Of a stretch of DNA of 64,000 nt, positions 1-64,000 are shown piece by piece (the first letter of the stretch is position 1; every line of letters starts with the position of its first letter). The notes beneath the pieces were generated by a model, which made no database searches, was not told the DNA's origin, and saw nothing but the letters and a program-made list of their open reading frames with translations. This stretch comes from Bacillus sp. DTU_2020_1000418_1_SI_GHA_SEK_038 (lineage in GTDB: Bacteria > Bacillota > Bacilli > Bacillales > Cytobacillaceae), in the NCBI RefSeq assembly GCF_032341175.1, contig NZ_CP135435.1, forward strand, positions 4,092,001-4,156,000. Direction: 5' to 3'. A program made the translations under genes and the position numbers.

Positions 1-196
1 ACCCAATTTTGCACAAAAAGGGACCAAAATCCATATTTTACGTTCAAAATTCCTTTTTGATGCTGTTTTTCGACTTTTCACCCCCTGTTTTGCGTTCAAA
101 TTGGATTTTGATCGGGTCGATGGTCAAGTGCTTTCCAAGTATGCTCTAGATAACCCGGGAATACATGGTAAAGCGCGCTTTCTGAAGGGATTTCTG

Positions 197-688
197 ATGG
201 AAAGCTTTGAACAGGTCACAGATCAATATACGCCGATGATTTACAAGATTATTTCGTCTTTAAGCATCTATACGAACAAGGATGAGTTTTTTCAGGTTGG
301 TCTTATTGCGTTATGGGAAGCGTATGAGCGTTTTGATGCAGAAAAAGGAATCTTCACGAGTTTCGCATATGCCTATATTAGAGGACGATTGCAGACGGAA
401 ATGACGAGAATGAATCGGCATGCGGATAAAACGGTGCACGTGCAGGAGAAGTTTTTAGAGGATATCGAGGACGATTTCAACTTCTGTACTATGGACGAAG
501 ATATTCTTCTTTCCTATTGCCAGGCGGGGAAGTTAACAGAGAATCAGACAAAATGGGTTCTATATACATTTTTAAAAGAACTAACAGTCTCAGAGATTGC
601 TGCCATTGAACAAGTATCTTTATCTGCCGTGAAAAACTGGCGAACGGGAGCGAAAGAAAAGCTTAGAATAGCGAATACTATATTATAA
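197..688 (+). CDS. sigma-70 family RNA polymerase sigma factor-like protein
   Basis: This is a 163-residue protein with two parts typical of small sigma factors. A region-2-like helical block (about residues 28-80, with LIALWEAYERFD and FTSFAYAYIRGRL) would bind core polymerase and the -10 element. A region-4-like helix-turn-helix lies at about 130-158 (LTVSEIAAIEQVSLSAVKNW). I chose the ATG at 197 because AAGGGA lies just upstream; an in-frame TTG at 101 has no ribosome site. A small XRE gene and a ComK homologue follow on the same strand, so a role in competence-type regulation is plausible but is inference. It could also act as an auxiliary, sigma-like regulator. Its exact subfamily is not resolved. 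Confidence 0.8.
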   Translation: MESFEQVTDQYTPMIYKIISSLSIYTNKDEFFQVGLIALWEAYERFDAEKGIFTSFAYAYIRGRLQTEMTRMNRHADKTVHVQEKFLEDIEDDFNFCTMDEDILLSYCQAGKLTENQTKWVLYTFLKELTVSEIAAIEQVSLSAVKNWRTGAKEKLRIANTIL

Positions 689-695
689 GATTCAA

Positions 696-749
696 GGTGC
701 CTGGCTCCACATAATACTAACATCTTGTATCGTGGCGCCTGGCACTTTT
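696..749 (+). terminator. hairpin after the sigma-like gene built from GGTGCCTGGC repeats
   Basis: GGTGCCTGGCTCCAC (696-710) pairs imperfectly with GTGGCGCCTGGCAC (732-745), followed by TTTTCT. It begins just after the sigma gene stop and would serve as an intrinsic terminator. The GTGCCTGGCAC-type core resembles a short repeat seen dispersed in Bacillus genomes; a related GTGACAGGCACTTT occurs near 41465. The rest of the gap up to 984 shows no gene. Confidence 0.5.
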
Positions 750-984
750 CTCCGAAAAATGATTATTCACAATAATGTAACATTTGTTCATTTCGTATGA
801 ATTCTTATCCTTTTTTCTACATAACCCTGATATACCAACGTTTCATGATTGATAGATTTATCATTTCTCCATCGATTCTATCGCCGGATTTTATAAATTT
901 TTCCTTAGGGAAACAAATGGGAACTACTCTGCATGGTGGAAAGTGTCTCTTTATAATCTAATAGGTTTAGAAAGGAGACTAGCA

Positions 985-1236
985 GTGAAAACTTTAAATT
1001 TGAATTACATAGGTCACACCTTGAAAAGGCTAAGAAAATCAAATCTTTTACGTCAGGAGGAATTTGCCAATCAGTGTAACGAGCTAGATCGAAAAACAAT
1101 CAGTTTACTAGAAAACAATAAGCAAGTGCCGCTCCTAAGCACGATTAGTTCACTAGCAAAAGGATTACAAATGACCCCGTCTGAACTGCTAAAAGAAATT
1201 GAAGATGATTTACTTAAAGGAAGGTATGAAAATTAA
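985..1236 (+). CDS. small XRE-family helix-turn-helix regulator
   Basis: An 83-residue single-domain DNA-binding protein. The Cro/CI-type fold is visible as IGHTLKRLRKSN, then QEEFANQCN (helices 2-3), then LDRKTISLLENNKQVP and LSTISSLAKGLQMTPSELL. The GTG at 985 is preferred because AAAGGAGA sits six bases upstream; the longer in-frame extension to 943 has no such site. There is no sensor domain, so it probably acts as a simple repressor. It lies between the sigma-like gene and the comK-like gene, 33 bases before the latter, which suggests it regulates this locus (inference). Target sites were not identified. Confidence 0.8.
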   Translation: MKTLNLNYIGHTLKRLRKSNLLRQEEFANQCNELDRKTISLLENNKQVPLLSTISSLAKGLQMTPSELLKEIEDDLLKGRYEN

Positions 1237-1269
1237 TAGGCATGTTGCCTGCCAAAGGAGCCGATTCAC

Positions 1270-1797
1270 TTGTTTATGAGATCCCGCTATACGATAACGA
1301 AACAATTGATGAGCATGACAGGTTATTTTGATCGCTATGGAAAAATGTGCACACTTGTCACAGAAACTAGGAAAACATTTATGGTCGATCAATCCCCACT
1401 AGAAATTCTTGATGAAAGCATTCGCTGCATCGGCTATGATCTAAAAGGTGCTATGATAACATCCAAGCGACTGTTGGGCAATGTCCATCATTGCCCCGTT
1501 CTGGTCAACCCCATCCACAGAATTGTCTTGTTCCCGACCAAATCAGCTCTACACGAAGAGTGCACCTGGTTTAACCCCGTTCACATCAAGAGAACAATCA
1601 GCCTCAACAACCAAACAACAATCACGTTCAGTAACGGCCAAACCATAACCATCCCAGCGAAACTATCCTCTTTCAACTGCAAAATCAAAAGAGCAGAACA
1701 TTTAGAGGAAATGACGAGAGATTCTATATTCTTTATTATAAATGGTCATGATCATCGTATGAAGAAACGAAAGAAGAAAGGCAACCACTTGCCTTAG
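1270..1797 (+). CDS. comK: ComK-family competence transcription factor homologue
   Basis: A 175-residue protein that matches the ComK core from memory: VNPIHRIVLFPTKSA corresponds to the VDP...IFLFPTLSS stretch, CTWFNPVHIK to CGWISHVHVK, and FSNGQTITIPAKLSSF to FSNGKTMELPISYNSF of B. subtilis ComK. ComK activates DNA-uptake genes by binding paired AT-boxes. The TTG at 1270 is chosen because AAAGGAG lies nine bases upstream; an ATG two codons later is badly spaced. The C-terminus is lysine/arginine-rich (MKKRKKKG) and shorter than in B. subtilis ComK (192 residues). Whether the cell is competent, or carries another ComK, cannot be told here. Confidence 0.82.
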   Translation: MFMRSRYTITKQLMSMTGYFDRYGKMCTLVTETRKTFMVDQSPLEILDESIRCIGYDLKGAMITSKRLLGNVHHCPVLVNPIHRIVLFPTKSALHEECTWFNPVHIKRTISLNNQTTITFSNGQTITIPAKLSSFNCKIKRAEHLEEMTRDSIFFIINGHDHRMKKRKKKGNHLP

Positions 1798-1840
1798 TGG
1801 GACGGAGGGATAGACTCTTTAGGCCCAGGTATTACAGACC

Positions 1841-2245
1841 AATACGAACATACATATTAATCAAACGTTTGATTAAATCCTTCAAAACCATGAAGGACAA
1901 GGGATTGTGACTGTTCAATCAAACGTTTGTTTAAAAAGTTGGCGCTGAGCCTTATGGAAAACATAAATGCATACCTAATATTAATCAAACGTTTGATTAA
2001 ATCCCTCAAAACCATACAGGACTAGGGATTGAGACTGTTCAATCAAACGATTGTTTAATCCGCTCTTGCACTAACAGGACAGACTCTCCCTAAGTTTAAA
2101 TCATGACATTTATCAAAATTAGTCAATTGGTATACGTTGATATAAAAATACGAACATACATATTAATCAAACGTTTGATTAAATCCCCTCAAAGTCATAC
2201 AGGCCAAGGGATTGAGTCTGTTCAATCAAACGTTTGATTAAACTT
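1841..2245. repeat. three copies of a ~95 bp element bounded by a 20 bp palindrome
   Basis: Three units lie at about 1841-1934, 1965-2058 and 2147-2242. Each starts with the perfect palindrome TTAATCAAACGTTTGATTAA (1857-1876, 1981-2000, 2163-2182). Each ends 58-59 bp later, centre to centre, with a second, sometimes imperfect copy (AATCAAACGTTTG core). In between, AATCCCT-type and AGGGATT-type arms can pair, so each whole unit can fold into a long bulged hairpin. The units lie between the convergent comK-like and swrA-like genes. A TetR-type operator or a miniature mobile repeat are both possible. No gene is seen in this gap. Confidence 0.85.
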
Positions 2246-2269
2246 TTTAGGAATGGGAAAGTACCTTAG

Positions 2270-2605
2270 CTACAACCTAGTCCAAAGATTAAAATTTCCA
2301 ATGGATAAATCAATTTTTTGATGACTATTATCATGTTTATTGTTCCTTAAAAAAAGGAGGAAATTATTAACATCCCTGATTGTTTGCTTAAAGGAAATGA
2401 TTTCAAAATTGAGGGATCGATGATATTTTATATAAGCGATCAAGATCTTCTCATTAACAAACGAAAAATAATGAACGTTAGTATGGTTGTATAAATAAAA
2501 GCAAAGTCTATCTAACGATTGTTGAATTTCTTCCGTGATACTCTCATATTGAAATTGGCGTAACAGAAAATCGTAGCGTGATACTCCACCTATGGAATCT
2601 AGCAT
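2270..2605 (-). CDS. SwrA-like small regulator
   Basis: A 111-residue protein that resembles SwrA, the B. subtilis swarming and flagellar-expression regulator (117 residues), in length and layout. The shared pattern is N-terminal helices, a central LCFYLYNHTNVHYFSFVNEK (compare ...YLVNYTNVESVNDINEE), and a C-terminal LSIGNFNLWT (compare LSNVTLWMTQ). SwrA acts with DegU on the fla/che promoter. The ATG is preceded by AAAGGATG. It lies on the same strand as, and downstream of, a c-di-GMP riboswitch and a dead chemotaxis gene, with no terminator visible between, so the riboswitch might control it. The assignment rests on remembered motifs. Confidence 0.5.
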   Translation of the reverse strand: MLDSIGGVSRYDFLLRQFQYESITEEIQQSLDRLCFYLYNHTNVHYFSFVNEKILIAYIKYHRSLNFEIISFKQTIRDVNNFLLFLRNNKHDNSHQKIDLSIGNFNLWTRL

Positions 2606-2697
2606 TTAACATTACATCCTTTTCTATATAATAAATGCTTATAAAATAATGACACATGAAAAATTTGATTCTACGCTTTAAATCTATTTATTACTTA

Positions 2698-2848
2698 CTA
2701 TAGGTTTTGAGCCATTGTAATCAAAGTTTCCGCTGAGGACGATATTTCTTCCATGAAGGTATTTGTTTCTTTGCTGAAGCAGCCACATTTTGTGTATTTC
2801 CTCGGCCTGTTCAGCAATATAAGCTACATCTTCTATCATTTCCGCCAT
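2698..2848 (-). pseudogene. decayed C-terminal end of a methyl-accepting chemotaxis protein
   Basis: On the minus strand three different frames give pieces of the conserved end of a chemotaxis receptor: VAYIAEQAEE, then TQNVAAS, then FMEEISSSAETLITMAQNL followed by TAG (2700-2698). Small indels separate the pieces, so no intact protein can be made. The rest of the receptor (sensor, HAMP and most of the signalling hairpin) is missing. The fragment sits directly downstream of a c-di-GMP-I riboswitch, a common arrangement for intact chemotaxis receptors, which supports the reading. It is unrelated in position to the intact receptor at 58690-60669. Confidence 0.8.
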
Positions 2849-2944
2849 ATTTTACGAATAAAATTCACTTGTCCTAAAATCGTTGCACAAAAATAGCCGT
2901 CCCTGATAAAGAGAGCAGCCATCACTTTACTTATATAAAGTTAA

Positions 2945-3032
2945 TTGGCAACCTGGCGATCATAGTTCAATAGCTAAGCGAACGACAGACCCATGGCTTT
3001 GCGTCCTCATCTTTCAATGAGTTTGCCTTTAT
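2945..3032 (-). promoter_or_regulatory. c-di-GMP-I (GEMM) riboswitch aptamer
   Basis: On the minus strand the aptamer reads from about 3032 to 2945. The class I signatures are present: GGCAAACTCAT, a GAAA-type loop closing CTCAT/ATGAG, GACGCAAAGCC, a GGTCT receptor segment, and the 3' half ATGATCGCCAGGTTGCC that closes P1 with GGCAA. Downstream, a weak GC hairpin followed by TATTTTTG (about 2880-2915) could be a worn expression-platform terminator. It binds the motility/biofilm second messenger c-di-GMP in this family. Its original target, a chemotaxis receptor, is now only a fragment. Confidence 0.88.
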
Positions 3033-3075
3033 CAAATTTTTAAAAACAAAGTTACCATTACTTTTTACAATTTAT

Positions 3076-3104
3076 ATAGTAATGAACATAAAATAAATAG
3101 TCAA
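3076..3104 (-). promoter_or_regulatory. sigma-A promoter of the riboswitch transcript
   Basis: On the minus strand TTGACT (3104-3099) and TACTAT (3081-3076) are separated by exactly 17 bases. Transcription would start near 3069, about 35 bases before the riboswitch aptamer. The remainder of the gap to 3393 is AT-rich and shows no convincing gene. Confidence 0.75.
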
Positions 3105-3393
3105 TAAAACTTATCTAAATTTTACAAAAATGTTACATAATACGACAATTATCCTACAACAATAACTTATCAATTAGGGGAGCGCTATTCCTAATCCTTT
3201 TAAAAGAGAAAAAATGCAAACAAATCTGAACAAGCTAATATTACCCCTCTAAACCCCAAAAATGCAAATAACCTGATGCTGCTAGAAAAGGAGATAAATA
3301 GGGGAATACAAGATTGATATAACTTCAAAATAGTAGTCTTTTCTCCTATCTAAGTAGTAAAATATAACTTTAATGATAAAAGGAGGAAGTATT

Positions 3394-4752
3394 ATGAAAA
3401 ATCGAAAGGTCATATTGATAAGTTTTTTAACTGTCTTTTTATTATTATTTTCGGAAAATGCAGTTTCAGCAAAAGTAATGTGGGGGAAAACTGAATTAAA
3501 GGAAGGACAAATAGGAAAGGTAACCATACTAACCAATGTCAACACAACTAAGATAGATGGTGACACGCTAACACAGGGTAAGGGGCTTAAAAAAGGTGAA
3601 GAGTTTAGAGTATACTCAAACAAAGTTGTAAATGGGAGCCAATATTACGGTTTAGGCGGAGGACTCTTTGTTCAAAAATCTGATCGGATCAAATATGAAA
3701 CACCCTCTAAGGCTAAATTAGCACAATTGAAGAACGAATCTCAATGGAAAAAGATTAATCCAAATATAGATATTAATAAGGGAATATCAACTCAGACGAC
3801 TATTCAATTAAAAGACGGAAAAGTCATGATTATAGATGATCAAAGTTCCTTTATTTATGACTACAATACAAATAAATGGTCTAAAGCTGCACCAACGATT
3901 CAAAAACATGACATCGTTTCACCAGTTTTACTTCCGGATGGCCGCGTTTTAGTATTTACTGGATTTAACGGAACTTTTCCTGCCACTTACTTTCAAAGAG
4001 CTGAAATCTATAATCCAAAAACCAATAAGTGGAGTTTAACAGGCAATTTGAATATTCCTAGAGGGATCTCTGTTCAAGCAGTTGTATTAGAAGACGGCAG
4101 GGTTTTGGCAGCTGGAGGAGAGAATCATGGAGAGACTGTTGTAGAAATCTATGATCCAATGACGAACAAATGGTCTAAAGGGGCCATTATGGAGTATTCT
4201 AATAACTTTGGCGGTTTCTCTTTCCTTCCTCTGAAAGATGGAAAAATACTTTCGATCGGTGGACGTGTACCTTTAAATGAAAGTACTTTTATGGGCAGAA
4301 AAGTAGCCTCAGCATTAGAAATTTATGATCATAAGAATAACACATGGTCTGTACATGATATTCAATCTGAATTAAATGTATCTGAAAAATTCTTTTATCT
4401 GTCCGATGGATCAATTTTCTCTATCACTCAATTTAGAACTGGTATTTATCATTTTGATACTAAAGAGTTTAAACCATTTACATTCGGTCATTTAGGATTA
4501 GCAGATGCTGTAGAAATGCAGAATGGACAGGTTTTAATTACTGGTGTTATTGATGACAATAAGCCAAATGGATATTTGTATTCTCTTAAAACAAAAAAGC
4601 TAGAACAAATAAAGATTCCATCTAATGCCCCAAAATTATTTATGCTTCCAAACGGTAAGGTATTGGCTTTGGGTTCAGAAACCTACAATAATGCAAGTAA
4701 TGCTTTCATGATAGATTGGAATGTAATGTATTTATATACACCTTCAAAGTAA
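3394..4752 (+). CDS. secreted kelch-repeat (beta-propeller) protein
   Basis: A 452-residue exported protein. It starts with a Sec signal (MKNRKVILISFLTVFLLLF, cleavage probably after AVSA). Residues about 28-100 look like a small SH3-like module (GKVTILTNVNTTKIDGDTL, GLGGGLFVQ). From about 120 onward kelch blades appear: EIYNPKTNKWSLTG, EIYDPMTNKWSKG and EIYDHKNNTWSV, each preceded by DGRVL or DGKIL strands. Kelch propellers usually bind proteins or glycans; no catalytic residues are evident. AAAGGAGG lies seven bases before the ATG at 3394. It stands alone, with a bidirectional terminator behind it. The ligand is unknown. Confidence 0.8.
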   Translation: MKNRKVILISFLTVFLLLFSENAVSAKVMWGKTELKEGQIGKVTILTNVNTTKIDGDTLTQGKGLKKGEEFRVYSNKVVNGSQYYGLGGGLFVQKSDRIKYETPSKAKLAQLKNESQWKKINPNIDINKGISTQTTIQLKDGKVMIIDDQSSFIYDYNTNKWSKAAPTIQKHDIVSPVLLPDGRVLVFTGFNGTFPATYFQRAEIYNPKTNKWSLTGNLNIPRGISVQAVVLEDGRVLAAGGENHGETVVEIYDPMTNKWSKGAIMEYSNNFGGFSFLPLKDGKILSIGGRVPLNESTFMGRKVASALEIYDHKNNTWSVHDIQSELNVSEKFFYLSDGSIFSITQFRTGIYHFDTKEFKPFTFGHLGLADAVEMQNGQVLITGVIDDNKPNGYLYSLKTKKLEQIKIPSNAPKLFMLPNGKVLALGSETYNNASNAFMIDWNVMYLYTPSK

Positions 4753-4820
4753 ATACATATAGCATAACTTAACTTAATATTCGCTAAAAAACCACCTAGA
4801 ATTAAAGTAATGAATATACT

Positions 4821-4857
4821 AAACGCATGGACTTAGAAAAGATCCATGCGTTTATTT
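4821..4857. terminator. bidirectional terminator between convergent genes
   Basis: AAACGCATGG (4821-4830) pairs perfectly with CCATGCGTTT (4843-4852), followed by TATTTT. It lies between the kelch gene and the convergent gene ending at 4890. Confidence 0.8.
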
Positions 4858-4889
4858 TGGTCGACTATAACATCTATCTAATAATAAAC

Positions 4890-5582
4890 TTACAGAACCG
4901 CCATAGCCTTCTTCATTATCGCAGAACGTCTTGCTTCTTTTGCCTTATTGTAAGCTTGACGGTATTCTTCAGCATGTTCAACACTGTAGCCACTTGCTTT
5001 CAATTCTTTTTGAAGCTGACTATATACAGCGTTAAAGGCTTCATCTGTTTTTGCCTCAAGTGATTTTCCAGCATTAGAATACTTCACATAAAAATAACTG
5101 AAGGAGATTTCTTCCCCATTGCCTTTCTTCCCGCTATACTCACTATATGCCCGTCCAATTAATGCATCGACCCTGCCGGTTGCTTGGTCTTCAAGCTGCG
5201 CAAATGCGTATTCGTATCTCTTTTTAATGGATTCAACAGATACGGTGCCTGTAGGTGTTTTTTCTGATGTTTTACTAGAGTTCGTGGTGGTTTTCTGTTG
5301 AGTACCGGTACTATTATCATCGTTTGAATTTGCACTTTCGAAGCTAGACTCTGTACTTGACGTACTTGCGCCATTTCCCTTTTCATCCTCATCAACTGTT
5401 TCTTCATTGGACTCGATTTCCTCAAGTGTCGGGATTTCTACTTTATATTCAGTATCTGTTAATTCATTCACTTCTTCGTCAGCCACATCATATTCCTTAA
5501 TGTTAATAAAATAATAGGCAGCACCTGCACCGCAAAGTAAAATAACAACAAGTGAAATGAGTACAATTTTCCATTTTTTCAT
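4890..5582 (-). CDS. membrane-anchored protein of unknown function
   Basis: A 230-residue protein. It has an N-terminal transmembrane anchor (IVLISLVVILLCGAGAAYYFI, residues 5-25). An acidic stretch and then a Ser/Thr/Asn-rich low-complexity linker run from about 40 to 115, and a C-terminal helical domain of about 110 residues (from SVESIKKRYEYAFAQLEDQA) would lie outside the cell. I placed the start at the ATG at 5582 because GAGGGGAAG precedes it at good spacing; an ATG seven codons upstream (5603) lacks a ribosome site. No family is recognised. It is transcribed divergently from the SbsC-domain gene at 5812, so an envelope role is likely by context only. Confidence 0.75.
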   Translation of the reverse strand: MKKWKIVLISLVVILLCGAGAAYYFINIKEYDVADEEVNELTDTEYKVEIPTLEEIESNEETVDEDEKGNGASTSSTESSFESANSNDDNSTGTQQKTTTNSSKTSEKTPTGTVSVESIKKRYEYAFAQLEDQATGRVDALIGRAYSEYSGKKGNGEEISFSYFYVKYSNAGKSLEAKTDEAFNAVYSQLQKELKASGYSVEHAEEYRQAYNKAKEARRSAIMKKAMAVL

Positions 5583-5811
5583 TCGATTTGTTCTTCCCCT
5601 CATAACTCATACTTCTACAAATTCTATCATATCTTGTTATATCCAGACATATATCTTCGCAATTTTTTACAATTTTTCACCAATTATCGGAAATTGTGTA
5701 TTTTGGAGGTATTTAAAATGATATAATAGTTTACTAGAACGACCAATACATATGATAAAGGTCCCCTTTTTTCATAATGGTCAGAATAGTATAATTTTAG
5801 GAGGATGTAGT

Positions 5812-7146
5812 ATGTCACTTAAGAAAAAATCTTTAGCGGCTATTTTAGCTACGACAACATTAGCTGCTAGCGCTGCAGTAGTAACAGTTAACCCTACTGC
5901 TTCGAGCGCGGCCTCTAATGCCGAAAATTTAGTAAAGAAGGCAGAAAACCTTTCTGGTGCTTTAAAATGGGAGATTTCTGTTGAGTACCGCAAAACAGCT
6001 TATCCTAAAAATGTAGTGGATTATCCAAACATGAAGTTGTTTAACGACACGAAAGCTGCCTTACAATCAGCAAAAACGGCGGTTTCCAAGCTTTCTGGCA
6101 AAGAGAAAACAGTTCTTTCAGCTAGACTTGATGAAGTAAACAAGTACTACACACGTTCATTAAATTTAATTGATGCCATTACAGCTGGTAAGAAAATTGA
6201 GAAGCAAAAAGATGAATTAACAAATGCGTTGGCAAAAGGTGTAGATCAGACAACAGTAAAAGCTTATCATGATCTTTCAACAGCTATTCGTAAACAAGCG
6301 ATCATCCTTGATCGTGTATACGGCCAATCTACTCGTGATTTAGTACGTGACGAGTTCAAAAAATCAGCTGAAACGGTTATTGCACAATCATTATATCCAG
6401 TTAGTACAAAAATTGAATTAGATCGCCTACAAAAAGGATTAGACAAGAACATTGACAAAGAAGTAGAAACTCGTGTGACAAACGCAGTTAAATTCTTGAA
6501 AAAAGTTGAAAATGCTAAACAAAAGTCAGATTTAGCCTCTCAATTAAACAAAGAATTAGAAGCTGTACTAGCTAACTCAAACAGCGCAGAAGCTGTAAAG
6601 GTTGCATTAGAGAACTATGGTTTCGATTTAACAGCTTATAATAAAATTACTGTAGACTCTCGTAAAGCAGCTATTGCTGGAGACGTTATTGTAAATAGAG
6701 GGAACGGCTTTAACAAAGCGGAACTTCAAAACGTTCTAAATGCAAGTGCTGCTGTGAGAACAGCCTTTGAAGAAGCAACTCAAAAAGTGAAGGCTGGCAA
6801 TACAACAGTTGAGCAATTCCTTGGTGGAGTAGTTACAGCTGTTGATGCAAACAAAGCTTCTTTAAAAACAGTACAAGGTAAAGAAACAACAGAATTCCTT
6901 CGTGGAATTACTTCCCTTCTAGATCAAGGCTTTACTTTAACAAAAGAAGAAACAGACCAAGTTAACACATTATTAGGTGCAAAGGTTTTAGAAGATGGCA
7001 AGGTTTATAAATCTTACAAACAACTTTCTCCTAACGGCCAAAAAGCTGTAGATGAAGTGCTAAATGCAACATTAGATGCTAGCAGCTTCTCTGTGGTAGT
7101 ACAGGTTGTTGTTATGGCTGTGCTGGAAAATCAATTGACACAATAA
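5812..7146 (+). CDS. SbsC-type cell-wall-binding domain protein (S-layer paralogue 1)
   Basis: A 444-residue exported protein with a Sec signal (about 1-32, ending near TASSAAS). The SbsC-type N-domain spans about 35-245: LKWEISVEY, INLIDAITAGKKI-like DAITAGKKI, and the family hallmark AYHDLSTAIRKQ followed by LDRVYGQSTRD. In Geobacillus SbsC this domain is helical and binds the secondary cell wall polymer. The remaining about 200 residues are helical and show no Ig-like domains, unlike the three larger paralogues at 31902-43871. AGGAGG precedes the ATG at 5812. A terminator follows directly, so it is monocistronic. It may be a wall-associated accessory protein rather than a lattice protein. 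Confidence 0.8.
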   Translation: MSLKKKSLAAILATTTLAASAAVVTVNPTASSAASNAENLVKKAENLSGALKWEISVEYRKTAYPKNVVDYPNMKLFNDTKAALQSAKTAVSKLSGKEKTVLSARLDEVNKYYTRSLNLIDAITAGKKIEKQKDELTNALAKGVDQTTVKAYHDLSTAIRKQAIILDRVYGQSTRDLVRDEFKKSAETVIAQSLYPVSTKIELDRLQKGLDKNIDKEVETRVTNAVKFLKKVENAKQKSDLASQLNKELEAVLANSNSAEAVKVALENYGFDLTAYNKITVDSRKAAIAGDVIVNRGNGFNKAELQNVLNASAAVRTAFEEATQKVKAGNTTVEQFLGGVVTAVDANKASLKTVQGKETTEFLRGITSLLDQGFTLTKEETDQVNTLLGAKVLEDGKVYKSYKQLSPNGQKAVDEVLNATLDASSFSVVVQVVVMAVLENQLTQ

Positions 7147-7153
7147 TTGCAAG

Positions 7154-7190
7154 TAAACGCTGTTCGGGTATGCCGGACAGCGTTTTTTAA
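7154..7190 (+). terminator. intrinsic terminator after the SbsC-domain gene
   Basis: AAACGCTGTTCGG pairs with CCGGACAGCGTTT across a short GTATG loop, followed by a T run (TTTTTT). Confidence 0.85.
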
Positions 7191-7317
7191 TTTCGGTAAC
7201 CTTTAGAAGAGAAAAGAAAGGTAAGAAAAAAGAGAGTCACAAGACTTCCATACTAAACAACCCTCTAACGGAATATACTTGAGCAAGCAGCTTTTTTCCA
7301 AGGGGGGTTATTTGTTC

Positions 7318-7779
7318 ATGAGGCGATACGGTCATAGAATAGCAATTTTTATCCCCCTATTTTTAATAGTTGTGATACTTTGGCTTTTCCTGAACGGTCT
7401 TTTTCGATCGTCAAGCGTTCAGGCATGGAAAGCAGTAGATAAATTTTATCAATATGAGCAAGAGGGGAATTTCGCTGGGTCATGGGAAATGTTCCATCCA
7501 TTTATGAAACAGAAGTTCCCAAAAGGGCATTATTTGCAGGATCGAGCGCATGTATTTATGAATCACTTCGGAGTGGAAACGTTCACATATTCAATGGGAA
7601 AGCCAGAGAAGGAGAAGAAATGGCAGCCTTCTAACGAAAAGCAAGAGTTCAATGTTGTCTATAAAGTGCAGGTCATTCAGGTTTACAAAGGGAAGTATGG
7701 AAACTTTTCGCTTCATCAGGATGTCTTTGTGGTGCAAGAAGAAAAGGACTGGATGATTATATGGGATTATTGGAAATAA
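7318..7779 (+). CDS. membrane-anchored NTF2-like protein, unknown function
   Basis: A 153-residue protein with one N-terminal transmembrane helix (IAIFIPLFLIVVILWLFL, about residues 8-25) and an extracytoplasmic domain. The domain pattern is helix (AWKAVDKFYQYEQEGNFAGSW), helix (MKQKFP...DRAHVFM), then strands (FNVVYKVQVIQVYKG, FVVQEEKDWMIIWDYW). This resembles NTF2-like small domains of Bacillus membrane proteins. The ATG at 7318 is preferred, ten bases after AAGGGGGG; a TTG at 7279 would add 13 residues without a ribosome site. The gene stands alone and nothing in the context gives a function. Confidence 0.65.
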   Translation: MRRYGHRIAIFIPLFLIVVILWLFLNGLFRSSSVQAWKAVDKFYQYEQEGNFAGSWEMFHPFMKQKFPKGHYLQDRAHVFMNHFGVETFTYSMGKPEKEKKWQPSNEKQEFNVVYKVQVIQVYKGKYGNFSLHQDVFVVQEEKDWMIIWDYWK

Positions 7780-7966
7780 CCTGATTTTTTGAAAAACAGG
7801 GCATCTTTAGGTCCCTTTGATACCCGTGATTAGCATAAATAGCCATTCACGGGCACCATTATCATTCAGCTTACTTACTTAATCTCCGATACTTGTTATA
7901 TCTGCAAACTCTATAAATCACACTATACACTATACAGACCAATTCCTATTTATATCAACTCGACTT

Positions 7967-9160
7967 TTATAGCTCAATATCCTTTTTGACTTTCTTACTA
8001 ATAAACTGCACATACTCTTTTATTGGATAAGACATGATTTTTTCAGATTGTTTGAACTCAATTCCTTGCCCTTTTATTTTTTGCAGTAACTGTGGGATTG
8101 ATATCTTATTGTGATAAATGAGCTCAAAAGAATTTAACACCGTTTCTTTCCATTTCCTTTGGTCCCCGATAAAATAAGCTTCACCATTTACATAATGATT
8201 TAAAATCTCTTCAACCTTCCTACTTGGAAGTCTGGATGCTAAATTGTTTCTTGCTTCGCGAGTTTGATCATTTTCTAAAGTATCTGAAGCTGCCGCTGTT
8301 TCATTTTTTTGACCGTTTTCAATACGCTGTAGATCTTTCTCGACCTCACCATCTACTCCATAATGTTTCGACATATGCTGTATCACTTGTTTATACCAAT
8401 AAGGACTGTCAGATGAATTTTTCCTTTGTAAGGATTCCATATCCCTTTTCAAGTCTGCATCCATCTGCTGCTGGCTGCGTCCTGTAAAGGGAACATCCAG
8501 TGTGCTATCATAATAATCCATTTTATTTTGAACTGCTCTTTTCTTTCGTTCTTCTTCCCAAGCTCTGGCAAACTCTCTTTGTTTCCGTTCCTCTTCTTCC
8601 TTTTTAGCTCTTTCAGACTCTTCTTGCTTTCGAAGAATTTCCTGTTGTTGATGGATCAGCTCAAGTTGTCTTTTAAACTCTTCCTGATACCCATCTTCAT
8701 TCTCGTCAGTATAAATAAAATTAGATTGTTCATGATTAATTGTTAAGGCTTTTTCCAATGGTACTTTTATTGGTTTGTACACGGTCCTGGTCTTCTTGGG
8801 GTTATCATTCTCTTGCAAAAATCTGATAATATTAATTTCGCGTTCGTGAGGAGCAAAGTAAAACATGCTTTTTACTTGAAGATTAAAAGGACGATGATTC
8901 AGTAAAGCATTTTTCAGATTCGGTTCCAATCCTCTTATAAATTCGGTCCATAAGGAATCTTGCCTCGTTTGACTGACACACAATAATTCTCCGTCTACTA
9001 GAGAAACATGGTTAATTTCAGATTCATAAGCTAACCAATAACTATCGAATAAAAAAATTGGGGTGAAATGATGTTCATTCCGTTCATAGCCCAGCTCTTC
9101 TAATTCTGTACCTAATCTCTCGATGTCAATCTCGTAATCATTTAATAATGCAACATTCAT
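7967..9160 (-). CDS. uncharacterised 397-residue coiled-coil protein
   Basis: A soluble protein with no signal peptide. Residues 1-150 form a mixed alpha/beta domain (MNVALLNDYEIDIERLGTEL...). Residues about 160-215 are a strongly charged coiled coil (QEEILRKQEESE, AKKEEEERKQREFARAWEEE). The C-terminal about 150 residues are helical (SRKVEEILNHYVNGEAYF). GGGGGAG lies eight bases before the ATG. I do not recognise the family. It begins a stretch (7967-11047) of four poorly conserved minus-strand genes with wide AT-rich gaps, which looks accessory. No catalytic motif is visible. Confidence 0.7.
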   Translation of the reverse strand: MNVALLNDYEIDIERLGTELEELGYERNEHHFTPIFLFDSYWLAYESEINHVSLVDGELLCVSQTRQDSLWTEFIRGLEPNLKNALLNHRPFNLQVKSMFYFAPHEREINIIRFLQENDNPKKTRTVYKPIKVPLEKALTINHEQSNFIYTDENEDGYQEEFKRQLELIHQQQEILRKQEESERAKKEEEERKQREFARAWEEERKKRAVQNKMDYYDSTLDVPFTGRSQQQMDADLKRDMESLQRKNSSDSPYWYKQVIQHMSKHYGVDGEVEKDLQRIENGQKNETAAASDTLENDQTREARNNLASRLPSRKVEEILNHYVNGEAYFIGDQRKWKETVLNSFELIYHNKISIPQLLQKIKGQGIEFKQSEKIMSYPIKEYVQFISKKVKKDIEL

Positions 9161-9451
9161 TCCTTTCTCCCCCTATTGTACAAATACTTTAATTATGTAG
9201 AGCCAATACTTGATTCAAAGGGTTGTTTGCAATTTAAGATATAGTACCAAATAATCATTATTTAATATAAATGATTGAGTTATGAGAACACCTTATCAAT
9301 GCAACTACATGCAGCAAGAAGAGCGGCTGACCAATTAATATTGACGCTTGTTAAAAAGAAGTTAACTTCCCTACATTCTTTGGTCGAGAGCGGAGGGGGT
9401 TACCTTTTCTAACATTATGGCTAGGGAATTTCTGTGATGGAAATCTAGTGT

Positions 9452-9908
9452 TCAATCCTTTAATTTTTTTATTGCCCGTTTTGCCAAAGCCCTTGGACTA
9501 CTAATATCAAGCATTAGGTTCGCTGCATCTAATAGATAATTTTTGTTTTCTTTTATGTAAGTTACGAATGTTTTTTTTGAAGTTTCCACTATTTGTTTAT
9601 AATTATTTTCTTGGTGAACCTGTTTAAAAGGATCCATATCTAAAAAAATCTTACCATCTTCTTTGCTGATAATTTTTACAATTACTCTTTGTCCTATTTT
9701 TAAGTTAAAATTCTTAAAGTCACCTTTTGCTATTCCAATAGTACCATCACGCAATTCAACATAGGCTCCAAATTTCATAAGTCCAGTAATTTTCCCTACC
9801 ATTTCCTTATCAGAGAAGTAGCTGTCGTTAGAAAATTCAATACCACAATTATTACAAAATTTTGTTTTCCTCAATTTGTACTTCTTCACAATTTTGACAG
9901 TAACTCAT
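9452..9908 (-). pseudogene. zinc-ribbon plus S1-domain RNA-binding protein, split by a frameshift
   Basis: A good start exists at 9908 (GGGAGAGAG, then ATG) and encodes MSYCQNCEEVQIEEN, but the frame hits TAA after 18 codons. Shifting by one base at the run ACAAAATTTTG (about 9855-9865) continues into KFCNNCGIEF, completing a two-CxxC zinc ribbon. It then continues into an S1 OB-fold (GKITGLMKFGAYVELRDGTI, about residues 35-85) and a helical tail. The uninterrupted frame alone would need a GTG at 9889 with no ribosome site and half a zinc ribbon. Removing one A or T restores a protein of about 151 residues. It may be a true pseudogene, a sequencing error or a programmed shift. Confidence 0.7.
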
Positions 9909-10318
9909 TATTCTCTCTCCCTAATAATCTTGAAATTGGAATTTATTTTAGTGACCACGCTAAACAAATCGCTATTATTTTAGTCTTTTCCTCTTAATTT
10001 TGAAATAAGATTTGGGTGTACTTGCTGATCAAATGATGATGAATCTAATGTGCTTTAATTCCCGACACTCTATATCGAGCTAGTACTTGAATGCATCAAT
10101 TTCAAAATGTTTACTAAAAATTTTATAAAGATAAATATAACCTATTGTGTAAATTTCGCTTCCTCTTCCATAACGAATAATAGATTTTCAGTTCCAACTT
10201 ATTGAGCTAATTGTCTCCATTGACTTTCTTTTATACTCTGCTAGTCACCTTGGACAAAAATCTTTCAACTTAGTATGGCAATGATTAGGCACCAAAAACA
10301 GAGACTCCCCACTCCATT
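9909..10318. other. AT-rich gap without a supportable gene
   Basis: No start with a ribosome site was found. One minus-strand frame stays open for about 45 codons around 10060-10190 (IYTIGYIYLYKIFSKHFEID, then a stop); it might be a decayed coding fragment but I cannot assign it. No clear terminator or promoter was found. Confidence 0.4.
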
Positions 10319-11047
10319 TTACAATTTCCGATAATATACTAGATCTTCATCTTTTATATGTATTAATTCCTTTAACTTAAAGTATGTTTCGGTTAAATGA
10401 CCTCTTCCTCCTGTGTAACCAAAATAAGCACCTGTAATTGCTGTATAACATCCTGTCCTTTCAATTCTTGTTAAAAAACCTTTTAACTCGGCAGGAGATA
10501 TATTTAATACCTGAGATGTTTCTTTTTCAAATTCGTTCCAAAAAGAGTCAGCTCTTTGCAATTCATTTTCATTTTCTTTGATTTCATTCCTACTTTCATA
10601 TGTATCAAGAAGATATAAAATTGTTAATTCACGATTTGTTAAATCATCTAAAATCTTTAAATAATCATCATATTCATCTGCTTTACTTATAATTCGAGAA
10701 TACATGCCGTTTTTAAGTAACCTTGCAAAAAATCGGATTTTTTCTCTTTGCTTAGTAAAAAGAGCCGCTTTATATGTGGAAAAATATGAATGTAGGAAAT
10801 CCTCATTTTTAATTAAATCAGGAGTTAATTCAATTCTCCCCATCCCTAATTCATCATAGAAAATTTTTGCCCTATCTAGTAATATATTGTTATATGAAAC
10901 AGTTAATAAGTTATCAACTACCGCTCCATAAGGGACAGCCTGAATTAACCCTCTAATTACTGTGTTCTTACTATATTTCTTTAACAAATCATCTTGAATT
11001 GAATTCTTTATAATTTTATCTGGAATAGATAATTCATTTTTATCCAT
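10319..11047 (-). CDS. uncharacterised 242-residue helical protein
   Basis: A mostly helical soluble protein. Near the N-terminus is a short hydrophobic stretch (IRGLIQAVPYGAVVDNLL, about 32-50), followed by long amphipathic helices (YFSTYKAALFTKQREKIRFF). A C-terminal Gly/Tyr-rich patch, ITGAYFGYTGGRGHL, looks like a compact helix-turn-helix or beta-hairpin end. I start it at the ATG at 11047 because TTGGGGTGAT lies just upstream; GTG and ATG codons at 11056 and 11053 overlap that ribosome site. I do not recognise the family. It lies between the broken S1 gene and galE, with no operon partners. Confidence 0.65.
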   Translation of the reverse strand: MDKNELSIPDKIIKNSIQDDLLKKYSKNTVIRGLIQAVPYGAVVDNLLTVSYNNILLDRAKIFYDELGMGRIELTPDLIKNEDFLHSYFSTYKAALFTKQREKIRFFARLLKNGMYSRIISKADEYDDYLKILDDLTNRELTILYLLDTYESRNEIKENENELQRADSFWNEFEKETSQVLNISPAELKGFLTRIERTGCYTAITGAYFGYTGGRGHLTETYFKLKELIHIKDEDLVYYRKL

Positions 11048-11125
11048 ACTCATCACCCCAACAATCTAATCATTTGTAAAATATCCAGAGCAAAAAATTA
11101 TTCAATAAACAACAGTGAAGTATAC

Positions 11126-12097
11126 TTAATACTTCTGATTCCGTTGCCAATTCCAAGCACTCTCAATTATCTCCTCTAAACCTTTCTCCGCTTTCCAGCC
11201 AAGTTCTTTGTAGATCTTCTGTGCGGAAGCAACTAATCTTGCTGGATCTCCTTCACGTCTATTAGCCATCACAACATGTGCGTTTACCCCTGTAACCCTT
11301 TCACAAGTCTCAATGACCTCTTTAACAGAATATCCTAGTCCATTGCCCAAATTATAAGTAGCAGTATTCTTTTTCCCTTCAAATAAGGAGTCTAAAGCCA
11401 ATACATGTGCTCTGGCCAAGTCTGTAACATGGATATAATCTCGGATACATGTTCCATCAGGCGTATCGTAGTCCGATCCAAATACAGAAACTTTCTCTCT
11501 AGCATCTGCTAAATGCTGAAGTACGATTGGGATTAAATGTGTTTCTGGATCATGACTCTCTCCAGTTTCAGCTGATGCATGAGCCCCAGCTGCGTTAAAG
11601 TAACGTAATACAACGTAATTGAGGTCATATGCTCTCGCGTAATCAGCTAGAATCTGTTCAATCATCAGCTTTGATCTTCCATAAGGATTAATTGGATTCG
11701 TTTCACAAGATTCATAAATTAATTCTACATTGGGAACCCCATACGTAGCTGCCGTTGAAGAAAAAATAAAGTTCTTCACGTTATGTTTTAACATCACTCT
11801 CAAAAGAGTAAGAGTGGCTGCCACATTGTTCTCATAGTATTTGATCGGATCAACAACAGATTCTCCTACTAAACTATTAGCTGCAAAATGCATAACGGCA
11901 TTAATTGGATATTTGGAAAAAACCGCTTCAAGATCTACTGCATTCCCAAGATCACCCATTACAAAAACCGCGCGCTTATCTACTGCTTCCTCATGTCCCG
12001 TTGAAAGATTATCCAAAACGATAACTTCTTTTGATTCTACTAATTCTTTAACAAGATGGCTGCCAATGTAGCCAGCTCCGCCTACTACTAATATCAT
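11126..12097 (-). CDS. galE: UDP-glucose 4-epimerase
   Basis: A 323-residue short-chain dehydrogenase of the extended family that interconverts UDP-glucose and UDP-galactose (or the GlcNAc/GalNAc pair) in the cytoplasm. The NAD-binding motif GGAGYIGSH is at residues 6-14, the catalytic Ser/Thr stretch is FSSTAATYG (about 112-120), and the Tyr-x3-Lys pair is YGRSK (about 144-148). RYFNAAGA and GDPARLVAS are family hallmarks. Length is normal. It lies downstream of the rhamnose genes but behind a likely terminator at 12311-12357, so it probably has its own promoter in 12100-12300. It would supply galactose units for the same surface glycan. Confidence 0.92.
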   Translation of the reverse strand: MILVVGGAGYIGSHLVKELVESKEVIVLDNLSTGHEEAVDKRAVFVMGDLGNAVDLEAVFSKYPINAVMHFAANSLVGESVVDPIKYYENNVAATLTLLRVMLKHNVKNFIFSSTAATYGVPNVELIYESCETNPINPYGRSKLMIEQILADYARAYDLNYVVLRYFNAAGAHASAETGESHDPETHLIPIVLQHLADAREKVSVFGSDYDTPDGTCIRDYIHVTDLARAHVLALDSLFEGKKNTATYNLGNGLGYSVKEVIETCERVTGVNAHVVMANRREGDPARLVASAQKIYKELGWKAEKGLEEIIESAWNWQRNQKY

Positions 12098-12429
12098 TTG
12101 CTATCATCCCCATTTCATGACAAGTTAAATAAACCTTGCTGAAATTAATATCTGCAAGGATTTTCTTATAAGATACTTTCCAGCTTTATATTAATGGTCA
12201 TGAATCACAGGCCAAACATGTGAAACCGTATTTTCTTAATGAGTGTCTTGAATGAGAATACTCAGTCTGACAATCAGCAATAATTTACTTGCACTTGGTA
12301 ATATTCTCAATAAAAAACTTTAGCTTAATTACATAACTGAACTTAGGCTAAAACCATGAAACAAAATAATTCGAGTTTTGCACAGACACTCAAATTATGA
12401 ATTCCAGGACCTCGATCAGATTCAATATA
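12098..12429. other. gap between the rhamnose operon and galE
   Basis: It holds the terminator candidate at 12311-12357 and presumably the galE promoter. No gene was found, and no clear -35/-10 pair could be fixed. Confidence 0.4.
12311..12357 (-). terminator. terminator at the end of the polysaccharide operon
   Basis: On the minus strand TTTAGC-C-TAA (12354-12345) pairs with TTA-A-GCTAAA, followed by GTTTTTTATTG. It lies after the last glycosyltransferase gene and before galE. Confidence 0.5.
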
Positions 12430-13341
12430 TCAATTGTAGTTCCAATAAGATTTATACATACTAATTTTCCTCCTCAATGCGGGGGACAATTTTTTATGAT
12501 TTCTTCCCATCTTGTAGCCCACAAGTTTGGCACCATTACGCAAAATAGATAACGGTAATAAGTGAAGCTTCCTGATTTCTTTTAAATATCGCCATTCAGT
12601 CAATACGAATTTCAAGCCTTCTCCTTCTGGACTTAAAAATTCATCTAATATCCACTTCTCACGATCATGAAAAACACCAATATCAAAGTTTCTTTGAAAT
12701 TCCTGCCTGACTGTATAATCATGTGAGTGGAACACTTTTGCCTCTGCCATATAAGCAATAGAATACCCAGCTAAAGCTGCTTTTGCTGCAACATACATAT
12801 CTTCTCCCAAGATTATGTTGATTGGGAAACCCCCTATCTCATCTAATATGCTCTTCCGATAAGCTGCAAACGAATTCGATGTAAATACCGTTTTCAATCC
12901 ATATTGTTTTTTATTTTCTAGCCTCTTTATTAAAGTTTGTTCTGGATAATTAAAGGTACGTGCAAAGCTTCCGAAAACTTGTGCATTCTTATGGGGTAAT
13001 TGCCTTCCATAAGCAATTCCTACATTCTCGTCTGCAAAAGCACTTATTAATTTATCAATGCTTTTATCATCAAACAAAATAGCATCTTGGGTCAGGTAAA
13101 CAATAATTTCCCCTCTTGCTTCTTTTGCTGCAAGATTTCTTGTTCCACCATGATTAAAATTCCTTCGTTCAACCTCAATAACCTGAGCACCGTAAGATAT
13201 AGAAACATCCTTTGTATGGTCGTTAGAAGAAGAGTCTATAACAATAATTTCAATATCTTCTCTTTTAGGAATTAAAGGAAGCAGATTCTTAAGATCCTGC
13301 TCCGCATTTAGAGTGGGAATAATAACCGAAACAGTCTTCAT
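12430..13341 (-). CDS. GT2-family glycosyltransferase, rhamnosyltransferase-like
   Basis: A 303-residue GT-A fold glycosyltransferase. The nucleotide-sugar-binding start is SVIIPTLNAEQDL (residues 5-17), followed by IIVIDSSSNDHT (DSS in place of DGS). EIIVYLTQDAILFDDKS contains the QDA metal-site stretch (about 77-95), and GEDMYVAAKAALAGY carries the ED catalytic-base motif (about 185). These features fit the rhamnosyltransferase-like branch of GT2. It is the last gene of the rfb group, 28 bases after rfbD, so transfer of the dTDP-rhamnose made there is a reasonable guess. No membrane segment is seen, so it would act at the inner face on the lipid-linked glycan. Confidence 0.82.
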   Translation of the reverse strand: MKTVSVIIPTLNAEQDLKNLLPLIPKREDIEIIVIDSSSNDHTKDVSISYGAQVIEVERRNFNHGGTRNLAAKEARGEIIVYLTQDAILFDDKSIDKLISAFADENVGIAYGRQLPHKNAQVFGSFARTFNYPEQTLIKRLENKKQYGLKTVFTSNSFAAYRKSILDEIGGFPINIILGEDMYVAAKAALAGYSIAYMAEAKVFHSHDYTVRQEFQRNFDIGVFHDREKWILDEFLSPEGEGLKFVLTEWRYLKEIRKLHLLPLSILRNGAKLVGYKMGRNHKKLSPALRRKISMYKSYWNYN

Positions 13342-13369
13342 TTCATTCTTCCTTACTATTAAATTACTT

Positions 13370-14212
13370 TTAATTACTTGTCATTAAGAATTTCTTTAAC
13401 GAATCTCGCCAAAATGGCATTTCTTTAAAACCGTTCAATCTCAATCCCATATGATCTAACACTGAGTAGCTAGGACGAGGTGCGGGTCTCGGAAAGTCTT
13501 TTGTTGTACAAGGCACCACCTTTACATCAATTGCCGACTCTTCAAAAATCGCCTTTGCAAATTCAAACCACGAGCATTGTCCTGAGTTGGAAATGTGGTA
13601 AACACCGTACTTTTCTGTCTGTATTAAGTCGATAATTCTTTCGGCTAGATCCACTGTATAAGTCGGTGCCCCAATTTGATCGTCAACTACTGATAACTCT
13701 TTCTTTTCCTCACCCAATTTTAACATTGTTTTCACAAAGTTATTTCCATACTTGCCGTACACCCAAGATGTACGGACAATATAGAATTTCGAGTGGAAAT
13801 TTCGGACAAATTTCTCACCGGCTAGCTTTGACTCTCCATAAACACCAAGTGGATTCGATAGTTTAAACTCATTGATTGGGTCACTTGCTGTTCCGTCAAA
13901 AACATAATCTGTACTAACATACACTAATTTTGCGTTAATTTTTTCTGCAGCTACTGATACATTTCTTGTTCCGATAGCATTAACCAAAAATGCATGATCT
14001 GGTTCTGACTCCGCTAAATCAACTTTTGTGTGGGCAGCTGCATGAATCACTACGTCAGGGGTTATATTAATAAAGACCTCATTTACCTGATTGATATTCG
14101 TAATATCCAGATCTTCTCTCCCATACCCAAATACTTCATAGCCATTACTCTCAAGCATCCATACTAAATCAGTACCCAGTTGCCCTTTTGCACCTGTTAC
14201 AATGACCTTCAT
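13370..14212 (-). CDS. rfbD: dTDP-4-dehydrorhamnose reductase
   Basis: A 280-residue short-chain dehydrogenase that performs the last step of dTDP-L-rhamnose synthesis, reducing dTDP-4-keto-L-rhamnose with NAD(P)H. It shows GAKGQLGTDL (7-16), the active-site stretch YVSTDYVFDG (about 99-108), the YGESKLAGE Tyr-Lys pair (about 127-135), RTSWVYG and the C-terminal RPxYSVLD-type RPSYSVLDH. Its start overlaps the stop of rfbB by four bases (ATGA), so the two are translationally coupled. Length matches the family. The pathway is complete here: rfbA, rfbC, rfbB and rfbD in transcription order. Confidence 0.93.
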   Translation of the reverse strand: MKVIVTGAKGQLGTDLVWMLESNGYEVFGYGREDLDITNINQVNEVFINITPDVVIHAAAHTKVDLAESEPDHAFLVNAIGTRNVSVAAEKINAKLVYVSTDYVFDGTASDPINEFKLSNPLGVYGESKLAGEKFVRNFHSKFYIVRTSWVYGKYGNNFVKTMLKLGEEKKELSVVDDQIGAPTYTVDLAERIIDLIQTEKYGVYHISNSGQCSWFEFAKAIFEESAIDVKVVPCTTKDFPRPAPRPSYSVLDHMGLRLNGFKEMPFWRDSLKKFLMTSN

Positions 14213-15222
14213 TTATTTTCACCATACTGTTTATTGTAGTAATCCATATATGATCCAGTTTTGATATCCTTCCACCATTCTTGATTATCCTTGTACCATT
14301 GAATCGTTTCTACAATTCCTGTATCAAATGTATATTTCGGTTTCCAACCAAGTTCATTCATAAGCTTCATTGGGTCAATGGCATAGCGGCGGTCATGGCC
14401 GAGACGATCTTCCACATACTTGATTAACTGATTTGAAGCACCAAGCTTTTCAATTATTAGGTGAACAATTTCATTATTCGTCCGCTCATTATGTCCTCCA
14501 ATATTGTATACCTCGCCTGGAACCCCTTTGTGTATCACTAAGTCGATGGCTGAACAATGATCCTTTACATGAAGCCAGTCACGGATATTTTTGCCGTCTC
14601 CATAAATCGGTAGCTCTTTTCCTTCCATTGCATTTGTTATCATTAATGGAATCAATTTCTCTGGAAAATGATATGGCCCATAATTATTAGAACAGCGTGT
14701 AATATTCACGTTCATCCCGTATGTTTCATAATAAGATCTTACAAGCATGTCTCCTCCAGCTTTGCTAGCTGAATATGGGCTGTTCGGCGCGAGTGTTGTT
14801 TCCTCAGTAAAATAACCGCTTTCACCTAAAGAACCATACACTTCATCTGTAGAAATTTGTATATACTTTTGTACCCCATTTGCTTTTGCTGCGTCTAAAA
14901 GAGCCTGAGTACCAAGTACATTGCTTTTCACAAAAACATCTGGTTCAGTAATACTTCGATCAACATGAGACTCAGCTGCAAAGTTAACGAGTATATCAAT
15001 CCTATGTTCCTTTAGAATATGTTCAACAAGTTTACGATTGTTAATATCACCTTTGACAAATGCATAGTTTGGATTTCCCTCTAAACTTCTTAGGTTTCCT
15101 AAATTCCCTGCATATGTAAGTAAGTCATAATTAACAACTTTATAGTCGCTATATTTTTCAAGGATAAAATGAACAAAATTACTTCCTATAAATCCAGCTC
15201 CACCTGTTACTAAAAGATTCAT
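14209..15222 (-). CDS. rfbB: dTDP-glucose 4,6-dehydratase
   Basis: A 337-residue NAD-dependent dehydratase converting dTDP-glucose to dTDP-4-keto-6-deoxyglucose, the second step of rhamnose synthesis. Motifs are TGGAGFIGSNFVH (near the N-terminus), FAAESHVDRSI (about 78-88), the catalytic ISTDEVYG (about 127-134), YSASKAGGDMLVRSY with the Tyr-Lys pair (about 153-167), and RCSNNYGPYHFPEKLIPLMI. I start it at the ATG at 15222, nine bases after GGGAGAG; this ATG overlaps the rfbC stop (ATGA). Starting at 15237 would add five residues and bury the ribosome site. Confidence 0.94.
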   Translation of the reverse strand: MNLLVTGGAGFIGSNFVHFILEKYSDYKVVNYDLLTYAGNLGNLRSLEGNPNYAFVKGDINNRKLVEHILKEHRIDILVNFAAESHVDRSITEPDVFVKSNVLGTQALLDAAKANGVQKYIQISTDEVYGSLGESGYFTEETTLAPNSPYSASKAGGDMLVRSYYETYGMNVNITRCSNNYGPYHFPEKLIPLMITNAMEGKELPIYGDGKNIRDWLHVKDHCSAIDLVIHKGVPGEVYNIGGHNERTNNEIVHLIIEKLGASNQLIKYVEDRLGHDRRYAIDPMKLMNELGWKPKYTFDTGIVETIQWYKDNQEWWKDIKTGSYMDYYNKQYGENK

Positions 15223-15782
15223 TTGTGACTCTCCCATACAAAGTTATTTTCGGCTTCTTCAAGCACTGGATGGATTTCATCCTTCCCTGATAAAATTGGT
15301 GTAGCTGTAGGCCAATCAATCGCCAAAGTTGGGTCATTCCAAGCAATCCCACGATCATGCTCTGGAGAATAAAGCTCATCCACTTTATATTGAACCTCTG
15401 TATTTTCGACTAACGTACAAAAACCATGAGCAAATCCTTTTGGCACTAATAATTGACGATTATTACTCGCAGATAAAATAAATCCTTGCCACTTTCCATA
15501 GGTAAGGGAACCTTTACGAATGTCAATAATTACATCGTAAATTGCTCCACTCGTCACACGCACAAGCTTTGTCTGGGATTTAGGTTCCAATTGATAGTGC
15601 AAGCCGCGAAGTGTTCCCGCTGGCTGTGATAAAGAGTGGTTATCTTGTACAAATTCAATATTAATCCCTAATTCATTAAATATCTGCTTATTATAACTCT
15701 CAATAAAAAAACCGCGGTGATCTCCGAACACTTTTGGTTCGAAAAGATACGCCCCCGGTAATTTTGTTTCTATTTTTTTCAT
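15219..15782 (-). CDS. rfbC: dTDP-4-dehydrorhamnose 3,5-epimerase
   Basis: A 187-residue cupin-fold epimerase converting dTDP-4-keto-6-deoxyglucose to dTDP-4-keto-L-rhamnose. The family signatures are FGDHRGFFIESYN (about 19-31), FVQDNHSLS (about 44-52), TLRGLHYQ (contains the catalytic His, about 58-65), VIDIRKGS and VPKGFAHGF (about 113-121). The ATG at 15782 follows GGGAGG at nine bases; the in-frame TTG at 15797 overlaps that site and is unlikely. Its stop overlaps the rfbB start. It is located between rfbA and rfbB in a standard order. Confidence 0.94.
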   Translation of the reverse strand: MKKIETKLPGAYLFEPKVFGDHRGFFIESYNKQIFNELGINIEFVQDNHSLSQPAGTLRGLHYQLEPKSQTKLVRVTSGAIYDVIIDIRKGSLTYGKWQGFILSASNNRQLLVPKGFAHGFCTLVENTEVQYKVDELYSPEHDRGIAWNDPTLAIDWPTATPILSGKDEIHPVLEEAENNFVWESHK

Positions 15783-15797
15783 AACCAAACCTCCCAA

Positions 15798-16685
15798 TTA
15801 AAACTGATAAATTGGCTGCTTTCGATTAGCTAAACGAATTAAATACTCACCATATTGATTTTTCTTCAAAGGCTCAGCAAGTGCTAGTAACTGGTCTTTA
15901 TCTATATACCCCTTAATAAACGCAATCTCCTCTAAACAGGCAATCTTCAAACTTTGTCGTTTCTCTATTGTTTCGATAAACTGAGATGCTTCTAATAAAG
16001 ATTCATGTGTTCCTGAATCGAACCACGAAAATCCACGACCTAAAATTTCAACATGTAGATCCCCAGATTCAAAATAGGCTTTATTAACATCCGTAATCTC
16101 AAGCTCACCACGAGCAGAAGGCTTAATATTTTTGGCAATATCAATCACTCGATTATCATAGAAATAGAGACCTGTTATTGCATAATTCGATTTCGGCTCA
16201 ACTGGTTTTTCTTCGATTGATCGAACAATACCATACTCATCAAAGTCAACTACACCAAATCGCTCCGGATCATTCACATAATAACCAAACACCGTAGCTC
16301 CACTTTCTCGCTCAGCAGCACTCTTGAGCATGCTAGTGAGCCCATGGCCATAATAAAGATTATCTCCTAAAATCAATGCAACATGATCATTCCCAATGAA
16401 TTCTTCACCAATCAAAAAGGCTTGGGCTAAACCATCTGGAGAGGGCTGTACAGCGTAAGATAATGAAATACCAATATGCGATCCTTCTCCCAGTAGCTGC
16501 TCAAAACGCGGAGTGTCTTCAGGAGTTGAGATAATTAAAATATCCTTGATTCCTGCTAGCATTAAAACGGAAAGTGGGTAAAAAATCATTGGTTTATCAT
16601 ATATAGGTAGTAATTGTTTTGATATTGCTTTTGTTAGTGGGTACAGTCTTGTTCCACTGCCTCCCGCCAATATAATGCCTTTCAT
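15798..16685 (-). CDS. rfbA: glucose-1-phosphate thymidylyltransferase
   Basis: A 295-residue nucleotidyltransferase that makes dTDP-glucose from dTTP and glucose-1-phosphate, the first committed step of dTDP-rhamnose synthesis. The signature [11 protein letters not shown] is at residues 8-18 with [16 protein letters not shown] (24-39). [12 protein letters not shown] carries the metal-binding Asp (about 104-115), and [20 protein letters not shown] is the sugar-binding stretch. Length (295) is typical for RmlA. It is the first of the four rhamnose genes, 15 bases before rfbC, and nine bases after the Wzy-like gene. Confidence 0.94.
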
Positions 16686-16694
16686 TTTTTATTT

Positions 16695-18011
16695 TCACCC
16701 CAAATCTCTTATTCCCCTAAATTTCACATATCTTTTTTTGGCAGATATTAAATACAGAAGAAGAACAATATATAATATAAGAAGAGTTTTTATTTCAAAG
16801 AAAACTTTAAAATTACCTATTGAAATAAAATTGTAGAAAGTTATATAAAGATAAGCAGACAAAAAATAAAAATAGACTCCATTTTTTATACTGTACAACA
16901 CAATATAAATAACCACATAAAATAGAAAAGATAGAAAAATTAATATGATCAAGCTATTTAAATATCCAAAATTCATTATCAAGCCTGGATATAAACCAAA
17001 CGTAAAATTCACACCTCGTTCGATAGCAGTTTCGACATCGTTATTTCCAATAGCTAACATAATACCTTCCATCATATTAAAATTAAATTTACTTGAAACA
17101 AAGTATTCATTGTTAGCCATTAATTGATTATCTATACCCCACCACGTATGCCCCTGCAATCCTAAAGCTCTATATAGAATAAAGGCAAGAGGGCCACCAA
17201 ACTGTTCAACTAATGCATAGTTTGAATAGTGATAAACAACTAATGAAAATGCCAATAATATGGTGCCTAATAATATTAATATATTTTTTTTTGTGATTAC
17301 CTTTTTATTGTTTATAATAAAATAAACAAATGTTGGTATACAAAAATAATATACACCAAATATTATACCCCCGAATTTTTGTCCTATTAATATTAGATAT
17401 ATTAAATACAAAATCAATAGGAAAATTTGGGAGTTAGCAAATGTCCTTTTATTACTCATTTTTGATATTAAGAAAATATATCCACTTATTATTGGAACCA
17501 TAACAACTGTAGAACCAAAAGGAGCAAGGAAATTCCAAAAAACAGTAGTTTGTAGATAATCAAATCTAGATATATAACCTGAGCTAAAGATAGGGATATT
17601 TCCGGTAATAATTATATTAATATAGCTTAATGAAATTAATAATAAGCTTATAAAAAATGCACTTTTGATATATATATTATTAATTAATCTATTCGGATTT
17701 ATTTCATTTAAACTTATAGTCATTTTTATATTAATTAATTTTCCCCTAAAAAAGTGATCAATTTTTCTCAAAAACACTGCATGGAGAATTAATAGAACAT
17801 TTAATCTAAATGCCGCTCCAGTAAAATAAGAATATTCCCCTTGTTCAATAATATAAATTCCTTTTTCAATATACAAAACTGATAATGATCCCAATATATT
17901 AAAAAACACAAACAAACTAAAAAAAACAAAAAAGAAGTTATCTATTTTCCGCAATATAAAAACATATACCACTAATAAAATCACATTGACTAAACAATAA
18001 ATTATAAACAT
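16695..18011 (-). CDS. Wzy-like polysaccharide polymerase (multi-pass membrane protein)
   Basis: A 438-residue very hydrophobic protein with about ten to twelve predicted membrane spans, for example IIYCLVNVILLVVYVFIL at the start and SLIILIFLSFLFYVVIYIVL near the end. Two larger loops carry the polar residues; one contains YRALGLQGHTWWGI (about 285-298). This layout fits O-antigen or capsule polymerases (Wzy), which join lipid-linked repeat units outside the membrane, but Wzy proteins share little sequence, so position between Wzx, transferases and rfb genes is the main support. Coding sequence here and in the next gene is much more AT-rich than rfbA, suggesting a variable serotype-type core. 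Confidence 0.7.
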   Translation of the reverse strand: MFIIYCLVNVILLVVYVFILRKIDNFFFVFFSLFVFFNILGSLSVLYIEKGIYIIEQGEYSYFTGAAFRLNVLLILHAVFLRKIDHFFRGKLINIKMTISLNEINPNRLINNIYIKSAFFISLLLISLSYINIIITGNIPIFSSGYISRFDYLQTTVFWNFLAPFGSTVVMVPIISGYIFLISKMSNKRTFANSQIFLLILYLIYLILIGQKFGGIIFGVYYFCIPTFVYFIINNKKVITKKNILILLGTILLAFSLVVYHYSNYALVEQFGGPLAFILYRALGLQGHTWWGIDNQLMANNEYFVSSKFNFNMMEGIMLAIGNNDVETAIERGVNFTFGLYPGLIMNFGYLNSLIILIFLSFLFYVVIYIVLYSIKNGVYFYFLSAYLYITFYNFISIGNFKVFFEIKTLLILYIVLLLYLISAKKRYVKFRGIRDLG

Positions 18012-18020
18012 TTGAATTCA

Positions 18021-18950
18021 TCACTCATAAAAAAGTACTCCCTTTTGTTGAAAGTGCCCAATAAGTTCTTCCCTTCCGATTTCCTTAAGTATTTTTTCAC
18101 CAGTAATTGAAACTGTTATTAATTTTTCATCAATGTCTTTTAGATTCATCAAAGGACTCGAGATAAAAGAAATTACCTCCTCAACTGGATATTCTTGTAT
18201 TACCGATTCTATTGGGGAAGGATCGTCAATTACTTCTAGTTCTATGTCGGTTAGTTTTTTTATTTTATTAATAAAAATATTATTTTCATTATTTACACTT
18301 GGATGAGACTTATAAAATATCTTTTTGAATTTTCTTTCAACTAAATATTTTACTGCTTTATCATAAAAACATTCTATTTTATCATTGAGATTTAACTTAG
18401 ACAAATCTTGATCCAAAAATAAGCAATCATCTGCCGAAGCATTTTGATATATATCCATTTTTTGTAAATATAATGGTATTTGTTCTTTGTATTTAATATA
18501 TTCTTTTCCTGTTAAACCCCCAAAATATATTTTGTAATTTAGACCTAATAATATTGATATTATTTTTTTTATAATCATATAAATTATATCTTTGTAATTT
18601 ATTTTTTTTTCTGAGTAATTTAAAATACCATCTGCAAGCAAAAAGGTGTTTTTAGGATTTCTAAAAAAAACAGTATAATTTGCTGCTTGATGAAAAGGGT
18701 GAGGAATATATAAATTAAAATCTCTATTACTTAAAATCTCATTAAGTTTTATTTTAAACCTCACTAAAGATTTTATATTTCTAATAATATTCGAAGTATC
18801 ATAATAATAAACCTCTGCATTATCTATTTGTAGTATTGATTTGTTAAGTTTTTTTGAAAAAATAAATACATAATTGTTATCATGGTTTTTTTTAATAATT
18901 AAAGGTATTTGATATAATTGTATTGGTGCTACTCCAATAAAAATATTCAT
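18021..18950 (-). CDS. sialyltransferase-like (CMP-nonulosonate) glycosyltransferase
   Basis: A 309-residue protein with the three short motifs shared by bacterial CMP-sialic-acid transferases. These are an acidic-Gly motif ADG at 106-108 (FLLADGILNY), the HP motif KSHP at 214-217 (IFYKSHPSV), and the Ser-rich motif at 264-265 (SFISSPLMN). In GT52/GT38/GT80-type enzymes the acidic residue is the base and HP plus S motifs hold CMP. No signal peptide is present, so it would act in the cytoplasm. Since the cluster encodes a CMP-pseudaminate-type pathway, I infer that it transfers that sugar rather than sialic acid. It is extremely AT-rich, unlike the flanking rfb and pse genes. Confidence 0.65.
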   Translation of the reverse strand: MNIFIGVAPIQLYQIPLIIKKNHDNNYVFIFSKKLNKSILQIDNAEVYYYDTSNIIRNIKSLVRFKIKLNEILSNRDFNLYIPHPFHQAANYTVFFRNPKNTFLLADGILNYSEKKINYKDIIYMIIKKIISILLGLNYKIYFGGLTGKEYIKYKEQIPLYLQKMDIYQNASADDCLFLDQDLSKLNLNDKIECFYDKAVKYLVERKFKKIFYKSHPSVNNENNIFINKIKKLTDIELEVIDDPSPIESVIQEYPVEEVISFISSPLMNLKDIDEKLITVSITGEKILKEIGREELIGHFQQKGVLFYE

Positions 18951-19031
18951 AATTTCCTCACTATCTTCTTTCCATCTTTACTCTTTTTAATTTTTTAAAT
19001 AATAAACTTATGCGAACGTTAATTTGTTCCA

Positions 19032-20339
19032 TTAATTATTTTTAGAGTTTATAACGGCAGATATCTTGCTATTTATTACCTCATCAACATTCACTTTTTT
19101 TATAAAGACTATATTCATTAATAGAAAATATAGAGAAAAAGAAAAAGCTGTTGCAAGAGCGATCACATTAATAGAAAAATCAATTCTTAGCAAGAATAAA
19201 CTTAATACTGCATTGGATAAAATTGATACTACCTGTATCGAAAGGTATACTCTTTGATTGTCTGTAGAATTAAAATAATTAGCCGCAAATCCTACTAGAG
19301 TAAGCGGATAAATACCTAACATTAATATTTGTGCAGATTGAATACCTTTTACATATTCAGGCATAAAGAATTCAATAAAATACGGAATACATAAATAACC
19401 CACAAAAACAATAAGAGCCATAACCAAAGCTAGAATTTTATTTATTTTCCAGTAATAATCTTTTATCTCTTTATATTGCTTCTGACTAACTAACCCAACA
19501 ATCTTAGGGTATAAAACTTGTCCGATAACTTGGGGTAGCAACATCATTGAACTAAAAATTAGCATGCCTATCCCGTAGTTCCCAACATCTTCTGGAGTCA
19601 TCATAATAGCTATGATAATCCGATCACTGGCAATCATTATACTCCAAACAAGACCTACCAATAAAATAGGAAAACCCGTTTTCACAAGATCTTTATACTT
19701 TTCAAAATCAAAAATTAATTTTACTTTTTGAAATGACTTACGTCCAACATACACTTCTATAATAAGTGCTAGTAGCATTCCGATAAATAATCCTTCATAT
19801 CCAATACATAAAACCAAAATAAGTGTTAATATAGATTGCGAAACATTTTTTATGAACATAAGTTTTGAAGCAACCCTAAAGTTTTGTTCTGATTTATAAA
19901 ACATTTCCACATAACCAGATAAGAAAAGGAAAATTGAAATAAGTGCAGTAAGTAAAATACCTGTTTGATATTCCTGATCAATATCGAAGAAAAATAAAGA
20001 TATACTTGCCAATATAAACAGCACAACTGAGAACAATGGAAGTGTAAATAAAAAGGAGAAAGTCAGATTTCTTATTTCCTGTACTCTTTCTCCATTCTGA
20101 CGGGCCAAATAAAAAGGCACTTCACGGTTCATCGCATTAAGGGTTCCTAACTGAAAAAGAGGAATAAATGTAAAAGCTAAAGAAATAGCTAAATAATATC
20201 CATACTGCTTCGGTCCTAGAATATTTCTTGTAGCCACTCCTACCAAAAATGTAAAGATCGCTGAAAGTAATGTAGCCGAACCAAGTGATAGGATATTTTC
20301 TATCGTTTTATTTTGTTTAATTTTTTTAAAAAATGGCAT
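19032..20339 (-). CDS. Wzx-type polysaccharide flippase
   Basis: A 435-residue membrane protein of the MATE/MOP superfamily with about twelve helices. It begins ILSLGSATLLSAIFTFLVGV, then GVATRNILGPKQYGYYLAISL, the standard N-terminal pattern of oligosaccharide flippases; later helices include ILMLGIYPLTLVGFAANYF. It would move the undecaprenyl-linked repeat unit across the membrane before polymerisation. It lies between pseI and the sialyltransferase-like gene, as expected for a Wzx/Wzy-dependent system, together with the Wzz/kinase module at 28880-30305 and a Wzy candidate. The flipped glycan probably contains the nonulosonate. Confidence 0.85.
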   Translation of the reverse strand: MPFFKKIKQNKTIENILSLGSATLLSAIFTFLVGVATRNILGPKQYGYYLAISLAFTFIPLFQLGTLNAMNREVPFYLARQNGERVQEIRNLTFSFLFTLPLFSVVLFILASISLFFFDIDQEYQTGILLTALISIFLFLSGYVEMFYKSEQNFRVASKLMFIKNVSQSILTLILVLCIGYEGLFIGMLLALIIEVYVGRKSFQKVKLIFDFEKYKDLVKTGFPILLVGLVWSIMIASDRIIIAIMMTPEDVGNYGIGMLIFSSMMLLPQVIGQVLYPKIVGLVSQKQYKEIKDYYWKINKILALVMALIVFVGYLCIPYFIEFFMPEYVKGIQSAQILMLGIYPLTLVGFAANYFNSTDNQRVYLSIQVVSILSNAVLSLFLLRIDFSINVIALATAFSFSLYFLLMNIVFIKKVNVDEVINSKISAVINSKNN

Positions 20340-20353
20340 ATAAATTACTCCAC

Positions 20354-21406
20354 TTAATAGAGCTCTTCTAATGATAGAGGTATACCTGCCATTAAATTCT
20401 TATTAGCTGTAGTATTCAATAATTGCTCATAATACTTTGGCTCAAGCCCATAACCAGGACGAATAACTTTTATATTTTCTTTGGTAAATCTTTCTCCAGC
20501 TTTAATATCTTTCGCAACATAAATAGATCTTCTAAATTTTAAAGAAGCTTTTTCTTTTTCTGTCGGTCCATATGTCACTTTCCCCAGCGCCTGCCATGCA
20601 CGCTTAGTCTCAACAACAAGTGCTTTCATTTCTTCAGGCTCCATCGAGAAAGCAGAATCCACACCTCCATCTGCACGAGACAGAGTAAAATGCTTTTCTA
20701 TGACTGTTGCACCTAAAGCGACACTCGCTACAGCTACACCGGTACCCATAGTATGATCAGAGAGTCCTACCTGTACATTAAACATTTCTCTCATATGAGG
20801 AATAGTAGAAATATTCGTGTTTTCTGGAGTTGCTGGGTATGTGCTTGTACATTTTAATAAAATCAAGTTCTTACAACCAGCTTCTTGTACTGCTCGAACG
20901 AGTTCATCCAATTCTGCAACTGTTGCCATTCCAGTGGATACAATCATTGGCTTTCCAGTTGCTGCTACTTTCTTTATCAAAGGAATGTCCGTGTTTTCAA
21001 ATGAAGCAATTTTATAAAGAGGGACATCTAATTCTTCTAAAAAATCCACAGCCGTTTCATCGAAAGGAGTACTGAATGGAATCATTCCAAGTTCACGTGC
21101 TCGGTCAAATATCGGTTTGTGCCATTCCCATGGAGTATAAGCTTGCTGATATAACTTATATAAAGAATTACCCTTCCACAAGCTGTCTTCATCACTTATT
21201 ACAAAATCAGGGTTTTCAATATTTAAGGTCATCGTATCAGCTGTATACGTTTGTATTTTAAGAGCATGAGCTCCCGATTTTGCAGCAGCATCTACAATCT
21301 CAAGGGCACGTTCTAATGATTGATTATGATTCCCTGACATCTCAGCTATAATAAAGGGGCGATGAGATGCACCAATGTTTATCTTTCCTATTGCTATATC
21401 TTTCAT
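20354..21406 (-). CDS. pseI: pseudaminic acid synthase
   Basis: A 350-residue NeuB-family enzyme that condenses phosphoenolpyruvate with a 2,4-diamino-trideoxy hexose to give a nine-carbon nonulosonic acid. The TIM-barrel part (about 1-270) shows FIIAEMSGNHNQSLERALEI, ALKIQTYTADTMTL, IPFSTPFDETAVDFLE, YKIASFE, STGMAT and GLSDHT. The SAF antifreeze-like domain follows at about 285-345 (RSIYVAKDIKAGERFT, VIRPGYGLEPKYY). SDHTMGTGVAVASVALGATVIEKHFTL is shared by PseI and related NeuB proteins, quoted here only as a type; the pse neighbours decide the call. It is the condensing step after PseG in transcription order. Confidence 0.9.
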   Translation of the reverse strand: MKDIAIGKINIGASHRPFIIAEMSGNHNQSLERALEIVDAAAKSGAHALKIQTYTADTMTLNIENPDFVISDEDSLWKGNSLYKLYQQAYTPWEWHKPIFDRARELGMIPFSTPFDETAVDFLEELDVPLYKIASFENTDIPLIKKVAATGKPMIVSTGMATVAELDELVRAVQEAGCKNLILLKCTSTYPATPENTNISTIPHMREMFNVQVGLSDHTMGTGVAVASVALGATVIEKHFTLSRADGGVDSAFSMEPEEMKALVVETKRAWQALGKVTYGPTEKEKASLKFRRSIYVAKDIKAGERFTKENIKVIRPGYGLEPKYYEQLLNTTANKNLMAGIPLSLEELY

Positions 21407-21416
21407 TTCATCTTCC

Positions 21417-21986
21417 TCATTTCGCTGCCCTTATTATTCTGTTAATTGGTGTGTCCCAACCGCCATGTAATAAGTGCATAAATTTATCCTTTTCTTTTGA
21501 ATTGTGATAACTTCCTTTTCCTATTTGAGTGAATCTGATACTTTTCCCCATCCGAATATCAGGCCATACTTTTTTGAAAAGTGACTCAATCTCATTTGTT
21601 AGTTTTTGATATGACGAAGACAATGTTTCATCTTCTAAAAAATCCACTCTTTGCTGAGCAATAATATCTCCTGTATCTAACCCTACATCAATGTAATGAA
21701 TGGTGACTCCCTTTGGTGTATCTTCTAAAAAACTCCACAAATTAGGATCTGCTCCCCTATTCCATGGTAGAAATGAAATGTGAAGATTTATAATTTTACC
21801 TTCATAAAGATTGACAACACTTTTTGGTATAATATAACGATAACCGTAGCTAATAATGTAATCAACGTTTTCTTTAATTAACTCGTGTTCTTCAATTTTT
21901 TCTTCTTTATGAATCACTACATCGTTAAATGTATTAAGAAATTCGATTATATTTTCTCTATATGGTCCTAATAATAAGACTTTCAT
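21417..21986 (-). CDS. formyltransferase-fold enzyme in the pseudaminic acid cluster
   Basis: A 189-residue protein of the methionyl-tRNA/sugar formyltransferase fold, lacking the C-terminal tRNA-binding domain. The catalytic triad is visible as N67 and H69 (INLHISFLPWNRGADPN) and D104 (GLDTGDI). It would use N10-formyl-tetrahydrofolate to formylate an amino group of a nucleotide sugar. It lies between pseG and pseI, where a PseH N-acetyltransferase would be expected, and I find no GNAT-fold acetyltransferase in the window. I infer that it modifies the PseC product at the 4-amino group, giving a 7-formamido pseudaminate. Formylation of another sugar is possible. Confidence 0.8.
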   Translation of the reverse strand: MKVLLLGPYRENIIEFLNTFNDVVIHKEEKIEEHELIKENVDYIISYGYRYIIPKSVVNLYEGKIINLHISFLPWNRGADPNLWSFLEDTPKGVTIHYIDVGLDTGDIIAQQRVDFLEDETLSSSYQKLTNEIESLFKKVWPDIRMGKSIRFTQIGKGSYHNSKEKDKFMHLLHGGWDTPINRIIRAAK

Positions 21987-22003
21987 TTTTAGCCACTTCC
22001 TTA

Positions 22004-23098
22004 CTAGTTCCCATAAATAAAATTCCTAATGTTTTTCATTGTTTCATGTCTTTTTACCTTATGAGGATTCAATACAAATAAACAATTAGATGACACTTCA
22101 ACTACTTTTTCCGATGTAGCAAGTAGTTTTAAAACCTCTTCTTGAATATTATTTTTGGTAACTTGATCGCTTTCCCCTAGCCAAATAGTTGCTCCTCTTT
22201 TTGCAACATCATGCGCAATATCACGTTGATTTTCTGCTACTGTAACTGTAATAGAAGGTAGCTTTAAATAACATCTTTCCCATGTAGTCGAACCACCAGC
22301 CCCAATAGCAAGGTCTGCATCCACCATTAGTTCAGCCATATTACTTATCTGACAATGAAATATTACATTTGACATTTTATCGCATATTTTCTTAATTACT
22401 TCTTTCTGTGGATTTGCCGATCCCACTATAACGTTGAATTCAATATCAGGTCGCTTTAAATCCTGAATGGCATGAAGGGTTTTCATCGTTTCTCTAGTTG
22501 GATCAGTTCCTCCAAAAAAAACAAGAATATTATTTATATCTCCATCACGCTTTATTTTCTGAGGATCAATAGAAAGAAATTCATCACGAAGCAAGACATG
22601 ATTCGGACCCAATAATTGAATACAGGAATCCGGCACTAGTCCTTTATAGCGATTTTGCATTTCAAGATAATAATTTTGGTCAAGGAGTATATCACAATCA
22701 TGATAGCGATCAGCAAGGTCATCGATAACCATGATATGTTTAACGTCTGAACGAAGCTCTCTTTCCCATTTTGCATCAAGACCATAATGATCAACAATGA
22801 GTAAGTCGGTTTTCACACTTAACTTTTTTAATATCTGCTTTGTTTCTTCAACATCGTGCTTCCAGTTTTCTCGTGTCCATTTCCAATTGCTCTGATCTTC
22901 ATGTGAGACCAGAGTATAAACACGAAACCCCAGATTCTGTATGAATAAAATACTGTTACCTGGAAAGTTTCTACAAACAAATGTAATATTTGCTCCTTCT
23001 CTTTCAAGCTGTTTTGCCAATGTTACACAACGCATAACATGGCCTGTTCCAATTTCAAGAGAAGCATCTGTTCTAATAACTACATTCATTTTATTCAC
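22004..23098 (-). CDS. pseG: UDP-2,4-diamino-trideoxy-altrose hydrolase
   Basis: A 364-residue GT-B fold hydrolase that removes UDP from the PseB/PseC-derived sugar before condensation. N-terminal signatures are RTDASLEIGTGHVMRC (with the catalytic His) and VTLAKQL-like TLAKQLEREGANI. LLIVDHYGLDAKWE and VIDDLADRYHDCDILLDQNY are strongly PseG-like (about 118-165). The nucleotide-binding half has FFGGTDPTRETM and ADLAIGAGGSTTWERC. Its GTG start overlaps the end of the upstream cytidylyltransferase (GTGA); an ATG three codons later is an alternative. Unlike the fused PseH-PseG described in Bacillus thuringiensis, no acetyltransferase domain is attached. Confidence 0.9.
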   Translation of the reverse strand: MNKMNVVIRTDASLEIGTGHVMRCVTLAKQLEREGANITFVCRNFPGNSILFIQNLGFRVYTLVSHEDQSNWKWTRENWKHDVEETKQILKKLSVKTDLLIVDHYGLDAKWERELRSDVKHIMVIDDLADRYHDCDILLDQNYYLEMQNRYKGLVPDSCIQLLGPNHVLLRDEFLSIDPQKIKRDGDINNILVFFGGTDPTRETMKTLHAIQDLKRPDIEFNVIVGSANPQKEVIKKICDKMSNVIFHCQISNMAELMVDADLAIGAGGSTTWERCYLKLPSITVTVAENQRDIAHDVAKRGATIWLGESDQVTKNNIQEEVLKLLATSEKVVEVSSNCLFVLNPHKVKRHETMKNIRNFIYGN

Positions 23099-23832
23099 AC
23101 CAACAGCTTCTTTTGTTCGATATGGGCATTAATCTCATTCCACTCTGGATAATCATTTAATAGTTTAATTACATCCTCTAAATGAAACGTCTTATTAGGA
23201 TTATATAGTTCACCTAGAATTAGCCTGATCAATTCAAAATCTTCCTCCGTATCAACTGTCCATCGATAGTTTCCATAGTCTTTCTCATTTTTTAAACCTT
23301 GGAGTTTAAAAAGATGGGGATTGGTATAGAAATATGCTGTTACATGTTCCTTGTCCCTTGTTAGAACAGCTTCGTGATAAGCTTTGTTTAATGCTTCAAA
23401 TGAGAATACTTCTGTATCAAGACCACGAGGATACGTTCTTTCTAGTGTGTTTGATACATAGTCGAACGATGATTGGTTATTCACGTATTTGTTTACTACC
23501 TTATCAATCACCTTAGGATCAATAATTGGACAATCGGATGTTAGCCGTACGATAACATCAACATCAAATTTTTGAGCAGCTTCATAATAGCGTGATAGCA
23601 CATCTTCCTCCGAACCTCTATAATAATTGATGCCCATTTTTTCACACAAATCCACAATCGGTTGTTCACTTTCCTTTGTCGTCGTTGCAATGATAATTTG
23701 GTCAATTGCTTTTGCTTGTTTTACTCGTTCAATTTGATATTTAAGCAAGGGTTTTCCTTTTACGGTTTTTAATATTTTTCCTGGGAGTCGTGTCGATCCC
23801 ATACGGGCCTGTATAATAGCTGCTACTTTCAA
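23095..23832 (-). CDS. pseF: CMP-nonulosonate cytidylyltransferase (SpsF/PseF type)
   Basis: A 245-residue cytidylyltransferase. The nucleotide-binding signature AAIIQARMGSTRLPGK is at the N-terminus, followed by RGSEEDVLSRYYEAA and VIVRLTSDCPIIDP, the pattern of SpsF-type proteins of Bacillus pse and spore-coat loci. It would activate the nonulosonic acid with CTP. I start it at the TTG at 23832 because GAAGGTGAG lies seven bases upstream, just after the pseC stop; longer starts would run back into pseC. It lies between pseC and pseG. SpsF-family specificity varies, so the substrate is inferred from the cluster. Confidence 0.82.
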   Translation of the reverse strand: MKVAAIIQARMGSTRLPGKILKTVKGKPLLKYQIERVKQAKAIDQIIIATTTKESEQPIVDLCEKMGINYYRGSEEDVLSRYYEAAQKFDVDVIVRLTSDCPIIDPKVIDKVVNKYVNNQSSFDYVSNTLERTYPRGLDTEVFSFEALNKAYHEAVLTRDKEHVTAYFYTNPHLFKLQGLKNEKDYGNYRWTVDTEEDFELIRLILGELYNPNKTFHLEDVIKLLNDYPEWNEINAHIEQKKLLV

Positions 23833-23851
23833 TGACTCACCTTCTTTTGTT

Positions 23852-25033
23852 TTATTTTGCATAGGTCTCAATAGTACGCTGAACAGCAGTGATGACATCT
23901 GATATATCCTGTTCAGTCATGGCTGGAAATAGTGGCAGTGATATAATTTCTTCATAGAGCTTTTCCGCGTTTGGCAGTGTTCCTTTTTCGTAACCCAGTT
24001 CATGATAGTACGGAAGCAAGTGGACTGGAATGTAATGGACGTTTACGCCGATGTTTTGTTTCTGTAGTGCTTCAAAAACCTCTTTTCTACCTACGGTTAA
24101 TTTATCAAGATGCAGGCGGATAATGTATAAGTGCCAACTTGAATCTACCTCTGGATTTTGAAAAGGTGAAGTAATTTGGTATATATTTTGAAATGCTTCA
24201 TTGTATTTAGCTACAATCTCTTTTCGTTTTTCAATAAACATATCAAGCTTGTCCAATTGGCTTGAACCAAGCACTGCCTGAATATCCGTCATCCGATAGT
24301 TATAGCCGAGAAACTGCATTTCATAATACCAAGGACCATGATTTTCAAGTAGCTTATCAGCATCTCGCGTAATTCCATGAGAACGGAATTGAAGAAGCTT
24401 TTCATAATACTCCTTACTATTTGTTACGATCATTCCACCTTCACCGGACGTTATATGTTTAACTGGATGAAAACTAAGCATTGTCATATCGCTCAATGAA
24501 CCGACTTTTTTACCCTTATATTTAGCACCAATCGCATGAGCGGCATCTTCAATAACGATTAAGTTGTACTTTTTAGCTAGTTCATATATTCGATCTAAAT
24601 CAACAGGCTGACCTGTAAAATCCACTGGAATAATCGCTTTGGTCTTAGGAGTAATTTTCTTTTCAATTTCTTTTACATCAATATTATAGGTTTTTTCATC
24701 AATATCAGCGAATACAACTGTACCACCTTGATAAAGTACACAGTTAGCACTCGCAGCAAAAGTCATTGGTGTAGTAATCACTTCATCCCCTTCACTGATG
24801 CCCGCTGCGTAACAAGCACCGTGAAGAGCTGCAGTACCATTCGAGAATGCCACTGCATATTCTGCTCCAACAAATTGAGCAATTCTTTGTTCAAATGCTG
24901 AAATAGCTGGCCCGGTTGTTAAGTACTCTCCCCTTAACACATTGACTACTGCTTCAATATCCTTTTCATCAATCCACTGTTTTCCATAAGGTAAGTACCT
25001 ATCCCTAATAGGTTCAAATATACTATTCTTCAT
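23852..25033 (-). CDS. pseC: UDP-4-keto-6-deoxy-sugar aminotransferase
   Basis: A 393-residue PLP-dependent DegT/DnrJ/EryC1 family aminotransferase that adds the 4-amino group to the PseB product using glutamate. Motifs are GEYLTTGPAISAFE (about 34-47), FSNGTAALHGACYAAGI, the EDAAHAIGAKYKGKKVG stretch with the PLP-contacting Asp (about 160-176), and SFHPVKHITSGEGGMIVTN carrying the Schiff-base Lys (about 185-203). The ATG at 25033 is preferred, right after GGAGGAG; the upstream TTG is part of that site. It is 22-34 bases after pseB, as usual in pse operons. Confidence 0.92.
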   Translation of the reverse strand: MKNSIFEPIRDRYLPYGKQWIDEKDIEAVVNVLRGEYLTTGPAISAFEQRIAQFVGAEYAVAFSNGTAALHGACYAAGISEGDEVITTPMTFAASANCVLYQGGTVVFADIDEKTYNIDVKEIEKKITPKTKAIIPVDFTGQPVDLDRIYELAKKYNLIVIEDAAHAIGAKYKGKKVGSLSDMTMLSFHPVKHITSGEGGMIVTNSKEYYEKLLQFRSHGITRDADKLLENHGPWYYEMQFLGYNYRMTDIQAVLGSSQLDKLDMFIEKRKEIVAKYNEAFQNIYQITSPFQNPEVDSSWHLYIIRLHLDKLTVGRKEVFEALQKQNIGVNVHYIPVHLLPYYHELGYEKGTLPNAEKLYEEIISLPLFPAMTEQDISDVITAVQRTIETYAK

Positions 25034-25067
25034 TTTCTCCTCCAATTGAAAGAAATGCAGCTTGTAG

Positions 25068-26057
<990 letters not shown>

Positions 26058-26141
26058 TTAAAATGTGTACATATGAAAATTTAATTTCAAAAAACTTTTT
26101 AGTTTAACATTCGATTTTATTCCCAATAACAAAATATTAAA

Positions 26142-26822
26142 CTAATATGCCCCTCTTCTTAATAATACGTGAATAATTGTTTTGAACAAGATTGTTATAT
26201 CTAATAGTAATGATTGTTTATATACATAGAACAACTCAATGTCGACTCTCTCAGGGTATCCTATATCACTTCTTCCACACACTTGCCAGTATCCAGTCAA
26301 TCCTGGCTTTACTGCTAAAAAATCACGCTTCCTGAAACCATATTCTTTCAATTCTTCTTTAACAATCGGCCTTGGCCCTACTAAGCTCATTTCACCTTTT
26401 AGAATATTGACAAATTGCGGTAATTCATCTAAGCTTGTTTTTCTTATAAATTGGCCAAATTTCGTAATTCTTGGGTCTTCATGCTGCTCTAGCTTATAAT
26501 TATTTTTAAGATATTTATGATATAATACCTTATCTCGCTTTAGCTTTTCCTCTGCATTTACAACCATTGATCTAAATTTATAAATATAAAACTCTTTCCC
26601 ATCTTGACCCAATCTTATTTGTTTAAAAAACATCGGACCTTTATTTTGCCCTATTGAATAAATGAATAAGAAAATAAGTGAGGTTGGTATTAATATACAA
26701 AGTCCGATTAGTGCCCCAAGTATATCGATGGACCTCTTGGCTACTTTACTTATAAAGCTTAATTGTTTTACTTCCGATCTCTCTTTTAAATACAAATCCG
26801 CTTCATACTGAGCCTTGCCCAC
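26142..26822 (-). CDS. undecaprenyl-phosphate sugar-1-phosphate transferase (priming enzyme)
   Basis: A 226-residue bacterial sugar transferase that loads the first sugar phosphate onto undecaprenyl phosphate at the membrane. One hydrophobic reentrant helix follows KRSIDILGALIGLCILIPTS (about 29-48). The catalytic domain shows KFRSMVVNAEEK, DPRITKFGQFIRKTSLDELP, ILKGEMSLVGPRP and KPGLTGYWQVCGRSDI. The start is a GTG directly after the galU stop, with GAGGTG just upstream. The short, single-domain form matches EpsL or Cps-type priming enzymes rather than long WcaJ types. Which sugar it transfers is not visible. Confidence 0.9.
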   Translation of the reverse strand: MGKAQYEADLYLKERSEVKQLSFISKVAKRSIDILGALIGLCILIPTSLIFLFIYSIGQNKGPMFFKQIRLGQDGKEFYIYKFRSMVVNAEEKLKRDKVLYHKYLKNNYKLEQHEDPRITKFGQFIRKTSLDELPQFVNILKGEMSLVGPRPIVKEELKEYGFRKRDFLAVKPGLTGYWQVCGRSDIGYPERVDIELFYVYKQSLLLDITILFKTIIHVLLRRGAY

Positions 26823-27716
26823 TTATCGCACCTCTATTTTCGATTCATTTTTTTCTATTTTATGTTTCATAAATTCAATAACACCTTCTCTTATATCTGG
26901 GTATTTAAGTGCAAATTCAATAGTAGTTTGAATAAATCCTAGTTTTTCCCCCACATCATACCTCTGCCCCTCAAAATCATAAGCAAACACCCGTTGAATC
27001 TCATTCAACTTCTGTATCGCATCCGTTAGCTGAATTTCCCCACCAGCTCCAGTCTCCTGTTTATCCAAAAACATAAATATCTCCGGTGTAAGTATGTATC
27101 TCCCCATAATGGCCAAATTAGAAGGTGCCATGCCTGCCTTTGGTTTCTCTACAAAATTACTTACCTGATATCTTCTTCCGTTCTGACTTTCCGGATCAAT
27201 AATTCCATAACGATGTGTTTCTTCTTCAGGAACTTGTTGAACCCCTATAACAGAAGAATGAGTTTCTTCGTACTGATTAATCAACTGTCTCAGACAAGGA
27301 GTGTCACTCTGAACAATGTCATCTCCCAATAACACTGCAAATGGCTCATTCCCAATAAAGTTCCTTGCACACCAAACAGCATGTCCAAGTCCTTTTGGTT
27401 CCTTCTGCCTAATATAATGAATATCCGCCAGATTCGTAGAGTATCGAACCTTGTCTAGTAAATCAAACTTTTCCTTTTCTAATAAATTCTGCTCTAATTC
27501 AAGTGCATTATCAAAATGATCCTCAATTGCACGCTTTCCCTTACCGGTAACAATAATAATATCCTCGATCCCAGAAGCAATCGCTTCTTCTACTATGTAT
27601 TGAATAGTCGGCTTATCCACAATTGGCAGCACTTCTTTTGGCATCTCCTTCGTAGCCGGTAAGAATCTCGTTCCCAATCCAGCAGCTGGGATGATCGCTT
27701 TACGAACCTTTTTCAA
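26823..27716 (-). CDS. galU: UTP-glucose-1-phosphate uridylyltransferase
   Basis: A 297-residue nucleotidyltransferase producing UDP-glucose, the precursor for galE and many envelope glycans. The signature [18 protein letters not shown] is at residues 6-23, then [43 protein letters not shown] GLGHAVWCA and VLLGDDI (about 110-135), [12 protein letters not shown] and ELTDAIQ-like GEIQLTDAI. Length and motifs are standard. It follows a 292-base gap that contains an RNA element resembling EAR, and its stop abuts the priming transferase gene. Confidence 0.93.
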
Positions 27717-27829
27717 CTCTCTTACTCCTTCCGTTTAGGACTAATCAGAATAAAAAAATAAATACCTAAAGATAAAACACAGAAACCATGTTCTATCCTT
27801 AAATATTTATAAAATTAGATTTCTCGCTC

Positions 27830-27970
27830 AGATAATTAATTTTTCGGGCATCCAACCCACCCTCACGCCACACCATTGACAACATTCGCGTCTAAGGCAA
27901 AGACTCTGCTCTACCCACAGCATAGCCGAGTGCCCCCATCGATACCGGCAAGGAGACATTGCCTGAAAAT
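27830..27970 (-). ncRNA. candidate EAR-like processive antitermination element
   Basis: Between the phosphatase gene and galU lies an unusually GC-rich, structured, non-coding stretch on the minus strand. It contains GGCAATGTCTCCTTGCCGG, GGGGGCACTCGGCTATGC, GTGGGTAGAGCAGAGTCTTT and GCCTTAGACGCG. EAR is a conserved RNA found early in Bacillales eps and capsule operons that helps polymerase read through distant terminators. The position, size (about 130 nt), GC-content and several phrases fit what I remember of EAR, but I could not check a covariance model. Confidence 0.6.
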
Positions 27971-28008
27971 ATTATTTTAAAAAAACTTCTGCTTATAAAA
28001 AAAGAGAA

Positions 28009-28776
28009 CTAAAAAACCCCTAAAAACTTTCTCTTCTTAACTCTTTCAGGTAAATCCGTATAGACTGACAGCCCTTTGACCAATAACTCTGAATTCTCAA
28101 TTAATTGATAGGCCATATCAACCCCATATCTCTTTTCAATGACATCAAATGCCTCTTTCATCTTAAATGACCGTCTTGATAAGTTATGAGCATCTGATGA
28201 AACAAAATGGGTTAAGTTTGCGTCTATTAATTGAAGAGAAAACTTTTTAATATTTTTCCCAAAGTACCCAGCTATACTGGATGCTGTCACCTGCGTAAGT
28301 GCGCCTTTTTTCACAAGCTGGTAAAGCTTCTCTGGACGTTCCACAAATTCCTGGTTCCGTTCAGGATGAACAATAATAGGAGATATCCCCTTCATTTGAA
28401 TATCAAATAGGAGCTGTTCTGTATACCGAGGAACATGACTAGAAGGAAGCTCCACAAATAAATATTGGCTTCCATTAAGGGTCATTATTTCATCTTTTTC
28501 AAAGTCCTCTAGTAGATCTCCATATATTCTTGTCTCTTGACCTGGCAGAATCTCTACAGGTATGGCTTCTTGTTTCAAGATTTCATTAAGTTCTTCTACT
28601 TTATCAATAATAGTTTGTTTCGTATTTTCATAGACTCCGTTTTTATGATGTGGGGTTGCGATGATTGTTCTGATGCCTTCATTCAAAGCGAGCTTTGCCA
28701 TCGCAATGCTTTCTTCTAGATTAACAGCTCCATCATCCATACTCGGCAAAATATGACAATGTATATCAATCAACAC
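28009..28776 (-). CDS. CpsB/YwqE-type tyrosine-protein phosphatase
   Basis: A 255-residue PHP-fold, metal-dependent phosphatase that reverses BY-kinase autophosphorylation. Metal-binding motifs are DIHCHILPSMDDGA (about 4-17), ATPHHKNGVY (about 40-49), VHPERNQEF (about 137-145) and VSSDAHNLSRRSF (about 192-204). The GTG at 28776 has AGGAGG five bases upstream. It follows the kinase gene after about 100 bases, in the order Wzz-kinase-phosphatase used by ywqCDE of B. subtilis and cps loci of streptococci. Confidence 0.9.
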   Translation of the reverse strand: MLIDIHCHILPSMDDGAVNLEESIAMAKLALNEGIRTIIATPHHKNGVYENTKQTIIDKVEELNEILKQEAIPVEILPGQETRIYGDLLEDFEKDEIMTLNGSQYLFVELPSSHVPRYTEQLLFDIQMKGISPIIVHPERNQEFVERPEKLYQLVKKGALTQVTASSIAGYFGKNIKKFSLQLIDANLTHFVSSDAHNLSRRSFKMKEAFDVIEKRYGVDMAYQLIENSELLVKGLSVYTDLPERVKKRKFLGVF

Positions 28777-28879
28777 AGCAACCTCCTAATATCTACTAAT
28801 TTTCTGTGACTTTATACATAGTATCATAATTTTCGCTTTTTATATATAGCGAGAAAGGTCGATTGCTGTCGAATGGGGG

Positions 28880-29575
28880 TTATTTCGCACTATAATAATA
28901 GTAGTATTGGGAGTCCTTTACTTTTCTATTATTTAGCACAGCACCCATCAGCTTTGCTTTTGCAGCTAGCAGCATTTCCTTCGCCTTACTTGCCTCTTCC
29001 ATCCCCGTTTTTCCACTGGAAACGACGAGAATAGTTCCATCGCATTTATTAGCTAAGATTTGGGCATCTGTCACGGCTAAAACCGGGGGAGTATCAAATA
29101 AAATGATATCGAATTCTTCCTTCGCCTTTTTCAATAAATCATCCATTGCCCTGGATCCTAACAATTCTGCCGGATTCGGAGGAATGGGCCCGCTTGGCAA
29201 GATGTAGAGATTATCATCAACTAATTTAGCCGCTTCCGCTAGATCCATTTGCTTCGTTATCACATTCGTCAGCCCAAATGTGTTCGTAATGTTAAAGGTA
29301 TGATGAACAGTTGGTTTTCTCAGATCTGCATCAACGAGTAGGACCTTTTTTCCCTGTTGTCCAAAGACAACCGCCAAGTTGGCTATTGTAGTGGACTTTC
29401 CTTCACTCGGGCCAGCTGATGTCACTAATAACGATTGAAATTCCTCATCCACTGTTGAGAATTGAATATTCGTTCTAATTGTCCGGTACTGCTCCGCGAT
29501 TGGAGATTTAGGATTTAATTTTGCAATAAGCTTTCGTTTATGTTCAAATGATTTCTTCTTATTTCTAAGACCCAA
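28880..29575 (-). CDS. CpsD/YwqD-type BY tyrosine kinase
   Basis: A 231-residue cytoplasmic bacterial tyrosine kinase. Walker A is SAGPSEGKSTTIANLA (about 53-68), Walker A' is VLLVDADLRKPTVHHTF (about 80-96), and Walker B is FDIILFDTPPVLAVTD (about 150-165). The C-terminus ends in a tyrosine cluster (QYYYYYSAK), the autophosphorylation site. It overlaps the end of the Wzz-like gene. I prefer the TTG at 29575, six bases after AGGGG, since upstream ATG/GTG codons lie inside the partner gene without ribosome sites. Kinase and Wzz partner together set polymer length and activity of glycan enzymes. Confidence 0.9.
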   Translation of the reverse strand: MGLRNKKKSFEHKRKLIAKLNPKSPIAEQYRTIRTNIQFSTVDEEFQSLLVTSAGPSEGKSTTIANLAVVFGQQGKKVLLVDADLRKPTVHHTFNITNTFGLTNVITKQMDLAEAAKLVDDNLYILPSGPIPPNPAELLGSRAMDDLLKKAKEEFDIILFDTPPVLAVTDAQILANKCDGTILVVSSGKTGMEEASKAKEMLLAAKAKLMGAVLNNRKVKDSQYYYYYSAK

Positions 29576-30305
29576 CTGTTTCCCCTCGCAATCTGCTCTT
29601 TCTATCCGCTCTCGCACTTTGATCACCCTGTTCCTCGATGACGGTAATCACACCTAGTACGGGAAGCCCAAGAACCTTCTCAATATCGTTTTCTGTTTTA
29701 ATCGTGTTATCCAAATATTCTAACAGGAACGCCAAACCGACACCCGCCATTAACCCAACCACTAACGCAATAGCAATGTTTAATAATGGCTGCGGCTTAA
29801 TAGGTGATTGACTCTCTGAAACAGTCGCTTTCGCTAAGATACTCACATTATCAACATTCATAATTTTTACAATCTCATTTTGAAAAATTTCTGCCGTTTT
29901 ATTCGCAATATCAGCTGCGATTCCAGGACTAGGATCCTGAACAGATACGTTAACAACCTGTGAATTCTGCGCGCTCTGAACAGTGATCTTTTCACTCAAT
30001 TGCACCCCCGTCATATCCAAGTCCAGATCCTTCACTACTAGGTCTAGAATTGCCGGGCTTTTGATGATGACATTATATGTATTGATCAACTGGAGATTCG
30101 TCTGAACCTCACTATAGTTATACATAGCCTGCTCATTCTTTGATTGATTCACTAGCAGCTGTGTCGATGATTGATAGATTGGCGTTAAGATGAAATAACT
30201 AATAATGCCGCTTGCCATAACGGCTATGATGGTAATGATTAATATTAAACTCAATCTCTTTTTTAATGTCAGAAATAATTCTCTTAAACTTATAGTCTCT
30301 TCCAT
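29565..30305 (-). CDS. Wzz/YwqC-type chain-length regulator and kinase activator
   Basis: A 246-residue membrane protein with two transmembrane helices (LSLILIITIIAVMASGIISY, about 18-37; LLNIAIALVVGLMAGVGLAF, about 172-191) around an extracytoplasmic coiled domain. PQPLLNIA is the proline-rich motif before TM2 typical of Wzz proteins. It anchors and activates the BY kinase encoded next. Two adjacent ATGs follow AGGAGG; the second (30305) has better spacing, the first is 30308. It is the first gene of the roughly 18 kb minus-strand operon. Confidence 0.88.
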   Translation of the reverse strand: MEETISLRELFLTLKKRLSLILIITIIAVMASGIISYFILTPIYQSSTQLLVNQSKNEQAMYNYSEVQTNLQLINTYNVIIKSPAILDLVVKDLDLDMTGVQLSEKITVQSAQNSQVVNVSVQDPSPGIAADIANKTAEIFQNEIVKIMNVDNVSILAKATVSESQSPIKPQPLLNIAIALVVGLMAGVGLAFLLEYLDNTIKTENDIEKVLGLPVLGVITVIEEQGDQSARADRKSRLRGETVGS

Positions 30306-30335
30306 CATTTCCTCCTAGAAACCCTTTATTAAAAC

Positions 30336-30352
30336 TCGGTAGTATTATACCA
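30336..30352 (-). promoter_or_regulatory. extended -10 promoter of the polysaccharide operon
   Basis: On the minus strand TGGTATAAT (30352-30344) is an extended -10 element (TGn plus a perfect TATAAT); no good -35 is present. Transcription would start near 30337, about 30 bases before the Wzz start. Confidence 0.55.
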
Positions 30353-30531
30353 TATATGTATTGCCAGAATTTGTTTTTGTTGTCATAATTGCAGTGAATT
30401 TATCATTTCTTGTCATTTCTTCTACATATAATTAAACATCATTTTCTCTCTTTTTAATAGTACCATTTGCTGTTTCCCAGCAATTGTCGATAACTGGATA
30501 AAATTGAAATTCTCTGGGGGTTTTTAGAAAA

Positions 30532-31323
30532 ATGAAAGCATTCTTTGTAGCTCTATTAGCCATTTGCTGTGCCACTTTATTAGTAATAGGTAATATACAT
30601 TGGGATAAGAAAACAACGGTAGCTGGACAAACAGAGGCTATTAAAATTGATAATAAAGAGTATGAGGAAGTTGAAAGTGCTGCTGCAAGCATCAATCCAA
30701 AGGAACTGTTAGTATTTGCAAATAACTGGCCAGAAAAGAGCAAAGAGCAATTTCGTAAGGCATTAGAAGAAGAGAGACCTTTTCATATTCTAATAGTTGG
30801 ATCTGAATCCATGGGCGTTGAAAAAAATGGTTGGCATAACTTGGTTCGTGCTGCTGTTAAAGAGACATACGGAGAAACAGTTACTATAGAGACACTTGAA
30901 TACGAAATGAACTCACATCAATTTGTGCAAGAGAATAAACAGAAGGACCTTATTGAACAAAAGGCTGATATGATCATTATTGAACCTTTTACTTATAAAG
31001 ATAATGGAAAAGTTCGTATCGAGGATTCACTAGCCAACCTGACAAGGATCAGAAATGATGTAAAAAATGAAAATCAGAATGTTGAATTTGTTATTCAACC
31101 TCCACATCCCCTATTTAATGCAAGATATTACCCAATACAGGTAGAGGAATTGAAGGAATATAGCGAGAAGCGTGGTATCACCTATCTTGATCATTGGACA
31201 GCGTGGCCGGATTGGCATACTGAAGAAATAAAGGATTATTTATTGGAGGATAGCAGCGGGCCGAGTGAGAAGGGGCATGAGGCTTGGGCAGAGTATTTGG
31301 AGAAGTTCTTGGTTAGTAAGTAG
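30532..31323 (+). CDS. secreted SGNH/GDSL-type hydrolase-like protein
   Basis: A 263-residue exported or membrane-anchored protein (hydrophobic FFVALLAICCATLLVIG, 4-20). The domain from about 82 resembles SGNH hydrolases: ILIVGSESMG is a degenerate block I (nucleophile Ser probable), DMIIIEPFTYKDNG is a block-III-like stretch, and GPSEKGHEAWAEYL near the C-terminus carries the His of the catalytic pair. Such enzymes often remove or add acetyl groups on envelope glycans. It is transcribed divergently from the polysaccharide operon, supporting a glycan-modifying role (inference). The ATG is 11 bases after GGGGG. Substrate unknown. Confidence 0.75.
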   Translation: MKAFFVALLAICCATLLVIGNIHWDKKTTVAGQTEAIKIDNKEYEEVESAAASINPKELLVFANNWPEKSKEQFRKALEEERPFHILIVGSESMGVEKNGWHNLVRAAVKETYGETVTIETLEYEMNSHQFVQENKQKDLIEQKADMIIIEPFTYKDNGKVRIEDSLANLTRIRNDVKNENQNVEFVIQPPHPLFNARYYPIQVEELKEYSEKRGITYLDHWTAWPDWHTEEIKDYLLEDSSGPSEKGHEAWAEYLEKFLVSK

Positions 31324-31326
31324 TGG

Positions 31327-31354
31327 GAAGCACTTTGGGGTGCTTCTTTTTTTG
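31327..31354 (+). terminator. terminator after the SGNH gene
   Basis: GAAGCAC pairs with GTGCTTC across TTTGGG, followed by seven T. Confidence 0.85.
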
Positions 31355-31901
31355 CGAAAAACTAGCATCGAACCGTTTTACATACTTGGTGAGCTTTCCT
31401 TGCCGCCTCATTGTCATATCGTGTCTTAGGCATTCAAACCGCTTTATTATGATATAAAAATGTACCTTAATCTAAGAAGGTGAAGCGTTGTCAGCCAATA
31501 CGCATGTTTGACAGCCAATTCCTGTCGGGAGGTGCTGCACAAACCAACATCTCAACTACTCCTCTTTTTCTCTCTATTAATGATGAATAACCTAGTGGCA
31601 ACACCCGGAGTTTCACTCCTGATTTTCACATAAAAGATATATAAAACGATTGATATTTTGCTGCACTCTGGTAAACGTAAAATAAAAAAAAGTGAAGGAA
31701 AATCATTCAATTTTTCTCCACTTCTTTTTTTCTTAGTATAGTTGGCAAAATTCGAACAAAAAAGGGGCACCAGAAAGTCAGTTTTCTCCTAACTCTTTGG
31801 ACTGCCCCCTGTCTACAAATATTTTACGATTTGACGCCAAGGAATTCTCTTATTTCATAATAAATAGCCGATAATCTCTGGATTTAAAAATAAAAAGTTA
31901 A
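31355..31901. other. gap with two hairpin terminators and no supported gene
   Basis: It contains a bidirectional-looking hairpin at about 31688-31734 (AGTGAAGGAAAA paired with TTTTTCTCCACT, with A run before and T run after). It also contains the terminator at 31757-31812. A 72-codon minus-strand frame at 31552-31770 covers the first hairpin and has no ribosome site, so I did not call it. Confidence 0.5.
31757..31812 (-). terminator. terminator of the 1366-residue surface protein gene
   Basis: On the minus strand GGGGGCAGTCCAAAG pairs imperfectly with CTTTCTGGTGCCCC, followed by six T. It lies about 90 bases after the gene's stop. Confidence 0.75.
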
Positions 31902-34900
31902 TTAAACAAATTTAACAGTGCCATTCTCTAGAATAAAGTGTGCACCTAAATCTACCGATTCGCTGTTTTCTGTATCTGCTTCAATGATAAATGTATAAGT
32001 AATTGTAGATTTTACATCGTTGCTTCCTTGTTGTAATGCTTCAACAGTTACAGTGTAGACTCCAGGTGTTAAGCCAGTTTTAGGAGTTAATGTCATATTA
32101 ATTGTTCTGCTGTCTCCAGCCGAAAATCCTACTGTTTTAGTTCCATAATCAGCATGCTGAATCAGACCATAAAAAACATAGTTACCATCGTTTGGTAAGT
32201 TTGTCTTATATGAATTAAATCCTTCAACTCCCCAGTCAGCTTTTTCACGATTGGATCCATCCATATCGTTAATTCCACCAACAATATCTCCTACATTTGT
32301 TTGAAGAGTCATACCACCAATGGTATTATTACCATCAGCAACTGTTTCGAATATGTCAGCAAACTTAACTACTTCATTATTTGCATTTTTAACTTGAAAT
32401 CTTAAATAAGATCCATCATCGTAATAGTTATAATTCCCGCTTTGTCTGGCACCTGCAGTACCAATTCCGTTTAAAGATTTCCATGTAAAGCTAGTTGATA
32501 TCTTACCTTCTATAACAGCTATTTCCCCACCTAGCCCGTCTAGCACTGTATCTGGAGTTGTGTCTGTATCAGCTACTGATGTAAAAGTTGCGGATACTTC
32601 TTCTGCTTCGTTTCCTGCTTCATCTGTCACTGAGTATGTTACTTTTACTGTGTTTCCTTCTGTTTCAAGATGAGTTCGAGCCGATTCTAAGTCGGTTACG
32701 TCGCTTCCTTCATCGTCACTTGAGTACGTTACAACAATTTTATCATTTATATCTCCATCTACATTATCAGTTGCTGTTGTTTGTGGCGCTACCCAAGTTG
32801 CTACATCTGATATGGCTACATCTCCACCAATAACATCAGCAATTACTGGTGGTGTTGTATCAATTTCAGATACCGATGTAAAAGTTGCGGATACTTCTTC
32901 TGCTTCGTTTCCTGCTTCATCTGTTACTGAATATGTCACTTTTACAGTGTTTCCTACATTACCAAGGTGAGTTCGAGCTGATTCTAAGTCTGTGACGTTG
33001 CTTCCTTCATCTTCACTGGAGTACGTTACAACAATCTTGCCACTAATATCTCCATCTACATTATCAGATGCTGTTGTCGATGGTGCTATCCAAGTTGCTA
33101 CATCTGATATAGCTACATCTCCACCTACAACATCAGCGATTACTGGTGGTGTTGTATCCACTACAGTCTGCTGGATTCTTAAACTTTCAAAAGTGTTTTT
33201 TGCTAGTGCTAACTTCTTAATAGCCTTAACTAATTCTGGTAGCTCAGTCGATGTAACTAATTTTACTTCATCAATCACACCTTTGAATGCCGCTATTGCT
33301 CCTTCTTGATATTCACCTGGTTGCGTACCTTCCACAGCTTCATCTACCAGCTGGTCCGAAATAGTAACCATAGCCTCAAGAGATTGTTGTGGTTGAAGAT
33401 ACCATTGATATTGCTCAGTTTGATTTAAATAGAAAATATTCGCTTCTTCCATTAGGTTAATAGGTAACACATTAATGTCTTGTCCATTATTACTAATATC
33501 CATAGCGAACACTACCCAATATACCTCTGATCCTTGACCAGTTGGGACAGTAAATGTATGACTAGCCGCTTGTTGATTTCCTTTGAAAACTTGTACCATA
33601 GCATTTGATGTTTTAAGAGTATCTGTACCGGATCCGCTTGTTCTGTCATTTGTCCAGTCATGGACATAGAAAATATATCTGCCGTCTGTCAACTTACGAA
33701 GGGATGTGGTTTCTGGTCCATATGATTCTGTATCATCCCAGTCTAAATCAACAAAGTTAATTCCATCAAAGTTATAGATTTTATCTCCGAAGAACGTATG
33801 GAAACTATCTTCACTGCCACCAGGGCCTACTAGATGAGAATCTAAATCCCAAGGATGCTCATCCCACGTTAGCATTATTTTGACTTCACTTGATGCAGCA
33901 GCGCGGATAGCTGTTTCATTATAATTATCTCTAAAGCGATCTGTAAGAGAAGAACCGATAATATAGGATGTAACTAAATGATTTCCAGAAATTTCACCTG
34001 TATATTGACCTGGTTCAACATATACTTGGTAATATCCATATTGATCTGTAACCGCTTCTGCTACGATTGTGCCCTCTCTATTATCAAATCCATTTCTAAA
34101 TTTAATAACCGCATCGGCTACACCAACATAAGAAACATCAGTAATACGCCCTGCAAATCCATGTTTTATCTGAGTACTTGCTGTAACAGCGTTTCCTGAT
34201 AATTTTGTACTTTCATTTGCAGGTGCAACCGTAACAGTAAGAGTTTTCCCAATGTTTTCGGCAAAGTTAGGGATTGTATAAGTTAATCTTTTATGATTGC
34301 TGTTATATTCTAAGTGATCTAGGGTTACATCTTGCCCATCAATCTTTGCAGTAACCCGTAAATCGTTTAATGTAATTCCTGAAACAAAATCTCGGAATCC
34401 AAGACTAACACTTGAAGGCGTTGCACTAGCAGATGTTAAAGTCGTAAGTTGAATATTAGAACTACTCTCGGTAATTCTTTCCCCATCTACCACTACTGCT
34501 GCACCATTATCTAAGACAATATTTTGTGGCACAGAAGAAATCGTTGAACCATTTGCATTTACTTCTGCGGTTGTAATTCTTCCTGAACCAAGAACAGTTG
34601 CTGCTGCATTTAAAATCAATGTCCGAATATCAGTACTTTCCGCCAAATTGATTCGAACCTGAGTAGCCCGAGAGTTAATTGTTTCAAATGAACCTATTAA
34701 TTCCACAGAAAGATCTTCATTTATTGATTGTACAGTTTCGGATACAGTTACGCTAGTAAAGCCATCCGCGCCAATACTTAAATTTCTTTCTTCAATTCTT
34801 ACATAGGACTCCAATTGAACTTCAACAACATGGGTGTTTCCAGTTGCTACAATACGGATAGCCCCGTTATTCTTATTAACAATAACTGTTGCAAGTACAC

Positions 34901-36002
34901 TATCCTCAAAATAAATACTGTTTTCTCCACCACCTTTAACAAGTGTTTGACCCTCAACTTTAACATTCTTAAGTCTTACGTCCCCTTCTGCTACAGCCTC
35001 TGAGATTAGTAAGTTCCCTTTAATCACCACGTTTTGTAGAGTCACATCACTGCTTGAAATGGTCACATCGCCATTTATTACTTGAACACCAGAATTTGGT
35101 CCGTGTATACCAGGTGTATCATATGTAGCACTTGGTATGGTAGGAGGCACATAGCTCCCTCCGCCAGAATAGCTCGGTTCACTAGAAGAAGTACTTTGGT
35201 TTGCCTTTGCCACTTCAGTATTATATTTTTGTTCTGAGAGGGTAATCTTACTTGTTAATTGATTTAACAAGGCACTCCCTTTATTAACATACCCTTTCTC
35301 AAGTGCAACCTTTAAAAATTCATCTGCTGCCTTTATTCTTTTATTCGCTTCTACTAAATTACCATTTGCTAATGCTGCATTTGCTCGATCAAGCTCAATT
35401 TTAATAGTAACTGGGTAAAGTGCAGCCTCTTTAACACTTTCCGCGGATTTTTTATAGTGATCTCTAATCATATTTCTTGTACTTTGGCCGTATACACGAT
35501 CTAGTAAAATAGATTGTTTTTTAAGTTCCCAAGAGAGGTTATGGTATGCCTTTTCTGTTGCATCGTCAATTTCGTTATTATTGAGCTTTTGCTCCAATGC
35601 AGCCTTCTTCTCTTCAATCTTCTTCCCTGCTGTAATGGCATCGATGTAAGCAACAACTCTACCAACTTTCCCAGGCGTTGTACTAATATACAAATCTACA
35701 TTTTCTTGTAATCTTGCTTCCAAGATTGTTCTTTCTTTTTTAGGCAAAGTTTTGATGGCTTCCAAGGCCATGGTCTTTGCCTGTTTCGTTTGATTATATA
35801 ATGCCCAAGGAATTTCTGGTATGCTTTCCTTTCCTTCTATAGATATAGCCCATTTTAATGCTCCTGCTAAATTTTCTGCTTCCTTTACCCATTTTTCTGC
35901 AGATGTATTTTGGGCAGCATCCACATTAATAGTTGAAACGAAAGCACTTGTTACTAAAGTAGTAGATAGTAAAAGTTTTGTCTTACTGTATTTTTTACCC
36001 AT
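31902..36002 (-). CDS. large SbsC-domain surface protein with Ig-like modules (S-layer paralogue 2)
   Basis: A 1366-residue exported protein. The signal peptide covers about 1-30 (ending NVDAA). The SbsC-type wall-binding domain (about 32-265) carries LKWAISIEG, VAYIDAITAGKKI and LDRVYGQSTRNMIR. A Ser/Gly/Pro linker (SSSEPSYSGGGSYVPP) leads to a repetitive beta-rich, probably beta-helical domain (about 310-515). Then come a Big-type domain, a carboxypeptidase-regulatory-like domain (VTDQYGYYQVYVEPGQYTG), and a metal-binding-looking WDLDSHLVGPGG domain. Two nearly identical 99-residue HYR/Ig-like repeats (DTTPPVIADV) and a C-terminal Ig-like domain close it. The ATG at 36002 follows GGAGG. Probably an S-layer-associated adhesin or scaffold. 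Confidence 0.82.
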   Translation of the reverse strand: MGKKYSKTKLLLSTTLVTSAFVSTINVDAAQNTSAEKWVKEAENLAGALKWAISIEGKESIPEIPWALYNQTKQAKTMALEAIKTLPKKERTILEARLQENVDLYISTTPGKVGRVVAYIDAITAGKKIEEKKAALEQKLNNNEIDDATEKAYHNLSWELKKQSILLDRVYGQSTRNMIRDHYKKSAESVKEAALYPVTIKIELDRANAALANGNLVEANKRIKAADEFLKVALEKGYVNKGSALLNQLTSKITLSEQKYNTEVAKANQSTSSSEPSYSGGGSYVPPTIPSATYDTPGIHGPNSGVQVINGDVTISSSDVTLQNVVIKGNLLISEAVAEGDVRLKNVKVEGQTLVKGGGENSIYFEDSVLATVIVNKNNGAIRIVATGNTHVVEVQLESYVRIEERNLSIGADGFTSVTVSETVQSINEDLSVELIGSFETINSRATQVRINLAESTDIRTLILNAAATVLGSGRITTAEVNANGSTISSVPQNIVLDNGAAVVVDGERITESSSNIQLTTLTSASATPSSVSLGFRDFVSGITLNDLRVTAKIDGQDVTLDHLEYNSNHKRLTYTIPNFAENIGKTLTVTVAPANESTKLSGNAVTASTQIKHGFAGRITDVSYVGVADAVIKFRNGFDNREGTIVAEAVTDQYGYYQVYVEPGQYTGEISGNHLVTSYIIGSSLTDRFRDNYNETAIRAAASSEVKIMLTWDEHPWDLDSHLVGPGGSEDSFHTFFGDKIYNFDGINFVDLDWDDTESYGPETTSLRKLTDGRYIFYVHDWTNDRTSGSGTDTLKTSNAMVQVFKGNQQAASHTFTVPTGQGSEVYWVVFAMDISNNGQDINVLPINLMEEANIFYLNQTEQYQWYLQPQQSLEAMVTISDQLVDEAVEGTQPGEYQEGAIAAFKGVIDEVKLVTSTELPELVKAIKKLALAKNTFESLRIQQTVVDTTPPVIADVVGGDVAISDVATWIAPSTTASDNVDGDISGKIVVTYSSEDEGSNVTDLESARTHLGNVGNTVKVTYSVTDEAGNEAEEVSATFTSVSEIDTTPPVIADVIGGDVAISDVATWVAPQTTATDNVDGDINDKIVVTYSSDDEGSDVTDLESARTHLETEGNTVKVTYSVTDEAGNEAEEVSATFTSVADTDTTPDTVLDGLGGEIAVIEGKISTSFTWKSLNGIGTAGARQSGNYNYYDDGSYLRFQVKNANNEVVKFADIFETVADGNNTIGGMTLQTNVGDIVGGINDMDGSNREKADWGVEGFNSYKTNLPNDGNYVFYGLIQHADYGTKTVGFSAGDSRTINMTLTPKTGLTPGVYTVTVEALQQGSNDVKSTITYTFIIEADTENSESVDLGAHFILENGTVKFV
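32578..33171 (-). repeat. tandem 297 bp duplication encoding two Ig/HYR-like repeats
   Basis: Two 99-codon units follow each other inside the large surface protein gene; the phrase GATGTAAAAGTTGCGGATAC occurs at 32578 and, with the same reading frame, at about 32875. Encoded units share DTTPPVIADV, GGDVAISDVATW, TDLESARTHL, NTVKVTYSVTDEAGNEAEEV. High identity suggests a recent internal duplication. Confidence 0.85.
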
Positions 36003-36122
36003 TTTTACCTCCAAATATACTATTTTATAAGACCATTATACTACTTCAAGTAAGTAAATGGTACCAAGTAATTGGAAATAACTTATTTTTCAGTAAATAT
36101 AGTTTTACATTAAATCTAAAAA

Positions 36123-36160
36123 CAAAAAGAGAGCTACTGCTATCTAAGCAGTAACTCTCC
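36123..36160 (-). terminator. terminator of the 864-residue S-layer gene
   Basis: On the minus strand GAGAGTTACTGCTTA pairs with TAGCAGTAGCTCTC, followed by TTTTTGTTTTT. Confidence 0.85.
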
Positions 36161-36195
36161 CAATTAAATTAGTATAGTAAAATAACTTACTAAAA

Positions 36196-38790
36196 TTACT
36201 TTGTAATAACTCCGTCTTGAACTTTGTTGCCATTAGCATCAACTAGGTTAGTTGACTTAAATTCAACAGAAATGCTATCAGTTAAAGAGAAGTCTTTTTC
36301 AGTTGTTACAGTTAATTTACCGTTAGCTGCAGCAGCAGAAGCTTCTACTGTTGTACCAGCAATTTTAACAGTTAGACCAGTAGCAGATGCTTGGTTTGCA
36401 ATAGTTTCAGAGAAATCTACAGTAAATGACTTGCTGTTAAGAACAGTAACTTTTGTTGCTGTTGGAACAACACTTTCTTTCAATTCAACTTGAGTTGAAA
36501 GTTTTCCATCTACTAAAGTATTTCCTTTTGTATCTACAACGTTTTTAACTTCTAATACATATTTTCCATTTGCAGTAATCGAACCAGCTGGTAATGTAAC
36601 TCTAACCTTTTTAGTTCCATCTACAAATTGAAGTTGAGTTCCAGCAGGTAATGCTTTGCCGCCAAGAGTATAGTTGCTAGCTGAAGTTGCAGAAGCTGTA
36701 ACGTCTGCAGCATATTCAACAGTGAACACATTGTTGTTTTCAGCAGATACTACAACTGGAGTTGCAGCAAATGCTAATGATGCCTCAACTTTTCCAGCTT
36801 CTGCTTGGAATGTTCCTGTTGTTACATTAATTGTTAGAGTATCAGCAATTGGATTTGTAGCTAAATCCTTTACAGATCCACCAGCAAGTTCAAATGTATA
36901 TGATGAATTGCTATCTAAGTCAACATCAATTTTAACAGTGTTTTTCTCAGAACCTTCAACTTTTCCATTTCCATCAACATCAAAACCAGCAGCTGCATCA
37001 ACACTTACAGGAGTAGCATTAGTGTATACAATGCCATTTTTTGATTTTAATGTAAGATTACCTTTAACATTTACTGGTTCATCGAAAGTAAGATATAAAG
37101 CATCCACATCATCTGTTTTTGCAGTGTCATCTGCTACAACCATTTTAGTAGAAGCAGAAACAAACTTAGGAGCAGTTGTATCTGTTACTAAAGTTGCATT
37201 GAATTCAAATGCTTCACCAGCGTTGCCAGCTTGGTCTTTGTGACCTTCAACTTTTACTTTTGTGTTAATAAATTTGCTAGACCCTAAAGCAGAAGAAGCA
37301 TCTAAAACAAATTTTGTATTATCTTCTTGATCTTGTTGAGCAGCTTTTAGATAGAAAGTATCGCTTCCTACAGTTACTTTTGCAAACTCATCATCACCAG
37401 CTGTTGCATCTAAGTTTTGTAAGCTTAGTTCTTCAGAGAAGTTGAAAGTAATTTCAGTTCCATTTACTGTAGTAGATACAGTAGGTTTTGAGTTATCAAC
37501 TACAGGTTTTGCAACAGTGAAGTTAACTGCAATTGGGTTTGCAATATTGTTAGCATAGTCAGTTGCACCAACAATATCTACTTTGTATGATTTTTCTGCT
37601 GTTAAGCCGTTGATTGTTAAAGTTTTGCCATCTAAGCTTAAGCTAAATCTTTCAGCTGCAAGTTCAGCGCCATCTAAGCTAACTGTTCCTTCAGATTGAA
37701 CTGGCTCATCGAAAGTGATTACAGCTGTTGTTCCTTTAGCTTCAACTGATTTCACAGCAACAGGAGTTGTATCAGCAAATGTTAATAATGTATTGTAAGC
37801 TGTTGTAAGAACTTTCGCATCATCTTTTGTTTTGATAGCTGATACAGTTACTTTTGCGCTTGTTACGTTTAACTCATCAGCAGTTGTTAGAGTAACAGTC
37901 TTTCCATCTTTTGAAACTTCTGCTTTAGAAATAACTTCGCCTTCAACACTGTATTTACCAGTTAATGCAGCATCCGTTGCATCTACAGCCTGATTAAAAG
38001 TTACAACTAACTCTTTAGCATTTAGTGCACTTACAGATTTAACCTTAGGAGTTACTTTTGCTTCTAACTCATCTAAAGTTTTTACTAGAGCTGTTTTCAT
38101 AGTTGCATTTTTAACATCAGCTAGGTGTTTTGCAGCTTCTGCTAAATGCTTTTCAGCTTGTTCTTCATTGTTAGCATCAAGAGCTTTTTTAGCTAAGTCT
38201 AATTCGATTTTCGCAGATACTTCGAATTTTACACTGTCACGTACTGCTTCAGCAGACTTTTTGTATTGAGCACGGATTTCATCACGTGTAGATTGTCCAT
38301 AAACTCGATCTAAAAGGATCGCTTGCTTACGGATTTCAGAAGATAGTGCATGGTATGCAGCTTCTGTGTTGTCATCGATAAGGTTTTTCTCGATTTGTGC
38401 TTCAAGCGTTGCTTTCTTTGCAGAGATTTTTTCTCCAGCAGTAATTGCATCGATGTAAGCCATTGTACGGTTAATATGTAGAGTTACATTTTGCTCTATA
38501 TCAGCAAGGTATCCAGCTTTTTGAGCTGCAGGTAATTTGTTGATTGCTGCTACTGCTGCATCACGAGCTGCTTTTGCTGCATTGTATTGTGCATATGGAC
38601 GAGTTTTTCCATCTGCAGAACCTTCTGTAGAGATTGCCCATTTTAAAACTGTGCCAGCGTCTTTAGCTTTTTTTACTAAAGTTTGAACATCGCTAGCTGC
38701 CGCTTCAGTTCCAACTGGAGCTGTTGCTACGAATGCAGATGCAGCGATTGCCGTTGCACTAAGTACTTTAATAGCTTTTTTCTTATTCAA
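36196..38790 (-). CDS. S-layer protein with SbsC-type N-domain (S-layer paralogue 3)
   Basis: An 864-residue exported protein. The signal peptide is about 1-31 (AFVATAPVGTEAAAS). The SbsC-type wall-polymer-binding domain is about 33-255 with VLKWAISTEGSADGKTRPYA, YIDAITAGEKI and AYHALSSEIRKQAI followed by LDRVYGQSTRDEIR. Then come several Big-type Ig-like domains (for example VSALNAKELVVTFNQAVDA, VEAKGTTAVITFDEPVQ, VLNSKSFTVDFSETI), the usual makeup of S-layer lattice proteins. TTG at 38790 is the start, seven bases after GGGGGA. Codon use is even and strong, as in abundant proteins. It is one of two prime candidates for the lattice subunit. Confidence 0.85.
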   Translation of the reverse strand: MNKKKAIKVLSATAIAASAFVATAPVGTEAAASDVQTLVKKAKDAGTVLKWAISTEGSADGKTRPYAQYNAAKAARDAAVAAINKLPAAQKAGYLADIEQNVTLHINRTMAYIDAITAGEKISAKKATLEAQIEKNLIDDNTEAAYHALSSEIRKQAILLDRVYGQSTRDEIRAQYKKSAEAVRDSVKFEVSAKIELDLAKKALDANNEEQAEKHLAEAAKHLADVKNATMKTALVKTLDELEAKVTPKVKSVSALNAKELVVTFNQAVDATDAALTGKYSVEGEVISKAEVSKDGKTVTLTTADELNVTSAKVTVSAIKTKDDAKVLTTAYNTLLTFADTTPVAVKSVEAKGTTAVITFDEPVQSEGTVSLDGAELAAERFSLSLDGKTLTINGLTAEKSYKVDIVGATDYANNIANPIAVNFTVAKPVVDNSKPTVSTTVNGTEITFNFSEELSLQNLDATAGDDEFAKVTVGSDTFYLKAAQQDQEDNTKFVLDASSALGSSKFINTKVKVEGHKDQAGNAGEAFEFNATLVTDTTAPKFVSASTKMVVADDTAKTDDVDALYLTFDEPVNVKGNLTLKSKNGIVYTNATPVSVDAAAGFDVDGNGKVEGSEKNTVKIDVDLDSNSSYTFELAGGSVKDLATNPIADTLTINVTTGTFQAEAGKVEASLAFAATPVVVSAENNNVFTVEYAADVTASATSASNYTLGGKALPAGTQLQFVDGTKKVRVTLPAGSITANGKYVLEVKNVVDTKGNTLVDGKLSTQVELKESVVPTATKVTVLNSKSFTVDFSETIANQASATGLTVKIAGTTVEASAAAANGKLTVTTEKDFSLTDSISVEFKSTNLVDANGNKVQDGVITK

Positions 38791-38992
38791 AGTAAGTCCC
38801 CCTAAATTAATAGTTATATTATTATATTAATATACCAACGTTATGTAAGGCTGGTGAAACTATCCTTACAAGGAATATCTTAAATTAATTTTCCAGCTAG
38901 TTAAATGCAAAAAATATACCAACAGACTATTAATTTGGTTATAGAGGATAATATTTCAAGTTTAAATCGCATTTCTTTCATTATATTGGTAA

Positions 38993-39023
38993 TAAAAAAA
39001 TCAACCTACCAAAAATAGGTTGA
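38993..39023 (-). terminator. terminator of the beta-propeller gene
   Basis: TCAACCTA (39001) pairs with TAGGTTGA (ending 39023); on the minus strand the hairpin is followed by seven T. Confidence 0.85.
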
Positions 39024-39032
39024 TTCATAGTA

Positions 39033-41063
39033 TTATTGATTTATTTCATATTTCCATAGATCTGCTTGATTGCGGAAGTATAGATCTCCTTTTGAATCTT
39101 GAGCCAATTCATAAGCTCCTTCTTCCATGAGTGTTTCCACTTCCATTGTCTTCCGGTCAGCCTTGAAAAGCTTTCCTTCTACTGTTCCATAGATATTCCC
39201 ATCAATACCTTCTATTATTTTCGCATTACGGAAACGTCCTGAAATTAACTCTAGTATTTGCTTCGTTCTTATTTCCTTAGTATCAGGATTGTAAGATACT
39301 AATGTTCCATCGGCCATTCCCCAGATTGTACCCTCTTTGTCTGCTATTAAACTTGTAATCATACTAGCATGCAGCGGCAAATGAATATATTCCTTTTCTT
39401 CAGGAAAGTCAGGTCTAAATCGGAAAAATCTTGCTCCACGCTCATTCACCTGGTAGTTTGCGTGAATGGAAGTACCTCCGTAAATAAATTCTTTATGATG
39501 CAGGAAGGAAACTAGACTTTGATTGTAAATATAGTTTTCATAAACTTCATATTTATCTTCTTTCAAATCATATACTGCTAGTGCTCCACCACCTAAGCTT
39601 GTTTCTGGATATGTTCCAACAAACACCTTATTTAGTTTTGGAAGAGCTGTTATTGCTGTCGATCGTTCTTGACCATACTCGCCTAGCCTCATAATCTCTC
39701 TTGGATTTAAAGCGCTCCAAGGCTTTGTTAAATCAAGCTCTAGTACACGGGATTTCGGATACGCCCCAATATAAAGCTTATCCCCCATAATCGTCATGGA
39801 TTCAATTTGACTAATATTCTGATGAAGTACGGATTGATTAGTATTTGTATTATAAATAGCTAAACCACCGGACATGTAGCCATTTATAAAAATATTCTCT
39901 CTTTTTTCATCATGAATCATTGTGTATAGCGTTACTGGCTGAGGGGGTAACTCAAGCTTAGTAATCTCGTAATATCCTGTTTCTAAATTGTACTTAAGTA
40001 TATTTCCAGCATTATCAATTAACCCAACAAGGGTAAAACCCGGATAATTCTCATCATTCAGTTCAACAAAATCTAGTGTCAGCATCTCAGTTCCCATCAA
40101 CAAAGGAACGCCTAAACCAATATGCTCTTTATTTATTAAATCATACTTATATAGGCTATTATGCTTAGAATAATAAATGGCATCCTCGTTTGGCGATACT
40201 AATGAAACGGTTCTAGAATTCAGTTCCATTTCATCAACCTTTTCTAATGTCTCCTTATCAAAAACAACCAATCTATTAGAAGGATCCATTCGAGCATACA
40301 ATTCGTTTCCAATTAGGCGAATGTCTCGGACATATTTATCATCCTTGTACTCTTCTGGAAGAAATGCAGTTTTCTTCTTTGTTTTTAAATCAAATTTGAC
40401 TAAATCGGCTTTTGAACCTACACCAATATAAAGAGTATCTTTCTCTTGGTCATAGGCAATCGACTTAGCAAATTCCTTCCTATATAAAACTTGACCAAAA
40501 TTCACTAGCTCATCCATATGCGAATCATATTTAAATAGAGAACCGCCATAAGCAGTAGAACCGAAAATAACGCCATCCACAGCATCTATATCTTGAATAG
40601 CAGTATCCTTCGGCAATGTGAGTTTATTCCCGTGGTCACGGAACTCCCATGTGTTTGGATTGTAGCTATATACGTTCCCGTCTGTCGTTCCCCCGACCCA
40701 AACTGTTCCATCCTCATCCACATCTAATCCCCAGGCACTGGTAGAATTAGACAAAGTATATGTATTCACTAATTCATTACTATTTAAGTCCACTACTGCT
40801 AAAGCAGAAGGGGTCCCGTGCATAACAAAATACATATAAGGAATCCCTTGGTCATTTGTTCCCGCAGCCGAAGTTAGAGCAGAAGTCTGAAACACCTGTG
40901 GTCCAAGTAAAGTCGCTTTACTCTTTTCATTCTCCGTTATTTCTTCATCTTTGCTTTCAAATTCATTCTCGTAGTCGCCCTCGTTCTCAGCAAATCCCTT
41001 CGTTTGCCCAAATGACAAGAATAGAGGCAGTATCACTAAGAGCGTTAAAAACTTTCTTCTCAT
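39033..41063 (-). CDS. secreted beta-propeller protein, polysaccharide-lyase-like
   Basis: A 676-residue exported protein with a Sec signal (about 1-25, ending KGFAE) and an acidic linker (ENEGDYENEFESKDEEITEN). The body is a repeated beta-propeller: VVDLNSNELVNTYTL, AWGLDVDEDGTVWVGGTTDG, NVYSYNPNTWEFRDHG, AIYNTNTNQSVLHQNISQ, AVYDLKEDKYEVYENY. Blade phrases such as LAVVDLNS...W..DVDEDGTVWVGG...YSYNPNT recall propeller polysaccharide lyases and related sugar-binding secreted proteins of Firmicutes. I cannot point to catalytic residues. It lies between two S-layer genes and may act on or bind the envelope glycan. Confidence 0.7.
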   Translation of the reverse strand: MRRKFLTLLVILPLFLSFGQTKGFAENEGDYENEFESKDEEITENEKSKATLLGPQVFQTSALTSAAGTNDQGIPYMYFVMHGTPSALAVVDLNSNELVNTYTLSNSTSAWGLDVDEDGTVWVGGTTDGNVYSYNPNTWEFRDHGNKLTLPKDTAIQDIDAVDGVIFGSTAYGGSLFKYDSHMDELVNFGQVLYRKEFAKSIAYDQEKDTLYIGVGSKADLVKFDLKTKKKTAFLPEEYKDDKYVRDIRLIGNELYARMDPSNRLVVFDKETLEKVDEMELNSRTVSLVSPNEDAIYYSKHNSLYKYDLINKEHIGLGVPLLMGTEMLTLDFVELNDENYPGFTLVGLIDNAGNILKYNLETGYYEITKLELPPQPVTLYTMIHDEKRENIFINGYMSGGLAIYNTNTNQSVLHQNISQIESMTIMGDKLYIGAYPKSRVLELDLTKPWSALNPREIMRLGEYGQERSTAITALPKLNKVFVGTYPETSLGGGALAVYDLKEDKYEVYENYIYNQSLVSFLHHKEFIYGGTSIHANYQVNERGARFFRFRPDFPEEKEYIHLPLHASMITSLIADKEGTIWGMADGTLVSYNPDTKEIRTKQILELISGRFRNAKIIEGIDGNIYGTVEGKLFKADRKTMEVETLMEEGAYELAQDSKGDLYFRNQADLWKYEINQ

Positions 41064-41483
41064 CTAATCTTCTCCCTTCTTGTACATTATAGCAAATATT
41101 ACCACGGTAGATAGGTTTTTCCCCATGCTATATTAAAAACAAAGGAAGAAAATGCACTATAGAAAATTAGCTTTCCAATGGGCAGTAAAAATAATCTCTA
41201 TTCTTCTGAGAGCAAAAAGAGGCAATTTCTTTTGGAATGTAATTAGATAACTACTTTAAAATACGGACAAAAAACAAGAGGTTTACATGAAAGGGAAAAA
41301 GAAAGGAGCCCACTGGTCAAAAAGGAGCTTTCAACGTTAACTGTTTTGTCACAATGATTAATATTCCTTAATTCAATGGAAAAATTTCATTTAATAAAAG
41401 AAAAGCCCCGCAGAGATTTCTCTCCACAGAGCCTTTCTAAATGTCTTTCGACATATTTCGGGGAGTGACAGGCACTTTCCCTA
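41064..41483. other. gap with promoter region and one terminator
   Basis: The gap contains the upstream region of the beta-propeller gene (no clear -35/-10 fixed) and the terminator at 41395-41433. GTGACAGGCACTTT at 41465 resembles the hairpin core at 696-749. No gene is supported. Confidence 0.4.
41395..41433 (-). terminator. terminator of the 795-residue S-layer gene
   Basis: On the minus strand GCTCTGTGGAGA pairs with TCTCTGCGGGGC across a GAAA loop (12 pairs, several G-U), followed by TTTTCTTTT. Confidence 0.75.
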
Positions 41484-43871
41484 TTATTTCAATAAGTTAT
41501 TAGCTGCAGTAGTGTGTACTTTTAGATCTAACTTATCTTGGTTCTTAATACCAGTTGTTGCAGAAATTTTAGTTCCAGCATTTTTAATATCAGCTAATGC
41601 AGTACTAAACCCAGTTGGAACAGATCCAACGATGTTCTTAATAACTAATGTGTTAGTGCCATCTCTTTCAACATTTAATGTTACATATTTGAAGTTTTGC
41701 TCTAAAGTAATTGTTCCAGATGTAAAATCTTTAAATTCATGAGTGTAACCAGCAGTGTTATCGAATGTGAATACTAAGGTATCTCCACTTGATAATCCAA
41801 CGCTAGTGTCTACATCGTTAAATGTAACTGTAGCAGGAGTAAAGCTTTGACGATAAACAGTTTGCAGTGTGCTACCAGTTGCTGTTGCAGAAACATTTGT
41901 ACTTAATGCTTCAGTGTTTGCTAATGTTCCGTTAGTAGTTGCTGCTACTGCAGAAGAATTAGAAGGGAACTGAATAGCAATATAGTCGTTAGCTGCATTG
42001 TTTACAAGGTTATTAGCTTGAACAACCCAAGTTCCATTTGAAGTAACAGTAACTGTTTGACCAACTTGGTGGCTAGCTAATTCTGTTGCATCTAATAGAC
42101 CGTTGCCGTCGATATCACGGTATAAACCAAGTTTGTAACCTGCAGTACCTTTACCTTCGAAGCGGAAAGTAGTACCTTCATAAGAAACTTCACGTGAAGG
42201 GTTAGTAATAGAAACAGCAGTTTCAGTTACGTCACTTGTAATTGTGAATGAAGAGCTGTTTGCAACAGTACGGTTGTAGTTTACGTTTACAATATCTCCA
42301 GCAGATAATGCATTTTCGAATGCATCAAAGCTTCCGTTTCCAAAGATATCATTTGAATCGTACTTATATTTAAGAGCTGTGTTAATACCAGCTTCTGTTT
42401 TAGTACCATTCCAAGCTACAAAATAGTCTTTGTCTTTAACTGCGATCAATGTATCTACGTTGAAATCAATAACGATTTGACCATTTGGTGCCTCAGCAAA
42501 TAAGTATGAAGCTCCGCCTTCTACAAATCTTTCAGTAGCATCTGCAGTTTGGTTGTCGTTAGCATCAATAGTTACAACTGGTTTAGCGTAAGTAGATAGT
42601 GGTGTTGCAGCATTTAAGTTAGCATCTGTAGATTTAACAACAAATGTAACTTTACCGTCTTTAACGTCACCAGTCCATTGTGCACCCCATGCAGCGCCAT
42701 TGTTATTTTTTCCATCAACAGTAGCAATTTCAGCTAATGTAGCTGCTCCGCCTGCGATGTTTTCTAAGTCAATTACTGCTGGACCATTGTATGGTTGACC
42801 ATCAGTTTGTTTTACAGTTACTACATATGTTCTTGTTTGGCCAAGATCTAAGTAAGCATTATCAGCTTGGTCAATGTAGAAGCTGCTATCAGCTGCATTA
42901 GCTGGAGTAGTAAAGGAAAGACCAGTATCTACACCTTGGTATGATAATGTATAAGTTTTGCTTGCAGCTTGATCAGATGTAGTTAAAGTAACTGATTTTT
43001 TATCATCTGCTACTTTAGCACTGTGTACTAAAAGTCCATTATTAAATGCAAATTGACTTGCTGGTAAAATTGGGTCAATTTGTTTTGAGAATTTTACTAC
43101 AACAGTATTTTTATCTGTACGTGTTACAGATAGAGCTTTTAATGGTAATGCAGTGTTTACATCATCTACTGATTTTTGTAAAGATGTTTCCCACTTAAGA
43201 ACATTAGCATCAAGAATAGCTTGAGCTTCAGTTAATTTTTTAGCAGCATCTTCTAATTTATCAGCTTTAACATCAGCTGCTGCACCTTTAGCAAGCATAT
43301 TAACTGTTACATCATTTTTCAATTCGGCAACTAATTTCTCAATAGCAGGTTTAACTGCATTGCGAATACCGTCACGAGTAGATTGACCATATACACGGTC
43401 TAGTAATTTAGCTTGCTTACGGTATTCAGCAGTAGCTGTATGGTAAGCAGCTTCAACTTTCTCAATATCTCCAGATTTAACTGCAGCATCTAGATCAGCA
43501 GTTAATCCTTTAATTTTTTCGCTTGAAGTGATTGCATCAATGTAAGCTTGTGCGCGTTTCACTTGGATTTGTGGATCAGTTAATCTAGCTTCGTATTTAA
43601 GTTTATCAGAAGCACTTGCACCCTTAAGTGCATTTTGAGCTCCTTCAATTGCTTTCTTAGCAGCGTTGTACGCAGCATAAGGACGTGTTACATAATCAGC
43701 TGAACCCTCAACTGAAATAGCCCATTTAAGAACTGTACCTGCATTTTGAGCATCTTGGACTAATTGATCTACGTTCACAGCCGCGTCAGCTTGGTTAGCT
43801 GGTGCTGCAGCAACGAATGCTGAAGCTGCGATAGCTGTTGATGTTGCTAGTTTAATAGCTTTCTTTTTCAT
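41484..43871 (-). CDS. S-layer protein with SbsC-type N-domain (S-layer paralogue 4)
   Basis: A 795-residue exported protein. Signal peptide about 1-30 (SAFVAAAPANQADAA). The SbsC-type domain is about 32-255: VLKWAISVEGSADYVTRPYA, AYIDAITSSEKI, AYHTATAEYRKQA and LDRVYGQSTRDGIR. From about 265 come Ig-like domains (LSVTRTDKNTVVVKFSKQI, ITSDVTETAVSITNPSREVS). The ATG at 43871 is nine bases after AAGGGAGAA; an ATG seven codons upstream overlaps that site. It has the clearest strong promoter in the window and a roughly 100-base leader, so it is my best guess for the main S-layer subunit. No SLH domains occur in any of the four paralogues. Confidence 0.86.
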   Translation of the reverse strand: MKKKAIKLATSTAIAASAFVAAAPANQADAAVNVDQLVQDAQNAGTVLKWAISVEGSADYVTRPYAAYNAAKKAIEGAQNALKGASASDKLKYEARLTDPQIQVKRAQAYIDAITSSEKIKGLTADLDAAVKSGDIEKVEAAYHTATAEYRKQAKLLDRVYGQSTRDGIRNAVKPAIEKLVAELKNDVTVNMLAKGAAADVKADKLEDAAKKLTEAQAILDANVLKWETSLQKSVDDVNTALPLKALSVTRTDKNTVVVKFSKQIDPILPASQFAFNNGLLVHSAKVADDKKSVTLTTSDQAASKTYTLSYQGVDTGLSFTTPANAADSSFYIDQADNAYLDLGQTRTYVVTVKQTDGQPYNGPAVIDLENIAGGAATLAEIATVDGKNNNGAAWGAQWTGDVKDGKVTFVVKSTDANLNAATPLSTYAKPVVTIDANDNQTADATERFVEGGASYLFAEAPNGQIVIDFNVDTLIAVKDKDYFVAWNGTKTEAGINTALKYKYDSNDIFGNGSFDAFENALSAGDIVNVNYNRTVANSSSFTITSDVTETAVSITNPSREVSYEGTTFRFEGKGTAGYKLGLYRDIDGNGLLDATELASHQVGQTVTVTSNGTWVVQANNLVNNAANDYIAIQFPSNSSAVAATTNGTLANTEALSTNVSATATGSTLQTVYRQSFTPATVTFNDVDTSVGLSSGDTLVFTFDNTAGYTHEFKDFTSGTITLEQNFKYVTLNVERDGTNTLVIKNIVGSVPTGFSTALADIKNAGTKISATTGIKNQDKLDLKVHTTAANNLLK

Positions 43872-43978
43872 AAACTTGTATTCTCCCTTCATGCTATGTA
43901 GTGCATTTTTTTGTTAGCAATGAATAAACCAATGGTTGTATTTCCCTCTATATCCACCGCTTACCTAACTAGTAAAAA

Positions 43979-44007
43979 AGTATACCAAACTATTAACTTT
44001 TATGCAA
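43979..44007 (-). promoter_or_regulatory. strong sigma-A promoter of the S-layer gene
   Basis: On the minus strand TTGCAT (44007-44002), a 17-base spacer and TATACT (43984-43979) preceded by TGG (extended -10). Start near 43972, giving a leader of about 100 bases. The phrase GTTGGTATATT also occurs twice upstream of the neighbouring S-layer gene (near 38835 and 38915), hinting at related promoters. Confidence 0.75.
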
Positions 44008-44151
44008 TAGTTACCAATGTATATTTTTTTTGGCAAGTAAAGATAGGTTTTCCAACTTTGGTTTATATATCTTATGATAATATAAAGCTTGCTAAATTTC
44101 TACAATTTTTATCATATTTTTATTAATTTTGTAATATATTTACTGTTTATT

Positions 44152-44280
44152 AGAAAAGCGGAAGCGCCTTGCCCACCCCCGACAAGCATAAGACGAGCCG
44201 ACGAGAAGGTTGTACTTTAACCTTCTTGGCGGATCGGCTTATGACCTCGAGGGGGTAGGCGCTGAAGCTAGACATTTCTC
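44152..44280. repeat. palindromic Bacillaceae intergenic repeat
   Basis: It runs from AGAAAAGCGGAAGCGCC to GGCGCTGAAGCTAGACA. Inside, GACAAGCATAAGACGAGCCG pairs with CGGATCGGCTTATGACCTC-type sequence and GAAGGTTG with AACCTTC, so the element folds into one long hairpin. The GC-rich element contrasts with its AT-rich surroundings. I recall this sequence as a common dispersed intergenic repeat in Bacillus-group genomes. Confidence 0.8.
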
Positions 44281-44424
44281 GAACTTGAAAAATGTAAATA
44301 TATTATTTTCCCTAAATGCACACCCTTTAATTCTATGCAAGTATAAAAAAAAATTGCATATAAAATAAAAAAATGGTTCAATTAGAAAATTTTTCATGTA
44401 TTTTTCCGTATTATTTGGTACACT

Positions 44425-44541
44425 AGGGGTAAGAAGGTTTTCTCCCAAATGGATGCTTTCTTTAACTTGTATAGTACGCTTGTACTAACCTTCGCTTCAG
44501 CGTTCAGGAAAAGCCGCCAATTATGGCGGCTTTTTCCTTTT
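44425..44541 (+). ncRNA. candidate small RNA or attenuated leader
   Basis: An extended -10-like TTGGTACACT (44417-44426) is followed by about 85 bases of non-coding sequence and a strong terminator, AAAAGCCGCC (44513) paired with GGCGGCTTTTT (ending near 44535). GTATAGTACGCTTGTAC can form an internal hairpin. It ends about 75 bases before the first gene of the next operon. No known riboswitch class is recognised. Confidence 0.45.
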
Positions 44542-44616
44542 TTTCGGTAGAGAAATGTCGAATTTCGTTGTATAGTAAGACTAACGAAACATTACATATG
44601 AAGGTGGTTAATGACA

Positions 44617-45603
44617 ATGAAGACAGCCAAAGTGATGGGAGTTATGCTCATTTTACTTCTATCTATAATAGGACCCGCGTTTCACAACCATGCCAGGGCC
44701 ACTACTTATCCCCAGATCGAAAAAAGAATTCCTGAAGCTGGGGATCAGAATGTTCCGATCGATACAGACATTAAAATTGAGTTTAATAGCAACATCGTAA
44801 ATGTATCCTCACAATATATAAGATTATACGAAAAAACAAATAGCACCTATTATGATTTCCCCATTAAAAATGTGCGGAAAGATGGGCAAACGTTAATTAT
44901 CGTTCCTGAGAATATGATGGATTTCAACAAAGAATACCTCGTTCAAATGAATGCACCAGCGATAGAGCTGCAAAATGGGACATATTATCAATCTCTTTCG
45001 TACTCCTTTCATACGAACTTCATTGATTTCTATGAACTCATGGTCGTAAACGAAAGTAGATTGACAAATTTACTGGATGACTACGCTCCTAGACAAATTA
45101 AAGCCTTCGCTCCAGAGAGATATATAAATGAAATTAATATTATACATAAGAAGCCTGGAGCGATGAAGGATGACCAAACTTCCTTTAGCGGTATCACGAA
45201 TATTGATATTACAACGAAGAGTGATGAAGTCGATACGGTACACGTTGATATTATGAGGAATGGAAAAGTCCTGCAAAAGGGATTTGCTGATATTGTGCCT
45301 CCGAAAACAAAAGGGGCAGCCCAAAGGACATTGGTGTTCGATATCGGTTTTTCAAAGGTCCCTGACTTCTTTGATGTTCGTGTAACCGTTCAAAATAAAG
45401 ATCAGAAAACGATCGACTCTAAAATAATTAAGTTTGCTACTGAAGAAGGCAAAATAATCAACTCCTATAAGGAATCCTTTAAGTACCAAACAGCTGGGAA
45501 GGGCTACACCTTATATGAACTCCTGTCCAATGATAAATTGTTCACCACCCTTCTATCTGAAAGCTTAATGCAGGATATTAAAGTTCAGGTTGAGGACAGG
45601 TAA
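44617..45603 (+). CDS. exported protein with Big-type Ig-like domain
   Basis: A 328-residue exported protein. Signal peptide MKTAKVMGVMLILLLSIIGP, then a Big_5-like domain at about 30-125 (RIPEAGDQNVPIDTDIKIEF, YLVQMNAPAIELQNG). A second beta-rich domain follows (TNIDITTKSDEVDTVHVDIM, DIGFSKVPDFFDVRVTVQNK). I prefer the ATG at 44617, nine bases after AAGGTGG; one two codons earlier (44611) sits only three bases away. It is the first of three tightly packed genes (to 46607) encoding exported Ig-like or membrane proteins. The function is unknown; a structural envelope complex is a guess. Confidence 0.72.
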   Translation: MKTAKVMGVMLILLLSIIGPAFHNHARATTYPQIEKRIPEAGDQNVPIDTDIKIEFNSNIVNVSSQYIRLYEKTNSTYYDFPIKNVRKDGQTLIIVPENMMDFNKEYLVQMNAPAIELQNGTYYQSLSYSFHTNFIDFYELMVVNESRLTNLLDDYAPRQIKAFAPERYINEINIIHKKPGAMKDDQTSFSGITNIDITTKSDEVDTVHVDIMRNGKVLQKGFADIVPPKTKGAAQRTLVFDIGFSKVPDFFDVRVTVQNKDQKTIDSKIIKFATEEGKIINSYKESFKYQTAGKGYTLYELLSNDKLFTTLLSESLMQDIKVQVEDR

Positions 45604-46335
45604 ATGAGAAGAGCATTCCTTCTTATTAGTATGGTTGCCATTATTGCTGTATTTCCTGGAATTTTGACAGGACAAGCGTCGCTTGAAAAGGTTGTTTTAG
45701 ATGAACGGACTATTAAGGATCCATTAAAAAGCTGGTCCATTACTTTTACAGCACCAGTAAACAAGGGAACGGTTAAGAAGCAAAACTTCTATATTATAGA
45801 TAAAAGCCAGAAGAAGCTGCAGACAAAGCTGCGTCTCTCTGATGATGGAACTAAGGTAACGATTACACCTGAAACTTCTTATAAAGAGGGCGTTCAATAT
45901 TATCTATACATTAAAGGGAATGTAAAAACGGGTAAGAGTACATTTTTGAATGAACATACGGTTTTGCCTTTTAAGCTGGTTACAAAAGAGAGCACCAATA
46001 AAGTGACTAGCAGTCCGACAAAAACTGACAATCGACAAGTTTCAACAAACACTAGTAAAGATGACCCTAGTCCTGGCACCCCTCCAAATTCAAACCAGAA
46101 AGATACAAAGTTGGTGAGTACCCAGACCAAACGCCATTCACACTTTGTTGAAATCTCCGTTAAAGTTAGTGACCAGGTGGCAAAGGTGAAGGCAGGCAGT
46201 AATGAATTTGAGTATAAGGGTAATAACCAATTTGTCCTTTACAAACCAGACCTTAAAAAAGGTGAAAAGTTGACCATTAAAGGGTATAGCCTATCCAATA
46301 AGGTGCTGGAGACAAAGGAGATCGTGATCCCATAA
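45604..46335 (+). CDS. exported Ig-like protein, second gene of the operon
   Basis: A 243-residue exported protein starting directly after the upstream stop, with AGGACAGG just before the ATG. Signal peptide FLLISMVAIIAVFPGILTG (about 5-23). Residues about 30-130 are a Big-like domain (LKSWSITFTAPVNKGTVKKQ, VTITPETSYKEGVQYYLYI). Then comes a Thr/Ser/Asn-rich linker (about 137-175), and a C-terminal beta-rich domain (HFVEISVKVSDQVAKVKAGS). The domain kind matches its upstream partner. Its stop overlaps the start of the next gene (TAATG). Confidence 0.7.
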   Translation: MRRAFLLISMVAIIAVFPGILTGQASLEKVVLDERTIKDPLKSWSITFTAPVNKGTVKKQNFYIIDKSQKKLQTKLRLSDDGTKVTITPETSYKEGVQYYLYIKGNVKTGKSTFLNEHTVLPFKLVTKESTNKVTSSPTKTDNRQVSTNTSKDDPSPGTPPNSNQKDTKLVSTQTKRHSHFVEISVKVSDQVAKVKAGSNEFEYKGNNQFVLYKPDLKKGEKLTIKGYSLSNKVLETKEIVIP

Positions 46336-46607
46336 TGGCAAAAAAGGCTCTTATCAATACATTTATTTTTACCCTGATTATCATTAACCTGATTATCTGG
46401 CCGATGCTTTTTAGTGAGTTTAAAGAGGACAATAAAGCAGCTGGTGAGCAAGGCAAGTTTCAAGAGACGGTCATGAATGAGGATTCCCATAATACGACAG
46501 AAACCGAGTCTAACAGTGAAGTCACTGAATTAGGTGAGGAAAGTGAAGTTTTACCTCAGTCAAATGATAAAGAAGAAAATATTTTCAAAATTCTTCGGAT
46601 TGAATGA
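46335..46607 (+). CDS. small single-pass membrane protein, third gene of the operon
   Basis: A 90-residue protein with one N-terminal transmembrane helix (INTFIFTLIIINLIIWPMLF, 6-25) and an acidic, disordered tail (TETESNSEVTELGEESEVL). It starts within the previous stop codon, so translation is coupled. It may anchor the two exported Ig-like proteins encoded before it. No family is recognised. Confidence 0.65.
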   Translation: MAKKALINTFIFTLIIINLIIWPMLFSEFKEDNKAAGEQGKFQETVMNEDSHNTTETESNSEVTELGEESEVLPQSNDKEENIFKILRIE

Positions 46608-46711
46608 AACCTTTTTGATAGTCAAAACGTCTTATAGATGGACACTAGTAATGGATTGTTCCAATGGCTAGTGCTTACCTAACTGGGCAGAGTAATCTCT
46701 GCCGAACTTTT

Positions 46712-46747
46712 GTCAGTATCCTGGATTGAGGGTGCTGGCTTTTTTTG
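46712..46747 (+). terminator. terminator after the Ig-like operon
   Basis: GTCAGTATCC pairs with GGGTGCTGGC (with G-U pairs), followed by TTTTTTTG. A smaller hairpin, GGCAGAG-TAAT-CTCTGCC, precedes it at about 46686. Confidence 0.7.
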
Positions 46748-46808
46748 TTTTATTTTTAATATACTAGGTAACGAACTTTATCATATAATTAAACCTCTCC
46801 AAATTAGA

Positions 46809-46841
46809 AAAACCCCGGTAGATACAATCCATCTACCGGAG
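46809..46841 (-). terminator. terminator of the coiled-coil protein gene
   Basis: CCGGTAGAT pairs with ATCTACCGG; on the minus strand it is followed by GGTTTTTC. Confidence 0.75.
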
Positions 46842-46862
46842 CTGCATATATTATTCAATAAC

Positions 46863-48791
46863 CTAAACCGGACTATGAGTTGCCGTTGTAGCCACTTCCG
46901 CTACTGAAGGATGGTCCGTTTCTTCATTTCTCATTTCTTCCTTGTTATCGTCTTTTATTTGAGGTGTCCTTTCATCATTTCCTGACTTTTGCCTTTCGAT
47001 CAGACCTAACAGAAGATTAATCCCATTTTCCCATTGATTCGAGTTTTCTTTTCTTGCTAACTCTTTATTCCCTTGGTCTATCTTCTCGGAATTATTAACA
47101 GGCTTGGGCTCTTGAGGTTTTTGACCTTGGTTATCATTGCCTTCTCCTGGTTTAGTTGGTTCTTCTTTCTTAGGCACTTCTTGCTTTGGTTTATCATCTG
47201 GTTTACCTTGCTCTGGCTTTGCAGGATCTGCTTTTTCAGGATTACCCTGACCTGGATTATCTTTATTTTCTTGATCCTTTTCTTTCTCTAGCTCCTGATC
47301 ACCCTTTTCGGATTCCTCTTCATTTTCTTTTTCGTCTTCCTTTTCATTACCTTCTTCTATCTCTTCTTTATCTTTATCCTCAGTCTCTTCTTTGCCCTCT
47401 CCGTCTTCTTCCTTTTCTTCGCCATCTGGCTTTTCTTCTTCTAGTTCTTCTTCACTTTCTCCATCTTCTTGCTCCTGATCAAGCTCTTCTTCTTCTGCTG
47501 CTTCTTTAGCTTCCCGATCTTTTTCCTCCTGCTCTAACCGCTCTTTCTCCAGTCTTTCCTGTTCTTCCTTTGCAAGCCTTTCTTTTTCTAATTTTGCTTT
47601 CTCTTCTTCTTGCTTAATTTCTTGGTCTAGTTCAAGTATTGCTTTTTCAATGGCGGACATGTCTTTGTTATCAAGAGTTATATTTTCAATGTCTTGGACG
47701 ACACCTGCTAACTTTTCTAATAATTGCTGGATTTGCTCCTCTGATAAGTCCGTTGACTTTTCCAGGTATTCTTTAAGTGCACCCATTCCTGCAAATAAGC
47801 TGTCCTTTTGCTCCTGTAATGCTTTCATGTCAGCGATTTGCTGGTCGATTGCCGCGATTTGTTGATTGATCGCTGCGATTTGAGCTTTTATACTTTCTAT
47901 GGAAGCTAACAATTCTACATTTGCCTGTTTAAGTTCTTCCATGGCCGTTTGCAGTTCTAGAGCATTATTTTTCAGCTGAGTAATTTCCTCACCGGTAGTA
48001 GCTAGCTTCTCTTCTAAATTGCTAATAAACACTTCCGTCTTGTCTTTTTCCGTATTCATTTGCAGTAAGATGTCCTCAAAAAACTGCGGCTCAAAATTAC
48101 AATCTTTGATGGCTGCATCTTTTATTTCAAGAATGTATTGAATAATTTCATTAATTTCATCTAATTTTTCTTGAATTTGCTCCTGGGCTTTAGGAAAAAC
48201 AGTTGTAATGATTTCTTCCAATTGCGCAACCATTCCTTCAATCTCTTTAGTAATTTCTTCAAGTGTTTTTATTTCTTCCTCATTTGTTGTAATTGTGTTT
48301 TGAAGAGTGGCTATTGTGTTTTCTAGAACGGCGATTTCTGCCGCTAATAGGGCTTGGGCCTCCTGAAGCCCTTCAATTGTTATCACATCTGCACCGGATT
48401 CTTGTTCTTGGGAGGGAGCGCCGCCTTCTGTTTCCCCTTCAGCTCCTGCTTCTGTTCCAGCATCTTTCTTCAATCCGGCTAATTTCTCATTCATGGACTC
48501 TACGTTCAGTTCCGATACTTTTCCTAAGGCCTCGTCCAATATGGCCTTCGCTTCCTCTTGAAGTTCAACTGTACGATCTCGCATTTGCTCAACCGTCTGA
48601 GGAAAAATAAAACAGGCAGAGATATCCACTTCCTGTTCCTTAACTGAATTAAACTCGCTGTATGTAGGCGATACTAAATGCCCGCTTCCTAATAGCAGGG
48701 ATGAAACAGCTACACTAGACGAAAAAGCCTTAAACATTCTTTTCCTTTGTTTTCTCTTATGACTTCTATGTCGAGAAGACCTTGGCACCAA
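46863..48791 (-). CDS. large exported coiled-coil protein with acidic repeat region
   Basis: A 642-residue protein. A basic N-terminus (SRHRSHKRKQRKRMFK) precedes a hydrophobic segment and the phrase PTYSEFNSVKEQEVDISACF followed by IFPQTVEQM. That phrase resembles the SipW-type/TasA-like export region and DUF4047-like starts (A-F...I-A..VFP-TV). Residues about 65-370 are long helical coiled coils (LQEAQALLAAEIAVLENTIA). Residues about 390-590 are Glu/Lys/Pro-rich low complexity (for example EEELEEEKPDGEEKEEDGEG). The start is TTG at 48791, eight bases after AAAGGAGG. It may be a matrix or fibre-like surface protein; there is no direct functional evidence. Confidence 0.7.
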   Translation of the reverse strand: MVPRSSRHRSHKRKQRKRMFKAFSSSVAVSSLLLGSGHLVSPTYSEFNSVKEQEVDISACFIFPQTVEQMRDRTVELQEEAKAILDEALGKVSELNVESMNEKLAGLKKDAGTEAGAEGETEGGAPSQEQESGADVITIEGLQEAQALLAAEIAVLENTIATLQNTITTNEEEIKTLEEITKEIEGMVAQLEEIITTVFPKAQEQIQEKLDEINEIIQYILEIKDAAIKDCNFEPQFFEDILLQMNTEKDKTEVFISNLEEKLATTGEEITQLKNNALELQTAMEELKQANVELLASIESIKAQIAAINQQIAAIDQQIADMKALQEQKDSLFAGMGALKEYLEKSTDLSEEQIQQLLEKLAGVVQDIENITLDNKDMSAIEKAILELDQEIKQEEEKAKLEKERLAKEEQERLEKERLEQEEKDREAKEAAEEEELDQEQEDGESEEELEEEKPDGEEKEEDGEGKEETEDKDKEEIEEGNEKEDEKENEEESEKGDQELEKEKDQENKDNPGQGNPEKADPAKPEQGKPDDKPKQEVPKKEEPTKPGEGNDNQGQKPQEPKPVNNSEKIDQGNKELARKENSNQWENGINLLLGLIERQKSGNDERTPQIKDDNKEEMRNEETDHPSVAEVATTATHSPV

Positions 48792-48988
48792 TGTGATGTC
48801 CTCCTTTTTCGTTATTCGTTATATAGAACAATTAGGGTAAAAAAATAAGCGGCCTTATTTGCGCTAATAATTATATTTAACATTATACAATATAGATTCT
48901 GATTTTTAAATAGAAAACGAACAATTTTTTCTTAATAAAGAACATATAATTCGGTAATGGTCCTCTTCCATGTTCTTAATAACATAAG

Positions 48989-49014
48989 AAAACCCAGGAT
49001 TTCTCCCGGGTTTA
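48989..49014 (-). terminator. terminator of the S41 protease gene
   Basis: On the minus strand AAACCCGGGAG pairs with the TCCTGGGTTT arm across AAA, followed by TCTTATG. The T run is short, so efficiency is uncertain. Confidence 0.6.
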
Positions 49015-49026
49015 CATAGCCATATC

Positions 49027-50409
49027 TTATTTAACTGTTACCTCTAAATAGATTCCCTTTTGCATTTGCTTTGCACTCTTGCTCGTCCAATTCGGATGGA
49101 TCATGAGCAAATATTTGCCCTTCGATTGTAAATGCGTTTTCGGCGTAATGGTCATTTTATAGTCATCCGCTATTTTTACATCAACTGCTACTTCTGTTCC
49201 GCCTAGTTGGATCAGCTGAACGTCCGCGGCATTTAATTTAGACCAGTCCATTTGCAAGTTCATTTGAACAGTAAATGTTTTGGTGACCGGAACATCCTTT
49301 AGGGCAGGCAGCTTTTGATAGGTTGAGTGTTTGGCAATTAGTTGATCTCTGTGCGAGGTGACTAACTCCTCTCCCTCTGCCGTTTCAATATTGGGAGTAA
49401 CTCCTACTTCATGAACGGGAATCCCTTTCGGTGAAAAGAAACGGGCTGTTGTTAATTTTAGCATGCCGTTGTCACTCAATGGGAACAGCGACTGCATGGA
49501 CCCTTTTCCATAGGAAGTTTGTCCGTATAAGCTTGCCCCATTTTGTTCTTTGACAGAGACCGCGACCATTTCGGAAGCACTTGCGCTATATTCATTGATG
49601 AGAATATGAGTTGGGTTTGTAAACTTAACCTTTTGCGGAAGAGCCGCGTAAACCTCAGGCTGCTGCGATTTATATCGAAGCTGGAACGCGTTTGTTACAT
49701 TAGGGAAAAGACCTGCCACTTCCTGGGCAGTGGACACATAGCCTCCGCCGTTATTCCGGAGATCAAAAATCCAGCCTTTTGCACCTGGTAATTTTCCAAT
49801 AGCATTCGTAATGTCCTCTGTTGCCTCTTGTGAGAAGCTATGAAAGCGAATATAACCAATGTCCCCGCCGAGCATTTTATACTCAACATTTGGAATCCGA
49901 ATTATTTCTCTAGTTAAGGACTTTGTGACCTTTTCATTTGTGTCGACTGAAATATATTGAAGCGTGACAGATGTGTTCGCTGCGCCCGTTATGATAGAAA
50001 CTGCGTATTGCACAGACTGGCCTGCCAGGCTTGTCCCATTGGCGCCAATAATTATATCCCCGGCTTTCAACCCCGCCCGATCAGCTGGGCCGCCCTCGAT
50101 GACGGATATGATCTTGACTCCCTTTGGATCCTCGTCCAGAACGATCCCAACTCCCACTAACTGCTGCTCAATGCCATTCGTAAATCGGTCAAACTCTTGA
50201 GCTGACATGTAGACAGAATAAGGGTCCAAATGTTCCGTGATTTCCTTCGCAGTCGGCTTGGATAAAACGGATGCCGGCACGTCCTCTATGTAATATTCCT
50301 TAATCAAATCTCGTATTTCTTGGATTGGCTCTGCTGCGGAAACAGAAGTTACATTGGACAAAAGCAATAAAACTAGCAAAAAACTAAAATACTTTTTCAA
50401 ATTCCCCAT
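49027..50409 (-). CDS. exported S41-family carboxy-terminal processing protease
   Basis: A 460-residue CtpA/CtpB-type serine protease. Signal peptide about 1-26 (ending SVSAA). The PDZ domain at about 85-155 (GVGIVLDEDPKGVKI, GGPADRAGLKAGDIIIG) controls access. In the protease core the catalytic Ser is S277 (NEYSASASE) with Lys K302 and Gln Q306 (SYGKGSMQS), the 25- and 4-residue spacing of CtpB. The C-terminal about 100 residues add an Ig-like domain (PKTHLQSKGKYLLMIHP), unusual for small Ctp proteases. It may process surface proteins encoded nearby (inference). Confidence 0.88.
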   Translation of the reverse strand: MGNLKKYFSFLLVLLLLSNVTSVSAAEPIQEIRDLIKEYYIEDVPASVLSKPTAKEITEHLDPYSVYMSAQEFDRFTNGIEQQLVGVGIVLDEDPKGVKIISVIEGGPADRAGLKAGDIIIGANGTSLAGQSVQYAVSIITGAANTSVTLQYISVDTNEKVTKSLTREIIRIPNVEYKMLGGDIGYIRFHSFSQEATEDITNAIGKLPGAKGWIFDLRNNGGGYVSTAQEVAGLFPNVTNAFQLRYKSQQPEVYAALPQKVKFTNPTHILINEYSASASEMVAVSVKEQNGASLYGQTSYGKGSMQSLFPLSDNGMLKLTTARFFSPKGIPVHEVGVTPNIETAEGEELVTSHRDQLIAKHSTYQKLPALKDVPVTKTFTVQMNLQMDWSKLNAADVQLIQLGGTEVAVDVKIADDYKMTITPKTHLQSKGKYLLMIHPNWTSKSAKQMQKGIYLEVTVK

Positions 50410-50790
50410 TGGTGCTCCCCCCTTGTTGTCAACACCGTTCGCGGTCGTAACTGGAAGATTCGAACACGGACGGCAAATAATGACATCATATATTAAGTTC
50501 TATTTTAGTATATTTATGGATGGAATTATAGTTATATTTTCTCCTATGATTCTATATACTTCACTAGAATCGGAGCTAGGTAATCAACCTATAGCTGACT
50601 AATGAAATGGTTTTCTTTCTCATTGTTTGAATCTTTCACAATACTAGAACGATATCATTGATATAATTTATCCATTTCTTGGACATACTAATGCTAATAG
50701 AATTAAATCAGAATTAATTATTCTCTTATGCTGATTTCATTCACTATACTATATAATAGTAATATCAATGCTTTTAATGGAGGGACACAA
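50410..50790. other. gap between the protease and the three-gene cassette
   Basis: A hairpin GATTCTA (50549) / TAGAATC (50571), extended by CTCC/GGAG, lies mid-gap without a T run. A perfect -10, TATAAT (50753-50758), precedes the DUF262 gene but no good -35 was found. No gene is supported. Confidence 0.4.
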
Positions 50791-51984
50791 ATGAATCCAT
50801 TCCGTTTTAATAGTAACACTAGCGAGGTAGACTCCGACCTAGTACAAGAAGAGATGTTCGGAATTGAATATGAACAATTGATTGATGAAGAGGATCAATC
50901 TGAGCTCCCATTTGATGCTGAAAAAATCCGTATAGAACAACGAATGCTTTCATTGAAATATATGAAAGAATTAATTGATTTGGATCTTTTGAATCTTTAT
51001 CCCGACTTTCAAAGAAATAAGGTTTGGAAAGAGATAAAAAGAAAATCACTTTTAATTGAATCCTTAATGCTAAGAATACCCATTCCCGCCTTTTACTTTT
51101 ATGAAGATGAAGACTCAGTTCTTCATGTCATTGATGGGTTACAACGTTTATCAACAATCAATGAATTCTTAAATGGAGAGTTTAAATTAAAAGGCCTACA
51201 ATACCTACAAGATTCTTGTGACGGAAAATACTTTAAAGATTTAGATGCAAAGTATGTGAGTCGAATCTATATGACACAATTAGCTGTTAACGTTATTGAT
51301 GCAAGAACTCCTTCCCAGGTTAAGTACGATCTATTCAGGAGGATTAATACCGGGGGTGTTTCATTAAATGCACAAGAAATTCGTAATTCGATTGCAAAAC
51401 CCCGGATACGTGATTTCCTTAAAAGATTAGCTCATTCTTCATCATTTCAAGCGGCAACAGATGGCGGCGTCAATGATATGAGGATGGCGGCTCAAGAACT
51501 TGTACTGCGCTTTATTGCATTTTATTTTGCCTACAACTACAAGACCTTTGAGTTAGATTACCACAAAAGCGACTTGGAGCTTTTTTTAGATCGTGCGTTT
51601 GATCAGCTAAATGCTATGAATGATCAAAAACTAGTAGAAATAGAAAAAGCTTTTAATAGAGCGATGAATAATGCTCACGAGCTTTTTGGTGAATATGCCT
51701 TCCGTAAATATAAATTATCAGAGTTAAGGCAATCTGGGCGCCGAAAGCTTATTAACAAATCTCTATTTACATCTTGGAGTGTGCTTTTAGCTGAACCTGG
51801 TCTTGACCTAGGAATCAGCAAGACTTTTTCAGATAATGCGGTTCATGAATTAGCTAAGTTAATTGAAAGAAATGAAGATTATTCAAACGCCTTAACGATT
51901 GGGACAAATGCCACGTCCAGAGTAGCAATGAACTTTTATATTACAAGGGAATTTTGGGAGGAATTACGAATTGATATTCGATAA
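50791..51984 (+). CDS. DUF262-family protein (ParB/Srx-like NTPase-nuclease fold)
   Basis: A 397-residue cytoplasmic protein. The DUF262 hallmarks are QRNKVW (74-79), IPIPAFYFYE (96-105), IDGLQRLSTINEF (114-126) and FRRINTGGVSLNAQEIRNSI (about 188-207). DUF262 proteins such as GmrSD use the DGQQR-like motif (DGLQR here) for nucleotide binding or hydrolysis and often join anti-phage systems. There is no C-terminal HNH/DUF1524 nuclease motif visible. GGAGGG lies six bases before the ATG at 50791. It overlaps the next gene by 14 bases. Confidence 0.85.
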   Translation: MNPFRFNSNTSEVDSDLVQEEMFGIEYEQLIDEEDQSELPFDAEKIRIEQRMLSLKYMKELIDLDLLNLYPDFQRNKVWKEIKRKSLLIESLMLRIPIPAFYFYEDEDSVLHVIDGLQRLSTINEFLNGEFKLKGLQYLQDSCDGKYFKDLDAKYVSRIYMTQLAVNVIDARTPSQVKYDLFRRINTGGVSLNAQEIRNSIAKPRIRDFLKRLAHSSSFQAATDGGVNDMRMAAQELVLRFIAFYFAYNYKTFELDYHKSDLELFLDRAFDQLNAMNDQKLVEIEKAFNRAMNNAHELFGEYAFRKYKLSELRQSGRRKLINKSLFTSWSVLLAEPGLDLGISKTFSDNAVHELAKLIERNEDYSNALTIGTNATSRVAMNFYITREFWEELRIDIR

Positions 51985-53068
51985 AATTTCATTAACTCAT
52001 TTTAAAAGCATGAAAAAATCGCATATGGAATTGGCTCCAATTACCTTATTTACCGGAGCAAATGGAGCAGGAAAATCCAGTGTCATTCAATCCATTCTGC
52101 TTGCTAAAAATACGTTTGAAAATATTCACCGTTTTAAACGCTGGGAAGTTGAATTAAACGGTAATTACCATTTATCATTAGGGCGAGCAGAAAATGTCCT
52201 CTCTTTTATGCATGAAAATAATCAAATCGGAATTATGCTAGGATTAGAGGAACACCATTTGCAATACACGTATGACGTAGACCCATTAAAGCATCCATAC
52301 AGTTTGCAAATCAACCCCTCGAAGTCATTTGGAGACCTTAGTTTCCAAGATGTTAATCTTCATTATCTTCATGCAGAAAGGTTGGGTCCAAGGAAAAGTT
52401 TGCCTTTCAATCCTACTAGTGTGATAACCACTGGATTTCAAGGAGAGTTCGTTAATCATGCAATTGAACGAGCTGACCAACTATCACTAAACGTTCATCC
52501 ATCTCTTTCAGCGCAATCCGCACTTCCTAGATTTTCTACGCAAGTTGAAGCTTGGATGCAATTATTGATACCTGACTTCCGCCTACAAGTGAAACCACAA
52601 CCTGATGTTGACATGGTTACAATAAAGTATAGTAATTCTCATCTAGGAGAATTTATTTCACCTACTTCAACAGGGTTCGGTATTACTTATGCCTTGCCAA
52701 TCATCACTTCCGGTCTATTAGCATCTTCAAATGATAGAGGATTACTTATTGTAGAGAATCCTGAGGCCCATTTACATCCGTATAGTCAATCTCGGATGGG
52801 TCAATTCTTAGCATTGGTTAGTATGGCTGGAGTGCAAGTAATTGTTGAAACACATAGTGAGCATGTTGTAAACGGAATGAGACTCCAACTAGCGAAGAAT
52901 GAAGCAGCTGAAAAAGGGTATGTCTATTTCTTTATGCAAACAAATGGTCTTACGGAGGTTGAAAAGATTGCAGTAAAAAAAAATGGAGAACTTACTTCTT
53001 GGCCAAAGGGATTTTTCGATCAAGAAGAGAAGGATTTATTCGAACTTTTGAGGTTAAAACGTAAATGA
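51971..53068 (+). CDS. DUF3696-type AAA/ABC ATPase (OLD-like)
   Basis: A 365-residue ATPase of the SMC/OLD-like group. Walker A is GANGAGKSS (29-37), the ABC signature region is STGFGITYALPI (about 233-244), Walker B is GLLIVENPEAHLHP (257-270) with Glu in place of the usual Asp, and the H-loop is VETHSEHVV (292-300). The final about 60 residues (FFMQTNGLTEVEKIAVKKNG, SWPKGFFDQ) match the DUF3696 tail. It starts with TTG nine bases after GGAGG and overlaps both neighbours, so the three products are made together. No TOPRIM nuclease domain is present. It probably powers or senses for the DUF262 partner. Confidence 0.87.
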   Translation: MIFDKISLTHFKSMKKSHMELAPITLFTGANGAGKSSVIQSILLAKNTFENIHRFKRWEVELNGNYHLSLGRAENVLSFMHENNQIGIMLGLEEHHLQYTYDVDPLKHPYSLQINPSKSFGDLSFQDVNLHYLHAERLGPRKSLPFNPTSVITTGFQGEFVNHAIERADQLSLNVHPSLSAQSALPRFSTQVEAWMQLLIPDFRLQVKPQPDVDMVTIKYSNSHLGEFISPTSTGFGITYALPIITSGLLASSNDRGLLIVENPEAHLHPYSQSRMGQFLALVSMAGVQVIVETHSEHVVNGMRLQLAKNEAAEKGYVYFFMQTNGLTEVEKIAVKKNGELTSWPKGFFDQEEKDLFELLRLKRK

Positions 53069-53937
53069 ACATAAATTATCTAATCGTTTCCGAATCCTTT
53101 GAGAAAAGTCTTTCCGTAGAAAACACACCCATTGACGAACAGCTACAATGTTTCATTGATGTATTAGAAATGCTTACTGATTATGAATCTACCTCCTATT
53201 CAATGGATCTATTTGATCAGATTTTTTATGAAGGTCAATCATTAGCTGAGTGGCTATATAGCAGCGGCGATATGCGGGATGAAAAAAGAATCATTCAGAT
53301 GAAGTTTAAAAAAATGGTAGAAGTAGAAAAAGCTGTAATTCAAGATTCTATAGGTCAACTACAAAATCGGAATTATCAACAGCACTTTGCTTTAATTACA
53401 TTTTATCATTGGACTGCTCCAAATTTGGAGGATTATTTAGTTATACAAAACAAGTCAGACTGTTTAAATGCACGTCGTTTTTATTTGCACTTTGCTGATA
53501 ACATTTCTGTATTTTTGAGAAAATGTGAAGATTGCTTTCCACAGCTTTTTATCAATGACCGTGTTCAACAGACCATCAAAAGATTTAAACCTTTTAGGGA
53601 TTATCTTGAAGAACTAATTTTACATTTAACGGCACTAAATGATCATGGACTACGTCTTTTTATAGAATATCAAGCTCAAAATGAAACGGTAGTATTACAG
53701 CATTTAAGTGTTATTGGGAATATTAACTGTTCAGCTCAAGGTGACCCAGCTTATGAAAAAGCAAACCTATGTTTTGAATTCCCAAGCGACCAAGGAGGAA
53801 ACATAAATATAGTTTGCGCTCCCCATACAAAACTATTTAGTAAGCATTCAGGAGAGCGTATCTACTTTAACTGGGGGCACCCTCAAGTTAAGAATGGAGA
53901 AAGGCTATTAATTGGACATATCGGGGATCATTTGTAA
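53065..53937 (+). CDS. third protein of the DUF262/DUF3696 cassette, unknown family
   Basis: A 290-residue cytoplasmic protein whose ATG overlaps the ATPase stop (ATGA). The N-terminal about 200 residues are helical (QCFIDVLEMLTDYESTS, FADNISVFLRKCEDCF). The last about 75 form a beta-rich, Cys/His-containing end: NLCFEFPSDQGGNINIVCA, PHTKLFSKHSGERIYFNWG and LIGHIGDHL. I do not recognise a family. PHTK...H...WGHP...GHIGDH is rich in His and could form a catalytic or metal site, which would make this the effector, but that is inference. A terminator follows. Confidence 0.75.
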   Translation: MNINYLIVSESFEKSLSVENTPIDEQLQCFIDVLEMLTDYESTSYSMDLFDQIFYEGQSLAEWLYSSGDMRDEKRIIQMKFKKMVEVEKAVIQDSIGQLQNRNYQQHFALITFYHWTAPNLEDYLVIQNKSDCLNARRFYLHFADNISVFLRKCEDCFPQLFINDRVQQTIKRFKPFRDYLEELILHLTALNDHGLRLFIEYQAQNETVVLQHLSVIGNINCSAQGDPAYEKANLCFEFPSDQGGNINIVCAPHTKLFSKHSGERIYFNWGHPQVKNGERLLIGHIGDHL

Positions 53938-53993
53938 CCTGCTTTTAATAGGTTAATATTATAATAGTTTTTATTTATTCATAAAATTCAAAA

Positions 53994-54026
53994 ATGAGTC
54001 AATCGTTGCTATAATGATTGACTCAT
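53994..54026. terminator. bidirectional terminator after the cassette
   Basis: AATGAGTCAATC pairs with GATTGACTCATT across TTGCTATAAT, followed by CTTTC on the plus strand; it lies between convergent genes. Confidence 0.7.
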
Positions 54027-54092
54027 TCTTTCATTAATCTTATAACCAACCTGTGAAAAATTCCTGTGAACAGAACCTTCCCTCTACTTCGC

Positions 54093-54842
54093 TTATTCAG
54101 TATATTTTTCAAGAATGGGAGCTAGGTAATCAACCATCGGGGAAGACTCATTTTGGATGAAGGCTTCTACAGCTGATTTTTCAATAGGGACAAATAGAAG
54201 ATCATCGAACTCTGGCTGCTGCCCTATTTCTATTAAATGATGATTATGGGTAAGGAATCGGGCATAAACCTCTTCGGCTGTGTACTCAACAGATACCTCA
54301 TAGATAATTGCCCAAAAATCATGTGTACCTTGACGCTTAATGAATTTAGGGATAAAAGAGCGAGTGGATGATGAGTGAATGTCTAATCCGAGCTCTTCTT
54401 TAATTTCTTTGCTGATATTTTTCTCTAAATTAAATGTTGAATCTTCCAGGTCCGACTCATCCAGTCCTCCTCCTGTGAATTGAAGGCGGCCTGGTGTGGA
54501 GGTTGTCCTATTCATTCGGCCAATAGCCATTTTCTTGTCGCTTGTTATGACCGCGGCACAGGTATATATGACTTTGCATGGCTCCTCGCAATCTTCATGG
54601 TTCAGAGTGTATAGATAATGTTTATAGTCAGTCTTAGCCACCGTAACGACAAGCTCCTCCTGCGTTTGCTCGATATCGGTAATCGAAAAGACTTCTCCGT
54701 TTCGTAGGGAGGGGTTTATTTTCGCTTTTTTGTTCCAATAAAGTTCATGCTTGTTTCGGATTTCTTGTGGCAGATTGATAGGGACAGGATCCAGTTTTAC
54801 TTTTACAATAGCGGGTGCTTTTCCAATGATTATTGGGTTCAT
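54093..54842 (-). CDS. NUDIX hydrolase-like protein
   Basis: A 249-residue protein with a central NUDIX domain. The box reads from GGGLDESDLEDS to NISKEIKEELGLD (about 122-152). It has KE in place of RE at the metal-binding helix and a slightly stretched loop, so activity needs care. The first about 75 residues (VKVKLDPVPINLPQEIRNKH) are an extra N-terminal domain. NUDIX enzymes hydrolyse nucleoside diphosphates linked to other groups; the substrate here is unknown. It stands alone and converges with the three-gene cassette. Confidence 0.8.
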   Translation of the reverse strand: MNPIIIGKAPAIVKVKLDPVPINLPQEIRNKHELYWNKKAKINPSLRNGEVFSITDIEQTQEELVVTVAKTDYKHYLYTLNHEDCEEPCKVIYTCAAVITSDKKMAIGRMNRTTSTPGRLQFTGGGLDESDLEDSTFNLEKNISKEIKEELGLDIHSSSTRSFIPKFIKRQGTHDFWAIIYEVSVEYTAEEVYARFLTHNHHLIEIGQQPEFDDLLFVPIEKSAVEAFIQNESSPMVDYLAPILEKYTE

Positions 54843-55240
54843 GAGGAGGTTCCTTTCTTGGCATTTTTTTAACTTTGGTTATAACTTTATATTACCCGTT
54901 GTGAGTGTGTTTGAGTGAATTATTGGCTGATTTTGGTGGTTATAAGTTAATGTAGTTTGTTGGCTAATTTATAAGGGTACCTCTGCTAATTCAGGCAGAC
55001 ATTTAAGCAAGGTTATCAGCCAATCGTTTTGTCATCTTATTAAGCACGAATGGCCTCCGCCAAAAGGTCTCTCTCCATTTTCACTCCTATTCGATAAAAT
55101 AACAATATTTTCAATTAATATATTACTAAAGTTTCAGAAAAAATTTCCCTGTATCATACCTTTTTCCAATTTTTCTAAGAAAACCTTTTAGAATGCATCA
55201 AAATCAATAATCTTAATACAATGTATTAGGGGTGATGGGC
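54843..55240. other. gap, no gene or clear signal
   Basis: AT-rich sequence between divergent genes. No convincing promoter pair, hairpin or small gene was found. Confidence 0.4.
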
Positions 55241-55861
55241 ATGAAATGGAAACCAGATTGGCTTTTGCATGTTATTCTTGCATATGTAATGGTCAGCGGA
55301 ATAACTTTCTGGCTGCCAGTGATTCGGGGGCTATTCGATGGCCGCTCCTATACATGGTCAGGCTGGCTGGGAATGGGCGGAAGCGGACTCACCGGGCATT
55401 ATTGGCTCCTGCTGATTTTCACCGCATTGCTGATTACACTCATTTTCCTCGGATGGAGAGGAGCCCGCAAGCCATTTCATTGGCTATTATTACTGTGGTT
55501 TTCCCTGTTAGTCGCTGAATCAGGCTCATGGTTCTTCTCATCAGAAACCGTTCATTTTCGAGGGGACACATTAGGAACAGACATACCGATAGGAAAAATC
55601 ATTTTCCCTTTCGATCTTCTCTTTTTAGGTTTATCAATACGATGGGTTATCCGGGATATACGGACCCAACACTCCTACTTATATCCTTTATGGAAAAAAT
55701 CAAACCAAAATTTGCTGCTATTCTCCCTCTGTCTTTTGCCGCTGCAATTCTTTATTCTGAGGTTTTTTGACCAATATCCAATATATGATCAAATCGGGGT
55801 TATAGTAACGACCTTTCAATGGATAGTACTCAATCTAGCATTTTATCCATGGAGGAAATGA
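55241..55861 (+). CDS. multi-pass membrane protein of unknown function
   Basis: A 206-residue protein with about five to six transmembrane helices: WLLHVILAYVMVSGITFWL, HYWLLLIFTALLITLIFLGW, WLLLLWFSLLVAESGSWF, FDLLFLGLSIRWVI, NLLLFSLCLLPLQFFILRFF and VIVTTFQWIVLNLAFY. The ATG at 55241 is eight bases after AGGGG; GTG and ATG codons at 55232 and 55235 lie too close. No family was recognised. Tryptophan content is high. It precedes the peptide-signalling pair by about 200 bases but is not obviously part of it. Confidence 0.65.
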   Translation: MKWKPDWLLHVILAYVMVSGITFWLPVIRGLFDGRSYTWSGWLGMGGSGLTGHYWLLLIFTALLITLIFLGWRGARKPFHWLLLLWFSLLVAESGSWFFSSETVHFRGDTLGTDIPIGKIIFPFDLLFLGLSIRWVIRDIRTQHSYLYPLWKKSNQNLLLFSLCLLPLQFFILRFFDQYPIYDQIGVIVTTFQWIVLNLAFYPWRK

Positions 55862-55913
55862 CCCTGAAAAATACTTACAGATCCATACGTCTGTTGTATA
55901 ATTAATAACTATA

Positions 55914-55941
55914 TTACAATAGGTAATACTAATTCTATAAT
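55914..55941 (+). promoter_or_regulatory. possible promoter of the receptor gene
   Basis: TTACAA (55914-55919), 16 bases, then TATAAT (55936-55941). It lies about 125 bases before the receptor start; the leader contains repeated TCGAA phrases (ATCGAATACTATTGAA, ATCGAATTAG) that could be regulator sites. Confidence 0.4.
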
Positions 55942-56067
55942 CGACCGCTTTAAAAATATAATTATCGAATACTATTGAATTTTCGAAATATAGGTCACCC
56001 TTCCCTTTATTAAAAGATAAGGAATATGTTACTATCGAATTAGAGATTGTTGAAAAGAGGGATTTAT

Positions 56068-56952
56068 ATGAAGCTAGAGAAATACTTATTTGGGGAAATC
56101 CTCCAATCCTTTCGGCAATACAAGAATTTAACTGTAGAGGAATTAGCGGAAGGAATCTGCACAGTAGACGAATTAATTTCTTTCGAAAAAGAACGATCCT
56201 ACCCCACCATAGATGTGCTCTATAAGTTTTCAAAAAAGCTTGATATGGAGCTAACCTATTTTTTCGATATCGCTTCCAAGACAACTGTCCATTACCCAAA
56301 TGCTGTTATTCAACTAATAGAAAAGTTTAAAAGAGACCGTAATTACGAGGCGATCAACAATATCATTCAACAAGAAGAGGAAAGTCCCTTATTTAATCAG
56401 AAATCACTCAAGCAATACCTGATGTGGCATCAGGGGATTTGTTATTACTATTTAGATGGGAATGCTGATAAAGCCTTTGATACTTTGAGTAAGGCAATCT
56501 CACTTACCAATCCAAAAAGAATTTCCCTTTCCGAGAGAGAAATAGAGATTTTAACGAGTATTGGTATCATTTTTAGAGAGATCCAGAATCACCGTAGTGC
56601 CATTACTATTTTTAATGAAGCTTTAAGCAATATTGATAAACTTCCTCATATTTTAAACATGAAGGGAAAATTACGAATTTTATTTGGACTCTCCCAGGCC
56701 TTGACAGGATTAAATGAATATGAAAATTCAATATCATATTGTCAAGAAGGATTAAATCTGTGTATTAATGAGGAATTACTTTACCTTTTTAATGAATTCC
56801 ATTATCAAATTGGGCATAATTACGTTAAATTGGGTGAAATAGAAAAAGGTAAATACTACCTAGATGAGTGCCTACATCTACTAAAATTGGAAAGAAAAAC
56901 AAAATTGTTAAGTATAATGGAAAGCGAGATTGATAAACTACTTAACTCTTGA
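56068..56952 (+). CDS. RRNPP-type peptide-binding regulator (HTH plus TPR)
   Basis: A 294-residue protein with an N-terminal XRE-type helix-turn-helix (about 5-62; GEILQSFRQYKNLTVEELAE, SYPTIDVLYKFSKKLDMEL). A long array of TPR-like helical repeats (about 70-290; YYYLDGNADKAFDTLSKAIS, LFGLSQALTGLNEYENSISY, YQIGHNYVKLGEIEKGKYYL) follows. This is the layout of PlcR, NprR and other RRNPP receptors, which bind imported peptides in the TPR groove and then change DNA binding. The ATG at 56068 is six bases after GAGGG. It is followed 47 bases later by a secreted repeat-peptide gene, the usual receptor-signal order. Confidence 0.88.
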   Translation: MKLEKYLFGEILQSFRQYKNLTVEELAEGICTVDELISFEKERSYPTIDVLYKFSKKLDMELTYFFDIASKTTVHYPNAVIQLIEKFKRDRNYEAINNIIQQEEESPLFNQKSLKQYLMWHQGICYYYLDGNADKAFDTLSKAISLTNPKRISLSEREIEILTSIGIIFREIQNHRSAITIFNEALSNIDKLPHILNMKGKLRILFGLSQALTGLNEYENSISYCQEGLNLCINEELLYLFNEFHYQIGHNYVKLGEIEKGKYYLDECLHLLKLERKTKLLSIMESEIDKLLNS

Positions 56953-56999
56953 TACAATCTATTTATATTTTATGAAAAATATAGGAAAGTTGGTGCAAT

Positions 57000-57512
57000 A
57001 TGAAAAAGGTACTTAAAGTTTCCATTTTATCTCTTAGTATCCTAGGACTTGGTGCTCTAGGTGCAAATCTCGCAGAATCCGCAGACTATCCTTCTCAGCA
57101 TAGCGTAGGCGGGGTTAAACTAGCTGACTACCCTTCGCAACACAGCATTGGCGGGGTTAAACTAGCTGATTACCCTTCTCAACACAGCATTGGCGGGGTT
57201 AAACTAGCTGATTACCCTTCTCAGCACAGCATCGGCGGAGTTAAGGTAGCTGATTATCCTTCTCAGCACAGCATTGGCGGAGTTAAGGTAGCTGACTACC
57301 CTTCTCAACACAGCATTGGTGGGGTTAAAGTTGCTGACTATCCTTCTCAACATAGCATTGGCGGAGTTAAGGTAGCTGATTACCCTTCTCAACACAGCAT
57401 TGGCGGAGGAGTTAAGGTAGCTGACTACCCTTCTCAACACAGCATTGGCGGAGGAGTTAAGGTAGCTGACTACCCTTCTCAACACAGCATCGGCGGTTCT
57501 AAATTAGCTTAA
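57000..57512 (+). CDS. secreted ten-repeat peptide precursor, candidate pheromone
   Basis: A 170-residue protein. Residues 1-27 form a Sec signal (MKKVLKVSILSLSILGLGAL). The rest is nothing but ten tandem repeats of 14-15 residues with core ADYPSQHSIGG. They are joined by VKL (units 1-3), VKV (4-7), GVKV (8-9) and SKLA at the end; unit 1 has Val for Ile. The core is almost invariant while the joint varies, as expected if the core is released as a peptide. The gene follows an RRNPP receptor directly, so I infer a multi-copy signal precursor. A repetitive wall protein or bacteriocin is the alternative. A terminator follows. Confidence 0.85.
   Translation: MKKVLKVSILSLSILGLGALGANLAESADYPSQHSVGGVKLADYPSQHSIGGVKLADYPSQHSIGGVKLADYPSQHSIGGVKVADYPSQHSIGGVKVADYPSQHSIGGVKVADYPSQHSIGGVKVADYPSQHSIGGGVKVADYPSQHSIGGGVKVADYPSQHSIGGSKLA
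57081..57509 (+). repeat. ten tandem 42-45 bp coding repeats
   Basis: Units start at 57081 and recur every 42 bases (45 for units 8 and 9, which carry an extra GGA codon; the last unit is 45). The unit reads like GCTGACTACCCTTCTCAACA plus CAGCATTGGCGG plus a joint. Differences between units are mostly synonymous (TAT/TAC, CAG/CAA, CAT/CAC). Confidence 0.95.
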
Positions 57513-57522
57513 TACTTATTAC

Positions 57523-57558
57523 CAAACGAGTGATCTATTCCGATCGCTCGTTTTTTTG
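57523..57558 (+). terminator. terminator after the repeat-peptide gene
   Basis: AACGAGTGATC pairs with GATCGCTCGTT across TATTCC, followed by seven T. Confidence 0.88.
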
Positions 57559-57591
57559 TTATGGAAGCCGCCTCTTCAAAAAGACATTAAT

Positions 57592-57622
57592 CTCAAAAAA
57601 TAAAAGCCCATTATAGGCTTTT
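57592..57622 (-). terminator. terminator of the small membrane protein gene
   Basis: AAAAGCC pairs with GGCTTTT across CATTATA; on the minus strand it is followed by ATTTTTTGAG. Confidence 0.75.
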
Positions 57623-57636
57623 ATATTAATATGATA

Positions 57637-57822
57637 CTAACGTTTTGAAATCTTTTTATACCCTTTTCTACTAGTCTTTAAAAAGCCTATAATTTGAATG
57701 ATTTCATCTCCGAAAGGCATGGGGTCTGGTAAAAAGAAGTTAATGCCTAACAAAATTATTTTTCCGGGCAGCGGTAAAAACCATGTTAAAAAAGCTAATA
57801 CTAAGATTAGTATGTGTAGCAT
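57637..57822 (-). CDS. small hydrophobic membrane protein
   Basis: A 61-residue protein with two hydrophobic segments (MLHILILVLAFLTWFLPLPG and KIILLGINFFLPDPMPFG) and a basic C-terminus (KTSRKGYKKISKR). AGGAGG lies seven bases before the ATG and a terminator follows, so it is a real short gene. No function is known. It converges with the repeat-peptide gene. Confidence 0.68.
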   Translation of the reverse strand: MLHILILVLAFLTWFLPLPGKIILLGINFFLPDPMPFGDEIIQIIGFLKTSRKGYKKISKR

Positions 57823-58067
57823 GTACTAACCTCCTACAATATATTTAATTATATTCATATGGGAAATTTCACACACAGGAATATACTATCATATTTTTTT
57901 AGAATATGTTTTTTATGGAATAGGAAAATTCGCAACATTAAAGTTCCCTGTTACATCACTTTTCTCCACCAGGCTTCCCATTATAAAAAAATTTTTCATT
58001 AAATCATCCCACCCGTGACCTTTCCCCCCTCCCCCCTATATATAAAGGTTGAGAGGAGGTGATCAAC

Positions 58068-58286
58068 ATGGCACAGGCATTAATGATCGAGACACGGCTT
58101 CGTCTGACGTTCGAAACGGGTGTAAATGAGAAGGGCGACCCGATTTTCAAGTCTAAAACATTTGGGAATGTGAAGAAGGCGGCGACAGCTGAGCAGCTTT
58201 TTCAGGCAGCAACGGCAATCGCATCACTTAGCCAGGACTCCCTATCAACCATAGTGAGAAACGACAGCTTTGATATTCTTGGCTAA
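58068..58286 (+). CDS. DUF1659-family small protein
   Basis: A 72-residue protein, MAQALMIETRLRLTFETGVN then GDPIFKSKTFGNVK and AATAEQLFQAATAIASLSQD, matching the DUF1659 pattern of Bacillus. GGAGGTGAT lies before the ATG at 58068; the GTG at 58059 is inside that site. It pairs with the DUF2922 gene downstream, a common pairing in Bacillales. Function unknown. Confidence 0.85.
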   Translation: MAQALMIETRLRLTFETGVNEKGDPIFKSKTFGNVKKAATAEQLFQAATAIASLSQDSLSTIVRNDSFDILG

Positions 58287-58340
58287 GCAGAGGATCTGAA
58301 ACTTCACCCCATATAATAAAATGAAAGGAGGACAAAACCC

Positions 58341-58559
58341 ATGGCAAAATCATTAGAATTAACATTTGTGACAGATTCAGGAAAGCTTTCAAGACTTTCT
58401 ATCGATAACCCGAAGGAGCCGATTGATCCAGTTGCTGTTAAGCTAGCAATGGAGCAAATCGTGGCTGCGGATGTGTTCCAAACGATGAACGGCAATCTTG
58501 TTTCAGCAAAAGAAGCAAGAGTCATCGAGCGTAACGTCACCGCCTATGAACTAGTTTAA
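58341..58559 (+). CDS. DUF2922-family small protein
   Basis: A 72-residue protein (MAKSLELTFVTDSGKLSRLS, IDNPKEPIDPVAVKLAMEQI) with the DUF2922 pattern. AAAGGAGG precedes it at good spacing. It lies 54 bases after the DUF1659 gene and ends before a strong terminator; the two form a small operon of unknown function. Confidence 0.86.
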   Translation: MAKSLELTFVTDSGKLSRLSIDNPKEPIDPVAVKLAMEQIVAADVFQTMNGNLVSAKEARVIERNVTAYELV

Positions 58560-58594
58560 TTATTATAAGCCCGCAAGCTCCTATTAAAATAAAT

Positions 58595-58632
58595 GAGGCC
58601 GGTTCTGCTCTAATGCAGACCGGCCTCTTTGC
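58595..58632 (+). terminator. terminator after the DUF1659/DUF2922 pair
   Basis: GAGGCCGGT pairs with ACCGGCCTC, with an inner CTGC/GCAG stem, followed by TTTGCGTTTTG. Confidence 0.75.
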
Positions 58633-58689
58633 GTTTTGAAAAAAATCTACAGGGCACGCAGCCAAAAACCGACTAGCACACCCAATTAT

Positions 58690-60669
58690 TTAAATTTTAA
58701 ATTGCTTAATTATTTCCTGAAGTTCCTCTGCCATATAAGATAGCGAGGAGGCGGAAGCTGTGATTTCCTGCATGGAGGCTAATTGTTCCTCGGTTGCGGC
58801 GGAAACATTTTGGCTGTCTGCTGTTGTTTTGACAGCAATTTCTTCAATGCCGTGTACAACGCCAACCACCTGTTCGGTGCCAGCTGAAGTCTCTTTAATA
58901 GAGACTGAAATCGTTTGAATTTCATTGTTTACGTGATCGATAAATTGCTTGATTTCATGGAAGGCCTCTCCTGCACTTTGGGCAAGATCCATTCCTTTTT
59001 CGATTTCGGTTGTTCCTTTTTCCATCGATTCAACTGCATGGTTCGTGTCAATTTGAATAGAGGAGATGAGTTGCCTGATTGTTTCAGTAGATCTAGACGA
59101 TTGCTCCGCTAATTTACGCACCTCATCCGCAACGACGGCAAAGCCTTTGCCATTTTCCCCTGCTCTTGCCGCTTCAATTGCCGCATTTAATGCCAGAAGA
59201 TTCGTTTGGTCGGCAATCCCCGAAATCACATCAATGATTTGATTAATATCGATGGATCTTTTTCTTAAATCCTCAATGACCACGCTAAGCCTGCTGATTG
59301 TTTTGTGAATATTGGTCATTTGTTGAGATGTTAGCTGAATCGCTTGATTTCCATTGTTCACAATTCCCACAGCGTCCATGGATGTTTCGCGGACGGCTTG
59401 AGAATGGTTCAGCATCCCTTCCATTTCCGCAGACATCGCCATAACAATATGATGGCTATCCTCGACCATTTTGGATTGTCGTTCAGTTCCGGAAGCAACC
59501 TCCTGAATGGCATCGACAATTTGCTCAGTCGCTGTATTATTTTGCTCCGCGCTTGCCATCAGCTGCTGAGATGAAGCGGCCAGCATTTCTGATTTCGCAT
59601 CGACATTTTGAATCAGTTCGCGGAGAGCCCCCACCATTTTATTAAAACTTACGCCCAAATAGCTAATTTCATCATTATTTTTAACATCGAAGGCTTGAGT
59701 AAGGTCGCCCTCACTTACCTTTTCCGTTGCTGCAACCAGCCCATTCAAAGGTCTAGTAATCGACCGGATCACAAAATAAGAAAGCAAAGCCCCGATTACT
59801 ATAAAAAGACCAACGATTAACAGAGTCGTCATCAGAATCGGCTTCGTATCCTGATTGACCTCACCCAAGTCCATTACACCAGCAATTTTTATCCCCGTTC
59901 TATCATTTGTTGTAAAATCAATCTGGTTTTGGTTATCAACGACCTGTCCATCCTTCTTTTCTAATAAAGACTGAACCCAACTGCCCTCTTCCTTTGTACC
60001 CGCTTCGATTTTTGGATGAACAAGATAGTTTCCTTCAGCACTTAAAAGGATTGGGTAACCCGCTTTTCCGATCTTAATTCCCTCTGTCAGCTTGTTCAAA
60101 GCTTGGAGGCTAAGGTCCATCGCAAATACTCCTGAACCATCCTCAAGCGCGTGAGCAATGGTCACGATAACTCCGCCAGTAAAGGCATCGATATACGGCT
60201 CTGTAATCAACGGCTCCCCACTCTGCGCCTTAGCACCAATATACCAAGGGCGCACCCTCGGATCATACCCATCAGGCAAATCTTGCTCAGGATAAGCGAG
60301 AAAATCCCCATTTTCTTCCAAGGCGACATAAACAACCATCGTTTCTGGATTCAGTACCTGAAATTCCTTCAAATGCGCGATCGTTGTTGGAATCTTTTCT
60401 TCCGTAAAAGAAGCCTTGTTAAATAGCCCAGAAAAATAAGTTGCCGCATTCTCTTTTGGCTCAATAAAGCTGGTGATAAACTTATCAATGACTAATACAT
60501 TTTCTCTTGAACTAATCTGAATTTTTTCCTTAATATTGCTTTGCGCATTTAAATAGGATATGAGCCCAATCGTCACAGACGGCACTAATAAAATCAAAAT
60601 AAATGATAGAATTAATTTTTTCCTAATAGTCATTGTAAAAATAGGTTTTCTCTTTGGCTTGGTTTTCAC
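58690..60669 (-). CDS. methyl-accepting chemotaxis protein
   Basis: A 659-residue receptor. TM1 is about 18-37 ([20 protein letters not shown]) and an extracellular dCache-like sensor follows to about 275 ([24 protein letters not shown] region, with [11 protein letters not shown] and [18 protein letters not shown]). TM2 is about 280-300 and HAMP about 300-352 ([20 protein letters not shown]). A signalling hairpin tip carries [20 protein letters not shown] and [20 protein letters not shown]. The sensor's PWY pattern suggests small-molecule ligands such as amino acids or carboxylates (family knowledge). Start is GTG at 60669 after AAAGGAAGG. A leader with a terminator lies upstream. Confidence 0.92.
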
Positions 60670-60715
60670 GGGTTGGAGGCCTTCCTTTCATATTCAACTT
60701 TTCTCCACTTTAATA

Positions 60716-60917
60716 GAAAAAGGCCACCCTTGTTAAAGTAGCCAAAAGTGACTTTTATTTACATTTCGTAACATGGTTTGATCGAAAATAGATTGCAAGA
60801 TTATTCTGCTGGTGCGCCCAATGCTATTAGTCGAATAGCACTTTAATCCCCCCATTAAATTGAAATTATGTAAGACTTTTTTATTAAAATTATACCCGCG
60901 TATTCGCCAATTTTCAA
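60716..60917 (-). promoter_or_regulatory. promoter and terminator-bearing leader before the chemotaxis gene
   Basis: On the minus strand TTGAAA (60917-60912), a 17-base spacer and TATAAT (60894-60889) form a strong promoter. About 165 bases later comes GGCTAC/GTGGCC with a T run (60745-60716), an intrinsic terminator in front of the receptor gene. Inside, GTGCTATT pairs with AATAGCAT. This could be an attenuator, an unknown riboswitch or a separate small RNA. No known aptamer was recognised. Confidence 0.5.
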
Positions 60918-61011
60918 CAAAATTCGGCATATTCACGAAATTCATTTTTCGGGGGTAAGTATTGGTTTTTGTTGGTGATTCTAAAGCGGGAAGGACGTTG
61001 CGAGAGGGCGC

Positions 61012-61212
61012 ATGACGGACTTTTTTAGAGAGAAATAGAGACTATTTGTCCGTCATCAACCCTATGACGGACTTTTTAAGAAACAAATAGAGACCATTTG
61101 TCCGTCATCAAACCCATGACGGACTTTTTAGGAGACAAATAGAGGCAATTTGTCCGTCATCAACCCCATGACGGACTTTTCGCACCACTTTCTCGCTCAA
61201 AATGTCCGTCAG
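61012..61212. repeat. four tandem 52 bp hairpin units
   Basis: Units start at 61012, 61064, 61116 and 61168, an exact 52-base period. Each begins ATGACGGACTTTT and ends TGTCCGTCAT (TGTCCGTCAG in the last), so each is a perfect inverted repeat with an A/G-rich loop (for example AAATAGAGACCA). The last unit has a different loop. The array lies in a 764-base gap before the LysM/3D gene; nothing else coding is seen in 60918-61433. Confidence 0.9.
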
Positions 61213-61433
61213 AGGCGCCATGATGTGCTTTTCAAGTGATAACACCGGCAAAATATCCGCTCTCTGCGCCATACCGAACTCTCCAACAGACAACAATCTA
61301 ACATTTCCCCTATTAATAGATTTATATTACAAACCAAATCTACTTTGTAATAAAAATAGTTTTAATCTGAAACATTCCTGTTATCTTCCTTTGCTAATAT
61401 ACTCCTTAAGAAGAAAGAAAAGGAGATTCTCTC

Positions 61434-61994
61434 ATGAAAAAACTTCTAATCACAATAACGACTGTATTTTTTCTACTAGTTGAATTTTCGACTGCTGCGT
61501 CTGCTGCACAACATACATATAAAGTGAAAACTGGAGATACTCTCTGGTCCATTTCTAAAAAGAATCAAGTTACCGTACAGCAATTAAAATCATGGAATCA
61601 GCTTAAATCAGATATCATTAAGCCTAATCAGGTGTTAAAGTTGGCTACAGCACCAGCAGCCACAGAGGCAAAACCACCCGCTCCCGCTGCAAAAGCCGCG
61701 AGCTATAAAGAAATTACTGTGAAAGCAACCGCCTATACAGCTAGCTGCAAGAACTGCAGCGGCATTACGGCTACAGGCATTAATTTAAAAAAGAATCCAA
61801 ATATGAAAGTCATTTCTGTTGACCCTAAGGTGATTCCGCTCGGTTCGAAGGTTTATGTACCTGGTTACGGGGAAGCAATCGCTGCTGATAAAGGCTCTTC
61901 TGTTAAAGGAAACAAAATTGACGTGTTTATTCCCTCTCACAAGCAGGCCATTCAATGGGGCAATAAAACCGTGAAGATAAAAGTATATAACTAA
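61434..61994 (+). CDS. secreted LysM and 3D-domain cell-wall protein (YocH-like)
   Basis: A 186-residue exported protein. Signal peptide about 1-25 (ending AASAA). A single LysM domain at about 27-71 (HTYKVKTGDTLWSISKKNQV) binds peptidoglycan. An Ala/Pro linker leads to a 3D domain at about 95-186 with the metal/catalytic aspartates in SVDPKVIPLGSKVYV, GEAIAADKGSSVKG and NKIDVFIPS. YocH and related proteins act as muralytic enzymes or wall-turnover factors, often under WalRK control in B. subtilis (family knowledge). AAAAGGAG precedes the ATG. A terminator follows. Confidence 0.88.
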   Translation: MKKLLITITTVFFLLVEFSTAASAAQHTYKVKTGDTLWSISKKNQVTVQQLKSWNQLKSDIIKPNQVLKLATAPAATEAKPPAPAAKAASYKEITVKATAYTASCKNCSGITATGINLKKNPNMKVISVDPKVIPLGSKVYVPGYGEAIAADKGSSVKGNKIDVFIPSHKQAIQWGNKTVKIKVYN

Positions 61995-62002
61995 AAACAC
62001 AA

Positions 62003-62036
62003 AGAGAGCGACTCGTATTTTTGAGCCGCTCTCTTT
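62003..62036. terminator. terminator between the YocH-like and CarD-family genes
   Basis: AGAGAGCGACTC pairs with GAGCCGCTCTCT, followed by TTTCTCTTTTT; it lies between convergent genes. Confidence 0.8.
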
Positions 62037-62052
62037 TCTCTTTTTGCTGCGA

Positions 62053-62526
62053 TCAACTAGAATATTTTAATAATTCAGCTGCTTCGTTCTCGCTTATGTC
62101 TTTGATTAAACTTAGTTCACTAATGATATTTCGCTGCGCTTGATTGAGTAACTGCCGTTCGCTCGTATTAAGCGACTTTTCCTTGTTGCGATGCAGAAGA
62201 TCCCGAACAATTTCAGCTGAATCCTCAACCCGACCTGATTTCAGCTTCTCCATGTTCGATTTGTACCTCTCCTTCCAAGGAAGACTGCAGTCTGAATCTA
62301 CATTGTGAAGATCAAACAATATTTCTTTCATCGCCTCACCGTCTATGATGGAGCGAACACCGGATTCTGACATTGTTTTCAATGGAAGCATGACGTCCAT
62401 TTTATTCAATGGTATATGAATCACACAGTACTCCTGTGTCTTCCCTAGAATTTCCCGTTCTTCTATGGCCTCAATGATACCTGCCCCATGCATTGGATAA
62501 AAAACCTTATCGCCAATTTGAAACAT
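62053..62526 (-). CDS. CarD/CdnL-family transcription regulator
   Basis: A 157-residue protein. The N-terminal RNA-polymerase-interacting Tudor-like domain is visible as FQIGDKVFYPMHGAGIIEAI and EYCVIHIPLNKMDVMLPL (about 2-50). The C-terminal helical DNA-contacting domain is WKERYKSNMEKLKSGRVEDS and LLNQAQRNIISELSLIKDIS (about 85-150). CarD/CdnL proteins stabilise open promoter complexes; B. subtilis YdeB is the local relative. Length is typical. It stands alone. Confidence 0.88.
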   Translation of the reverse strand: MFQIGDKVFYPMHGAGIIEAIEEREILGKTQEYCVIHIPLNKMDVMLPLKTMSESGVRSIIDGEAMKEILFDLHNVDSDCSLPWKERYKSNMEKLKSGRVEDSAEIVRDLLHRNKEKSLNTSERQLLNQAQRNIISELSLIKDISENEAAELLKYSS

Positions 62527-62780
62527 ATCATCACCTCCATATTACCTTCATTTATAATGGTAACACACTTGGTTATTTTAATCAAATTTTTAAATATAAC
62601 ACGAAACAATTATTTTGGTCAATACATTTATTGAAATTAATTTTAAAAAATTTAAATGTAATATTTAGGGGTTTTCGGACCAACAATGCTAGAGTTTCCT
62701 AACTAAGAAACCGACAAGACACCCGATTCCAAAAAATGATATAATTATTTCTATTGACTATTTGTAAAAGGAGGGTTTCC

Positions 62781-64000
62781 ATGTCTACCATTCCAGAGCA
62801 TTTCCTCGAGCCGTTGGATTTTGCGGCGAATGAGCTGATGGATATGTTGAGTCCGAAGATCGTGGAGAATGAGCGCATGGTCCAGAAGGGGCTGATGCTT
62901 TTTCGGCAGGGGCTAGTTTCTCACGTACGTTTTGATCGGAATGAGATCACAGGTGTCGTTCAGGATGTGACGCCGGCAAAGGTGATGCTTGATCTTGATT
63001 TTATCAATTTAAGCGAATGCTCTTGTCCTGCCGATGGATTTTGCCGGCATCAGCTTGCTGTGTTTTTCTATCTTCTTTCGCAGGCGAAGAGTGTGACGGA
63101 TTGGGTTAATGAGTGGAGACAGCCTTTGCAGGAGAGCAAAACAGTCCAGCTTCTCGGCCTTCAGCGAGCAAAGGATCTGTTGACCACTTCAAGCAGACAA
63201 AAGCCTGATTATGACCGGTGGGTAGCCTCCATTCACGAAAGCTTTGACACGATTATGACTGGGAACGGCGAGCCGAAGCCTTATTATATGAATGAGCTAT
63301 TTCAAATTTATACGAAGCGATGGAAAGCCAACGCGCCTTTTGAGCAGGAATGGAAGCTCCTTTATCACTTGATCGGATACTTCTTTAGCTTTAAAAAACT
63401 GATGGAACTGAGCATTCATTTCGGGCACTCGGGAGAAATCATTAACCGTTACTATCACCATCTTTTTCAGGATTTGATGGAGGATATTTTAGATGTGACC
63501 CATAAACTATCGGTCCACTCCCTCCCCTTTGCCTTCGATGAATTTATTGAAAAATTAAAAGGGGATTCCACCGATATCCTTCAATATGATTTTCCGCTCG
63601 AATTTGAGCAAACCCAATTGTATCGAATTCTGTGGATGAAATTTTTCAAGAAGAAGGTTTGGTGCCAGGAGGAAGTCGTAAAACTGCTGGACATTGAGGA
63701 TAAAAACTTCCCGATCGTTGTGGCCATTATTCATCAATATATCCTATTGGGGAAAGATGAAGATGCCGTTGATCTTTTGGCGGTTCCAGAAAAAGGGATG
63801 ACTCCCTATTTCCTGACCTGGCTGGATTATTTGATCCAACAGAAGGAATGGAAACGAATGGGTCCTTATGTCGAGGAGTTTATTAAAAAGCTGCGGGAAT
63901 ACCTTCAACTTTCGGAGAACCATTATATTAATCGTAATTTCTCTAATCTTGCCATAAAAGTGATACAACCTTACTGTTCGGAAACGGGCAGAGACGATTT
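62781..64000 (+). CDS. SWIM zinc-finger protein, 3' end beyond the window
   Basis: An open frame from the ATG at 62781 (AAAGGAGGG seven bases upstream) continues without a stop to the window edge, giving at least 406 residues. It begins MSTIPEHFLEPLDFAANELM. The SWIM motif is CSCPADGFCRH (about residues 81-91), the C-x-C-xn-C-x-H zinc site, followed by long helices (WKLLYHLIGYFFSFKKLMEL). In B. subtilis the similar ywqB gene sits beside an SNF2 helicase gene (ywqA), so a helicase may follow outside the window. A TATAAT at about 62739 may be its -10. Confidence 0.82.
   Translation, partial: MSTIPEHFLEPLDFAANELMDMLSPKIVENERMVQKGLMLFRQGLVSHVRFDRNEITGVVQDVTPAKVMLDLDFINLSECSCPADGFCRHQLAVFFYLLSQAKSVTDWVNEWRQPLQESKTVQLLGLQRAKDLLTTSSRQKPDYDRWVASIHESFDTIMTGNGEPKPYYMNELFQIYTKRWKANAPFEQEWKLLYHLIGYFFSFKKLMELSIHFGHSGEIINRYYHHLFQDLMEDILDVTHKLSVHSLPFAFDEFIEKLKGDSTDILQYDFPLEFEQTQLYRILWMKFFKKKVWCQEEVVKLLDIEDKNFPIVVAIIHQYILLGKDEDAVDLLAVPEKGMTPYFLTWLDYLIQQKEWKRMGPYVEEFIKKLREYLQLSENHYINRNFSNLAIKVIQPYCSETGRDD

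Follow-up and report, generated by a model that had tools for sequence, protein, structure and literature searches.

The question raised by this locus is whether a predicted secreted protein made of ten copies of one peptide, encoded directly behind a regulatory gene, is the signal read by that regulator. The window is a stretch of 64,000 nucleotides from Bacillus sp. DTU_2020_1000418_1_SI_GHA_SEK_038 (contig NZ_CP135435.1, positions 4,092,001 to 4,156,000); the source strain is a soil bacterium, kin of Cytobacillus. The receptor gene (56068–56952, forward strand) encodes a PlcR-like protein, 294 aa from ATG, with an N-terminal HTH and a TPR domain. An in-frame TTG lies 21 bases 5′ of the ATG. 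After an intergenic gap of 47 bases (56953–56999) follows, on the same strand, the gene of the putative pheromone precursor (57000–57512), 170 aa in length, with a predicted signal peptide and ten units. The signal-peptide region MKKVLKVSILSLSILGLGALGANLAESA (57000–57083, forward strand) has a Lys-rich start and a hydrophobic stretch; hydropathy is 2.33 over the best 11 residues, signal-peptide-like by hydropathy alone. The tandem array (57084–57496, forward strand) is recognized by Tandem Repeats Finder as a 42-base unit in 9.7 copies with 89% matches, and its sequence holds ten cores. The core DYPSQH is identical in 10/10 units. It is followed by SVGG in the first unit and by SIGG in the other nine. 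Joints are VKL, VKV or GVKV, with SKLA at the end, and the final unit has an eight-residue tail. The earlier note had described an RRNPP receptor with an adjoining multi-copy signal precursor, a gap of 47 bases and ten units with these joints; the two reading frames agree with it on each point.

An intrinsic terminator (57524–57553, forward strand), with a 12-pair stem and a T run, ends the two-gene unit; the terminator scan of the region gave 4 against 1.1 expected. Since the stem comes after the precursor, receptor and precursor are probably one unit. Sigma-70-like promoter matches by consensus scan are present upstream of the receptor at 55874–55902 (CTTACA-17-TATAAT) and 55913–55941 (ATTACA-17-TATAAT), both on the forward strand; these matches are weak, because 9 promoter-like sites were found in the region vs 6.4 expected. 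The same scan gives a weak, possible internal promoter 5′ of the precursor (TTGATA-17-TACAAT, 56930–56958, forward strand), perhaps an additional promoter for the precursor inside the unit. In an alignment of the upstream regions of six close relatives, conservation is limited to the last ~75 bases, and no palindrome stood out by eye. The PlcR box TATGNANNNNTNCATA has 9 sites in the genome (reversed control 4) and 0 within the window. Downstream (58059–60669) are genes for DUF1659 and DUF2922 proteins and, on the opposite strand, for a chemotaxis receptor; the end of a chemotaxis receptor gene also adjoins the arrays of three close relatives (L002–L004). A secreted protein with LysM and 3D domains is encoded at 61434–61994.

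The receptor matches the RNPP_C, TPR and HTH models, and its length is inside the 250–500 aa range of RRNPP(A) receptors. Its nearest solved RRNPP relative is PlcR, by sequence and by fold, with about 18% identity over the structural alignment. It is of the HTH plus five-TPR size class, as in the PlcR subfamily. From the previous designation as a PlcR/NprR-type regulator, the PlcR-like part is retained and the NprR-like part is dropped, on sequence and fold comparisons. Receptors of the NprR subfamily have nine TPRs (PMC12700828). Basic residues at the sites of PlcR 87 and 89, which in PlcR face the Glu of PapR, are present as R89 and R91. In 30 aligned receptors, position 89 is R or K in 30/30; position 91 is R in 26/30 and W in 4.

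The pair is similar to PlcR-PapR of the B. cereus group in receptor architecture, in the best match by sequence and structure, in the position of the precursor gene directly 3′ of the receptor, in the signal-peptide-like start of the precursor, and in the alignment of the covarying residues with PlcR peptide contacts. In its layout the core pattern D-[YLIM]-P-x-[QE]-H resembles PapR7, active as ADLPFEF, and the pherotype that ends in LPFEH (PMC5007282, PMC6568020). It differs from PlcR-PapR in having ten copies instead of one, which need cuts on both sides, in the core His where most PapR types have Phe, and in the absence of a PapR Pfam match, a nearby PlcR box and an M4 protease match. The window precursor has no match to Pfam PF05968 (Bacillus_PapR) at E values up to 1; among ten related precursors the model gives 1/10 weak match (E 0.1), below the cut-off. 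Unlike PapR with its one C-terminal [LVM]P[FY]E[FYH] peptide, the window precursor has ten internal DYPSQH cores and the eight-residue tail. The locus is best read as a quorum-sensing pair of the PlcR-PapR type, with the precursor a polyprotein of ten ADYPSQH-type peptides, and this reading is held with good confidence.

The receptor profile matches 35/36 genomes of the genus (E 1e-20) and 181/397 genomes drawn from the order (E 1e-15). Among named relatives in 41 loci, the window is nearest to Cytobacillus depressus, Bacillus sp. FJAT-29937 and C. citreus; other relatives are in Mesobacillus, Neobacillus, Peribacillus, Lederbergia, Priestia, Metabacillus and Thermoactinomyces. An array of two or more copies stands behind 29/29 receptor places above 370 bits in the genus (25/36 genomes), and for this reason the pairing is not ascribed to chance. 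Removal of 54 duplicates from the 221 receptor frames of the fetched loci left 167 that are unique; 23 were dropped before pairing (low score or short tail), and 144 were examined. The precursor was called as a small ORF with a hydrophobic start and the motif, on the same strand and not more than 450 bases downstream; single-copy precursors were accepted at the C-terminus only. Downstream precursors were found for 71/144 receptors, 54 with at least two copies and 17 with a single C-terminal copy.

In the receptor tree (n = 138; 29/167 unique receptors left out), the window receptor belongs to a clade of 55 (SH-aLRT 96), with an array of 2–16 copies next to 52/55. In two of the three remaining members the contig ends just after two visible DLPSQH units; in the last one the array enters a masked stretch. 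A search for RRNPP genes beside tandem-repeat precursors, proposed earlier, thus finds them adjacent in nearly the whole clade, and the notion that they are never adjacent is refuted. Outside the clade are 83 receptors, with no precursor found for 64, a single C-terminal copy for 17 (GLPSQH in Priestia, TLPFQH in Thermoactinomyces) and arrays for 2 (NIPGHH in five copies, GLPPQH in two). The single-copy precursors of related receptors are 28–106 aa long. The multi-copy label requires 2 changes on the tree of 71 paired receptors and 6 on the 138-receptor tree. The NIPGHH array belongs to the distant receptor L191; since it is outside the main clade, arrays arose repeatedly or predate the clade. 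The 64 PlcR-like receptors outside the clade with no recognized downstream precursor (L133 and L150, for example) may be orphans or may have precursors elsewhere.

Searches by precursor sequence alone gave no relatives, either in genome contigs or, at E 0.01, in a large protein search. In a precursor search of 61 genomes, 20 of the 30 places listed adjoin a PlcR-like receptor; the other 10 are repeat-rich frames with no adjoining PlcR-like receptor and were judged to be chance. The receptor has no match in 50,697 phage records and 11 matches in 72,556 plasmid records. Eight of these 11 were examined: two have a core-ending precursor and six have none within 500 bases. Plasmid NZ_CP062791.1 of Cytobacillus oceanisediminis carries a related pair (L211, 4405–4569) with two GYPTQH copies; its precursor is annotated only as a hypothetical protein.

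The DNA of the units indicates how the copies are maintained. The ten window cores have 7 DNA spellings with zero amino-acid change; summed over 45 unit pairs, the differences are 91 silent and 0 replacement. Pairwise identity of the core hexapeptide in the 54 arrays is 98.7% for units of the same array (906 pairs) vs 58.6% between arrays (1431 pairs). Core pN is 0.009 and pS 0.57; spacer pN is 0.11 and pS 0.33. No selection is deduced from the higher pS of the core, since most core codons are two-fold degenerate. The search motif demanded P, restricted three other core positions and left two free; these two are the fair test of selection, because the motif constrained the other four, and here pN is 0.009 and 0.003 vs pS of 0.76 and 0.42. 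The copies of the arrays appear to be under selection, since the core protein is constant while the codons diverge silently, and copies that have drifted silently yet are identical in protein are best explained by use of each copy.

In an alternative interpretation the pheromone system is genuine and PlcR-like, with only one or a few units released and the extra copies being tolerated passengers of slippage. It is consistent with a copy number that ranges from 2 to 16 among the 54 arrays and from 5 to 11 among the six receptors of the window's immediate clade; release from the C-terminus would also suffice in the 27/54 arrays with a tail-less last unit. Passenger copies would, however, gather replacements, and only 10/296 units deviate from the core of their own array. 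The low pN beside a high pS means that the copies are not simply recent identical duplicates. Spacers could be compared in 41 arrays: the spacer is more variable in 31 and the core in 3, with 7 ties. The last unit of the window itself carries the eight-residue tail. Passenger copies are accordingly considered improbable.

The next evidence is from the receptor. Variable receptor columns were scanned against each core position in 71 pairs by mutual information, in which shared descent inflates the scores; the pattern at 91 and 243 was first seen in a smaller alignment, before the full scan. For core position 5 (Q/E), receptor column 243 ranks 1 and column 91 ranks 2 of 275. Core Q occurs with E243 in 51/51 and with R/K91 in 51/51; core E occurs with N243 in 12/12 and with W91 in 12/12. 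Residues 243 and 91 align with PlcR Gln237 and Lys89, which with Tyr275 are the three reported contacts of the Glu of PapR (PMC6568020); Tyr275 is beyond the aligned range. For core position 2 (Y/I/L), the top column is receptor 242, equivalent to PlcR Gly236: Y occurs with N242 (8/8), I with A/S242 (18/18), and L, M or F with G242 (43/45, the Leu-Gly rule having two exceptions). In the window, R91 is encoded at 56338–56340 and N242 with E243 at 56791–56796, all on the forward strand. After thinning to 49 receptors of <85% identity (276 columns), 243 is first and 91 fourth for the former position, and 242 is first for the latter.

Cases outside the clade or outside the scan agree with these associations. 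PlcR itself combines a Leu peptide with Gly236, and A242 is likewise present in the NIPGHH system, which is outside the clade. Two plasmid systems outside the scan fit, GYPTQH with N242 and E243, and DLPYQH with G242 and E243. A phylogeny-aware pair test for the Leu trait gave 5 independent pairs; G242 changed along with the trait in 2 and against it in 0, too few independent events to reach significance. Receptor and peptide appear to have evolved together, and this covariation supports the repeat as the ligand of the receptor.

Fourteen genomes of the genus have, not more than ~2.5 kb from the array system, a second PlcR-like receptor without a recognized precursor, which is divergent in 11 of them and codirectional in 3. 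Four loci (among L009/L044, L138, L036 and L137) have a LysM-type secreted protein after the second receptor. These second receptors were compared with the array systems, as they might read the peptide of the adjacent array. Those beside GIPSEH arrays (four examples) have GH or GE at 242/243, not AN; those beside GLPTQH arrays (two examples) agree at 242/243 (GE) and do not agree at residue 91.

Long repeat proteins are otherwise often structural. The repeat protein might be a secreted structural, metal-binding or antimicrobial peptide that is merely controlled by the neighbouring regulator, and the His invariant in 54/54 array cores, partly demanded by the search motif, is in keeping with such a role. 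Against it, core residues track receptor residues that align with peptide-contact sites of PlcR; related one-copy precursors end in the same motif, singles having been accepted only if C-terminal; and the core resembles PapR7 and the LPFEH pherotype (PMC5007282). A product other than a pheromone is therefore regarded as very unlikely.

The ends of the arrays bear on the length of the signal. The core His is the very last residue in 27/54 arrays; 21 of the other 27 have a short tail with A or V at its end. Internal cores are directly preceded by LA, VA or IA in 31/54 arrays. The earlier note had described the unit as ADYPSQHSIGG. The mature signal is probably shorter, about ADYPSQH, because half of the arrays stop at H and PapR7 has the form ADLPFEF. 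A longer signal, with whole units of 14–15 residues (DYPSQHSIGGVKLA) acting as slow-release or immature forms of different activity, would accord with the Ser directly after the core in 43/54 arrays and with the different binding affinities of matured forms of duplicated Phr (PMC11343458). Such a signal is nevertheless extremely improbable, given that the 27 arrays stop exactly at the core, that spacers are far more variable than cores, and that known RRNPP peptides are of 5–10 residues (PMC11343458).

For the polyprotein pheromone, we infer by analogy per-unit excision, exact peptide ends, export, import, binding and output, as follows. The precursor would be exported via its predicted signal peptide. 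Proteases outside the cell would split the array into some ten molecules of the same peptide, probably either ADYPSQH (seven residues) or DYPSQH (six); cleavage would fall at the [LV]A joint or beside it on the N-terminal side, and behind H on the C-terminal side. An oligopeptide permease would take the peptide back into the cell, where it would bind in the TPR groove of the adjacent receptor. The peptide-bound receptor would then act as a DNA-binding regulator of target genes. As the earlier note proposed, the array may also amplify signal output per transcript. NprB is an M4-type protease. No M4 protease (PF02868, Peptidase_M4_C; 0 matches) was found in this genome. PapR maturation is reported as partly due to NprB (PMC4701985); the NprB route is not supported in this genome. 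The genome has 5 subtilases and 18 matches to SBP_bac_5 over the cut-off.

Excision from within a precursor has a precedent in PlcRa-PapRa of B. cereus, where PlcRa is a PlcR paralogue and the candidate peptide CSIPYEY is located inside a 93-aa precursor (PMC3519770). The targets of PlcRa are reported without a PlcR-type palindrome, as at the window locus; PlcRa-PapRa differs in its one copy and in a precursor gene upstream of the receptor (PMC3519770).

The earlier note had also considered the locus an undescribed kind of system. This is not upheld, because the principle of the multi-copy precursor is already published for AimR, NprR, PlcR, Rap and Phr: for AimR, NprR, PlcR and Rap, propeptides are reported to hold a single mature peptide in as many as six copies, with repeats in 3/15 unusually large PlcR propeptides (PMC9765709), and up to eight copies in Phr propeptides (PMC11343458). 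As in these propeptides, several identical pheromone copies, here ten identical cores, are present in one protein. In two phage Phr propeptides, each of the two copies can yield mature peptide (PMC11343458), and both Phr3T peptides are described as matured and active (PMC9765709, PMC11343458, PMC5199041). Duplication has been proposed as a route to new specificity (PMC5199041). Maturation and retention of multi-copy precursors are named as an open question (PMC9765709, PMC11343458). The present system differs in copy number, with 10 in the window and up to 16 in relatives against the reported maxima of six (PMC9765709) and eight (PMC11343458), and in the near-universal array in one receptor clade across several genera.

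The precursor is longer than 100 aa in 21/54 arrays, that of the window included. RRNPP_detector takes propeptides of 10–100 aa (PMC10075063), a search setting and not a biological definition, outside which the 170-aa window precursor falls; a 100-aa detection limit would miss these 21 arrays. Neither this clade, nor the arrays of as many as 16 copies that nearly all its members have, nor the receptor-core covariation was found in the open-licence literature, which is weak evidence of absence, and the core strings gave an unrelated match only.

Fungal alpha-factor-type mating-pheromone precursors are polyproteins of identical pheromone copies with spacers, and in this they are similar to the arrays; their proteins, receptor and processing route are unrelated. 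They have been named as a parallel (PMC5199041).

The broader reading is of a polyprotein pheromone of 2–16 identical peptides, all copies selected, in one PlcR-like clade of several Bacillaceae genera, with a receptor code at 242, 243 and 91 that tracks the peptide (Y/I/L and Q/E). It is put forward as evenly balanced between true and false. Since in this same reading the code tracks the peptide, the whole array would be rewritten at each change of the code. In this clade the array is near-universal, copy number varies, each array has one peptide, and peptide changes track identifiable receptor residues. The system merits further work, since its clade lends itself directly to tests of dose and specificity, as a comparative series in which copy number can be set against signal dose and the specificity residues can be tested. 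If the reading is true, the arrays would be a natural series for signal dose and for the evolution of specificity.
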